64,000 nt of DNA. Source: Cavia porcellus (lineage: Eukaryota; Chordata; Mammalia; Rodentia; Caviidae). The notes beneath the pieces were generated by a model. That model had not been told where the DNA came from and ran no database searches. It saw only the letters and a list, made by a program, of their open reading frames with translations. Positions 1-64,000 of this stretch are shown here, one piece after another. A program made the translations under genes and the position numbers. Positions within the stretch are counted from its first letter, which is position 1; the number at the start of each line of letters is the position of its first letter. The DNA lies in contig NW_026947488.1 of assembly GCF_034190915.1 (NCBI RefSeq), positions 7,636,501 through 7,700,500 on the forward strand, written 5' to 3'.

Positions 1-71
1 GTGTTACCTGCTTATCTACTTCATGGGTCATGACAATGTTTAAATGAGATGCTTTTCTTTTCAGGTTTTTT

Positions 72-152
72 TCTTTCTTTTTTTTGGTATTAAACTCATG
101 ACCTTGCACTTGCCAGGCAGGCACTTATGCCACTGAGCTAAGACCCCTGGCC
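72..152 (-). repeat. ID-like tRNA-derived SINE
   Basis: Read on the minus strand, this stretch looks like a tRNA-derived ID-type SINE. It has an A-box-like TAGCTCAGTGGCATAAG, then GCCTGCCTGGCAAGTGCAAG, then a degenerate B-box (GGTCATGAGTTTAATACC), and ends in an A-rich tail (the T-run at 71-86 on the + strand). It is too diverged, and followed by an A-tail, so it is not a functional tRNA gene. The family assignment is by pattern only. Confidence 0.6.
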
Positions 153-329
153 CTTGTTTTCAGTTTCTAGGTAGATCTCATATAAAATCCTCCAGCCATG
201 ACCAGTACAGAAGAACGCTCAATAAATGAGTGGAAAAAACTCATTTGATGAATTCTGGGATCTCAGTGACATATTGGACATCACCTTTAACATCTTTTCT
301 CATTTTATCTCAATCTCTTTTGGTAATAA

Positions 330-620
330 TAGTTACTGATATCAACATAATAATGAATACTAACCAGCATGAATTATTATTAGCATGGTTTTTATTTGCT
401 GGATTCCTACTCTTTTCCAAACATTGCACGGATCATCTCATTTCATTCCTAAATAATCTCCAGGACTCTGTCTTAGGTACTATTTGACAGCTGAGCAACC
501 AGGAAAGCAGCGAGGCTAAGAGTTTGCTTGAGGTCTTGTAGCCAACGTGCGGAGGAGCTGGGGTTCAGTCTCAGGTCTTCAGAGGCTGTGACTTCTTGAG
601 GATGTGACCTTCATGGTCAC
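330..620 (-). repeat. MIR-type ancient SINE (antisense)
   Basis: The order of landmarks is that of an antisense MIR element: a 'cattgcacggatcatctcatttcattcc' type stretch broken by substitutions, then 'gacagctgagcaaccaggaaagcag', then 'gaggtcttgtagccaac' and 'ggggttcagtctcagg'. The copy is heavily diverged, as expected for a repeat older than the mammalian radiation. The short open frame within it is not a gene. Confidence 0.5.
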
Positions 621-1834
621 AGTAAGGTTCACTGGCCAGCAGCATTGCCATCACCTGGGACCTTGGTGAGACCTTAGGCTCCAGCTCAGATCTTCTGAAT
701 TAGAATATTCATGCAAACCTCTCTGCCCCCTTCCACCTTCCACCTCAGGTGATTCTCATGCCCATTAAGTTTGCAAAGCAGTTCGCCACCTGGCCTTTCG
801 GCTCTGCATCAAAATACTGTTTGACCTGCTGCTTCCCTGTGACACAGGACTTTGCTGACAACGTCCAATTATTTTAAAGGCAACAAGACTGTGCTTAAAA
901 TATTTTTAAAGGCATGGGCTTGATTTCTCGATCCCTTCAAAGCTTTCTCTTCTACTCCTTTTTGCAAATGAGTTGTATTTCTCTGGAAGAGCTTGTCACT
1001 GTCCAGTTGATGATGATCCATCTTGGAAAAACGAGAGTTGACCATTCTGTGGCTAACTCAGTTCCACCATAGAGATGTGGTTTATGGGCCAGATTTTTTG
1101 ACAGGGTTGGAATTACTGTAATAGTATGAATTTTGAGGCTATTGACCAAATTCAAATCTCCCACAGATTAAAAAGAAAGTGTTTGGAAACCTCCACACCA
1201 ATTGGAGGTGCTCATATAAACAGAAACAAAAGCAAGCAGAGCTTGATTTATAGAAAGTGTTTCTCTTCTCTGCTTCCTTATTATTTTTTACAGTTTTAAG
1301 TTGTAAAGAGCATTCATGGCTTAAAGGCTCCTTGAACAGACTGTCCCTCAAGGTTTTTAGATGAAAAGAGGAAAGCAGGTAAATAACAAGTCACTAGGAC
1401 GCACTGCAGCTTAACAAGAAGCTTCAGGTCTGTTGAGGATGGGGTGGAGGAGGGCTGGACTAGGGATAGGTTACCTGGGTTGGACTCTCCTCGTCCTTTT
1501 GTCCTATGGGCAAACTAGGACAGGCCTTTCCTTGGCTCCGTCTTCCTAATAGTGGAGAGAACATTGCCTGCCACTTAGGGCTGGTGGGGATACCAAGAGG
1601 CTTTGTGAAATGTGTATGCACTCGGAGAGGCACAGAATAAGCACTCAGCTTCACAAAGGAGACCATTTCGGGCTGCGTCTAACATTCGTTCAACTTTGGC
1701 TCATGCTCCTGAGTCTGTCTGCTTATGAGGCCCTAAGAGATAACTGAGCTCATGAATCCAAGGGACAGAAAACTGGCCACCTCTCCCAAATGCACCAGCA
1801 AGAATAGCATACAGAACACTTTACAAGGGTATGT
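621..1834. other. Intergenic, no gene seen
   Basis: Ordinary-composition non-coding DNA. The open frames are short, overlap on both strands and resemble no family I know. No RNA gene or clear repeat was recognised. Confidence 0.6.
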
Positions 1835-2035
1835 GTCTGGTCAGACTGCTGGGTTCAAAGCCTGCCCCCACCACTTGCTTACCAAGAAACATTCCACCTC
1901 CTGAGCCTCCATCCCTGCCGCTGTTCATGCTAACAACAGCGCTCACGTGAGGGCCTTGGTGTAAGGATTAAGGGAAGCCTGCATAACACAGTCTCACACG
2001 TACACAGAGAATGCTTGTGAAATGCCAGCCACCTT
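1835..2035 (+). repeat. MIR-type ancient SINE (sense)
   Basis: The landmarks follow MIR sense order: 'ctgggttcaaagcctgccc', 'caccacttgcttacc', 'cctgagcctccat', then 'gtaaggattaagggaagcc' and 'gcttgtgaaatgcc'. The copy is strongly diverged, and both ends are approximate. Confidence 0.5.
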
Positions 2036-4588
2036 TATTTCTGTTTTTGTCATTAATTACATTCCTTTGTGAAGTTTTGAGCATAGCTAGATTCGTATCC
2101 CTACACTCCATAAATTCTTATTGAATGTAAAGGTAAAGTACATGTCAAAAAATTACCGGCGAGGATCTAAAGATGATAAATAGAAACAAGGCTTGAGGAA
2201 CATAGCACATTTTAATATTTTTTGTGGATTGACTTTGAGTTAACTTTGTGTGGAGTGGAAAATAGTGCTTATAGAAATAAAATGAAAAACAAAAAAAAAA
2301 AAATCACAAATGCCTACCCATCAAGGTAAACGCAGTAAAATGTTTCATAAGGGTCGTGGCGCTGTTCATCTGCCTTCCAAATGGCATCTTCACTATCTGC
2401 TTGAATTATATCGGCTGGCAATGAAACGATTTCATTTATAAATAGGAAACAAATGTGGGAGAGAGCCATTAGCTACAAAATTAATTCATTCAAAGGCAGG
2501 CTGCAAATGTCTCGGAGTCTGAAACTTCAGGAAGCAGGCTGACCCCCAGTCGTATATCACAGTGGGACAGATTGACAGGCAAAAGCGTGCTTAGAAACTG
2601 TCGTGGTCAAAAACTGTCTCTCTGAGGAAGTGACTGTAAGGTGTGGATGTCTCCAGGGAAGAGCAATGCGTCTGGAGGAAACGGCCTGCCAGGCACAAGG
2701 AAGAGCGAGTGGGATGAGCCTCGAGTGACTGACTGATGGTCAAGAGCTTGGAGTGGGACATGAGTGAGCCATGGAGGCCGGTGGCCTGGTGCTAAGAGCA
2801 GGAGCTTGTGGTTAGACTCGGCTACTTACGCTACGAGGATTTTAGTAACTCATCCAGACTTTTATAGTCCGTGAAGTTGGGACAGTAAGACCAGCATCAA
2901 TGAGACCGCTTGTGGAACGTGCCTGATAAAGAATCTGTGGAGTAGCAGATACTCATGAAATTCTAGCATAAAACAAACCAAATTAAAAGCATCGCACAGA
3001 TTCAGCAATGTGGGAAGCCAGTCAGTCAAGCCAAGTTTACCACCGTCCAGTCTCTGGTGTTCACATCACATTCCTCCAAGCAAGGCTTTTGGACAGGCAG
3101 ACAGGTTCACAGATGCCCCTGTGCCCCGGGAGCTCTCCCTGGTACAGTGCTGAGTGGGGAAGGGGCTCCCCTGGGAGTATAGGACTGGAGTCCCGTGGGT
3201 TGATTGCAAACTCCTTGGGGCCTCTTGGCCTTATGGAATTCCTTTAATTTCTGTACACACAAAGTTTACAGAAACTGCTGTTGTCTCAAGAAACTGAATT
3301 TAGGTCCTAATGGAATTTGTATTGATGGCTCAGTGATCTGACAAACAACCTTTTGATTTTCCTACCAGCGAAGTGAGGGGAAGGGCACTATGATGCTTCC
3401 TATTTGGAAGTTGTCTTGGAATTAGGTAGAGAATCAGAGGCACTGAAATGGGACTTGGTGAATAGACAAAAGACTGAGCGACACCAGAGGCAGGGACCAG
3501 GAAAAGACATTCAGCAGAGCAGTATTTAGTATTCATGAATTTCTCCAGCATTCAGGTAATGCACTTAAAAAAGCGCATGTTATTGAGGCAAGGGGTACAT
3601 TGGGTCCTTTAAAACAGCATTGCTTGGAAACAGGCAAGGATGGGGATTATGCTTGGAGAATAAACCTTCTCGGAAGGCTTAAGCAGAGAAATCGTGTTGC
3701 CTCAAATGTCCCCTCATGTATTTTCATTGTGGCAGTGAGTTGGGATCATGAAGCAATATAACTGGTTCTTAACAAACATTACAAAATTCACCCAGGAGAG
3801 TGCTACACCCGCCAGTGTCAGGCCTTTCCTTCTTGGCCTCTCGGGGTGTGGAGGCTATAGGAGCCCTCTGCTTAGTGTAAGCACAGTTTTAAGAGGAAAC
3901 CTATAGATTTCCACAAAGGGTAATTTAAAAATATCAATAAGCTCTAATATGGAAGCTGAATATTGTCAGTAATGGATTTTTTCTTCTCTGAAAGTGAATT
4001 TGGGGCTTGGGGAGCTCTAGAAGCCACTTAGGATCTGGTCTGATGACCCAAATGCCCGGGAGCGGCTCCAGATTCCACAAACCATTGCAACTCTCAGTGT
4101 CCTGCAATGTTTTTTCTTCATCTCTGTACAGGGGTCATCACCCTCCTGGTGGTCACTACTTCAGGATGGGAGATGCTCCATGAAGGGCTTAAGGGATGTA
4201 AGGCTCACACAGTGTGAAGGCCTCCCATTTAAAATACACACAAATGTCTTCCTTTGTGGATATTAGCAAGAAGACCTGCTGAACTTGTTGCTAAGACTCT
4301 CCTCCCTAAAGCCGTGGTGGGATTTCTCTATAAGGAGAGACCTGACACTTCATCGCCAGGACTCCTGCCAACCCCATCTTTCCTGGGAACAGCTTTGCGC
4401 TGTCCCTTTTTGTGCCCCATCTTCAACATCCAATTTTGCATTTTTTGCTTCAAAACTGTCTCAAGATCATGCATTGCTGTGTAGATACTACGAGCATTCT
4501 TCTCATGGAAGGTGTTACTATTTCTGGCTTTGATATCTGTGATAGGATCTTTCCTGTTTTTTTAATGGACATGTTTGTCCTGTATTCA
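2036..4588. other. Intergenic, no gene seen
   Basis: There is a short A-run at 2290-2302. The stretch at about 2330-2510 is AT-rich with several TAAT-type homeodomain-like sites (for example 'acaaaattaattcattc') and no repeat signature, so it could be a conserved regulatory element, which I cannot test here. The rest shows nothing I can name, and the small ORFs at 3008-3247 and 4254-4533 look like chance frames. Confidence 0.5.
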
Positions 4589-4643
4589 TTTTTTCTTTCT
4601 TTCTTCCTTCCTTCCTTCCTTCCTTTCTTTCTTTTTTTCTATC
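4589..4643. repeat. (TTTC/TTCC)n pyrimidine microsatellite
   Basis: A run of TTTC and TTCC units that directly abuts the A-tail end of the antisense B1 SINE that follows. It probably grew from that SINE's tail. Confidence 0.8.
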
Positions 4644-4785
4644 TTTTTGAGACAGGTTCTCTCTATGTAGTTCAGGCTGAACTTGAGCTCACTTTGTAGT
4701 CTAGGCTGGTCTCAAACTCACAACGATCCTCCTGCCTCAGTCTCCCAAGTGCTGGCATTACAGGCATGAGCCACCATGCACAGTG
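4644..4785 (-). repeat. B1-type SINE (7SL-derived), antisense
   Basis: Reading along the + strand it shows the reverse complement of a B1/Alu-like monomer: 'tttttgagacaggttctctc', 'tatgtagttcaggctg', 'gtctaggctggtctcaaac', 'cctgcctcagtctcccaag', 'gctggcattacaggcatgag' and 'ccaccatgc'. A partial internal duplication (two versions of the 'tagtctaggctg' block) fits rodent B1 architecture. This is one of the better arguments for a rodent genome. Confidence 0.85.
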
Positions 4786-5979
4786 ATTTAGTTGTCAGTC
4801 ACCACCACCCTAATAGAGCCACTTCTGCTACTGTGAAATGTTCATTTTCTTGGTACCATTTGTCACAGTGTATAATCATATGCTTGTCTGATTATTTCTT
4901 TACTATTTGACTTAGTACTAAGCTGTAATACTAAAATGTCAAGCAAGGGTCATACTTATTTTATTTGAATACATTCTCAGTTAAGCATAGCTCCTCTGAC
5001 ATAGCAATGTTCAATTGAATATTAAATAGTTGGACAAAGAACAGATTAGATACGTGTGCCCATGCTGGTTAAAATAAGAGATGCCTATAAAATAATGAGG
5101 TTTTCTTGGAAAGCTGGTTGAACTGAAGGTAATCTCCAAAGTAAACCTTCAGCAATGATTTGACAAATGATATGGGGGGAATGAAGCTTCCAACGTGCTA
5201 AATGTCTAGTACAAGTTGGTGTTCTCTAAAATCGAAGAATGAATTTTAGGCATAACTGAGGTCAAGAGCAAAATATATTTATTTAGAGGAAGAAAGCTTC
5301 TGTCTGAGAGGAAGGAGGTCCTGAATGGGTCCCCTTCTAGGGATTTTATAGAGTAAAACCACAAGGTGAGGAGGTCCAAGGTGGAGAAAACATGGGAACT
5401 CAAGGTGGCAGAAGCTGGGACAGAACAATGGTCAGCCAATAAGATTAACTGCTCAGGTAAAACTGAATAAACTGGGGACAAATGGGGGAGCAACCGGGTG
5501 TCCAGATGGTGACTCCTGGCTTCTTCAGGGTGATAGAGACCTATTTAGAATATCAATTCTTAGGATGTGGGTGGGTTTGTTTGATCTTTTGTCTTGAGGC
5601 CTGGCCCACAGCAGGAGGTGTCTGCCTCCCCCACAGTTGCAAGGCACCTGGCCTTCCACACTGGCTCCTTGGAGGACCCAGCCCTGTCTGACAGCCTGTA
5701 ATATTTCTATCTAACTCAGCTGCCTGGAACAATACCATCATTTGGAATAAATGTGTAACCTTCGCACATGTCTCCATGAGGGGAAAAATAGCCTAACATA
5801 TGTGCTGTTTGGTAAACAGGTTTTAGCTTGTGTTAAAAATGATTCGTTTCATCTCTCTGCACTGATACCACGAACCACTTGAAGGATTTTGAAGTGGACA
5901 TGAAACAGGAAATCAAGCTTGTGTGGAGGTGTCTGGATGGGGTTCATGAGTGATATGTATCACTATTGCAATGAGAAAA
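4786..5979. other. Intergenic, possible old LTR-like segment
   Basis: No gene is supported. The 5200-5720 stretch, with an 'aatatatttatttagagg' start and GC-rich middle, has the general look of an eroded LTR on the minus strand. No paired LTR, target duplication or internal retroviral sequence was found, so it is left unassigned. Confidence 0.4.
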
Positions 5980-6185
5980 CGTGATTTTTAACGCTAATTA
6001 TGTGGTAGAATGTGGCGTTTTATCTAATCTTGCCACCATTCCTAGGAAGAAATCTGTATTGTTTCCTATAACTTATAGATGTGGATGCTACGGCTTAGTG
6101 AGTTTAGTAAGTCCTTGTCTGAGGTCGTACAGCCATAAGATATGGAGTCAATATTTGACCTGTGACGCCCTGTATCTTTCTGTGC
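5980..6185 (-). repeat. MIR-type ancient SINE (antisense)
   Basis: Shows diverged antisense MIR landmarks: 'gccaccattcctaggaag', 'cttatagatgtggatgc', 'gtccttgtctgaggtcgtac', 'agccataagatatggagtc'. Boundaries are approximate. Confidence 0.5.
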
Positions 6186-8989
6186 TATAAAGGAATTTGT
6201 ATTCATTCAGTTAAAAAGTATGAACCAGTAATAGGCGTGGGTTATCTTGGCTGCATTCAATTTTTAATGGAAGTTGCCTTCTTAGTAACTTACCGTCCCA
6301 CAAAAACATCACACTCAACAAAATACTGCCACTGTCTCATTCAGTGTTGTTAACAAGAAAGATTGGTGCTATTTTAAGAATTTTCTTAGAATATTGACAT
6401 GAATTTCTGCCTTCCCCTTCAACGTGTAATTTTCTCATTACCAGCATTCTTTGATTGTTCTCTTTTAAACTTCCTTCCTTTCGGTCTTGAAATGCCACTT
6501 ACTGCTGACGACAATGATACAAGCAGATTACGTCATTGTTTCCAAAAAAAGTCAAAAGAAGGCTAAAACTAGATCCAAAATATCCAGGTATGTGTGCGGG
6601 TCTGTAACCTGTCAGAGACCTGGGGCCACCCTAGCTCAGGAGCTCCCAAGTGACCACGGCTGTGTTTATGCCATTGGTCTAAAGAATCCCTGGCCTCTAA
6701 AGAGGCTGAGTTTCTTTTAAAATTCTCTCACATGAGTGATACCATTGTCTTGTGAATATAGCTTGATTTCTCCCTTGGGTATGTGAATTTTTAAAAACCC
6801 AGATGGGGACAAGAAACAAAAAAGATATCAAACAAACAAAAGATTTTTCTTACTTCTGAAACTTCCGTTGCTGCATGATCCAAAGAAAAAAAGAAATATA
6901 TTATTTTTGTTGGATTAGAGCAGTTCTCATGTCGAGAAAGATTGAGGCCAGCAGTTGGAGGCATAGGGAAGGAGTTTTAGGCCAAATCGGTGGCCCTTAC
7001 AAGAGTCTTGGCTCTGTGCTTTACTGAAGGTCACAGGCTGCAGCTGGTGTGGGTAAGGACCCAGCACCACCTCCCAGCAAGGCTGACTGTCCAGCCAGCC
7101 TTTGATGGGTCCTTCTTTGTCCTTGCGAGAACTCTATTAGTTTTCATTTTTATTTTTGGTTGCAGTATTAGGAAATGGATGCATTTTTCTTGCAAAAGAG
7201 CCAAAATACTATAAAGTGCTTAGAGAAATACTCTCCTGATCTCGAGGGTAGTAGACAGAACACTATTCCTCTATCACTTGAAGGTGTGCATATCCTAATT
7301 CCTGAAGTTACCGCACATGCTAATGTCGTGGATCTAAGCATCCCAAGAGGAGAAGATCGTCTTGGATTACCCAGGTGTGCCCATTGTCACTTAAAGAGTC
7401 CTGGCGAGGGAGGAAGAGAGGTTCAAACACCCAAAGAAGAGACAACAGTGAAGGTGAAGACTGGAGTTGTAAATAGGGAAAGGAATTGCAGGTGTCCTCT
7501 GAATGATAATTTATTAAAATAATAATAGAAAACTATTAACAACATTCATTGTTGTCAGCGTGATGTGAACTTCACGCTGCTTACAAATAGATGGTCTATG
7601 CTTACAGTGTATAAATGGGATAAGTCTACGTTTATAGTGTTACAGTACTTACATATTGTTTTCACCTTAAGAGTATGTCTTGGAGATATTTCCACATGGA
7701 TAAATAGAAAGCTATGTATTCTTTAAAAAATTTATTATGTACAGTGGAAGTTTTGTAATACCTTTTTTCATTTCTCTAAACACGATCTCTTTGTGTCCAA
7801 TTGTACTTATTTATTTTGCTATTATGCTTAATACTAAAGTAAAAATACCTCTTTGTGCATATGACTGTAAATTTTTTTGCTTGGCAGACTTTAAGAATTT
7901 TTAAGCCTTAAATATGCAAATCGACAGATTTGACTACATACTTGGGTGCTGATCACTTAATGGTTCCAGGAGGCATGACACGCATCAGAAACAAGAGTAC
8001 CAAATCAATTGCTTGACTGGAAAGGGTAGCAGATCAAAAGGCAATCAACAAATACAGGTTCTGACCAGCACTCAGAGTATGTGGCTGGGGCTAGGATAAA
8101 ATTCTCACCACTCACCCTTGTCCTACAGCCTGGTTCCTACCCGACCACAGGTCAGCAGCAGTCCACAGCCTGGGGTTTGAGGATCCATGAGTTAGAAAGC
8201 AGATAATGAGAGACAGAGTAAAAAAAATACAGGAGGTAGGAACAACACAGGGAGAGACAATAACTTCATTCTGAAACTGTTCCCTGAGATTTAAGAAGCT
8301 CAGGGGAACTCAAGCAGGAAAACCACACTTAGGCACGTAGACAACTAAGTTTTAAGAAGAAAGTAAAGAGAAAAAAATCTCAAAGTCTGTCAAGAAAAAA
8401 TATACAGTCATACGTACAAAGAAGTGTTTTAAGAAGGTTTACTTTAGCATTACCTGTAATCGTGTTAGCCTAAAAACTGTGATGGTAAGTACCACTGTTT
8501 GTAATCAGACCTGCCCACTTGTGTATTTTAGGCTTAAGGGTGTATTACCTTGATAAGGAATATTTTTCATACCCTGGAATATTAAAATCACTATTTTTCA
8601 AATATGTATCAGGTTCTGTGCTTTGTGTGTGCATTTATTCCAGAAATGTGTGAGGTAGGTGCATTTACTCTCACTTAAAAAACAATATTATTTTGAAGGT
8701 TGGCTTAAGCGACCCATTTCCAGAAGCGGTATACGAGCTAAACGCTGCATCTGTCTGATTTCAGTGGATGCCGTCTTAGCCATCCTGCGATCTCTCTCCT
8801 CGCTTGCCCTGCAGGATGAATTGTTTTTGGCACATTTCTTCCTCTGATACCATGAGTTCTGTCTACGCTAAACCAAGGGAATTTTTAGGAACCTGGACCA
8901 CTTATTGTAGACACCCAAGATGGATATTACAGTTCTCACAGACGTCCTAGTTGATTTTGACATGAAACAAGTATTTGTACATTTTGTAT
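6186..8989. other. Intergenic, no gene seen
   Basis: AT-rich non-coding DNA. The segment at about 7640-7880 is vaguely reminiscent of L1 or another old LINE ('ggagatatttccacatgg') but is too degraded to assign. The 115-codon open frame at 7175-7522 has no recognisable domain, no splice context and no repeat-free codon signature. Confidence 0.45.
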
Positions 8990-9540
8990 AAAAAATACTT
9001 TATTACGCTTTTGTTGCAAATATTTTTCTCCCTGTATCTTGTCTTTTCATCTAGAGTTTCTGTTCAATTTTCTTCTAGAGGTTTTTAAGTTTTCTTTTTT
9101 TAACATTTAGGTTAATGAATCCTGTTAATCTTGAGACAAGCATAGTCTATGGCTGCTTTTTATTTTAAAATTCTTTTGCATGTGTCCATTTAATTGAGCG
9201 ATTTGTTAAGAAAACAGTCCTTTGTCTAATCCCTTCATTTCTTTATCAAAGATTAGTTGGCTACGTGCATGTTTGTCTATTTCTGGGCAGTCTGCTTTAT
9301 TGATCCGCCTGTCTGTTCTTTTTCCAATATCACACTGTATTGATCACTGCAGAGTTAGAGTAAGTGTAGAAATCAAGAAATCTTTCTCCAAGTTTGATCT
9401 TTGTCTTCAGTGTTGTGCTGGCTAGACTTTTATCTTTCATACATACACTTCAGAGTCAGTTTTGCAGTATTATAAAATAGCTTTCTGGGATTTTGATTGC
9501 GTTACACTGATTTTAAGTATCATTTGACCAATACTGAATC
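8990..9540 (-). repeat. Degraded L1 LINE fragment (antisense), first part
   Basis: The + strand reads like the reverse complement of L1 3'-terminal ORF2 sequence: 'gttgcaaatatttttctccc', 'cctttgtctaatccc', 'ttatcaaagattagttggc' and 'ctatttctgggcagtc'. It carries many substitutions and small indels and no intact reading frame. It seems to continue after a younger insertion at about 9541-9905. Confidence 0.65.
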
Positions 9541-9905
9541 TTCTGTTATATTGACTGAATAGTTGTGATCTCCCCAAACAGAATTCCTATGTTGAAATGT
9601 AAGCCCCAGTGTAATGATATCTGGAAGCAGGGATTTGAGTAACAGTCTCTTGAGTATATTAGCACCTTTATAAAAAGAATGTCAAGAAAACTTTCTTCCT
9701 CTCTTTACCCTCTGCCATATGAAAACTTAGCAGGAAGATGACAACAATGAAGTGAGTCCTCAGCTAACACCAGATGTGCTGGTACCTTGGTCTTGGATTT
9801 CCCAGAATTCACATGGTGGTAAGTAATTATTTGTTGCTTACACACCTAGTTAATGGCCAGTTGTTAGAGCAGCCCAAAGTGACTAAGACACAATCCATGG
9901 ACACA
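9541..9905 (+). repeat. Interspersed element inserted in the L1 relic
   Basis: This segment interrupts the L1-like sequence. It shows landmarks shared by a common dispersed mammalian repeat: 'cctatgttgaaatgtaagcc', 'cctttataaaaag', 'ctctgccatatgaaaac', 'cttggtcttggatttccc' and a terminal 'agcagcccaaagtgactaag'. I recognise the pattern but cannot name the family with confidence. Confidence 0.4.
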
Positions 9906-9989
9906 GGTGGCTTTTCAATTTACTTACATATTTTTTATTTCATTACATTTATGTCTATGTATTTCACTTAGCTTGGTTACCACGAGTGG

Positions 9990-11080
9990 TATTGCCTGTT
10001 CGAATTTCAAATTCCAAATGTTCATTGCTGGTACGTAAGAAAGCAATTTGGCTTTTGTGTATTAATCACCTGTAACCTTTTTATATTTGCTTATTAGTTA
10101 CAGGAGGTATTTATTTATTTATGAAGTCTCTAAGCTTTTTAGTCGGACAATCATGTTACTTGTGAACAAAGAGTCTTTTTAATTCTTCCTTTCCAATCTG
10201 TATCCCTTTTCTTGTCTTACTGTACTAGCGAGGACTTCCAGTAGGGTGCTGAGTGGAATAGTAAGAGCAAATTATTTAAACCTGCTTCATCTTCAAGCTT
10301 AAGGGTGCAAATTTCTCCTTTTCAAAATTAGATGTGATGATAGGGTAGAAATTTTGTAGATGTTTTTCTTCAAGTTGAGAAATTTTCTCTCTAATTTTGG
10401 TTGACTGAGAATTTTTTTTTATTATGTGTGGGCATTGGGATTTTCAATGCCTTTTCTCCTTCAATTTATATAATCATATGAATTTTCTGGTCAGTATGTT
10501 GATGTGATGGATTATATTAATTGACTTTCAAATGTTAAATCAGCTTCTTGATGTGAAACAAATTTTTTCAGTTCTGAGGTTCTTCTTATACATTTTGTGA
10601 TTAATTAATATTCAGGAAGAATTTTTGCATATCTACCATGACATATTGGCTTATAGTGTTCTTTGCTTATAATTTCTTTACCTAGTTTTAGCATTAGGAC
10701 AGTGCTGTTCTCACAACACAATGTAGAAAGTATTCTTTGGGTCATTGTTTCCTTGAGTAGATTATGGATGTTTAGCTTCCTTTCTTCCTTAAACATTTGA
10801 TAGAATTCTCTAGTGAAATCACCAGGACCTGGTGCTTTCTTTCTAGAAAATATTATTAATGTTTGAATTAATTAATAGAGGCCAATAAAATGTTTTTTTT
10901 ATCCTCTGTAAGGTTTAGAAGATTTTGTCCCTTGGGGATGAGTCATTTCTTCTTGGCCACCAAACTTGTAGGCAACTTGTTGTTCATGGTTTAATTTTCA
11001 TTTAACTCTGGATTGACATCTAAATGTATCTCACAGATTTAGTCTGTATTTTCTCTAAATTTGCATTTTTTATTTTCTAA
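9990..11080 (-). repeat. Degraded L1 LINE fragment (antisense), second part
   Basis: This continues the L1 relic. The + strand is the reverse complement of the ORF2 reverse-transcriptase region, including 'gatagaattctctagtgaaa' and 'caccaggacctggtgctttc', which mark L1 ORF2 antisense sequence. The frame is destroyed by stops and indels. Confidence 0.65.
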
Positions 11081-12839
11081 GTTTTACTTTATTTCCTTAT
11101 TTATTCAACTATCACGAAAAAGAATAGGATTTGAAAAAGTCTGCTGCATTGGTAGAGAACAAAGAAACTTCCTTTCATTTAAGATAGTTTTGAAAGCAAG
11201 AGCCAAAGCAAAGCCACTTTGCTAACAAACTAGCTGCGGTACGAGATATAAACTTAATAACTGTCCTGACTCACTCAGAATATCAGTAAATAATGCAAAT
11301 AAACCCAACGCAAAAGAAGTGAAATTGTTTTTAGATCTATTCAACTTTTTTTTTTTTTTTTTTTTGACATCTCTGTGGTTGCTCCATGAAGTCTGTCTTT
11401 CTCTTCCTGGGTAACTATTTTTGAAGTCATTATATTGTCATAAAATAGTGTGTGAAATTATCTATTCATCACAATGTAACTTAGACCAGAGAGAATTTAG
11501 CGGGCTGGAATATAATATGAAGGTATTTAGCCCTCACTTTTAAGAGTACTGCAATTTTCCCCTCAGACATGCCCGCTCCCAGATACAAATGTGTGAGAAG
11601 AGCTTAGAAATATACACGGAGAAGCTTATAAATATATACAGCTTATTTTAACGTTGTGAATTTTTAATCAGGCAACACATAAAGTATATATCACAATGCC
11701 TGGATGGTAACAGCAAATGCTATTATTCCTCATTGATTCTGTTATTTATTTTATAAATTGTGAGAACGAGGACCAGGTGACATCATGGAACTATTTGTAG
11801 ATACACAGCTGCAAGATGGGTGCAAAGGATGAATGTTAATCTTTGTAACTGTGGAAGGCTGCAGAACGACCCCACCGTCCGTGCTCCTCTCCTCTCTACT
11901 GTCCTAACTTTGGACCAGCGCTTTGATTCCCAGCGATCCATTCAGGAAGCGTCTAGCCCAGCTCCATCTCCTCTAACTTTGCCTCGGAGTTTTTGTGCCT
12001 GCTCACAGTTCATCTCCTGGGCAGCTCACTCACTGCACCCTGCTCCCAGCCCTGGTTCGCAGTGTCACTTTGGTCACATTTTTACTGTTAGCTGACATTG
12101 TCTTCCAATTCCAAATTCCAAGACAGTAAAATCAAGGGTGTGTCGTTGAGACAGTTAAACAGATAAGTGTTTTTTTTTTTTTTTTTTTTTTTTCCATACA
12201 GACTTGTTCCCCAGCTCTTTACACAGGGGTTAAATGGGATTTGCTGGGGTGGGGAATTTTGAATGAGGGTTAGGGTTAGCCAATCCTAGCAAATAAGTAC
12301 TCAGCAATTGTTAGGTATTAATTTTTATTGTTATTGCCAGTATAAAAGTTACTTCTAACTCTATTAGTCAAGTTCTACAGCATCTTAGGGTAACTGGGAG
12401 GACTTAATGACGTCATGTACATCTGGCACTCGGTAGATGCTTGATTATTGTAAGTTATTAAATGAAGAATAATGTTAATAAAAATGGCTCGGTAAATTTC
12501 CGGATGGCATTGTCTACCTCACAAGGGTCAAGAAGGCAAGATTTTCCTTTCTTCCCTCTTTTTTGTTTTAAAGAGCATAAAACAAAACAGAACAAAGCAG
12601 ATCAGAACAAAACGATGCAAGTGACGCAGGATTACAAAGCAAGACAACAGGAGATCAACAGTGGCTACTGCAATATCTCTTTTTTCTTTGGAATAGTTGT
12701 CCATATCTTCAGAAGGCAGGATTCTCATACACCGGTGTATAATATTTCTACTTCCAATCCTCTGTCATCGTCACAAAAGAAGAAATCTGGCACTGTGTTT
12801 GTACCGAGTACTTTAAACCATTCTCATGCCAAACTTTAA
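11081..12839. other. Intergenic with poly-T runs
   Basis: Non-coding. T-runs occur at about 11347-11366 and 12170-12194, probably remnants of A-tails of antisense retroposons whose bodies are no longer recognisable. No gene seen. Confidence 0.5.
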
Positions 12840-12950
12840 GGTAGGTATATTATTATCCCCATCTTACAAATGAAGAAACAAAGGTACAGAGAGGTTACGA
12901 TCAGGTTTAAGACAACAGCAGTATTCCTCCCACGCCTGTACTCAGTACTG
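12840..12950 (-). repeat. MIR-type fragment (antisense)
   Basis: 'attattatccccatcttac', 'aaatgaagaaacaaaggtac' and 'agagaggttacgatcagg' follow the order of an antisense MIR central region. Only the best-preserved part is marked. Confidence 0.55.
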
Positions 12951-13706
12951 GCCTATTGTCCACATTATAAATTTGTCACTATGTTCATTAATGAAGCATT
13001 TGCTTTAAAGAAGAAGAAAGGGTCTTAGCATACTTAGTAATGTGGACAGACAGACAGATCTTAAAGTAGAAAGTGTCTATGACTTCTGTAAATTCAAACT
13101 CTTAACAACAGATTATTACCCTAGGATCGTATTTAAGCCTCTTGCCAAGTTTGAATTGATTATAAACCATTGGCTTTCTATGCAAACGTTTCGCTGTTCC
13201 ACTCTTTATGCAGTATCCTTGATGACTTGGCTGGATGAACCCTTCTGCACTTTTGCTATGGTTTACTTTATTCTGATGGAACAGTGTGTGCTAAGAAAGC
13301 CAAAAAAATTATTACTGGAAGTCATAAGAAATAAAAGATAATTATGAATTTATACTAAGTCTCTCTGATCCATATTTTATTAGTTGCTCGATTGCATAAA
13401 TCAGAGACGGGGTGATTACAGGAGTGTCTCTCATACTTTGAATCCTCAGCCTTTAACCTTGAATCTGAAAAGCTTTTCAATCCTGGAAAACTCTAAATGG
13501 CTGCTCAGTGAGTTGTCTCAGTAGCTGGGAATGAATTGTCTAGATGCAGTGTGTCCTAATGAAGTGGCAGAATCATGCTCTGGTACAATTTTATGGCATA
13601 GCTAATTTCTAACCAGATGCTACCACTGTTTTTTTTTTTTTTTTTTAAATAGGTTTTAGAGAAAGTTATCACAGGGATAAAATGGTATCGAACAATGTCC
13701 ACACCA
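12951..13706. other. Intergenic, no gene seen
   Basis: The 99-codon open frame at 13042-13341 looks like chance: it is AT-rich, has no domain, and has no homologue I recognise. A T-run lies at 13629-13646. Confidence 0.5.
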
Positions 13707-13762
13707 TTCCTCCTCCTCTTCCTCCTCCTCCTCCTCCTCCTCCTCCTCCTCCTCCTCTTCCT
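13707..13762. repeat. (TCC)n trinucleotide microsatellite
   Basis: About 18 TCC/CTC units with a few CTT interruptions. On the minus strand they read as a poly-Glu or poly-Arg tract in two frames, an artefact of the repeat. The array abuts the tail end of an antisense B1. Confidence 0.9.
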
Positions 13763-13772
13763 TTCTTTTAGT

Positions 13773-13913
13773 TTTTTGAGGCAGGGTCTTGGTATTATCA
13801 TTGTCTGGCTGAGAACTCACTACGTAGCCCAGACTGGCTTCCAGTTCATGGCCATCTTCCTGCCTTGACTCCCAGGTGTTGGGATTACAGGTAGGTGCCA
13901 CCACGTCCAGCCC
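13773..13913 (-). repeat. B1-type SINE, antisense
   Basis: Shows reverse-complement B1 landmarks: 'ttttttgaggcagggtcttg', 'cactacgtagcccagactgg', 'cctgccttgactcccaggtg', 'ttgggattacaggtaggtgc' and 'caccacgtccagccc'. Confidence 0.85.
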
Positions 13914-15997
13914 TTCGAACAGTCTACCTAGCTTTAAGTGTCTGTCATTTCTTATTGAAAGGTGACATTCAAAAAGTACTTGAATTTGAAGGGATCCATA
14001 GATGTTATTGATGAAGAAGTTGATGGGTAAAAAGAAATGTGGTAATTTTCTAAAGTTAGTTAGTTACAGGATCTCTCATTCACTGTTTTGCTTACTCATT
14101 CACAATATTCAGGAACTTGTACTGTGTCTGAGGGATTCATATTGAACAAAAACTGCCTAGCCCTGACTTCTCATGACTGAGAACTCAGTCACTACAGGCA
14201 ACGTTATCCTAAACCTAAACCATATAAGTGAGATCCTAATCAACTAGTCCCATCCATCTAAAGATCAACTGATCTCAGATGTACAGTATGACTAAACATA
14301 TCAGAAACCAATAGCTCATTCTTAGAGGCATAAGCAATAAATGCTTATTAATAGGAGTCACTAAGATTTGGGGTGGTTTGTTACACAGCAAGTGCTACCT
14401 GATACAGCAGACTTTAGAAAATAGTGTTATTACTTGTGGGTGAATAAAAGTGAGATAGATGATTTAAGTTGTATTTCTCAATATACTTTCTTAAATAATC
14501 ATAGGTAGTCCAGCAGTAACAATATCTGACTTTGCTTTTTCTCTTTCATTCACACATGCATGACATGCTCTTTAAAACTTGTGTGTAGGCTATTAAATAC
14601 ATGCTTTTGATGAAGTAAAGCCCTTAAGTTCTTTGATGTAATTTTGAAGATTATCTTATATTTAATGAGACCTTTAGATTTTATATAACTTTTTAGTTTC
14701 TACCTCATGTTGCATTTAAAATGAAATAAAGCTATTAACAATTGATGTACTGTCCTAATTTTTGAATTACATTCCCAGACCATGAGAGTTTGAATTTCTA
14801 CTATCTCTCTTGACTTAATTCAAGCCATTAGGTATAAAATCCTATAAGCACACAGGAAATGTTTAAGTGCGAAGGACAGAAATTGAGTTGGGTTAGTTCA
14901 TGGAAAAGTGAATTACTTTAAAGATACCGAAGGCTCTTACAGAACTCAGCTTAGGAAAGACCTGGAAAAAATTAGTTTGTCTCTTTAAGTGTCTGTTTCT
15001 GTAACTTGAGATACATGGGCTCCTGCTTTTGTTTATGTGTCTGCCTAATTCTTTCTGTGCAAGCTTCTTTCAGGCTTTCAAAACAGACTCTGTAGTGGAT
15101 GCTGCAGTCTGTCATCTAGATTCTTCTCTGAGGTCCAAGGCTCTCTTACCTCAGCTCCTGGAGTGTTGAGGGATGATAGTACTCTGGGAGAATTTCCTTT
15201 GGCTAAAGAAAGCTTCCTTGCTGGGTAATACCTTGCATCTGGGTATTGTTGTTAAGGAGGTATAAGTGCTTGGTTCCATGTTGTCAAAATGAGAAATTAA
15301 AGGGACATCATACCTGCAGATTATCCAGCATTAAGCAAGGTGGGGAACAGAAAAAGGCTTTGCGGAGATCTAAACTATGGCGCAATTGGCCCTGCCGTGT
15401 GGCTATCTCACCTGACAGTTGATACACTTTAGGAAGGGTGGCGTATATAGCAAACTCGTAGGAAAGCAACAGGATGGCTTCACATTTCTAGAGTCCACCT
15501 GGCAGCAGAAAACTATGCTGTCTGAAAATGAGCTCCTGGAAGTCTGTTGGCCCTAGCAGAATCTCTGACCATTGGATATCAGGTAACCACATGGCCAGGG
15601 CCGTGCAAAATGATCTGATGCCTATTAGGCCCAGCAGCAGTGCACCGGAAGATGCACATGGTATATCTGGGATTGGAAAAGAGTAAGGTTTAGAGAGTAC
15701 AGGAGAGCTCCATGAGCAGGTGGTCCGGCCACCCATGTCATCACCTGCGTTAAAATGTTTCTTATCCACCTGTCCACATGTGAGAACTCTCTAGGGTTCG
15801 CCTCTTACCTGCTTATAAAGAACAAAAGGGTGCAATACGTTTTCATGGCCAGGTTGGCTCCGACTGTGGGAACGAGCCATAGCACACTCAGGAACCTCCC
15901 AGACAACAGTAGAGGAGACAAATCCTCTCAGTCATAGTGTTGTAAGTAGGGCATGCAGTTACCTACTTTGTGTGGGAAGAGATGTGCCTAGGATAGA
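13914..15997. other. Intergenic, no gene seen
   Basis: AT-rich non-coding DNA with no recognisable gene, RNA or repeat family. Confidence 0.5.
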
Positions 15998-16018
15998 ATA
16001 TATATATATATATATATT
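15998..16018. repeat. (TA)n dinucleotide microsatellite
   Basis: About ten alternating TA units. Confidence 0.9.
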
Positions 16019-17085
16019 CATGGAATCTGAAGATTGACTTGGATGGCTGGTTGGGAATCTTGAAAAATGAAGACTGGAAAATGGAATGGAGATGGTGTGG
16101 GGAGGAAGCCCATGGATGAGCTCATGGAAGAGGTGCTCTGTGAGTGTTTCACATGCTCAGTGGCCACCTGTGGCTGCTCTACTGGACAAGGCAGACCTAG
16201 AACACTTTCACAATCACAGAAGGTTCTGTCAGATAGTGGTGCTCTAACCAAGGAAGGTGATTTATCCATGCAAGGCAAGACATGGCACTTGTTGGGTAAG
16301 GGACAGTTTCATGTGAAGTTCCCACAGTGACAGAATATGACCCACTTGGGGACTTCAAGGTGGGTCATGTAGTTTAGTACAAGGATGGAGAGGCAGCCAG
16401 GATGGAGAGATGGGAGCCTCAAAGCCTTGTAGAGGAGGAGCCAGGGCTTCCTTCAAAAAGCAAGAGGAGCTACAGCAGCATTCTTTTCAGGGAAGAGGGA
16501 AGGCAGTGCTTGGTTTTGCTTTTGTACCACGAGAAAAGTATAGTGCAGAAGCTAAGAGCACGTAATATATGTTGCAGGAGCTCCTATTTGCTAAATAAAT
16601 ATGGGGCAAATGCTGACTAAATGGCTTGAATAGATGGGGGCTTTGAAGAGAATTAAGTGGGTGGTGAACAAATTACATCTTTATGTTGGTCAACATTATG
16701 ATCTATTATTCCTTCAATGTTATATGTCTACCATAGTGAGTGTATTTCCAGTACATTAGTAATGTATCTAATAATGTGCTGGCAGAGGAGGGGCTTGGTA
16801 AAGTTGGAGAACCAATTATTAAAAAGTGAGGTGTATGCTTTTCTAGGGGGAGAGTTCTCAATTCCCCTTTGGGGTGCACTTTGTTTATATCCTGAAAAAT
16901 AGTAGATTGGGTTCCCTCATTTGCAAATAAAAAAACAAGCACTCAGCCATTGTTTTGAAAGTGGGTTTAGTGGACATATTCATCCAGGTTCTACAGGTGT
17001 GGAAGTTTGGAGGTTTATGAGTAGATGTTGGAGCAACATACATATGCCCTGGAGGCATCCTAAGGGGACAATGATAAAATTTTTC
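16019..17085. other. Intergenic, no gene seen
   Basis: Several 60-90 codon frames overlap each other on both strands here. None has a domain, and they shadow one another, so none is called. Confidence 0.5.
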
Positions 17086-17345
17086 ATGCCATTCATGGAT
17101 TAAGGGTAGAGAGAACAAAGCCAAGCCAGAAAAAAGCCCAGTCTGGGAACCAGTGCCATGCATAGGCCACCACCAGACTAGAACAGACAGACCCCAACCT
17201 CTCCCCGTGAGTCAATGCCATTCACGGACTGGGGGTAGAGAGAACAAAGCCACACCCTCAAGCAAGCCCAGTGTTGGAAGCCCAGTGTGGGAACCAGCAC
17301 CATGTGTGGGCTGCCACTAGACTGGAACAGACAGACGCCAGTCCC
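17086..17345 (+). repeat. Tandem duplication, two ~129-bp units
   Basis: Unit 1 begins at 17086 ('atgccattcatggattaagg') and unit 2 at 17215 ('atgccattcacggactgggg'). Both continue through 'gtagagagaacaaagcca', 'gggaaccag', 'actagactggaacagacaga'-like blocks. The copies have drifted apart by substitutions and a small indel (an extra 'gttggaagcccagtg' block in unit 2). Confidence 0.8.
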
Positions 17346-17639
17346 TTCTGGTGCTCAGGCTGGCAAACTAGAAGAATCAGTTCCCCCTGCCCTACAGGGT
17401 AAGCAACAGGCTTATCTGGAGAAACACAGGCTGTGATGATAGTATCAAGGTAAAACGCAGCTGGATGCCTGTGGTGCTTCGGTGTTTCACTAACCTTGCA
17501 GGTCTAGGGCCAGTGGTCTGGTCACAGGTTCAGAGGACAGTAGTACACAGTGTGGCATGTGGGGGATCTCCTGAGGGTTGCAGCCATTGTTAATTCCCTA
17601 TGGTCTTGCTTTGGAAATTCTATATTGTTTCCATTGTTT

Positions 17640-17980
17640 TGTTGGGTTGGGTTTTATTCTTTTTTGTTATGTTTATGTCAGATCAGATGACAGGAGCAGC
17701 TATTTCAAAGATAGCAAGACATATTATGGTACCAATTTTGGATTTACTATAGGCTTGTTTTGAAGTCCTTTCCTGCATTTATTGTTTTGTTTTTATTGTT
17801 TCTGTTCTATTCTGTTCTGTTTGGTTTTTACTATGTCTGAAGTTGCCTGCAGCTATTTTGAAGACATCAAAAGGCATTATGATAACTATTGCTGATTTTG
17901 TAACGTTTTGAAGTCCTGTATCTTTTACACTGGTTTGTTTTGATTGGTTTCATTCTGTTTTATCCTTTTTAAAATAAAAA
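17640..17980 (+). repeat. Diverged direct duplication, ~153-bp period
   Basis: The block starting 'cagctatttcaaagata' at 17697 recurs as 'cagctattttgaagaca' at 17850. Each is followed by a 'gcattat/acatattatg' block and by 'ttttgaagtcct'. TTTTGTT/TTCTGTT-rich spacers sit between them. This could be part of an old repetitive element together with the 129-bp duplication nearby. Confidence 0.45.
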
Positions 17981-19564
17981 CATAAAGTGGTTTTTCATTT
18001 GATCCTTTTCCTTGTGGCTCAAAATTATCAGAAGTATATGAAATTGTGTGACCTTGACCACAACTCAGTGGCAGTGAGAGAAAAGATGTCAAACAAAATT
18101 CCCCTTAGAGAGAAGGGAGTGTGAAATGGTGACCTTCTATGGAGGACACTTGAAAGTGTTTCAGATTCTGTGTGTGACAGAAACAATCACTACATGTCCA
18201 CATGGACAGAAGAACTTAACAGGAAGAGAGCAGGGAGATCAGGGACCTAGGCCATTTTGGCCAAGGATTATTCACAGCCATATTCAGAACTATGAGAAAG
18301 GAATCCTCCTCTTTCCCACCCCATACATCTGCCATGAGCCTCACCACAGTGACAAAGGTGGCAAGAGACAGGCAGGGTCTCAGCGGCAGCAGAGGCTCTT
18401 GGGTAACACTGTTATACTCTGTACTTTTGTCTGTCCAGACTGCAGCTCTGGAACAATCTTTACCGCAGCATGAACACTCTGAATTAGTTAAATCCACTTA
18501 AGATTACTGAACATATCACATAGGGACCTTCACTGGAGAGAGAGAGAGAGAGAGGAGGGCTTGATTTCCTTTACATCCAAGCAGCTGAGAGTTCAGTATC
18601 TAATAATATACAGGCTTGGGACATCCAGTTAACGCAGACATCTGAGGATCACGCTGGAATTTATGAAACCATTTGTGTGTCATTTATCTACCACAACCCT
18701 TCAAACACCTCAGTGGGGTAAGTGTGAGTATTAGAATTCCATTTTTCATGTTTCAACCCTGAGCTCCTCCTTGTGATAGGGAGGAGCTAACGATGTGGAG
18801 CAGAAGGCTGCAGAGCATACCTGGGCTGGTCAGGAAGACCTAAGAGACAGCTTGGACTGAGTTCCAATTTTTTGAGGATATTGGGAGAGGTGCCGGCAGG
18901 TTGCTCAGGGTCTTTGGGTGAGGAGAGTTAAGTTTGGCCACCGAAGTCAAGGTACTCACGTAGGGGAAATCCACCCTACAGAGGCTCCACTGAGCAAACA
19001 CTCAACCCTGAAAGCACCAAGAGCTAAGTGAACCCTGCTCTGTTAGACTGCTGTCCATCCCTGAGTTTGGTTCTGAACCACTTGTGACAAAGCTCTACTC
19101 ATGAGTGGATTAGCTTGCTGTATGTTTTGTCCTATGATCTCTGCTCTTGTGTCAGTGTTGGCCTTGTGATCGTTCTGCTATGACCTTGACCTCTCTTATC
19201 AAGGTTAAACTTGCGTTCCAATCCTGGCAAGATCCTTCCGCCTGCCATGGGTAACATCTCTCCTACTGAGATCCTGGGACCTCTCACTTCCAGTTCTGAA
19301 GTCAATTTCTTAAGGTATTTCTACCTCCCTCCTTCTTCCTCCTGTTCCACCTTGAAGGCAGAAGCTTGAACAACATTTAAGTGAGGATTTAAAAGACATT
19401 TACAGTTTGGGGAAGGAGCAATCTGGCTCAGGACATTTATTGTCACGCAGATTTATATGTACGCAATATGTTGTACGACACAACAGGCTGACGCACCACA
19501 GGCTTTTCCCATACAGGATTTACAATCTGGGGTGCCACTTTCCAGAGTGTGTTAATTAACTCAT
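17981..19564. other. Intergenic, no gene seen
   Basis: A short (AG)n run lies at 18536-18555. The 115-codon frame at 18126-18473 is overlapped by an antisense frame and has no domain. Nothing else was recognised. Confidence 0.5.
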
Positions 19565-19700
19565 CCATTCATCCAACAAAAGTTAATTTCTTACTATGTA
19601 CTAGGTACTATGCATGCAGAAAATAGAATTCTGAGATAATTATAACAAAGAGAAATATGATCACAAAGCTCATGGAATTTACAAGTAGGAAACGACACCC
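19565..19700 (+). repeat. Ancient interspersed repeat fragment
   Basis: 'cttactatgtactaggtac' followed by 'aatagaattctgag' and 'agctcatggaatttacaag' follows the order of a widespread old mammalian repeat. The same landmarks recur at about 24720-24845. The family name is uncertain. Confidence 0.35.
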
Positions 19701-20379
19701 TGAAAATGATAATTATGACAACTAAGAGAATCAAACCTAGAGTGTCAGAGAGGTGAGGATGCTCCAGGGTAAGAGGTAGGGCTCCCCAAGGAGGCGGCAT
19801 TCGGGGAGTCTTGAGGATATGTACGTAGCAGTATCCAGGGGAAGGTCAGAGTTGGGGTGGAGAGGGTTATTTCGGGCAGAGGGACCAGAGAGTACAGAGG
19901 GACGTCTCCCACAGTGCAGTGGGCCAGGTGGGAGTGGATAAGCTCCAGTGTGAAAGGTCACATTCACCTTTTGAAGGTGAACAGAGAACATGCATCGGGA
20001 AAGAGTGTTCAAGGTTGTCAAGAAAAGTGAGGTGAGCATCATAGGACAGGAGTGGTTTGTGCTGGATCTTCCAGGAAATGGGCAACTATTGAAACATTTT
20101 TATCATCAGAATGATGCGGTTAACTCTGAATTTCAAAAACCACCTGGCATTGCTAAGGAGAATGGATCCAGGACGAGTGGACAGAAGATGCCTCAGTGTC
20201 CCCGTGGGTGACGTGATGGCCTGGAGCAGCGAGATGGGGCGAGGCTGGAGTGGAAGCGGAGGTGTCAGGAGTCTTTAGGAAAGAAGTTGCCCGCTCCTTC
20301 TTCCTCGCAGCGCAGACGTGCTCTGCATTTTGCTGAGCTTTCACTGTGGCATTAGGGACTGTATTGTGGAAATATTATA
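19701..20379. other. Intergenic, no gene seen
   Basis: Overlapping short frames lie on both strands with no domains. Confidence 0.5.
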
Positions 20380-20442
20380 TCAATGCATTATTTATTAAAT
20401 AAATTTATTTATTTAATTTATTATATCCATGCATTATTTAAG
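20380..20442. repeat. AT-rich near-palindrome
   Basis: Nearly pure A/T sequence flanked by two direct copies of 'atgcattattta' (20392 and 20430 areas) with a TTTATT/AATAAA-rich self-complementary core. It is probably simple-sequence expansion. Confidence 0.5.
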
Positions 20443-20757
20443 TTATGGTTTCAGAACTTTCTGACCAAAAAGAAATAAAGGCAGGGGGACTTCAAGGGCT
20501 TGAGATGAAGGGTAGTGAAATGAACGTTGAAAACCCAGGGAAGGGGAACAAGAGGGGAAGCCAAAGGCTGCGAAGGCTTTATGAAGGCTTCTCTTCCACT
20601 TCTCACCTATCAGACACCACCCTCTTACCCAAGACCAAAGGAAGAGGGCTTCTAAAGATCCTCCTATAAAGAAATTTCTAACCATTTCCCTTTGGATAAA
20701 AGCTGCCCCTGTAAATCTGTAGTCCAGAGGATGAGCATACACTAGCTTCTTTAGGGT
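20443..20757. other. Intergenic, no gene seen
   Basis: The 110-codon minus frame at 20443-20775 and the + frame beneath it overlap, and neither has a domain. Confidence 0.5.
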
Positions 20758-20832
20758 CTGTGTATGTGTATGCACAAGTATGCATATGTGTGTTTATGGA
20801 CACACACATACACACATACATGCATGCATGTT
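20758..20832. repeat. TG/CA-type inverted simple repeat
   Basis: A TGTGTATG-rich arm is followed by an ACACACATAC-rich arm and 'atgcatgcatg', forming an imperfect inverted repeat able to fold on itself. The alternating purine-pyrimidine composition could favour Z-DNA. Confidence 0.6.
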
Positions 20833-23800
20833 TGCTCACTGACTGATACAACACTTTCGACAGAATTTGGAAATACTCCTGTGATTTTTTTCCCCTGCTT
20901 AATAGACAGTGTTTCCATAGCAATGTGAACTTGAGTTTTCAAAAGGATATTTCAATGGGCTTGGCAAGCTATGTTCTACTGTTAATTGCATATGAATCTG
21001 GCTTCTGTGGCACTGAATTGTTGTATAGGAAACTCTGGGGAGAGTAGATTGGTGTGCCTTGGAGTGAAATCTTTAGGTCCCAAGTACTGTTGTGATGGAG
21101 ACATATGCTGTCTTTGCTTCAACATTTAGCTTCCTCTACATGCCCAGAAAAGACAGCGTCATAGTAAAGATCTACTTTTTTGTGCAACAATTTTGGAAGG
21201 AAAGGTCCTTGGTGGGCTTGTTATTTGCATTCTGCATTTTAGGTGCATTTTATTAGGAGCATTTGTTGCCAGACCATTGGATCTAAAGTTTCCACTTAAG
21301 TTGCCTGAAAATAAAAAAAAAATCCAAAAAGCCACCTTGAATCTTCACAGTTCTTTCCCATCACGACATCAAGTCAGGTCGGTTTCTTTCTTAATGCTCT
21401 TTTGAAAGCTTAATCAAAGCACGCTCTTGGTTAGAGCTGAGAGTATTATAAAGCAAATAAGCAAATGTTCATTTCGTGCTGATTAACCTTACCAAAATTC
21501 AGAAAACTTATTTTCTCCTATACTCTTCTATTCTTTTCTATTCAGAGCAAAAGACAATCTTACTATTCCACAAAGTTTTGTTGCAAGGGGCCAAAATCCA
21601 ACTTGAACAACTTCAAATATAAACTGATTGTATGGGCTCCATTTTGGCAAAGTCCATGAAGGAGTGGGCAAAAACCATGTAAGAAAAATTCCATTTCTTT
21701 CCCTCAGCTTCTTAGCTAACATTTTTAATATTGACATAATTGTCCAGTACTGCTGACAAAAAAATCTTACCCACCACTGGCCTCAGGTTCTGTTCTTCCA
21801 AGTGCCTGGCTCTAAAGCCAAGTGTGAGTCTGTTTTTTTTGGCCTCCAAATAAAAAATCCTCCTTGAAGAAGTCTGATTGGTCTTGCTTGCTCATGCCTG
21901 GTTCAACTTCCTGGGCTAACAGGATGGGGGATTATGATTGGCCAGGCCAAGGTCACATGTTCATTCTTAGGACCCAGGGAGGGTATTCTGCCTCTCCATC
22001 ATAAAGGTGAAGTGCAGTGGGAGAAGCAAACACATTTGAATGCTTTCATAGTTATTCTGATTAAAAAAACCCCACTTTGAGTGCTTCTGGTGAACATAAT
22101 TCTAGAAGAATGAGAAGGTATAGAATCTTGAAAGCAAGATTAAATTGAGCTAAGAGTACTTTCATAGTGCAATATTTGATGGAACACTAATTCTTTAGAA
22201 ATCATAGTCTACTTTTGATCCATGTTGTCTGATTCTTCATGTGTCGATGGAGAGGAAGGAGGGAATGAGGCTTGAGGATGAAAACCAGACCCTTGTCAGA
22301 AGAAAGGATCAAGAGAAAGAACCACAGAATTGCAAACAAGGATGTGAAGAGAGGATGTGTGGCCTCCTGTGTCAGAACCTCCTCCTATGTTTGAGAAGCA
22401 ACACCTTTTATGAGTCTTGGAGTGAGGAAAAATGGCTTTTGCTTTAGAAGGCGGAATGTCAGAAGTACCACTTTCCAGTCTCTCTTACATCTGTGACCTA
22501 GAAGTGAATTCTGCCAAGCAGATGCAACATCCTAGGACAGGTTCATGTGGTGTGACACCTCATGACAAGGCCTGTGGTACAGCTGAGAGGTGGTAGGCTG
22601 GAGTAGCAACCTCAGGAGCTTCCCTGTGACAGAAGGTTCTGTCTGAGGCTGGATGTGCTGCGTGATTTCCGGCATTTTGATTGGCTGGGCAGCTTGGAGC
22701 AGGAGGTTCTCGGCAAAGGAGGGGATATCATAAGTAGGGGCCCAAATGAGTAATGAGGCTGTTGGGTGCCTTAGAAGACACAGGAGCATCAGGGAACTCT
22801 TTGCAGGGGTGTGGCTCCAAGTAGCACAAGCTACTTGTCATTTAAATGACCCTGGTCCCCTAGCAAAGCTGCAAAGTAGCTGTAAAATGTTGAGTCCATG
22901 AGGCATGGTGACTTAGTGAACTCTTTGGTGCAAAGGTATGAAACACTCCCTAAAGGTATTAAGGTATGAAATACTCCTTAAAAGTAATGTCAAACGTTAA
23001 AGAGGTCTCAAGTGGGTGTTATAGGAGCGAAACCAGCTCTCATACCCACCAGATTTGTGAGCTGGTTGCTAAAGCAAAAGTCGAATTAAATCTGAATTTA
23101 CCTTCCTATTAAAGAATCAAAATAAAGGAAAAGAAAAAAGAAACAAAAGGGGAAAAAAGTCAAATAGCTGGCGTCACGTTTCTTGTTTAGCAGCAGCTTC
23201 CACAGAAGGTGAGGCACCATGCTTTTAGTTTATCTCGCTCCATCCTCTTCCGATCTCTTGTTGGGATCGCTACGTATTTGGAGCCTTATTTATAAGCACT
23301 AAATGTCAAATGGCCACTGTTAGTGAAGAGGAAAGTACATGCAGGTATATTCTGGTGGGCTGCAGGAGAAGGGGTCAGGATGGCACCCTAGCTCCTGCTG
23401 TTGCACGGGGACCATCAGGACAGGACAGTAGGGCTCCTGAGCCCTCAGGGCCCTCTGCACCTGCATGATGGTACCTGGGTGCTTGATGCTGGTTCTAACC
23501 CAAGCCACTGACCTCGAGGCCACCTCCTCTGGAAGGGGAGCTGTGAGATGTCTGCTCCTTTAAGACGGAAGCATTCTCTGGGTGCATGTGCCTGATTTGC
23601 AGAGCTCGGGTTGCATGCTTGTCCCCTGGCTACAAAAGAAGCTGGAAAATACTCACCTGGGCTTTAATCTTTTTTTTGTGAGCGATGGCTATGCTTTCTA
23701 ATGAGGAGGAATCCTCAGACATAAGAAGGGGTTTCTGATATTGAACATCCAAAAGAACAGTGTCTCCACGGCCCCTGGAAAAGGCATTTGAATTTGCTAC

Positions 23801-24719
23801 CCTAACCTGGTCCTAATTATATATTGGTTGAATAGCACTTAAGACAAGAAACTTCTGGAAAAAATAATAGTATGAATGCCAGGAAGGAAGAAGTGAAAGA
23901 GAGGAAGAGGGACAGATAATGAAGTGTATCTCAAAAGGGCAGCATAAAAATGACTCATGCTGCAAAACTTTTGTTCTCTAGCCCGGTCCATCTAAGTCTT
24001 CAATTACTTTTCCTTTTTCTGCTTTTTTCCTTGTGATGATTCTGTGAAACACATGCAAAGCCTGTGAAATTCACTTTACTGTTTTGCAGGCAGGCAGCAT
24101 TGGACCCAGACCAGAAGTGGCTCAGCTCAGTCAATCTCTGCAACACCAGCTGCCCAAGTGACGAGTTGGTCCATCCAAGATTAGCTATTTAGCCAACAGA
24201 CAGATGGCCAAAGAAGGCAAGTTAGCTGATATATCGTTTGTCACTCAGGAAGCTCGTGGCCAGTGGAAATAGCTAGAAGCCGATGGCTTCAGAAGCTCCA
24301 GCCCACCATCTTACTTTTGAAATCCTACAGGTACCAATTAGCAACAAAGGACACACCAGGGCAGGTTTTGCTTCATTGATCCACAGTGAAGAAGAGCTGT
24401 TCTCAAAACCCCAGTGGTAAATCAGAAAGTGGCTGAGCTGGAAGCTTGACCAAAACCGAGATACACACAACCCAGTACGAGGGAAGTAAGATTGAGGGGT
24501 GACTGTGAAAATGAGCTTCCAGGGAAAGAAAAGGCCACTTACAGCATTTTTTCCCCCAGAAACATATTAAATTTACAAGTCAAGAAGAACGGCTTATTGC
24601 ACATCATAAATAATTAGTGAGAATTAGAAAGAATGTATGTTAATATTTGAAACTATCTGGTGTTGTAATTGGAAATACATTCAGAAAATGTAGGCAGGGT
24701 CAGAATCGGTGCCTTGATA
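20833..24719. other. Intergenic, no gene seen
   Basis: Long non-coding stretch. Two parts (about 21800-21980 and 22530-22830) contain 'gattggccaggccaaggtca' and 'ttgattggctgggcagcttg' type CCAAT-box-containing sequence that may be eroded LTR or LINE material. I could not place them in a family. No open frame over 90 codons is convincing. Confidence 0.45.
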
Positions 24720-24845
24720 CTTTATTCATTATCGGGACAAATATTTTTAATGCAGTATATGCCAGAGACTATTCTGGGGAATCAATTATAACGAGCAAAA
24801 GTAAGCTCATCTCTCCCCTCATGGAGCTTAAAAAGTGAACAAAAT
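24720..24845 (+). repeat. Ancient interspersed repeat fragment
   Basis: 'gcagtatatgccagagac', 'ctattctggggaatcaat', 'cgagcaaaagtaagctc' and 'cccctcatggagcttaaaa' follow the same landmark order as the fragment at about 19565. Family not named. Confidence 0.4.
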
Positions 24846-26569
24846 GGTTTTAGTCAAATGACACAACAAATTAATGTAATATCACAACTCTGCAAGCATG
24901 ATGGATGAAAAGGCATGTACGCTATGAGAAGGCCGAAGGAGAAGCTATCCCCATAGCTAATTATACATTTAATATAGATTTTAACACATATATGCATATA
25001 CAGAGATAAGAAATGGAAATGTGTTCATATACCTACAACATATGAATATACATGTACATATTTGAATGAATATATATTTGTATGTATTCTCCACTTTGGC
25101 TTTTTAAAAAATATTATTTTAAAGAGAAAAAAACAATAAAAATAATGATACAGAATTTCAAAACAAGACAATAGGAAATTAACAGTGGTTAATATATTGT
25201 GTATTGTTATCTTCAAAGTAGTTGCTCAGATTACAAGATATAGGCATGTATAATTGATCAAACAACATATATACACATAGTTTTTTAATGAATTAAAAGA
25301 AATCAGTACTATAATTTAGCTATCTTTTTTCCCCTTCTTTCTTCTCACATTTCACTCATCCTAGTTCTTTTCTTTTGAGAAATTTCTTTCCCTTTCTCAA
25401 TAGCTATTGTAGATTTAGGGTTTTATTTACTGTTTCAGTTTCTTATGCTAGGGAGACGATACAACGTTTTTGCATGGGAGTTTGATTTATTTCACTTATG
25501 AGGATGGTCTCAAGCTACATCCATTTACCTATAAGAGCCACCTTGGTTATGGACACTAGCTTTCACTAAAAATTCCGTGAGTCATATTCCATCTCTTTCC
25601 CCTGCCAAAACGCCAATTCTTGTATGCCCACGACTGACAGCAGTTGTTTTAGGAGTACTGTTTCTCCTCTGAGTTTGGTGTGGTCAGTTTACTGACGGTG
25701 GCTCTGGACGTGCTGGAAGACGCACCTTGCATGTTTGTGCCAGCTTTGCAGGTGTGATCCGGGGAAGGGGCTTTGGACACGGAGGCTAAGTGTGGCATCC
25801 TGGAATGAAGCCCAACTCCACCGCTTGCCAGCTGAGGGCCTTGTTCTGGCCCCTCATCCGTGAAGCAGAGAAATGAGGTCTGCCTCACACTCAGTGGTGG
25901 CTATTACATGGCAGAAGTTAGGAGCAGCTGAGAGCTCGAAACAAGGCAGCAGCGGAGCCTGCTGTATTCCAGGGTGAGATGTGAAGGTCGGCGTGGTCGT
26001 GGCCTGCGGTGTGCAGCTTCCCCTTGAGGATGCCCCTGCCGTTCTCCTTCTCTCCTGGTGTCTGCCACACCCGCTTTCAGGATTCCGCTGCAGCTGGTGT
26101 TTCTCTCAGATGTGAAACACAATGTTGCTTCTTTAGCTGAACACCAGACCGAGGGGATGGCTCGCTTTTTGTGACCTCGCTGTGAAAAAACACTCCTCGG
26201 GTTAGACCCTGGAATTGTACACAGTGATGCCAAACTCTCACAGCCAAGAATGGTGCCAGCAGATCCATGCCCCTTGTCTCCTGGGTGCTGCCCCCAGGAG
26301 CTCACTGGGTGCAGAGGTGGGGATGGCTGCCCTTTGGATGGAAGCTGTTTCTCTCTCTTTCCCAAAACACACTCTGGTAAATCAGAAAAATTAAAATCAT
26401 CTGGGGTCTTCCAGCTGCCAAATAAATCGTTGGAATATCATCTTTTCAGATATCTGTCTGACTGTAAGTACCCATGTCATTAACCACTGCCATATTTTTT
26501 CCCATTCTTACCTGGTGTCTAGATCTTCTCCTGTTGTGATGAATGTTTCTACTCAATGCTTATTTCCTT
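24846..26569. other. Intergenic, no gene seen
   Basis: AT-rich in the first half and GC-richer from 25640. The 153-codon minus frame at 25904-26365 is overlapped by frames on both strands and has low-complexity Pro/Ser/Arg composition, so it is not called. Confidence 0.5.
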
Positions 26570-26725
26570 TCTCTTTCTCCTCCTTCTCCTCCTCTGCCTT
26601 CTTTCCCTTCCCTTCCCTTCCCTTCCCTTCCCTTCCCTCCCCTCCCCTCCCCTCCCCTCCCCTTCCCTTCCCTTCCCCTTTTTTTCCTTTCTCTTCCCTT
26701 CCCCTTTTTTTTCCTTTTAATCTTT
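26570..26725. repeat. Polypyrimidine (CCTTC/CCCTC)n tract
   Basis: Uninterrupted C/T on the + strand built of TTCCC and CTCCC units. The mirror symmetry could allow triplex (H-DNA) folding. The Pro/Ser/Phe-rich and Arg/Glu/Gly-rich open frames here are artefacts. Confidence 0.9.
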
Positions 26726-26789
26726 TCTTCTTTTGCAGTGCTGACGGTTAAACCCAGGACTTTCACAATGGGCTATAATTTGCCTTTTT

Positions 26790-26906
26790 AAAAATTTTTG
26801 AGTCAAATTCTAAGTTTCTAACTTGGCCATGCTGGACTCAAACTTACATTTTTCTGGCTCAGTTTTCCAGTGTTGGGACTACAAGTATGTCCTACTATGC
26901 CCAGCT
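26790..26906 (-). repeat. Diverged B1-type SINE, antisense
   Basis: Degenerate reverse-complement B1 landmarks: 'aatttttgagtcaaattc', 'cttggccatgctggactcaa', 'tggctcagttttccagtg', 'gttgggactacaagtatg' and 'ctatgcccagctc'. It is older than the other B1 copies in the window. Confidence 0.65.
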
Positions 26907-27339
26907 CTGATTAGCTGTTCTTGACTTTCTGTTTAACTTCTAAGTTGGAAAATCTGTCTACTTCTGCCCAATGGTTCTTTTAGGTGAGAACCAATGAATA
27001 AGAGAATGTGGAAGAAACAAAAAGAAAGGAAGCTAAATCTTCTTTGTATCCTCTGCAGGAGGTCATAAACTTTCCTGGGGCCTTAGCTTCATTCAAGGGC
27101 CTCAGCATGTAGAACCACAGGTGTCCATGCGCTCAGCTGATTTTCTGGATGTTGAAGTACTGATTCCTTTTCTGAGTTGGATGTGTTTCTCCCTCCCTGT
27201 TGTAATGTCCAGGAGATGAAGTTGTGGCCTTTGCTCATCAACGGTTAATGGACCTTGATCCCAGACACTGTGATCTGATGCTTGCTTTTAGTCACTAGGA
27301 GAGTTCACAAATTAGTGTCAATAATTGCTACACATTATT

Positions 27340-27515
27340 AGCATCTCCGTGTGCCAGGCATGGTCTCTGCTGTTCTCCTTACCTTTCTCCTTTCAATCCT
27401 CATAGCAAGCCCCATACTGGGTGTTATTTATGGGATTGCAATTTCCTTGGCTGAGGGAAGGTTTATAACTTGCTCCATGATCATAAAGCTAGCAGTAGGT
27501 AGAGCTGACCATAAA
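27340..27515 (-). repeat. MIR-type ancient SINE (antisense)
   Basis: 'ccgtgtgccaggcatggtct', 'ctttcaatcctcatagcaag', 'ttatgggattgcaatttcc', 'aacttgctccatgatcataa' and 'agctagcagtaggtagagc' run in antisense MIR order. The 106-codon open frame over it is a by-product. Confidence 0.7.
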
Positions 27516-28766
27516 TACTTTCCTTTTGACCAGACGGTTAGTCAGCTTGCCTGCAGATGGACTTTTGAGGGATGCATCTCACCAAGGACTTTTACAAAGT
27601 CAAAGCTTATGATTCAGCCAGTTCATGAACAGGGTCATCTCAGAGTGGGGTCAGAGCATCTGTGCTGGTAACGAGCCTCTCAGATAATTCCCGTAAGTAG
27701 AAACCATTGGTTTGGGCCACACGTTCAGCTTATCTCTGTAACAGAATCTAAGAACTGACTGGGCACCTAGCATGCACTGGTGCTAGGGGTTCCTGGGTGC
27801 TAAAGTGTTATATAAAGAGCCTAAAGGGCTGGGGACTTAAATCTGGAATATAATCAGATTAGACCCAGTGTCTCAGACAATGAGGAAGCAAGAAAAAGAA
27901 ACCTAAATCCTGAAATTTTGGTATTATCCATGAGCTTTCCTGTTCTCAATGTATTTCTTTCTTAAACATACACTGTGAGGTTTCACATGCCTGAGCATCT
28001 TCCTGAATGTTGAGTGAATGATCTCATATTGATGGCCTGGATCAATGTGGTCAAAGAAAGGAAATTACTATTCAACAAATTCTACATATGAGAGAAAACG
28101 TTAGTTCTTTTTCTTTCCAAATTTTATGAAGCTTAAATGATGGGAAAAAATCCTAATGTTATAACTTACTGTTGGATGATTGGCCCAGCAACCCTTTCAT
28201 TTTTTATAAATTTAAAATTTATAAAATTTGTTTTAAATGCATATCACAGTGTAATATTTGATTGCTGTGCCCATTCAAATAATAAACACCCCAAATAAAA
28301 TTAATAGTGTTATATATCCATTTCATTTCTCTAAAGCTGACAATTTGCTTTCTAGCTTCTCACATTTTTCTTCTTTTATTGAAACATAAGCATATTTTGT
28401 GCATCTTGCAGGGAATTAGCACAGACTCACACAGGACAATTCAATATGTATCTCATTCTTTTCCATTTTATCACTCACTGCACTCCTTTCTATGAGTTTT
28501 CCCCATCCTAGCCTCATCCATTCCCATGTACCTTACTTCTATGGCATCTCTTGTATGTGACGTGCCTCTGCTTCTCCAGCCAAGGTGGCTGATTCTCACT
28601 GGGCATCTGACCTTGAATGGAGCAGTGCCTGGGTCCTTTGGATTGGGATTTCCAGGTACCCTTATAGGTGGACAGACTTACTATGTGTGCAATTTGGTAG
28701 TGTCAATTGCTGTTTTCCATCAGGTGGGCTTCAAGGAAAGGAAGATTACAATAAGAAAAGAAAAAT
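27516..28766. other. Intergenic, no gene seen
   Basis: AT-rich, with several poly-pyrimidine and AATAAA-like motifs, but no gene or recognisable repeat body. Confidence 0.5.
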
Positions 28767-28818
28767 CAGTAGAGAGAGACAGAGAGAAAGAGAGAGAGAG
28801 ATAGAGAAAGAGAGAGAC

Positions 28819-28869
<51 letters not shown>

Positions 28870-28870
28870 T
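28767..28870. repeat. (GA)n-rich microsatellite
   Basis: GAGA and GACAGAGA units, giving Arg/Glu-alternating artefactual frames. Confidence 0.9.
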
Positions 28871-30673
28871 TGATTTTACTATAGTACCAATACCCAGCTG
28901 AGCTCCATTGGATTCTGTGAGTTGTTCTTCTGGTAAACTATGCTTTGTTAGGCTTCTAGTATTACTAAGGAGAGACTAAATATTTTGAGCTCCCAAAATT
29001 TTCTGAAAGAATTTTACTTTTTCTATCATATTTCTATCCTTGTGGCTGAATGTTATATTTTTCCCCATAATAAATAAGACTAATGTTGTTACTTTATTCA
29101 TTAAATATTTATTATTTATCTATTTCTACTTTCTCCTACATTCTGTGTTCCTAAATAGCTAATGGCTCATGGAAAACTCAACAACAACAATTCAAACAAT
29201 GGCACCGGCATCAGCACAGGGATCAGCACTGTTGTGCAATGATGACCAGGAAATATTACTGCTCATTCACATCTGAGATGGACGCTTTGCTGACCTACGT
29301 AGTGAGGAAACACATGCCGCAAAGAGCGGCGGGGGTGAACCTAAGGCACGTGTGCTGTAGCGTCTGCTTGTAGCATTGAACGCTCTAAAAGATTGGCCAT
29401 CGTTGGTACAGAGGAACCATCTCAATTTTAAATTCTAAAACCAACTAACTAAGACTTTTCTGGCTTCCATTTAGTTTTCCCAATACTATTGTCACACAAA
29501 ACAAGCCTGCAATTTGACTACATCCAGAGGGAGCCATAGAAATTCACTCCACATGGCTCTGTGATTTCCAGCTCTCACACGATGGTTGCTCTCCAAGACA
29601 CTTTTCCCCAAAGCTACTTACTTTTGCTCCAAAGAGAGCATTTGCTTGGGGGTGATAGGTGTTGCTCTAGAGGAGAAGCGTAATTAAGGTGTGCAGTGGA
29701 CCTTTTCTTCGGCTGTTCTGTGAGTCTCGCTCACACCAGGCTTCGGTCTCCCACCTGCATTCTGCACTGTGGCTGTCTCTGCTACCTGGTGCATGGAGGC
29801 TTCTTGTATTCAACCACAAAAGAAGCCTGAGAGCTGAACATCTTACGTGCCTGCCTTTATTTTCTTACAGACAGTTTTCTTCAGAAGCTAAAAACTGCTC
29901 CTAGGTCCTGCTGTCTTGGGCTTGCCTGAATCTTGGTTTCTCTGAGGGATGGATGGGGAAGCCATCATTGACTATGGGAGTTGCTTGCTTTCTTAGGCAA
30001 CATCAGTTCAGATTCTAATTTATTTGGAACTTGAGCCCAACTGCAGAGAAATGAAATCCATTTTTGCCTCACCTCTAAAAGTCTAGCAAAAAAATTGTCA
30101 TTGGGCCTCACATGCAACCTAGGATTCTCAGAAAAGAGAAAAATACAGGTCACAGCTAAGTTTTCTAATAGCGTATTTTTAACTGGCAGATTAAAAAGGG
30201 AAAAGAGAGAGCATCTCTTCTGGCTGGAGAGAAACTTGGGCCTGATCTGGTTTCTCTTCTCTTGGAGATGCTGAAAGTGGAGGGTGAGGGGCAGGTGAGG
30301 ATTCCTTTTCTAAATGTTCAGAAAACATTTTCCATGGGCAAGAGTTTGGATTGTTGATGTCTTTTAGAAGAGACACATGCCTTTCTATGGTACGATCTCA
30401 GAAACACTGCTCCGATGCGGTCTATAGCTGCCGAGGAATGGTAAGTTACTACAAGACAATCTAATCAAGGGGTTTTTCTAAAAGGATACAGGAGGATCTC
30501 AAAAACCAAAGGCCAGAAGAAAAAGAGTTGCTGGACCTCTTGTGAGGAGGTATTCAAACCCATGAATCACTGTTTATTCCTTCCAAATCTTGATAGTGCT
30601 CAGTCCCCGTAACTAGCTTGTCTTCAGGTGTGGTTGGTCAGTACCCTCATTGCTTACAAGGCTCTCTTAAGCT
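28871..30673. other. Intergenic, left flank of the provirus
   Basis: No gene, RNA or repeat family was recognised. It ends at the 6-bp target duplication of the provirus. Confidence 0.5.
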
Positions 30674-30679
30674 TCCAGG
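30674..30679. repeat. Target-site duplication, left copy
   Basis: TCCAGG lies directly before the left LTR and is repeated exactly after the right LTR (38785-38790). A 6-bp duplication fits betaretroviral integrase. Confidence 0.9.
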
Positions 30680-31253
30680 TGTCGTGAGTGTCTAGAGCAC
30701 TCTGAACTCCGGGCAAGGTAAACACGCACGCCTTGTCGGGACACGGGGGGTACAGCGCTTGGAAAAGAAAGACAGGAGAGACACCTTTGCTGTCTGCACC
30801 GCGTTACACTGCACTGCACTGCACTGTACGCACAATCTTTATTTTAGGATTCATATATAGTAAACCCGATCAATTCACAGAGCCCAGATAATTAAGTAGT
30901 GAAAAGGCATTCTTTGTGGCAAGCTACAACGTGACAGACTACAATGTTTATTCTAAAACTATCTAAGTGAAGTAAATAATCACAACCAGTTCTCACAACT
31001 TCTCTAGCCCAGGAAGAAATTCATTAGCTCAAGAATGTTGTTAATTTGTCTGCTGTTAGTGTCACAAAGGGTGGCCAGCCACTTCCTCAAGACTTCTGCA
31101 AAACAAAGCCAGCTCACAGTATGGATTCCAGAGGGTGAGGGCTCACTGAGAACAGGCATTCCCGTTCTACCTCCTTCTCGCATACCAGGGCGGCTATTGT
31201 AAATTGCAGGTTAGAGGGGGTTGGGCCTACAAAGTGACACCTCATCCCCCACA
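30680..31253 (-). repeat. 3' LTR of the provirus
   Basis: 574 bp, minus orientation, beginning TGTGGGGGATGAGG and ending ...TCACGACA when read in the proviral sense. It contains a TATA-like TATATAT, an AATAAA poly(A) signal (30838-30843 on the + strand as TTTATT) and a GTGCA pentamer array just after it. The poly(A) signal sits only about 15 nt after the TATA-like motif, which implies it lies in U3 and R is short. No difference from the other LTR was found by eye. Confidence 0.95.
30838..30843 (-). terminator. LTR poly(A) signal AATAAA
   Basis: AATAAA on the minus strand within the 3' LTR, the expected site for ending proviral transcripts. The same hexamer is at 38369-38374 in the 5' LTR. 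Confidence 0.7.
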
Positions 31254-31585
31254 CTTCCTTCCTTTTTATTTTTTAACAATAATTTCCATAAGATCAGGTT
31301 ATTAATAGCATTTCGTCTTATGCAGTAAAAATACACAAGAACTATGGCAATGAGAACTATAATTAAACTAAGTCCCATGCCACTAAAAGTGTGGGTAATG
31401 CTCTGCCAGATTTCTTTGGAATCTAATCCTTTCAAAGATTGAGCAAGCAATTGCGCGAATTGTGCTAGAGATTCATCATCATTTTGCTTTGCAAAATCCT
31501 TGTCAATTTGATTATGCAAAGATTCTATTTCCTCCTGGGCAGAGGTGTTTCCATTTAAATACATTCTAATCATTTCCCAATTCAT
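31211..31585 (-). pseudogene. env: env TM C-terminal remnant, out of frame with env
   Basis: This frame carries the C-terminal part of the retroviral transmembrane (TM) subunit: an amphipathic helix-rich stretch, then a strongly hydrophobic anchor of about 20 residues (LSLIIVLIAIVLVYFY), then a short basic cytoplasmic tail. Its last codons lie inside the LTR (31211-31253). It is in a different register from the long env frame upstream, with a 20-nt overlap at 31566-31585, so a small indel near that overlap has split env in two. The ATG at 31583 is not a natural start. With the upstream frame it accounts for a full-length Env family member, but as it stands no membrane-anchored Env can be read continuously. 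Confidence 0.8.
31254..31267 (-). promoter_or_regulatory. Polypurine tract (PPT)
   Basis: On the minus strand AAAAAGGAAGGAAG sits immediately before the 3' LTR start (TGTGGGG). Its position and composition are those of the plus-strand primer for reverse transcription. Confidence 0.85.
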
Positions 31586-33392
31586 GTTCTGTCTGATTAT
31601 AAGGTCGTTGGGTTATACAGAAAGTAGTTGAATTCCAATCACATTTTAAAAACACTTGATGCTGAAGAGCCAATATTTTTCTACCCATCCATTCAACTGT
31701 TTGTTTAAGGAGGTCTATTTGTTGTTGTAGTTTGGCGTTTATTTGCCACTGAGTTAACCAAAGTTCATGAGAATTCTCATGCCATAATTCGACAACATGT
31801 TTTTTTTGCAAAGAGGTATGTAAAGCTACTCCTGAGACTGCTGCTAGAGAGGCTACAGTTATCAGACTTAACAGTACAGCAACCACTATTCCAATAAATC
31901 TTTTTGTACGTTTTAACAGATGTTTAAAAAATTCAGTAGTAACAGAAATTACCGGGTCTTGAGACCATGGTCGAGTTAAATTTACAGGCAACCAAATATG
32001 AGTTTTTTGTTGTAACAGCATAACTGTATAAGGCTTAGTGAAATTTAGTGTGCTATTTAAGCATGTAAACAATTGACAATTTAAACAAGTACAAGAAAAA
32101 TGTGTAAAATTAAAAGTTCCCACTAAAAAGACATAAGGCAGAGGTGCACAAACAGTAATATTATACATTTTAAACCTAGTAAAATTATAAGTAGTAGATA
32201 CAGATCGACTAGTCCCTGAATAGGAAACATTGTACAAGGTTACAGGTTGCATAGCGGCTGGAATCTTCCAAATATGATTTTGAAGGTGATGAGGGTATTC
32301 TTTGGCTGCAACAGCAGGGTTAGCGATTCCACCATCTCCCCACCACAAGAGAGCCGTCTTTTGTTGAAATATAGGAGCTCCGTCAGTTATTTTCTTTGGA
32401 TCTGGAAGACTATACACAACAGAGAGATTACATCTTGTCTCATTCCATTCAGCACATCCATTAACGAATTTTCCAAATGGTCCCCAAATAATATACCCAT
32501 CAATATTTTTAGCAAATTTTCCCATACATAGTTGCCAAATTATGGGATTATAAGAAATATTTTTATAAGTGAATTCAGGGCATACAGGAAATGTATTTGT
32601 ATCAGGTGCTGTTAAATTTTTCCAGGTAACATTAAAGGTTTGAGCAGCCAAGGCTTGAAGCCTTGTTCTTTTGTTGCCTGCTTTTATTCCATGTTGAATC
32701 CAATACTGCCATCCCAGAGGGACGCAAGGCGGTTCCCCAATGTAAATAGGCCTTTGATTACCATAATAAGTAAAATTGAATAATGTCCCATCATCTTGAT
32801 TGTGGGGGGTTAAATCAGCCCACGGTGCTGACAAAATTTCTCTAGGTGTGGTATAAAGTAAAATATCACTAGTTCCCCATTTTACAGGTTCTAATAAAGG
32901 GGGGTTTGGAATATATGCCCAGTACGAATGCGGAGGTACCTCAGTCCCCGACGCAACAGTGAGCAAGGCACATAAAGCTAAAAACAAGTTTTTAGGGTTT
33001 AAAGGCTTTCCTGCTTGAAGGACAAGCCGTTGCCCTTCTATGGTCAATTTCTTTAATTGTCCCCATGTAGGGAGGGGATTTAAATTTGGTCGCTGTGAGC
33101 GGCGGGATTTTCTTAGCTGTAATCTGGCCATGGCTGCGATAGGAACAAACTCAGCATCCTCAGCTTCTAGCTGGTTTCGCGCTCGCTTCTGAAGGCACGG
33201 TTCCGGTTCCTTGGGGAGTTGTCTCCGGGGCTGGTGAACAGGATCTGGAGACGCGGGTCCTGATCCATCGTCCAGGGACCCACTGCTGAATTCCATTTTC
33301 TGTGGAGATATAACCAAAACCTTTCCCCCTATAGAGCAATGTGCCCCTCTCCCATTCAGCCTCTGGAGCTGTTTTAGTCCAAATAGGTTCAT
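31566..33392 (-). CDS. env: Env (SU and truncated TM), frame broken at 3' end
   Basis: A 608-codon frame for a betaretroviral-type envelope glycoprotein. It has a long leader with an Arg/Lys-rich patch (residues about 69-101), a hydrophobic signal segment (about 135-149, NLFLALCALL), a surface subunit with many N-x-S/T sites and a CxxC-type cysteine cluster (CTCLNCQ at 434-440), a furin-type site RTKR (495-498), a hydrophobic fusion-peptide-like segment directly after it, and a coiled-coil-like TM ectodomain with a KCDWNSTTFC disulphide-loop region. It then stops at residue 608, before any membrane anchor, because the downstream TM sequence continues in another frame. The start is uncertain: Met34 or Met88 could equally be used, and the mRNA is expected to be spliced. 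It overlaps the end of pol by 233 nt. The truncation suggests a non-anchored product, if any. Confidence 0.85.
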   Translation of the reverse strand: MNLFGLKQLQRLNGRGAHCSIGGKVLVISPQKMEFSSGSLDDGSGPASPDPVHQPRRQLPKEPEPCLQKRARNQLEAEDAEFVPIAAMARLQLRKSRRSQRPNLNPLPTWGQLKKLTIEGQRLVLQAGKPLNPKNLFLALCALLTVASGTEVPPHSYWAYIPNPPLLEPVKWGTSDILLYTTPREILSAPWADLTPHNQDDGTLFNFTYYGNQRPIYIGEPPCVPLGWQYWIQHGIKAGNKRTRLQALAAQTFNVTWKNLTAPDTNTFPVCPEFTYKNISYNPIIWQLCMGKFAKNIDGYIIWGPFGKFVNGCAEWNETRCNLSVVYSLPDPKKITDGAPIFQQKTALLWWGDGGIANPAVAAKEYPHHLQNHIWKIPAAMQPVTLYNVSYSGTSRSVSTTYNFTRFKMYNITVCAPLPYVFLVGTFNFTHFSCTCLNCQLFTCLNSTLNFTKPYTVMLLQQKTHIWLPVNLTRPWSQDPVISVTTEFFKHLLKRTKRFIGIVVAVLLSLITVASLAAVSGVALHTSLQKKHVVELWHENSHELWLTQWQINAKLQQQIDLLKQTVEWMGRKILALQHQVFLKCDWNSTTFCITQRPYNQTEHELGND

Positions 33393-35886
33393 TAATCACA
33401 AAAGGCTGTTGTTGCTGTTCAAAATGTTTTTCAGCTCTTGTTAATATTTCACCTTGTGGTAAATTGAGAAAATTTAAAATAAACAATGCTTGATGCAGTA
33501 ATGTTTTTGGACTGTTTTGCAATTTAAACAGTATTGGTATCTGAATATCCTCCTGACTCCTCCTTTTTAATTTTTTAATTTGCAACTTAAGAGTGCCATG
33601 TGCTCTTTCAACAATAGCTTGACCCTGGGGGTTATATTCAATCCCTGTAATATGAATAATATTATGGAGATCACAAAATTGTTTAAATGTTCTGCTAGTA
33701 TAAGCAGGTCCATTATCTGTTTTGATTTTAGAAGGAATTCCCATAACTGCAAAAGTCTCCAATAAATGTACAATAACATTTTTAGTGGATTCTCCCTGTT
33801 GAGCAGTAGCCCATAGAAATGAAGAATAGGTATCAATAACTACATGTACATAAGAAAGCCGACCAAAAGAAGGTACATGTGTAATATCCATTTGCCATAA
33901 TTCATTAGGTTGAGTTCCTCGAGGGTTGACACCTGCGGGAATAATTCTTAAATGTAATGGTCTACAAATAGGGCAGGCTTTTACAATCTGTTTAGCTTTT
34001 GTAAAAGGTATCTTATATTTAAGATGCAAATGTCCTGCATTTGCATGATTAAATTGATGTTCTTCAACGGGTGTGGTGAACATAACTAAGGAATCCACTG
34101 CATTGTTACCTGATACTAATGGTCCGGGTAACTGAGAATGAGAACGTAAATGAGTAATAAAATAAGAATGATTTCTTTTTTGAACATGTATTTGTAAATT
34201 TTGAAATAAAGACAATAAAGCAGGCTTATTAGAATATAACACAGCTGAATAGATATTTGTCACTACTCCAACAGAATAGGCCGAATCGGCTATAATATTA
34301 ATAGGTTGGTTATGAAAATCTAAAAACACTTGTAATATAGCAAAAAGTTCATTTTGTTGTACAGAGTTAAAATTTGTCTGACGTACCCAGTAAGATTTTT
34401 GAGTCCAATATGCAGCTTTATTTTTAGATCCATCTGTAAATATAGTCAAAGCTTGTGGAATTGGCTGTACAGCTAATAAGGTATTAACCACAAATTGTTG
34501 ACGTCTAAAAAAATCCCATAATTTACTTTTAGGAAAATGATATGAAAAAGTTCCCATGAAATCTGCTAAAGCAATTTGTAAGGTTTCAGTAATTGACAAC
34601 AAATATTCCCATTGTTCCTTAGTTAAAGGGATAACTATATTGTTTATATCTTCTCCTATCAAAGTTATAGAACGAGCTCTACCATTCATAATTAAAGCTG
34701 CAACCATGTCAATATAAGGCATAACATTTTTAGATTGCTTAGTTTTAGTGAATACCCATTCTACTGGCATAGCATTTTGACCTAAAACTGCAGAGGGATA
34801 TTGAAAAGTATTAATAATATATAAAGTTAGAGGCAATTTAGGATCAATCCTAATTAAAAATGCATCCTTAATTCGTTGTTCTACAAACTGTAATTCTTGC
34901 TCGGCTTTTGTTGTTAAAGAACGAGGGCTGGATGGATCTGAAGAGCCCTGTAGAGTAGCAAACAAATGCTGTAATGCATGGGTAGGAATACCTAGTGTGG
35001 GACGAAGCCAATTAATATCCCCTAATAATTTTTGAAAATCATTTAAAGTGGATAACTTATCTCTCCTAATAGACATTTTTTGTGGAATCACCTTTTGTCT
35101 AGTAAGAATATATCCCAAATAATGACTAACTTCTTCCTTTTGAATTTTATCCTGTGCTATTACAAGTCCAAACGGAGAAAAATATTGAGGTAAAGTTTTT
35201 AAAATATCTTCTAAAACATTTCTATCACTATATGAGAATAAAATATCATCCATGAAATGAGCCGTATAAACCTGAGGCCATCGTGCACGCACTGGTTTTA
35301 ATGCTGCATCAACATAAATTTGACATATAGTTGGGGAATTTTTCATTCCTTGGGGTAAAGTCCTCCATTGATATCTTTGATAAGGTCTTTGATAATTTGT
35401 TTGAGGAATTGAAAAAGCAAACCGTTTTCTATCTTCTGGATGTAATGGGATGTTAAAAAAACAATCTTGTAAATCTATAACATATACAAACCAACCAGCA
35501 GGGAGCGCTGAGGGTAAAGGAATGCCGGGCTGAAGGGCTCCCATTTGAATTAAGGATGAATTTACAGCACGTAAGTCCGTTAAAAGTCTCCACTTGCCTG
35601 ATTTCTTTTTTATCACAAATATTGGAGAATTCCAAGGAGATGTGGATGGTTCTATGTGATGTAGAAAAAGCTGTTGATCAATCAATTCCTGCGCTGCCTG
35701 TAACTTTTGAGTAGTCATAGGCCACTGATCTATCCAAATTGGGTCATCATTTTTCCAATTAAGCTTTAAAGGATTCATTTCCCTAGGCTGTAGAAACATG
35801 CAAAATATTAAAAATGTATATAAGCTCCCCATTGTTCTAATACATCTCTTCCTAAAATAGAAACTGGTACCTCTAAGATATAAGGT
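33160..35886 (-). CDS. pol: Pol: reverse transcriptase, RNase H, integrase
   Basis: Open from just after a TAA at about 35887. The first ATG (35832) gives 890 residues, but the protein is expected as a Gag-Pro-Pol fusion by -1 frameshifting. Reverse transcriptase comes first: catalytic Asp in VIDLQDCFF (120) and the FMDD box (193-196), where the usual Tyr is Phe. RNase H follows with its acidic residues at D467 (FTDGS), E495, D516 (IIADSAYS) and D580. Integrase has the HHCC zinc site (H596, H601, C620, C623), then D649 (WQMDITH), D706 (KTDNGPAY) and E742, with 35 residues between the last two as in the D,D-35-E triad, and ends in a GRWIR-type C-terminal domain. No stop or frameshift interrupts it. 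It overlaps pro by about 79 nt and env by 233 nt. All key residues look intact. Confidence 0.93.
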   Translation of the reverse strand, partial: TLYLRGTSFYFRKRCIRTMGSLYTFLIFCMFLQPREMNPLKLNWKNDDPIWIDQWPMTTQKLQAAQELIDQQLFLHHIEPSTSPWNSPIFVIKKKSGKWRLLTDLRAVNSSLIQMGALQPGIPLPSALPAGWFVYVIDLQDCFFNIPLHPEDRKRFAFSIPQTNYQRPYQRYQWRTLPQGMKNSPTICQIYVDAALKPVRARWPQVYTAHFMDDILFSYSDRNVLEDILKTLPQYFSPFGLVIAQDKIQKEEVSHYLGYILTRQKVIPQKMSIRRDKLSTLNDFQKLLGDINWLRPTLGIPTHALQHLFATLQGSSDPSSPRSLTTKAEQELQFVEQRIKDAFLIRIDPKLPLTLYIINTFQYPSAVLGQNAMPVEWVFTKTKQSKNVMPYIDMVAALIMNGRARSITLIGEDINNIVIPLTKEQWEYLLSITETLQIALADFMGTFSYHFPKSKLWDFFRRQQFVVNTLLAVQPIPQALTIFTDGSKNKAAYWTQKSYWVRQTNFNSVQQNELFAILQVFLDFHNQPINIIADSAYSVGVVTNIYSAVLYSNKPALLSLFQNLQIHVQKRNHSYFITHLRSHSQLPGPLVSGNNAVDSLVMFTTPVEEHQFNHANAGHLHLKYKIPFTKAKQIVKACPICRPLHLRIIPAGVNPRGTQPNELWQMDITHVPSFGRLSYVHVVIDTYSSFLWATAQQGESTKNVIVHLLETFAVMGIPSKIKTDNGPAYTSRTFKQFCDLHNIIHITGIEYNPQGQAIVERAHGTLKLQIKKLKRRSQEDIQIPILFKLQNSPKTLLHQALFILNFLNLPQGEILTRAEKHFEQQQQPFVINEPIWTKTAPEAEWERGTLLYRGKGFGYISTENGIQQWVPGRWIRTRVSRSCSPAPETTPQGTGTVPSEASAKPARS

Positions 35887-36572
35887 TTAATAACAGCAAC
35901 TTGACCCTCTTCATTTTTTATATGTATATGCATTGTGGCTTGTCCAATTGTATTTACTGGAGTTTTACTTACTCCTTTTATATTACATGGAATAATAGTA
36001 TAAGTAATATGAGAAGGCCAATCAGTAGGTTTAACAATAGTAATATCCGAGCCTGTATCTATAAGAGCCTGAATTTTCTTATGCTCAATAAAAATATTAA
36101 TAAGAGGTTGTTGTTGAGATAATTTAGCTGTCCACATTACATTAATAGGGTTAGTGCTGCCGAACCCTCCTGTTCGCTGAACAACAGAGGATCCTATTGG
36201 GATATAAGGCAGTAAAATGAGTTGAGCTATACGTTCTCCCTTTAATAATTTATAATCTGTAAGTGAGGACATCAGAATTTGAATTTCTCCAGTATAGTCT
36301 GCATCTATAATTCCTAAGTGAACAGTAATGCCTTTTTGATTTAAACTAGATCTACCCGTGAGCAAGCCAAAAGTTCCCGCAGGCAGAGGACCAAAAATTC
36401 CTGTAGGAATTCTCACGGGAGATTGTCCTCCTCTTAATTCTACATCTTTTAAGGCTGGTATGTCCACTGCGGCACTGTGTTGGGTGGCTGGCTGTAGGGA
36501 GAATACGGTAGATTTACCCCATTGATTTGTCCGGGGCCCGGGGTAGGGCCCGTTCTCCCGTTTCCCTTTTGT
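35808..36572 (-). CDS. pro: Pro: dUTPase fused to aspartic protease
   Basis: Open frame following a TGA at 36573-36575, one base back from gag. It is entered by ribosomal frameshifting, so the GTG at 36467 is not a true start. Numbering from that codon, the dUTPase part shows motifs GRSSL (38-42), GIIDADYTGEI (52-62), GERIAQ (77-82) and GGFGSTN (100-106). The first dUTPase motif (AVDIPAL) straddles the codon chosen as start. The retroviral aspartic protease follows with the active site IDTGSDI (DTG at 137-139) and the conserved LGRDVL near the end. The gene ends 79 nt into the open pol frame. A dUTPase encoded in pro is characteristic of betaretroviruses. The frame is intact. Confidence 0.92.
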   Translation of the reverse strand, partial: TKGKRENGPYPGPRTNQWGKSTVFSLQPATQHSAAVDIPALKDVELRGGQSPVRIPTGIFGPLPAGTFGLLTGRSSLNQKGITVHLGIIDADYTGEIQILMSSLTDYKLLKGERIAQLILLPYIPIGSSVVQRTGGFGSTNPINVMWTAKLSQQQPLINIFIEHKKIQALIDTGSDITIVKPTDWPSHITYTIIPCNIKGVSKTPVNTIGQATMHIHIKNEEGQVAVIKPYILEVPVSILGRDVLEQWGAYIHF

Positions 36573-38143
36573 TCAGCTGAATTAACTTGTTTACTCCTGC
36601 ATTCACGAGCCCAATGATTTCCCTTCTTGCATTTTGGACATAAGCCAGGAGCTCTAGATCTCTTTTTTTGATCATTGCCTACAAGTTTTGGACAGGCCCT
36701 CTTTACATGTCCTATCTGACCACAATTAAAACATTTTAAAGACTGTTCCTTTTTAGATTGCCAATTAGTCCACGTGGTTGCCATGGTCTCAGCAAACAGT
36801 TGCATTTTCCTAGATTCTGAATTTAAATCTTTACATTGTTTTATAAAATTGTCAATCGTTCCAGTATCTTTTATTGGAATTAAAGCCCTTTTGCATTCAT
36901 CATTAGCATTTTCAAAAGCTAACATTTTTAAGAGATGCTCTTGTAAGTCTTGTCCCACTACTGTTTTTTCTATAACATTTTGAAGTCTTGCAACGAACTC
37001 AACATACGGTTCATTGGCTCCTTGCAGAACTTTAGCCCAAGATCCATATTCTGATCCTTTAGGCCGTATTTTATCCCAAGCTTTTAAAGCAATATCTTTT
37101 AATTGAGCATGAATCTCTCTTGGAGCTCCTGCCTGATGCTCAACAGTATCAAAGAAACCTGTACCAGAGAGCATGGGATAAGAAAGGAGTCTAATATTCG
37201 GATCTCGATCGTCAGCATTTTGTCTTGCCTTTTCCGCACAACCTTCCATAAACCACATGTGCCACTGTAAATATTCTGGCTCCTTTAAAAGAATTTTGGC
37301 CAAGGCTTTCCAATCATAAGGAGCAAGATTACCATAGTGATCTGCTACCGATGTTATTAATTCTCTAGTGTAATGAGCCTGAGGGCCATAAAGGGTTACA
37401 GCCTTTTTTAATTTTGCTAAATCATCCATATTAAATGCTTCCCATCTAGGGGGAACTGCCTCTCCATCTATTGGCTGAGGTCTGATTACAGGGAAAGCAA
37501 AGGCAGGCTTTTCCTCATCAGAATCCCCTAATTTTGGTAAATCAGCCAAAGCTAGCTTGGCTTTACTCCAATTAGGGTTAGATGGAGGAGGTGCAGAGGG
37601 AACTATAGGCGGGTTTTGCTTAACGGAGAGTTGTTTCACCTCTTGTGTTAAATGTTGTATAGCCTGTAAAATTGGGCGATTGTCATAATTTGATATTGCT
37701 GCGGCAGCTAAAGCTGAGTCGGCTGTAGTGGATTTTACTTTTAGTTTGGACGCCTTTTCACTACTTAAAGCGATAGCGTCATTTTGAACTACATTCTGCT
37801 CCTCCTCTGTGAGGGGCAATTCCTGAATAACTGGCTTAATTTCTAGTTGAAGATTTTCTATAATATGTTCATCTTCCATAGCTTTTAATAAAGAGTACAC
37901 AACCGACCAAATAGCCCAAAAACGTAAAGGAATCTTTTCCTCCTGTTGCATAGCCCTTTCTATACTAACCCTTGCCTTCCTCCATACTTCTACATCCAAA
38001 GTTCCTTCATCTGGAAACCAAGGATTATATTCTTTAATTGTATCAATACACCTATCCAAGTCAGCTGACCTGAGCGATATGCCATATATAGATAATAAAT
38101 GTTTAAGAATTTTTAAGAAAGGAGAGGAAGCAGATTGTCCCAT
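36449..38143 (-). CDS. gag: Gag polyprotein
   Basis: A 564-residue structural polyprotein with an ATG start 26 nt after the major splice donor. MGQSAS at the N terminus gives a Gly2 myristoylation site for matrix targeting to membrane. A PSAP late-domain motif (182-185) would recruit ESCRT for budding. Capsid follows, with the major homology region QGANEPYVEFVARL (374-387). Nucleocapsid has two CCHC zinc knuckles: CFNCGQIGHVKRAC (471-484) and CPKCKKGNHWAREC (502-515). The C-terminal tail is Pro/Gly-rich. Length and domain order are normal for a betaretroviral Gag. The frame is complete with no stop, and its last 124 nt overlap pro, where a -1 slippery site is present. Coding capacity for particle formation appears retained. 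Whether the protein is made is unknown. Confidence 0.95.
   Translation of the reverse strand: MGQSASSPFLKILKHLLSIYGISLRSADLDRCIDTIKEYNPWFPDEGTLDVEVWRKARVSIERAMQQEEKIPLRFWAIWSVVYSLLKAMEDEHIIENLQLEIKPVIQELPLTEEEQNVVQNDAIALSSEKASKLKVKSTTADSALAAAAISNYDNRPILQAIQHLTQEVKQLSVKQNPPIVPSAPPPSNPNWSKAKLALADLPKLGDSDEEKPAFAFPVIRPQPIDGEAVPPRWEAFNMDDLAKLKKAVTLYGPQAHYTRELITSVADHYGNLAPYDWKALAKILLKEPEYLQWHMWFMEGCAEKARQNADDRDPNIRLLSYPMLSGTGFFDTVEHQAGAPREIHAQLKDIALKAWDKIRPKGSEYGSWAKVLQGANEPYVEFVARLQNVIEKTVVGQDLQEHLLKMLAFENANDECKRALIPIKDTGTIDNFIKQCKDLNSESRKMQLFAETMATTWTNWQSKKEQSLKCFNCGQIGHVKRACPKLVGNDQKKRSRAPGLCPKCKKGNHWARECRSKQVNSAEQKGNGRTGPTPGPGQINGVNLPYSPYSQPPNTVPQWTYQP
36531..36566 (-). promoter_or_regulatory. 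gag-pro -1 ribosomal frameshift signal
   Basis: The heptamer GGGAAAC (36560-36566, read as G GGA AAC in the gag frame) is of the X XXY YYZ type used for -1 slippage. Seven nucleotides later a very GC-rich hairpin can form from two GGGCCC blocks separated by six bases. The position inside the gag/pro overlap and the -1 register of pro agree with this function. Confidence 0.85.
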
Positions 38144-38162
38144 TTCCCCGTAATAAAATTAT

Positions 38163-38170
38163 ACTTACCT
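38163..38170 (-). promoter_or_regulatory. Major 5' splice donor of the provirus
   Basis: On the minus strand AG|GTAAGT is a full consensus splice donor, located between the primer binding site and the gag ATG. It would serve production of spliced env (and any accessory) mRNA. Confidence 0.8.
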
Positions 38171-38188
38171 TCCTAAGCGACCTTCGGA

Positions 38189-38208
38189 GTCCCTGAATTC
38201 GGGCGCCA
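38189..38208 (-). promoter_or_regulatory. Primer binding site, tRNA-Lys3 type
   Basis: The minus strand reads TGGCGCCCGAATTCAGGGAC, two bases after the end of the 5' LTR. It matches an 18-nt Lys3-type site except that two extra bases (TT) sit between CGAA and CAGGGAC. The first eleven bases, which prime, are intact. Confidence 0.85.
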
Positions 38209-38210
38209 CT

Positions 38211-38784
38211 TGTCGTGAGTGTCTAGAGCACTCTGAACTCCGGGCAAGGTAAACACGCACGCCTTGTCGGGACACGGGGGGTACAGCGCTTGGAAAAGAA
38301 AGACAGGAGAGACACCTTTGCTGTCTGCACCGCGTTACACTGCACTGCACTGCACTGTACGCACAATCTTTATTTTAGGATTCATATATAGTAAACCCGA
38401 TCAATTCACAGAGCCCAGATAATTAAGTAGTGAAAAGGCATTCTTTGTGGCAAGCTACAACGTGACAGACTACAATGTTTATTCTAAAACTATCTAAGTG
38501 AAGTAAATAATCACAACCAGTTCTCACAACTTCTCTAGCCCAGGAAGAAATTCATTAGCTCAAGAATGTTGTTAATTTGTCTGCTGTTAGTGTCACAAAG
38601 GGTGGCCAGCCACTTCCTCAAGACTTCTGCAAAACAAAGCCAGCTCACAGTATGGATTCCAGAGGGTGAGGGCTCACTGAGAACAGGCATTCCCGTTCTA
38701 CCTCCTTCTCGCATACCAGGGCGGCTATTGTAAATTGCAGGTTAGAGGGGGTTGGGCCTACAAAGTGACACCTCATCCCCCACA
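38211..38784 (-). repeat. 5' LTR of the provirus
   Basis: 574 bp, seen by eye to be identical to the 3' LTR. In proviral sense it begins TGTGGGGGATGAGG and ends TCACGACA. The TATA-like TATATAT (about 38384-38392), AATAAA (38369-38374) and GTGCA repeats follow one another in that order. Transcription would run leftward, away from CBLN4. Confidence 0.95.
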
Positions 38785-38790
38785 TCCAGG
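38785..38790. repeat. Target-site duplication, right copy
   Basis: TCCAGG, identical to 30674-30679. Confidence 0.9.
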
Positions 38791-40119
38791 TGCCTCCTAC
38801 AAGGCTACCCCAGCTTGGAAGATGACAGACCTCATTTCTGTAGCACCTGCTGCTTTGGGAGCAACTTGGTATTTCATTCAGATGCCAGAAAGAGAGAGGA
38901 TCTGGCAGCCCCAACGCAGGCAGCGAAGCCAGGTTGCTCAAGCCATTGGGTTCTGTTATCAAATATCCTGGAGACCATCCCTGTTCAGTTGACTGTGGTG
39001 AGAAAATTGATGACCGTGTGACTCACAACATCCAAAAGCTTCTCATAGCAGGAGACAACAGAAAATGTCAGGTTGCATTATCAGACCACCTTGACTAACA
39101 GAAAACACGGAACAGAGACCTTCATCTGAAAGTATTCAGGAGGCTTTGATTTTAAATTTTACTGAGACTCATTTATACTAGTTTTTGCTACAAGATGAAT
39201 GGCTGATAAATTACATACTATTTGAAAATATTCAAAAGGCTCCAACCAGTTCACCAATTTGCTTACTGCTTAGATTAGTGACATTCAACGTAATAACAGA
39301 GTGTAGTCTAGCACCTGCCATCCAGAATTGACACTGGCCCGGGGTGGGGTGGGGGAATCTAGAGGCCCCCATGGCTCTATGACTGAACCTTCAGTTAAAT
39401 TATTATTGGGAAGAGGGAGATGGGGAATTACCAACCAGTGGAAAGTCTCCTATTGAAACAAGAAATGCAATAGGGTACTTATGGTTAGACACCTAGGCCA
39501 CTGTAAGATCTTAAGGGGACTAGAGACAGATCCAGCTAGAGCTGTGGAGAGGGCTGAATTCAATGCCAAGGTGGATGCTCTTCTCTCAGGAAAGAGTGCA
39601 GACCCACCAGCCTCAAGGACATTGCTCAGCAATCCTTCTTGCACCACTAAGTAGTCAACACACTTTGGGGAGTTCCAAATGGCCAGTGCTGTCCAGGAGG
39701 CTGCTGTTTTGATCAAAGCTGTGGTGTCTGCCCTACGGCACCTGGGAGTCAAGAAGGAAATTGGTAGGAAGGGCCGTGACCCCACACACCACAGAACCCA
39801 CAGGAAGTCAGAGATCTTAGTGGAGCGCTGCCCTCTCAGAGAGCGTCGGGGACCTCTCCAAGTGTGTGCACCCCATCGCAGAGGCGAGCCTCCCCTTGGC
39901 TTCGCGTGGTGGCCTCGGAAAAGGAAGTCAACACCTGGAGATCAGAGGCCAAGGTGGTAGTGGGGTGGCACATCAAAGGGAGAGAAAGAGGCTGTGTTCT
40001 CCCGTGCTGCGCTCTTCTCCTTATTTTTGTGTTTTAGGTGGGCATGGTTTTTCTGGAGACTCATCCTGGCTGAATTGAGTTCCCCTGTTTTTCTGGCCTT
40101 GCTCGGGGTGGATTGGCTT
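38791..40119. other. Upstream flank of CBLN4, no gene seen
   Basis: Between the provirus and the CpG island. Open frames at 38645-39021 and 39450-39960 overlap on both strands and carry no domain. A 60-base stretch at about 39815 resembles one in CBLN4 intron 1 (about 44110), suggesting a shared old repeat. Confidence 0.5.
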
Positions 40120-40721
40120 GGAGTGGGAAGGCGCACCCCTGCGGCTTCGGAGGTGCATCTTCCCTGAGCAGAAGGAAGGAATCCAGCACCTCCTCCCGGC
40201 CGCCCCTGAGGGGCCTGGTCTGCCCCGAGGCTTTCCTGAGCGAGTCAGGCCCCAGGGATTTTTAAGGCTGGCTCTTGGCCAGGCACGGTGGGGACAGCGG
40301 CAGCCGATCCCCGGTTCCAGGCAGTGCGCGCGCAGGTCTGCCGCGGCTCACCCAGCTCCGCAGCAGCCGGGCTGGCAGCGCCGCGCTCGGCTCCTGGAAC
40401 GCTTGGCCGCAAAGTCCGGAGAGCCAGGGCGCCTGCAGCCGCTCCGCTGGCCTAGACCGGGGAGGGGCGAGCGGGCGCGGGGCCGGGACTGGCGCTGGGC
40501 TGCAGGAGTCTTTCTCTGGGCACCCGCTCTCTGCGCTGCGCGCTCATGGGGGGCTGAGTGGCCTCGGACCTTGCCCACCAGCCGTGCTTTGCACCCCGCT
40601 CACTCCGGGGTGCGTCCAGCGTCAGAGAGGATCTGCTTGCTGGGGTCACCGGACGCCCTCGCCCTCTTTCCCCAGAGTTGTGGGGTTGAGCAGAGCCAAC
40701 CCCAGCTGGGCGCCGCGCTCC

Positions 40722-40729
40722 TATAAATA
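40722..40729 (+). promoter_or_regulatory. CBLN4 TATA box
   Basis: TATAAATA in the context CTCCTATAAATAGCGCG. It is the only good TATA box in the CpG island and predicts a start of transcription near 40750-40755, giving a 5' UTR of about 790 nt. Confidence 0.65.
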
Positions 40730-40975
40730 GCGCGCGTGTGCCCGCTTCGCGCTCTCCCGGTGGCGCGAGCAGAGACAAAGTTGTGCGCGCGGACTGGGGA
40801 AGGAGAAGACCCGGGGAGCCCAGCCACCCGGCAAGGCGCCCTGGAACTGATCCCGCGAATCGGCGCTTTCCGTCCGGGGAACTCAGCAAACCGCTGCCCA
40901 CCTACGCTGGAGTGACAACTGGCTTTGGCGAATTTTAGACCGAGCGGAGGAAGGAATATCGCGGGCTCCCTGGCC

Positions 40976-40990
40976 ATGAACGCAGCCTAG
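40976..40990 (+). other. uORF 1 in the CBLN4 5' UTR (4 codons)
   Basis: ATG AAC GCA GCC TAG. It is the first ATG after the predicted transcription start and may reduce or gate translation of the main frame. Function is inferred from position only. Confidence 0.55.
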
Positions 40991-41220
40991 CGTCTCCCCG
41001 GCCCGGGAAGCGCCTTGTGCCTGTGTAATACGCCCCAGTGCAAGCCTCGCTCGCGCAGGACCAACACCGCGCCGCTCGGCGCCCGGCAGCCTCGCGGCTC
41101 CTGCGAGAGTCCCCTGTCCTCGCTACTCCGTGGTTCACCCGGGGGTGCTTGGGTTGGGGGCGAGATTTGATTTTCCTTTTTCCCTTTGAGGCGCGATTGT
41201 GAGGTTTTGGCGACTTTTAG

Positions 41221-41271
41221 ATGTCTAGGAACAAGGTGGCTGCAGGAGCCCCAGGCAGGGCTGCTTGTTGA
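41221..41271 (+). other. uORF 2 in the CBLN4 5' UTR (16 codons)
   Basis: A second upstream ATG (context TTTTAGATGT) ending at TGA 41269-41271, well before the main start. Confidence 0.5.
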
Positions 41272-41300
41272 AAGGGACCTGTGCGGGGCAAGGGTTCTGC

Positions 41301-41435
41301 ATGAGCGCCTTAAAGGACAAAGGCGACAGAGCCAGCGAGAGAGCTCCAGGCGAGACTTTGACCCACGGAATTGGTGGAAGTGTGCGTGTCGCCTCCGCCG
41401 CCGCCGCGGCTGCTCCTGCAGCGCTGTCGATCTAG
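41301..41435 (+). other. uORF 3 in the CBLN4 5' UTR (44 codons)
   Basis: The third and last upstream ATG. It spans the CGCC repeat, encoding an Ala-rich tail, and stops at TAG 41433-41435, 106 nt before the CBLN4 ATG. Out of frame with CBLN4. Confidence 0.5.
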
Positions 41436-41475
41436 CAGCCACTGGCATCTTCTGCGCTCCGGGACCCCGGGGTAG

Positions 41476-46518
<5,043 letters not shown>

Positions 46519-47655
46519 AATCTGATTTCCTGCGAGGTTTATCCAGGTGAGGGGAAAACCACCCCTGAGTTATCGGAAGATCATGTTTTCATCATTGGAT
46601 TGATGTCCTTTATTGGTTTCTCATGGGTGAATATGGACTCTCTTTAAGGATTCTAGACCTGTCTGAACCAACACGAAGTTTTACAGATTATTTTCATGTG
46701 CACATTTCGGTGTATTTGGATTGGAACTCAAAGCAGATAATACCTATCTATGCTTAAATGTAACAATCAAAAGTTGTCTCAAGGTTTGTTCTGGATTTAA
46801 TTTCTTGGAATTACTAAATTTGTTGCAGATGTGGACTTGGTTTATTTGTTTCCTAAAAACCTGGCAAATGAGTCTGAGAATCAGAAAACTGAAGTTCTGA
46901 CTTCAATCAGTGGTTAGTGTGACACTGCCAAAGAACTGTGTGAATATATTGGTTACACTTGTTTTTATTGCTTTGGAATTAGTTTGTTTTGTTCTCTTAA
47001 TGCAGCTGGGAATTGTTTCTCAGTGGCTGGCATTATGTTTTCTCTATAAATAAGGTAATGAATGGCTTGTCTGGAAATTTACCTTGACTGTGAGATTACC
47101 GACACGACTTCCCTAAAATGAGAGAGCAGGAAGAATACTTCATAGTTGTATTTTAATTATCTATGTGAAAGAGTCATATTTTCCAAATTATATTTTCTAA
47201 TAGGAAAAATAGATCATAAGTCTGACAAGGAAAAAAGTTGCTTACCCGAATTTTAAGTGCTCCATCCCCAAACCTTGGCAAAGCTTCTCTCCTCCCCAGA
47301 AAAGCTTATACTTTATTGCTCAACTTTAATTAACATGATTGATAATGACCACTATATTAAAAAGCTAAGGGATTTTTTTTCCCTTAGACGTGATCACTTT
47401 ATTAACTGCCGATGGGATACCCTGGTTTTTAATTATATCTATTTTTCAAGCCTTTTGTTGTGTTTTAAGCATCATCTGGTTTTGCCTTAACTCTTTAAGT
47501 TGTATATATTTATCTGTTTAACTAATATTAAGTCCAAATATCCCATATCTAAATTTAGTGCAATATCTTATTTTGTCTTTTGTATAGATCATATGAATTC
47601 ATAAAATTATTTATGTCTCTGTTATAGAATAAATATTAATATATGTTAGTTGAAT
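46519..47655 (+). other. CBLN4 3' UTR (probable extent)
   Basis: AT-rich sequence from the stop codon to about 22 nt beyond the AATAAA at 47628, a length of about 1.1 kb. The end is predicted from the signal and the GT/T-rich element after it, not seen directly. Confidence 0.6.
47628..47633 (+). terminator. CBLN4 poly(A) signal AATAAA
   Basis: The only AATAAA in the 1.1 kb after the stop codon, followed 25-50 nt later by 'gaattgttttgtgctttcag', a good GT/T-rich downstream element. An ATTAAA at 47356 is a weaker alternative. Confidence 0.65.
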
Positions 47656-48999
47656 TGTTTTGTGCTTTCAGTTTTGGAAATCTGTGTCCTGAATGAGTTA
47701 TTTTCTCTTACTCTCTCTCCCTCCTACCATTCCTTCCTTTCTTCTTTCTTTCCTCCTTTCCTTCCTCTTGTTTCTTACTTTCTGGAGTTTAAGAAAACCT
47801 TTTGAATTTCCAGGTAATGTCCTCTGACTTGGTATAGGAAATCTTTACAGTGTTTAATCTGTCCCAATCCAGGAATTGCAATCTTGCCAAAAGAGAATCA
47901 ATGAACTCTGTAAACCTTTCTTTTGCTTACTGTAAGGAACTAGGTTTACAAAGATCCCATAAAATATCACGAGAGTGCTTAATGTGTGAGTGACTGCTCA
48001 TGAGTATAAAGACCAATGTTTTCAACCTAAGACTTGGTGAAACCTTCCGTCCTGTTTTTCACATCAAAATACAGAAGATCATAGGCATCTTTTAAGGAGG
48101 AGCTGTTACTGCATGTGTGTTGCCTGGGGACTTTGGCTCTACTTGTGAGCTGTAGTCAGTTAAAGCACTTGGGGGCAGGGCAAGGGCCTTTTCTTAGCTA
48201 GTGAGAGTGAGGCAAACATTACAAGTTTACCCACACCAGTGTGACTTTCAGTGTGATAGTGATTAATCTTCAAATCAAAATGTTCACCTACCTGCAGGAA
48301 GAACTCTTTCCTTTCCCCAGAAAACATTATCTGGAGATGTTGGCAACAGATCTTTGATGGAGGTCATCTCCAATTGACTTTCAATCAATGATTCTATTTT
48401 TTAATATAAAAAAACCCCAGTATTACACAGAGAGACAATAAAAAAGATGTTTCTCCATAAATTTACGTGCTAGATGCATCTGTACAGGTCTCTATACCCA
48501 GAATTTGTGTCCTTACATCTCTCCAGGGTGAATCATACTGAAATAAATCTATTTGTCATTGATTTGGCCAGATGTCATACGACTATTGTAATTACCAATT
48601 GACACTTATGATTGACCAGAGAAAATATCAAAAGATTCCAACTTAGAAGTACCTTTCATAAATGTGCTGTGACAGTCTTTTGGGGCCTGTCTTTATTTTT
48701 TTTTGATTCTTCTGAACATAGAAGAACACTGGCAACATGCTTGGCTTTGAGTACACATGTACACATTTTATAAGACAAATGTCCCTTTGAAAGTTTTGCC
48801 AGAAAGTCTATCTGAAAAGGCATCAAGTCTGTGGCTATCCAGGGTAGAAGGTGGCCTGTGACATGGGTCTCAAGTGGAGAGATGAGGCAAGACAGCCTAA
48901 GATGCTCATCCCACTCTAGGAAGTAAGAGCTGCCATGAGCAAACTGGCCAGAAAGATAAAGAGTGATGAGAGAGAAAAAGCAACAGGACAGAGTGCCCT
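47656..48999. other. Intergenic downstream of CBLN4
   Basis: A CT-rich low-complexity patch lies at about 47700-47780. No gene seen. Confidence 0.5.
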
Positions 49000-49195
49000 G
49001 GCCAGCAGAGCTTGGATTTTGGATGGATGTAGGTTGGCGTCCTGCAGTCTATATTCCCCACTCTGTAACCCTTGGGCAGGTTCTATCACCTCTCTGAGCT
49101 TTAATTAGTTTTTTTTCTACACAAGCAAAAGTTGGTTGTGGGGATTAAATAAAGCACTGAGGTGCTTGGAGCATAGCAGGAATTCAACCAAGAGC
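49000..49195 (+). repeat. MIR-type ancient SINE (sense)
   Basis: Shows MIR sense order: 'gtaacccttgggcaggttc', 'tatcacctctctgagcttta', 'gttgtggggattaaataaag', 'gcttggagcatagcagg' and 'aattcaacca'. Confidence 0.7.
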
Positions 49196-51671
49196 TTCTG
49201 TGATTACTAAAACCAAAAGCCCTGACACAGACAAAGCGGCAAATGGGGCTGCAGGAGGAGACTCAGATGGACAGGAGGCTGGGAGGGAAGTGGAGATGGA
49301 GTGAGCTGGGGCGGAGAGATTGCGATGTTAGGGGTTTTCTCAGAAATGAAGCCTGATGCTCCCCGTGTATACTATGACTCAAAAATTGTTTTTAAAAATC
49401 GCTGGGTCCACAAAAATGCTAATCGAACACAGGAATTGCATTGGTGCTGTCTGCATTCGTCAGTGCCAGAGCCCCTTTCTGGATGGTTCCAACTCCTCTG
49501 ACTGCTTCTTTATCTATTGATCTGCAATCGCTAGCAATTCTCTGCAGCAAGCAGTTTGCTCCTGACAGGCACCCGTGCAAACAGGACGCAGGAAACCGCG
49601 TGTGCGCAGAATCTCACTGAGCCTAATTGCCTGTGGGGTGTTCCCTGTGATCCCACAATCGGGGGGACTGTGATTACTTAATTATATTTTAAAAAATTCT
49701 TAAAAATTTTTTTTTCCGAGTTAAGTTTGTGTTCTCCCTGTTCATTTAGTTTCTGGAAACCTGGATAACTTCCTGTTTTCTCTTAGTTTCTCCCTGTTAG
49801 CAAGTTATTGTTCAAATGTTGAAATACACATCTTCGGCTAACTTCAGCTAAAGGATCCTCATAATGGGTTCTGCACATCACAAGATGCTGGGTCTGCATG
49901 AGTGGTGACCTCTCCCTTTTCCAGCTCTCCCTAATTGTCCAACAAAGCTAGATTCTTCACAAGAAGCGATGGCTGTCTACAGGTTTGGGCCTGCCCTGCC
50001 TTCTGAATGAGGGCACTGAGCTTTATCGGTCTACTTGGACTCCATATCTCACCTGTTCCCGAGCAGTGGGAGTCTCCAGATGGGTTGACCTCATGGTCAT
50101 GAGATGTAATGAGAGCAGAATCAAGTGACAGCTGCCCACATTCGAGACTTTGGAGTTAGCAACTTGGATTCTTATCCTAAATGATTATTGTTTTGGTAGC
50201 AAGAGGGTGGGGATTAAGGAGAAGCCTTCTAAGTAGTTGGTTGCCCTTTCTTTGATACAGGCTTGCTGTTCAGGCAAATTTCAGATATCTTAGAACAAAA
50301 GTGGTAATTTTGCTCTTAGCACCTTTCAGATAGAAAACAACAACTTCTTTTAGACTCTGACCCTGAAGTTCTATTGTTCTTAACCAAATGTGTGTGCAAA
50401 TCACCTGGGAATCTTACATTGCCTGTCTGTCCAGCTCCTGGCTCCATGGATGCTGCTGGCTACATCTTGGCTACTTGAGGTGCAGTCTCTGTTCCCCCAG
50501 CATTTGTGTCTATGGTAGAGTTTGCTGGGATCTCCTGTTGTAGTCAAGACTCACTCCAAACCTACCAACTTGGAGTCTGCATTTTAACATTGTTTCCTGC
50601 CCCTCTCATGTTTTTAGGTATCATTAAGTTTCATGAAGGCTTATCTTGAATTCAGTTCCAATGATCAGCTGCATAGGAATGGCCTGGGCTGAGCTTTTGG
50701 CACCCACAGTCTAGTAGTCTCCAGGGACCCTCACCACCACAGCCATGCAGCCGTTGGCCTCGCGGGGAGTAGCCCTGGGAGTCAAGATGTGAGTCTTCTT
50801 TGACCCTAGAGATGCAAAGCTCTCCGCCAGAAGCCTGCACTCAGGTCGGTGTGACACCCTCATTCTGGGCTCAGGGAATCTCCCTGTGTGCAGGTGGCAC
50901 ACACTGCGGAAAGACTTGGCCTCCAGGAGAGATGTGAGTATCCTGGCCTGAAAGCAAAGGTAAGTCAACCAAGCAGTGACCATCCAGTGAAGGAGGCCAG
51001 GCCTGGGACACTCCTCCTCATCCCCTCAGCCTCCATTTGCACAGTGGATGGAGTTACTTTTTGCTTTTGTTTTTAACTAAAATATATTTTAGGTCCAATG
51101 GTTGATACTTATGAAAATATGTTAGTGCATCCATGGAATTCAGGAGGTCTTTATTTCCTATGCAGCTACATTGAGAATATAAATTTATAAGAGAGACTCA
51201 TACATTTCTAAGAATTTCTGGGAATTTTGAGGAAATCCTAGCAGCCAGTGGTCTGGCCGTTGTCAGCGAAGCGGAGAGATTTCCACAAATACCCATTCTT
51301 CCCTCACAATTTGGGAGGACAGAAGCTAGCTTGTCTATTTCTCCTCCTCTGTGCTGTTTTTCTATTTTTGTCATGCTTAAGCTTCGACATCAAAAGGTAA
51401 TCAATAAGAGGAAGAACATGCCGGAAAACTAACGCGGGCTGGTTATCTATTTGCACATTACTATTTTTAATCTTCATGAACAAAGAAAACAAAAATGGTT
51501 TGCCATGACCTGTCCATCCTGTAGAATCTCTTTGCTGCTGTCTTTCAGAAGTCCCAGAAAGGGAGGGAGAGAAAAGCAGGAATTAAGCAGGGGTCCCTTT
51601 GGGGCAGGAAGACAGTGGGGCCTGTGTGGCCAGTGTTAGAGAGCGGTGAGTCAGGGCCATGTTGAGTGTGC
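49196..51671. other. Intergenic, no gene seen
   Basis: Small overlapping frames only. Several AT-rich patches (49680-49710, 51060-51200). No repeat family assigned. Confidence 0.5.
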
Positions 51672-51694
51672 ACGCGTGTGTGTGTGTGTGTGTG
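51672..51694. repeat. (TG)n dinucleotide microsatellite
   Basis: About eleven TG units preceded by 'cacgcg', a Z-DNA-prone sequence. Confidence 0.9.
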
Positions 51695-53600
51695 TACATG
51701 ACCATCTAGTGACAAGGTTGTCTGTTCTGGGTCAGATGTCATCACACAGAAAAGCGGGCTGTCGCCATTGGCCAAGCAGCTTAGGGAATGAATCTGTATC
51801 AAGTGCTTAGGTCAGAAAATATCTCCTGGCCCTAAATATATATAATCTTCAACCCAGTGCTTTTGCTGCTACTGGGTCACCTGGACCATTGCCCTATTTA
51901 ATCAGTAACAACAGCCAGCCTGAGCGATTCTGTTCTCAACGTGGAGTGAAGAGGTTTTAATTATTTTCTGTTTTCCTTTGTGACGTACATAGGCATGTTT
52001 TTTTCTGAGTTCTTTATTCTTACCTGTTTAAAAATATATAAACCATCACCAGTGTTTCTTTGAAAATAATTTCACTTTTATTCTTCATGTTAGCATTAGA
52101 GCACAGTGGAAAACAGTGATGATTTCCCCCCAAGTTAATCAAAAGTGAGGAACGGATGCTTGACATAACAAGCGTTCAATCCTAAAGGCAGTGTTCGTGC
52201 ATTAAACGCAACCCCACACGGAGGACTAGGGAGAAGCTGCCTGATAGAGTTGTGATAGCTCTGTGAGGATGGAATGGAAGCCTGAAAGCCGTTGTGGTTT
52301 GCTTCAAGCGTCTTTTCCTTCTGTTTTCTTTCCGGGTAGTAAGGTCAGCTCTTCCCAGGCTAAAGGCTGCTGCTCACTGGCTCGGATCTCAGCTCCTCTT
52401 CCCCAGGATGACTTTGCAAACCCCGGGCGGCATCAGAAAGTGCACTGGATTCTGCCCTTCCGGGTCTGGGCCAAGCTGATTGGAAGGAGAAACACTGCTG
52501 AAATGGCCTGTAACTCCTCTCCAGGGATAGAGAAGCCCCACGCTTCAGTATTTCAGGGAAGCTGTTGGCAGGCTTGGAAGGAAGCCACGACTTGCTCCGT
52601 CTGTCCTCGGAGAGATGCTCAGAGGGGGAGATCTGGAGAGGGTGGGAGGTTTGGGGGCACCCACAGGAGCACCTGGGCTGGTCTCTGGGGAGAGAGGGCT
52701 TTGCCCTGCTTTCATACTTACAATTTGCTCAGACAATACTTTATAAGGAGCCAGAAAGGGGACTGTGGGGTCCATAAGAGCCATTAAAAAGTCCTGCCCT
52801 GCAAGATTCCTTTTTCTGTGACTAATTGGTTATTAAGAGGAAAAAAAATACCAAGTGCTCCTTTACCTCCAGCGATTGTGCGGTGCCGTGAGTTGAAGTC
52901 GAACAAGAGTTACAAGGTCATCCACGACTTTCTGAGTGCCAGAGGCCAACTCTTAGGGAGAGAAGAAGGCAAGAACCTTCTCTTGGGAATCAGAGGCATC
53001 TGTTTCCCTATAGAAGAAACACTGATTATGTGCCTATTTTATACCCCACACTCTGGAAACTGCTCTCCATCAGCCAGGAACTTTCCGAGGTCTTGGAGAA
53101 GCCCTCTTTGCAGGCAAAAGGACTGCGAAAGGAAAGCAGAGCATACCGGTCTCCTTGACCGAGCTGTCAGTGACCTCTGTCCAGCTTTCACTGCTGTGTG
53201 CTTTTAGGGTTGGACTTTGTTAAAAGGCAAAGGTTGACACAGGGCAGATGTGGGAATGGTTCACTGCTCTGTCTCAGGGGTATGCCATTTCTACAATGGG
53301 CATCAGAAAATTATTTGTGCATTCGTTAGCACAGTGTTCTGAAGAAAACACTGAATTATTACATCCTAATAAAACAGGCCATCTTCAGACAGATGGAAGT
53401 ACCCTTCACAAGAGTCTTCCTTTCCTAACTCGTACAAAAGTGCCTCGCAGTTTGTGTAGTGAGGAGGGAAGGGAGAGGTCTGACTGTTTCATCCTGCTCA
53501 TCATGTCTGATTTATTTCTTTCTCCCTTTCTCCCTTCTCCTCTGGCTCCTTTTTCCTCTCTCTCTGTGTTTGTCTCTCCCTCTCTTTCTTGCTTTCTTTC
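51695..53600. other. Intergenic, no gene seen
   Basis: Contains open frames of 174 codons (52263-52787), 129 codons (52818-53207) and 147 codons (53248-53691). All lack domains, Met/splice context and repeat-free conservation clues, so they are not called. 53510-53600 is CT-rich. Confidence 0.5.
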
Positions 53601-53792
53601 CACATTAGGGAGAGACCCCAGGCCATCACACATGCTAGCCAACACCTCTACTACTGAGCTATCGACACAGCTTTTTAAATTTTATATTTAAATAGGATCT
53701 CACTAAGTTGCCAAGACCCGTCTTGAGGCTAAGATCCTCTCTCCTCAGCCTCCCAAATAGCTGGCTGTACTGGCTTGTGCCATCATGCACAA
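53601..53792 (-). repeat. ID-B1 composite SINE, antisense
   Basis: On the + strand an ID-like half (53601-53672: 'ccaggccatcacacatgcta', 'ctactactgagctatcgaca') is followed by an AT-rich link and a B1-like half (about 53690-53792: 'ggatctcactaagttgccaa', 'cctcagcctcccaaatagct'). Read on the minus strand the order is B1 then ID. Such composites are known from some rodent groups and support a rodent source. Confidence 0.65.
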
Positions 53793-55979
53793 GTATCTGC
53801 ATTGTGAAGAGTATCTTTGATTATAGGAAGCTAGGCATCAGGCCCGTGCACCCCAGGATGTGGGTTTGTTGATCTGGTACTTGCGGAAGCTCATCTTAGC
53901 TGGTTTGAAGCCCAGGTCTCTGCTGGGATCCAGTTCACTGGAAGCCCCTGGACACCTTGAGCGGGCAGGCAAGAAGTGTTTCTCCTTATGAATCATCCTT
54001 CTCCTAGAGAGCCAACATTCAGCTTCCTAAAAGCTTAGCAGATTACATATGAACCCATAAATGTCCGTTTCCAAGCAAAACAACTCCCTAATAGTCTCTT
54101 ATAATTCAACTTTATTTCTACCTCCGGGATCCCAACCTATCCTCAACATGGGCTGGGCTGTAAAGACATTTTTTCCTCTATTACTTTCCATCTGAGTCTC
54201 TTCTGCACAGGTTTGGACAGGGCTGCAGGGATCTTGGGGGCTGTGACTTCAGGGGAGGCAGGTGCAGTCAGGGGTCCAAATGCATTGTAGGGGAGGTGAT
54301 GGGAAGTGTGACAGCCTGCGTGTGTCTCCTGCGAGGAGAAATGAAAACCCATGTGAGAAGGTTGGTAGGGGCACGAGGGACCTTGTCCAAATGTCTTCGC
54401 ACCCTATGTTGTGGAACCAACCCAGAAGTAGCTGGCATGGGGTGGGGGTGTCCATGTTCTGTCACCTCGGAGAGCCCTGAAAGCCGAAAACAGAGTGTGC
54501 AGTTCTGGGGAGAGGACTTCTCTGCCAGTCCCAAGAGAACACTGTAAGAACTCGGCTCTCGGGGCTGGTCAGAGGGAACCAGCGTCCTTTGGTCTCCCTC
54601 AGAAGAGCTTCAACCTGGATGAAGAAGGGTTGGGGAGATTTTCCTGGACCTGCCCCCGGGGTCCTCCTGAGGTGCTGTGCTGCCCTGTGGCTTTGCAGGC
54701 CTTGGAAAGTGAGGAGAAGCAAAGTCCTCAGTCCTCTCCTAAGTGACCTTGTGGAAGGAGCTGCTATGATGCTATCCACCTTGCCTCTAAAGTCTTGTTC
54801 AGCTGTTGTGAATCCTCACTGTACCTAAGCACCCCTAGAGATGCTCGGTACAGATATTTCACTGTTTTTCCAGCCCAGAGTTTCTGATGACACAAGATTT
54901 GGTGGGGCCCAGGAATCCTGTATTTTCCCCACCACCTCATAAGGAATCAGTGTTTAAATAAAAATACATGCCGCTTTTTGCAAACCATAAAATGCACCCT
55001 CACGTGAAGTTCGTTCTGAAGACCGAGACTCGGAAGGATTGTCTTCTCTGTCTGTCGTCTTCCTAACACACACACCGCATGTGAGCCGAATCATGAGTCT
55101 CCAAGGCTGAAGTTGTTTAAATCCTTCACTTAAAAAGTCACATCTGCTTGAATGATTTTCATGATGGTTTCTGTTTTCCGTCTTATGTTTCATGAATTAC
55201 CAAATTCATGCATGTTGGCTTAAAATATTGCCAACAATGCAGCCATCACAAAAAATAGTCATTGGCAAAAAATAAAAGGAAAGGTTTTTGTGGTCCTGCT
55301 CTTCCTGCTAACTCTAGGAGGGTTGCTGGCTTATCGGGTCCACAAATGTGGGTTGGGGTCCACCACTATGTCCTGTTTTTCAGAGGACTCCAGTGGCCAG
55401 CTAGGCACAAAGACTCCGTGTTCCACCACTCAGTCCCAGACAAGAAATCACATTTGGGCAGGTGGGAGGGTTGTAGTCAGCGGTGGAGCCTCTGCCAGAT
55501 CTTGGCTCAAGATGTGGATGAGACCCCCACCCCCACCTCTGCCAAATAAAAGAACTTTGGTTTTAACTCATCTTTTCACTTAAGATTCATTAACACATCT
55601 GCTTGAGTTCCAGGGAAGTCATTGAAATTTGCACAGCGCTGTCAGCACAAGACGTCTGGTGCTGATGGAATCACTGATGCGAGAAAGGACCTGCTCATTG
55701 CTGTGCCTTTGGGGTCCCCCGCCTGCCTCTCTGATTATGAGTGATAGAACAGGCAGGGGGCTTGTTAACAGCTCCCCAATGCTCGGCCCCAGAGAATAGG
55801 CTGAGTGGAGGCCCTGACAAGGTGCCCACCTTCCTGGCTTCGCCCACACTGAAGGTCTCACTGAATCGGAACCAGCTTTAAGTTGCTCTGAGGAGAGCCA
55901 ACCCCAGTTAGGCTGGCTGCCAGTGATGAATGTCAGCAACACACGCAAAGGCCTGTTAATTGTGAGGTTAAGCGGTGCA
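53793..55979. other. Intergenic, no gene seen
   Basis: Many 70-105 codon frames overlap on both strands at 54140-54830, a sign of GC-rich non-coding DNA and not of a gene. A frame at 55290-55583 begins with a hydrophobic run but has no further support. Confidence 0.5.
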
Positions 55980-57430
55980 CCACCACAGCAGGTGTGTGCA
56001 CACACGTGTGGGTCACATCTGATTTCGGGCACAGGTGTGCACATGTGTGTGATTTCTGGTACACGTGATTTTGGGGATGCTTATGATTTCTGGCATTAGT
56101 GTAACTAGGGCATGCATGTGAATTTGGGCACGCTTGTGATTTGGGACACATATTTCATTTCTGGAATGTGTGTGAATTTGTGCAAACGTGTGAATTGGTG
56201 CATGCATGTGAATTTGTGCACAAGTGTCAACTCTGGCACGTGTTTCTGGAACATGTGTCATTTTGCGCATGCATGTCAGGCAGCATCCATGACATTTCTG
56301 GTACACGTGTCAATTCTGTCATGCATGGCACTCCAGATACATGTGTGTCTTCTGGCATACGTGTCACTTTCAGCACACATGTCATTGCTGTCACACGTGT
56401 CATTTCTGGGATAAGAGTAATTTGCAGCACAGATGTCAATTCTGGCTTGCACATCAATTTGAGCATGTGTTTTAGTTTGAACATGTGTGTTATTTTGGGC
56501 ACACATGTCAATTTGGGCATTTATGTCAATTCTGGCACACGTGTCATTTCTGGTAGGCATGCGATGCTGGATACAAATGTGAATTTCAGCACCTGTGTGA
56601 TTTCCAGCATGCGTGACATTTCCGGCATGCATTTCAGTTGCAGCACGTGTGTCATTGCCAGCATGCGTATCAATTCTGGCATGCATGTCAACTCCTATAC
56701 ACAGGTCACTTTGGATACTCATTTCATCAAATTGACATACGTGTTGACACATTTGTAGCACATGTGTGATTTCATACACACGTGTCATTTCAGACATGCA
56801 TGTCATTGCCGGCATGTGTGCCTACCCAAGAGTCATTTCGGTCACAGGTTTCAATCCTGGCATGCGTGTCATTTTGGGCACAGGTATCACTTCCAGCATG
56901 CATGTCAGTTCCTGTGCACAAGTCAGTTCTGGTATGCATATTAATTTGTGCACATGTGTCTTTTCCTGCATGCATGTCAATTTGGGCTTGTGTTTGATTT
57001 TGGAGATGTGTGTTATTTTGAAGATGTGTTTGAAAATGGGCATGAGCCTCATTTCCAGCACATGTATCATTTCAGGCACGTGTATGATTTTGGGCACACG
57101 TGTGATTTTGGGCATGCGTGTGTACATGCCTGTGATTTCCAGATTGTGTATTATTTCAGACACATGTGTGATATCTGACACACATGTGATTTTGGTCACT
57201 TTTGTGTGCATATGTGTGATTTCTGGCATGCATTTTATTTCCAGTATTCCTATGTACCATGCGTGTGATTTCGGGGCACCCATTTGATTTCAGGCATGCA
57301 CGTGCACACGTGTGGGATGTGTGTGTGTGATTCTGAGCACTTTTGCACACCCATTTGATTTCAGGCATGCCTGTGCATGCGTGTGGATCACACGTGTGAT
57401 TTCGGCATGTACGTGTGCATTTGTGGGGCT
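55980..57430. repeat. 18-bp minisatellite, about 80 degenerate units
   Basis: A tandem array of a degenerate 18-bp unit of the form GTGTCATTTCTGGCATGC. Successive examples around 56595-56690 are 'gtgtgatttccagcatgc', 'gtgacatttccggcatgc', 'gtgtcattgccagcatgc' and 'gtatcaattctggcatgc'. Because 18 is a multiple of three, frames stay open on both strands for up to 205 codons with a six-residue period. These are not genes. The unit junction (GCATGC, ACACGTGT) is self-complementary, so the array is rich in short palindromes and contains many CACGTG boxes. Confidence 0.9.
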
Positions 57431-57720
57431 CACCTTAGAAGGGAGCTATTGTGAAGTCATAAGTGAGAGGCCCATGATATCACCATATTGTCTATTGATT
57501 TCTGTAAATTTCTTACTCTGTTAGTAAATAAATAATTTTATTATTCTGTTACCCCAGGATATTCCTTCAATGTATTTTTGTTACTTGTATTGTAAGTTTT
57601 ATGTTTGTTATTCTGAAGAAATAAAATGTTTATAAATGTTATACTTTGATGACCAAATCATATTTTAATTTCCTGAACCATTTTGAGAGTTTGTCTCCGA
57701 ACTCAAATTCTTTCTCCTTT
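57431..57720. other. AT-rich intergenic spacer
   Basis: Short AT-rich stretch between the minisatellite and the microsatellite. Nothing recognised. Confidence 0.6.
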
Positions 57721-57726
57721 TTTCTG

Positions 57727-57819
<93 letters not shown>

Positions 57820-57820
57820 T
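57721..57820. repeat. (TTTC)n(TC)n compound microsatellite
   Basis: About a dozen TTTC units followed by about twenty TC units. It abuts the tail end of an antisense B1. Confidence 0.95.
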
Positions 57821-57830
57821 TCATCCTAGC

Positions 57831-57940
57831 TTTTGGAGACAGAGTCTTGCTGTGCAGTCCAGACTGGCCTTGAACTCTGCAATCCTCCTGACTCAACCTT
57901 CCAAGTGCTGAGATTACAAGCGTGTGTCACCATACCCAGT
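57831..57940 (-). repeat. B1-type SINE, antisense
   Basis: 'ttttggagacagagtcttgc', 'tgtgcagtccagactggcct', 'tgaactctgcaatcctcctg', 'ccaagtgctgagattacaag', 'gtcaccatacccagt' are reverse-complement B1 landmarks. Confidence 0.85.
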
Positions 57941-60900
57941 GTAACCTGTATTTCTTACAAACAAGATAATTATTCTATAGTGCTGTCCTGCTATGATAAA
58001 TATTGACGTTCTAAGATGCGCTAACCCTTGGACCTCTTTTGGTTTTGGCAGTTGTTCCAATATCGTCCTTTTTAACAGCAGTTTCCAACTTTCTGTCACC
58101 AGGAGCTGGTTTTATGGACAATGATATTTCCATGGAAGGGTGGGGGTGATGAGTGACCAGATTCTCATAGGAGTGGGCACCCGAGATCATTTGCGTGTGC
58201 AGTTCACAGTAGAGTTCTTGCTCCTACGAGAATCTAAAGCTTCCATTGATCTGACAGGAAGTGGTGCTCAGTCAGCAGGGCCCGTGATTCGGGGCAGCTG
58301 TAAATACAGATGAAGCTTTCTGTGCTTCCTGCCGCTCACCACCTGCTGTACAGCCCACTTCCTAACCGGCCACTGCCTGACCTGTGCACTGGGATTGGGG
58401 ACCCTGCTTGACAGCAGGAGGGTTCACAGCAAAATCACGTCACAGCCAATTGTTACGTCTCTGTAGATGCCAACACCCCAGGATGTTTTGTCAATTTTTA
58501 CTCTTGTGATCTTGATGCTTTGCAGGACTATGGTCTAATTTCTTCTCGTGATTGGTTTCAGGTTGTACATCGTTGCCAATGACATCATGAAGGTTCTGCT
58601 GCCTTGCATCTTAGCAGGTGGTGCACAATTTAATTTCGCTCCACAATGTTCCCTGTGATCACTAGAAGTGGTGTCTCCCAGGCTCATCCACTATCATTTC
58701 TCTTCCACTTTAGAATTAAAAATTCTTTTATGGGGAGCATGTTTATGACTACATCAGTGTCCCATTTTTCACCAAGCTCTGTGACTGTCTGTACTTAAAT
58801 AATAAGTACAGGTCTTCTGGGTCTAAGCTTATTCATTGTCTTATAATCTATTAATATTATCATTGCATAAAAGGTCAAGTTGTCCTCAATTTGATCAGAA
58901 GGGCCCTTTAGTTAGGTTTTGTTTACAAAACAAAATAAACCCCCAAGGCCCCATTGTAAATTATAAGGTGGTAACCTAAAGAATGGTGGAGGTTGAAGAG
59001 TCATAGGCTCTGTGGTCTGCAAGAAGGAGAGAAGATCTGGGAAGTTTATGGTGTTGGGAAAGCCAGGAGTTGGAGGCAATGGTGCAGACAATCACCGGAG
59101 TCTAAACGCCAGGGTGGGAGAAGGTCCATGAGCCAACTCAGCAGTCAGAGAGCAAATTCAACCCTCTTCCACATTTTCATTGTGTTCAATCCCTCTAGGA
59201 CTTGGATGCTGCCTGCACATATTGGCACTCAGTCCATCAACTCGCGTGGTAATCTCTCCCAGAAATACTCTCATAGGCCTACTCAGAACTATCTTTAACC
59301 AGCTATCTGGTCATTCTCGTTGTCAATACACATCCACAGACTGCAGAGAAGGGATGCTCAAGGAACTTTCCCCCTCTGACAGAGTCCTGCTCTTGTTACC
59401 AGGTGGCCTCTGAGGATGAGGCTAATGATTCAGCACTCTGTAGATTTTTTTCTGGTGGTAGTCAACCCTGCTGCCCACTGATATTTCTGGCTCTTTCCAT
59501 TCTGGGAATATGATACGTAAATGACTAAGTGGCATGATTATAAAATGAAAGCACAATGAGGTATGCCATCCCCAGGAAGACACAAGTACAATTCAGCCTG
59601 CTTCCACCTTTCCTCTGCTGACCATTGAAGAGCATAACGAGATACCTTCCTAGGCTGGGGGATGCTCACAGACCCCCCTTCCGACTTACACTGGAGATGT
59701 CCTGTGAGCAAGAAGTAAACACCTAGTGTCTTCCATGTCACCTGTAGTTTGCCGCTGCTGCTCCTGCGTGCTCTGGCTCATTCTGATGGTACAGCAGGGA
59801 CTCAGTGGCTGCTTTTGCTGAAAAGCGGGCCTGCAGATGCCTGGGGATAACTAATGGCAGGATAAAAGCTTGCCCTTTATTTTGCATCTGTCACCTTTAC
59901 TATCTCAAAACTTTGGATCAGATTCTAGCTCAGCTCTGCACGAGGTATATTTTCTGTCATTCTACCCTGTAGTGATCTCGGATTCTGGGAACAACAGATC
60001 TGGTGGGTAAGCACCTAATAACAAGAGTTAAATCTGCTCCTAGACCACAGCAGTGAGGCCCTGCTTGACCAGTCTCGAGGTACTGATTGCCTACAGTATA
60101 ACCTCCAAGATTCTAACTATGCAAGAACTGACGTTTGTTTATAACCCCGGGACTATTATTTCCTCCTTAGAGAGACCAACTTCTGTCTGTCTCTCCGGTG
60201 TGACAACATTGAGACTAAATTTATTTCCTGTCTTGGCCACCAATCATGTCTTCAATTTGTCTTTTGGAATAAATGGCTGAGCCTCCTTCATTGTCATCCC
60301 TAGAACCTATGGTCATGGACTCTGGTTACAATGACTCAAGCAAAGTAAATGTCACAGCTTATTTCAGAATAACACCTTTCTTCTTCTTGTAAGAAGCAGT
60401 TTGCAAATGAGAAGGGGCCCATTTGATTGTGACCTTTGTAAAGAAGCAAGTATAAGGCGATCTTTAATTTTTTCCAGGCACAAAAATCATTTCAAGCAGG
60501 AGATGCCATAAAACTCTTCAAGATACACACTAGAGATCTGTTCAGTGCTGGCAGACGATGGGCCGCATGACCTGCCAAGCTTCTTATCTCCTTCCCTAAT
60601 TTCAGTGATTATCAAAATGATGAAATACAGCCAGTTCATTAAAATCCTCCTTTGAAGGCTGGCTGTGGCTTGTCACATGTCTCTGTCCCCTCCTGTGCTA
60701 AGGTGATAAATGCCTAAACCATCTTTCACATGACTTGGCTCAAAAGGAGTGGCCACACCTCCTGCTGCTGATGTATTTGACCAAACCCTCTGGGTTTGAG
60801 TCTGATGTTATCAAACTTCTTTCATTTATTCATGCATTTATGAAGCAGGAATTTGGTGAAGCCATGGGAGGGGCTGATAAAAATGTCCCCTGGTGGAGGG

Positions 60901-63900
60901 CAGGGAAGTGTGGCTATGGGAGAAACTACCCGAGGACTATGGTAACTAGCTGAACTGGACTGGCCATCTTTCTTTGCATTTCAAACCCTCCCAAGAAGGT
61001 ATTTGTTGTAGTCAGGGGGTGTACACACAGAACAATTCAGATCAGGACATGGAGTTCATAATATTTTTATCATGGTCACCAAAAGTTAACACAGGAAAAT
61101 GCAGGAAATCTATCTGCAACACCAAAGACGTAGATTATTTAGTGTCAAGAGCCTAAAGTCCATGGTAATATCCCAGATGAGTCCAGATAAAAACCCAGAG
61201 CTCAGGACAATGCCTCCCATGAGTCCAGCTGGAGGACCAGCGCCCACAAGAAGGACTCATGCCAGTCTCTTTTACAGATCTGTGCTGGGAAGACCCAAGG
61301 GTCCGCAGTGGAAGCCAGAAAGTCTATGCCAGCAGGATGAAGGAGCTGTGCTAGTGGGATGAGGGTTCTACACTGGAGCCAAGAAGTCACACTCACAACA
61401 AAGACCAGGGTATCCTGAAAGGCACCACAGCTGTCCTCAGCAACACGGAGGCCCCGAACTCCTCCAATGACAAGCACAGTCAGGTACGTGCAACGAAGCA
61501 GCATGATGAGTTCATCCTGGAGACCAAGCAGCACATGTCTTCCCCTCCGGAGCCAGGAAGCAATGCTCGCTGTGAGGACCAAAGCTTCTCCAGAACCAAC
61601 AGCTCAGACAGCAACTTGGTAGGAGAACCCACAATGCCTCCTTAACACCTCAACCCTCAACACCTCCCTTCTTCTCCACCTATTTATCCTGGCAACCCTC
61701 CTCAGGTGGAGCATCTTGTCTCAATACATGCTGATGTAATCCAGCTGGCGTTAAGTTGACCACCAGTTCTCAAACCATAACACTATTTCTGTATTTTAAT
61801 GAGCAGTTTACCCTTCCCAACCTTCCTTGTTTTCCTCAAGCTTTCTCTTATCCTCCATTTAAGACAGACTCGGTTAGCAGGACCAGTTCTACACTCTTCC
61901 TCTAAACTCAGATCCACACTTGTAAGGAAGACAGCTGTGCTTATCAGCTTTGATGTGTCTTGTTAAAGTTCTAATTCTGACCCAGTCAGTCTGGAGTGGA
62001 AAAGAGATTCAGCATTACCAGTGAGACCCACTAGCTGACCACTAATGATGCCGCTTCTTGGGCCACACATTGAATAGTAAAAAAATGAAAAGAGACAGTT
62101 TCTGATCTTGAGGAATCACCACCTTGAGGGGGAAGAAAATGTAAAGCCAGAACAGTGCATATGGAACCATGGAAGGGGAAACCACACAGAAACACACCAT
62201 CCTGAGCATTCTCATATATGATCCTGAGGAATCACATTTTAAATTGAGTTTCTCTGGTGAGTTCAGAGCTTGGCTTCTCAGGAAGTAGATGCTAAGATAA
62301 AATTTTACGTGTGAGATATTAATGAGAGACCAAAATACAGAACAGAAGGCAAAGAAAGCAGAAATGGGCTGAAGAAAAGGTCAAACTGCCATGCAAACCA
62401 ACTGCGTTTACCCCAGTGGTGAGGACTGGAGCATATGTGGTCAACCAGAGTGTCTGCATCAGGGCCAGTGGTCAGGCCCCCCCGTGACTCCAGCCACTGC
62501 CAGCTGCAGGTTGCCCCAGGCCGGGCGTAGCTGTGGGACTAGGCAGACATGAAGGAGCTGATAGCTGGACTCTGAGGCTCATTTTTCCCTGTGGCTGAGA
62601 GGAAAACCCTCTCCTGCAGCTGGAAGGGAGTTTACAGGATGCATTTCTATACTCACACCGGTGTTATTTAAAGAAGTCAGACAAGTGCTTTGGAATTGAT
62701 CAATATAGGAACTGATAAATTTCTCAGGTGAATCTTTCTACAGACATGGATTCTCAAACCTCATCATACAGACTTCTTGGAGGTGAAGCCTTCTATATGC
62801 AAGTCAGAAGCATAGGAGTGATCCTATGTGAGTGATACTCACCTCTGGGGAATTTACCTGGCAAAAGAATAGTGGTTTCCATAATTCCTTAGGGAGGATT
62901 AGTGGCTTAAGTAAAATCTGGGAGTATTAGCATATGCAAAAAGCCTTCATAAAATAATTTACAGGTCTGTGTTATTGGCTATTGGAGGTTTCTTAGACTT
63001 TAAGAAAGAGCCTTAGCAGGCAGTTACTAGTCATTCATTTTGTGAAATTCAACTTTTGTGTGTTAGTTTTTCAGAATCACTCAGTGACAAGAGCAGTGGG
63101 AAAGCATTTATTTTGGACTTTCAGTGCTTTCTGACAGCACCATCAATAGAGCAGAAGTCAAGCACTTCTATAAGGCCATTTATGAGCCAGATATAGAGGT
63201 GATGAACACATCAGAAAGATCTTAATTTCCAGGCTTATTACCTGTTTCCAAATTACCCTCAAATACACATGAAATAACATACATTTTTGATCTGATATTT
63301 TCTTCGAATCTGTATCCTGAGACCAATTTAGCCTGTGGCTCCAGTCTCTCTCCAGGCTGCAGTCAGGGTGTGAAGCAAGGTCAGGGTCTCATGCGAAGGC
63401 TCCTCAGGGAAGGGTCCATCTCAGCTCGCTCACATGGTGTTGGCTAGACCCATCTCTCCGACATTTCTGGACTGAAAGCCCTGGTTCTTCACTGGTGGTT
63501 GACTGAAATCAGCCCCAGTTATTTCTCAACCGTGCTTTCCGCTTGTGACTGCCAGCTTCATTAGGGTGTGCAGCTGAACTCACAATGCCAACAGCAGACT
63601 GTTCAGGAAGACCAAACTGACAACTTTTGCAAAGCGATCTCAGAGGTGACAGCTGATGATTTCTGTTATAGTCTATTCATTAGAAGAAAGTCACTAGGTC
63701 CTACTCTCACTGGAAAGCTGAAATTACTTGGCAGAATGCGAGGATCATTGGGGTCAGTAGTAAAGAAAAATTAATTGATGAAGAATAAAATAAAATTATA
63801 AAGGAAAGTAAACATTTTAGAAAACTTTCTGCAACCAAGTCAGAGGAGGATTCTGATGGATTCGTAGATAATGGCCACTGACATAAAAAATAATTGTTCC

Positions 63901-64000
63901 TCTGGGTTAATCAGTTCTGAGTGAATTAATGAGGTGGTCATAGACATGGTCATACTTTAGGGGTACTGAGTTTGAGCATTAAAACTTAGAGATCACCAGT
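57941..64000. other. Intergenic, no gene seen
   Basis: Six kilobases without a supported gene. The longest frame (61202-61582, minus, 126 codons) has no domain. The 61190-61620 part is GC-richer and mildly repetitive ('agaccagcgccc', 'gagaccaagcagc') but I cannot assign it. No RNA gene or recent mobile element was recognised. Confidence 0.5.

Follow-up and report, generated by a model that had tools for sequence, protein, structure and literature searches.

Bovine retrovirus CH15 (BoRV CH15) is placed as an unclassified Betaretrovirus in the NCBI taxonomy. In the available sections of the paper describing it, the virus comes from diseased cattle with encephalitis, was found in 0 of 130 healthy controls and is argued by the authors to be exogenous (PMC8686636); a word search of that available text gave 0 occurrences of guinea pig, Cavia, marmot or rodent. 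For the guinea pig itself, the accessible part of one paper reports 1,802 endogenous retrovirus (ERV) loci dated to 0–10 My and names a young IAP family (PMC4102558). In the available part of another, which gives guinea pig families less than 1% divergent, the ERV entries are two ERV1 LTRs with no ERV2 (PMC3183009); absence from this list is weak evidence, because the 2011 list needs at least five copies and rests on Repbase. A literature search in which few subscription journals were covered returned no paper whose title describes the provirus reported below. A BrdU-activated guinea pig retrovirus was reportedly likened to B- and D-type viruses. That virus is cited as Lerner-Tung et al. 1995, a source represented here by its reference line, and the NCBI taxonomy also holds a "Guinea pig type-C oncovirus" under Gammaretrovirus.

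The analysis of a 64,000-nucleotide stretch of Cavia porcellus DNA (hereafter the window) revealed a provirus at positions 30680–38784 on the minus strand, whose features are collected in table 1. We hold with high confidence that it is a class II provirus of the CH15 clade, with a guinea pig germ-line entry likely within about the last million years, with gag, pro and pol open and with an env frameshift that would remove the membrane anchor. It resembles CH15 in Pol (about 58–59% identical), in Gag (46%) and in Env (43–46%), in the apparent type of primer-binding site, and in an env gene that overlaps pol and extends into the LTR in both. Unlike the window provirus, CH15 has LTR ends of TTG/CAA and an 18-base primer-binding site, and its reverse transcriptase (RT) motif is YMDD where the window has FMDD. 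Models from other hosts, known here as proteins alone, make up five of the eight named non-Cavia models chosen: those of the marmots Marmota monax and Marmota flaviventris and the seals Neomonachus and Halichoerus are 45–56% identical in Env (P0127, P0128 and P0129) and 46–49% in Gag (P0134 and P0137). Solved chains of HERV-K (HML-2) were among the best structure-library matches for the Gag capsid (6ssj) and for Env SU and TM (9nnd); the best structure match of Pol was 7sr6, which we take to be the HERV-K RT, the entry itself being labelled only "Polymerase".

Table 1. Features of the provirus and of the adjoining host gene, in window coordinates
Feature	Positions	Strand	Remarks
Target-site duplication TCCAGG	30674..30679	.	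Copy adjoining 3' LTR
3' LTR, 574 bp	30680..31253	-	Identical to 5' LTR over 574/574 bases
Second env piece, other frame: rest of TM, membrane span, tail	31211..31612	-	Stop inside LTR
First env piece (stop to stop; ATG at 33296): leader, SU, TM start	31566..33395	-	Ended early by frameshift
pol frame: RT (FMDD), thumb, RNase H, integrase	33160..35886	-	908 codons
pro frame: dUTPase and aspartic protease	35808..36572	-	254 codons
gag frame (ATG at 38143): matrix, capsid, two zinc knuckles, one PSAP motif	36449..38158	-	569 codons stop to stop
GGGAAAC, candidate -1 slippery site gag/pro, in register (G GGA AAC)	36560..36566	-	Sequence pattern, candidate only
Primer-binding site, apparently tRNA-Lys type	38189..38208	-	Two bases longer than the printed 18-base site of CH15, otherwise matching
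5' LTR, 574 bp	38211..38784	-	LTR nearest CBLN4
Target-site duplication TCCAGG	38785..38790	.	Copy adjoining 5' LTR
CBLN4 first coding exon	41542..41832	+	Host context outside provirus; exon end inferred from GT after FDQ codon

The initial annotation had judged the two LTRs identical by eye and proposed aligning them base by base; this comparison returned identity at 574 of 574 positions without gaps. The target duplication, also described there as perfect, proved to be so on both sides. The LTR ends are TG...CA, and both these ends and the 6-bp duplication, which are features of betaretrovirus-type (class II) ERVs, are present. The LTR also carries a four-fold CAGTG run, equal in length in the two copies. 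No further LTR copies were detected within the flanks of the window at E 1e-3, and scans of the whole window against Rfam and for tRNAs (the latter run with the bacterial code) gave no match.

The gag, pro and pol frames contain 0 internal stops and yielded the expected Pfam domains, namely Gag_p10, Gag_p24, Gag_p24_C and two zinc knuckles in Gag, dUTPase and RVP in Pro, and RVT_1, RVT_thumb, RNase_H, Integrase_Zn and rve in Pol, in line with the earlier description of three genes open over their full length. Another class II feature, the arrangement of gag, pro and pol in three overlapping frames with the dUTPase joined to the protease, is likewise present. Some class II members carry a G-patch after the protease. 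This domain was absent from the Pfam matches of Pro at E 0.001, which is not taken as excluding class II, since not all members have one. The statement that catalytic residues were in place stood in part. The acidic residues of the RT (D138, D213 and D214), of RNase H (D485, E513, D534 and D598) and of the integrase (D667, D724 and E760) fall in columns invariant among four clade members, and the protease DTG is present as read by eye; the RT motif, however, is atypical, being FMDD (Phe codon TTC) against YMDD in all 13 Pol proteins compared, which were chosen among the 120 matches listed of 506 found. An RT bearing FMDD might be a weakened enzyme.

Transcription from the 5' LTR would be directed away from the host gene CBLN4. 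The unspliced RNA would be translated into Gag and, via a -1 slip at the candidate GGGAAAC site, into Gag-Pro, and Pol would arise from a further slip; with the heptamer patterns used, no canonical pro-pol slippery heptamer was matched. Reverse transcription would be primed by a tRNA-Lys-type primer, despite the longer site. The primer-binding site matches the 18 bases printed for CH15, except that two additional bases follow position 11 and create an EcoRI-like GAATTC. This two-base insertion is odd, because a site copied from a tRNA should not carry two extra bases.

The initial annotation left env unmentioned. This gene runs from the ATG at 33296 to 31211, with its TM part split by a frameshift that ends the first frame after 609 codons, stop to stop. 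The description of the provirus as nearly complete is right, but env is broken by this frameshift. Both env pieces align to a single Cavia porcellus model of 694 aa annotated as "endogenous retrovirus group K member 13-1 Env polyprotein-like" (P0126), itself unbroken where the window copy is frameshifted. Over the open part the two are 99% identical; they differ at 6 of 572 residues ahead of the break and at 1 of 121 beyond it, the 573rd compared position lying at the break and outside these substitution counts. Because the frameshift places the membrane span in another frame, the Env of this copy would end before its membrane anchor. A truncated Env of this kind would have no hold on the membrane, and the copy would thus be confined to spreading inside cells unless another member of the family supplied an Env. 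Replication competence calls for all four genes unbroken, and here env is broken by the frameshift. Since P0126 is unbroken, there is at least one further copy, or else this copy exists in a second, differing allele or assembly.

The env break could instead be an assembly or sequencing error in a copy that is truly unbroken. No other frame break was seen in the provirus, and Env matches the Cavia model before and after this one, both of which would fit such an error; young proviruses, on the other hand, often bear single lesions, and we consider an error unlikely. The Env leader shares a PLPTWGQ-KKL stretch with the Env of CH15. The CH15 leader matched Pfam HERV-K_REC weakly (E 7.8e-6, below the curated cut-off) and the window leader gave no match to this profile at E 0.1; a Rec-like role of the leader in RNA export would be a guess.

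Five of the seven Env differences from P0126 fit G-to-A changes in the window copy, and in four of those five the next base is A. In our own reading, three of the five (residues 102, 185 and 628) can be assigned to the window copy by comparison with at least one further species. We treat this as a hint only and do not claim APOBEC-type hypermutation (APOBEC3 editing), the count of differences being too small and the Trp codons in gag, pro and pol, 39 in all, standing in stop-free frames.

The age of the insertion was estimated from the single LTR pair with three assumed substitution rates: 0 differences over 574 bp gave 95% upper bounds of 0.58, 1.19 and 2.6 My at 4.5e-9, 2.2e-9 and 1e-9 changes per site and year, respectively. 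The observed/expected CpG ratio of the provirus is 0.439, against 0.181–0.315 in 36 of the 40 flank windows, a range that excludes the four adjoining a CpG island (0.499, 0.52, 0.375 and 0.222). Retained CpG agrees with the youth of the provirus and, together with the identical LTRs and the perfect duplication, upholds the earlier view of a young element; the insertion likely occurred within about the last million years, judging from these sequence features. It may, as the initial annotation suggested, be polymorphic in the species, and its lineage may be recently active there. An older insertion whose LTRs were homogenised by gene conversion, either between the pair or from a further copy, would likewise yield 574/574 identity, and the env break means that at least one lesion had already arisen in this copy or its parent. 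This explanation appears very unlikely to us, given that gag, pro and pol are stop-free across 1,731 codons, that CpG is better kept than in the 36 flank windows, that the duplication is perfect and that Env shares 99% of its residues with another Cavia model.

The placement of this likely recent provirus was examined in a Pol tree of 24 rows, comprising the window and 23 of the 120 matches listed, with a midpoint root used for drawing only. The window groups with bovine retrovirus CH15 and two metagenomic proteins (100/100), and the next to join are two Scotinomys proteins and one further metagenomic protein (100/100). Simian type-D and IAP groups lie apart from it. Pol identity is 58–63% within the CH15 clade versus 40–45% outside. 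This phylogeny, which the initial annotation had suggested as a check, groups the window with betaretroviruses and supports its assignment to the betaretrovirus type (class II). The tree covers simian retroviruses, CH15 and IAP, with MMTV, JSRV and HERV-K Pol absent from it, the last because no HERV-K Pol was among the matches listed. By its sequence, Pol is closer to CH15 than to the other betaretroviruses in this tree. Membership in the young guinea pig IAP megafamily of PMC4102558 can scarcely be credited: the available part of that paper does report a young IAP family in Cavia porcellus under a label that may be broad, and both are class II, but the window Pol falls outside a separate clade (100/100) that includes two IAP-named proteins (Chinese hamster CHIAP34 and an IAP Pol-related protein, themselves class II Pol and 42–43% identical) and the window provirus has an env gene, the comparison with that family being by description rather than by sequence.

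The other two genes added less to the placement of the provirus as a CH15-clade member. An Env search in which scoring was limited to the 7,994 candidates with most words in common gave six matches, from Cavia, marmot, seals and CH15; in the resulting tree the window and Cavia sequences group at 100/100, and CH15 sits on a long branch, for which a long-branch warning was given. Gag had 26 matches, 13 of them HIV, and its tree took in eight, the 13 HIV sequences and five shorter or mixed ones being left out; there, the window is part of a polytomy that includes two branches of great length. Given the Gag polytomy and the long branches of Env, neither tree fixes the branching order within the CH15 clade. 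Two scans for relatives in viral contigs confirmed none, within a scope that possibly leaves out records of the window's own genome.

On the host side, cerebellin-4 was the best match among solved chains for the gene starting at 41542. Upstream of this gene, 2,758 bp separate the CBLN4 ATG from the end of the provirus, which is oriented opposite to the gene and has its 5' LTR nearest to it. A likely recent LTR adjoins the CpG-rich region of CBLN4 and faces away from it (38784–41542). An effect of the insertion on CBLN4 is possible. The SINEs of the flanks are B1-like and ID-like, of rodent type, with partial Alu and MIR matches too; these were compared with consensus sequences, and B1 and Alu share an origin. 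The rodent-type SINEs and the near-identity of Env, a single protein family, to the Cavia model make Cavia the likely host on the sequence evidence. Comparing flank with flank gave five short repeat pairs, of which 0 are linked to the provirus. A degenerate minisatellite with units of about 18 bp and longer units of 36–84 bp occupies 56108–57287 and contains, on both strands, frames that stay open for more than 150 codons.

Taken as a whole, the new find is a real, likely recent and env-defective provirus of the already known CH15-like kind. Its nearest named Pol relative is a virus of encephalitic cattle, and with a young germ-line representative in a laboratory rodent the host range known for the CH15 clade would become broader. 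We tentatively put forward a broader and somewhat doubtful proposal, in which the BrdU-inducible endogenous retrovirus of the guinea pig would originate from this family and the CH15 clade would be a mammal-wide betaretrovirus group (cavy, marmot, seal and cow) rather than a cattle oddity, one still mobile in the guinea pig germ line, where copies with an open env would supply those in which it is broken. With the provirus sequence it becomes possible to test what the BrdU-inducible virus of guinea pig cells is, and a likely recent insertion beside a synaptic gene is usable for comparing guinea pig strains.
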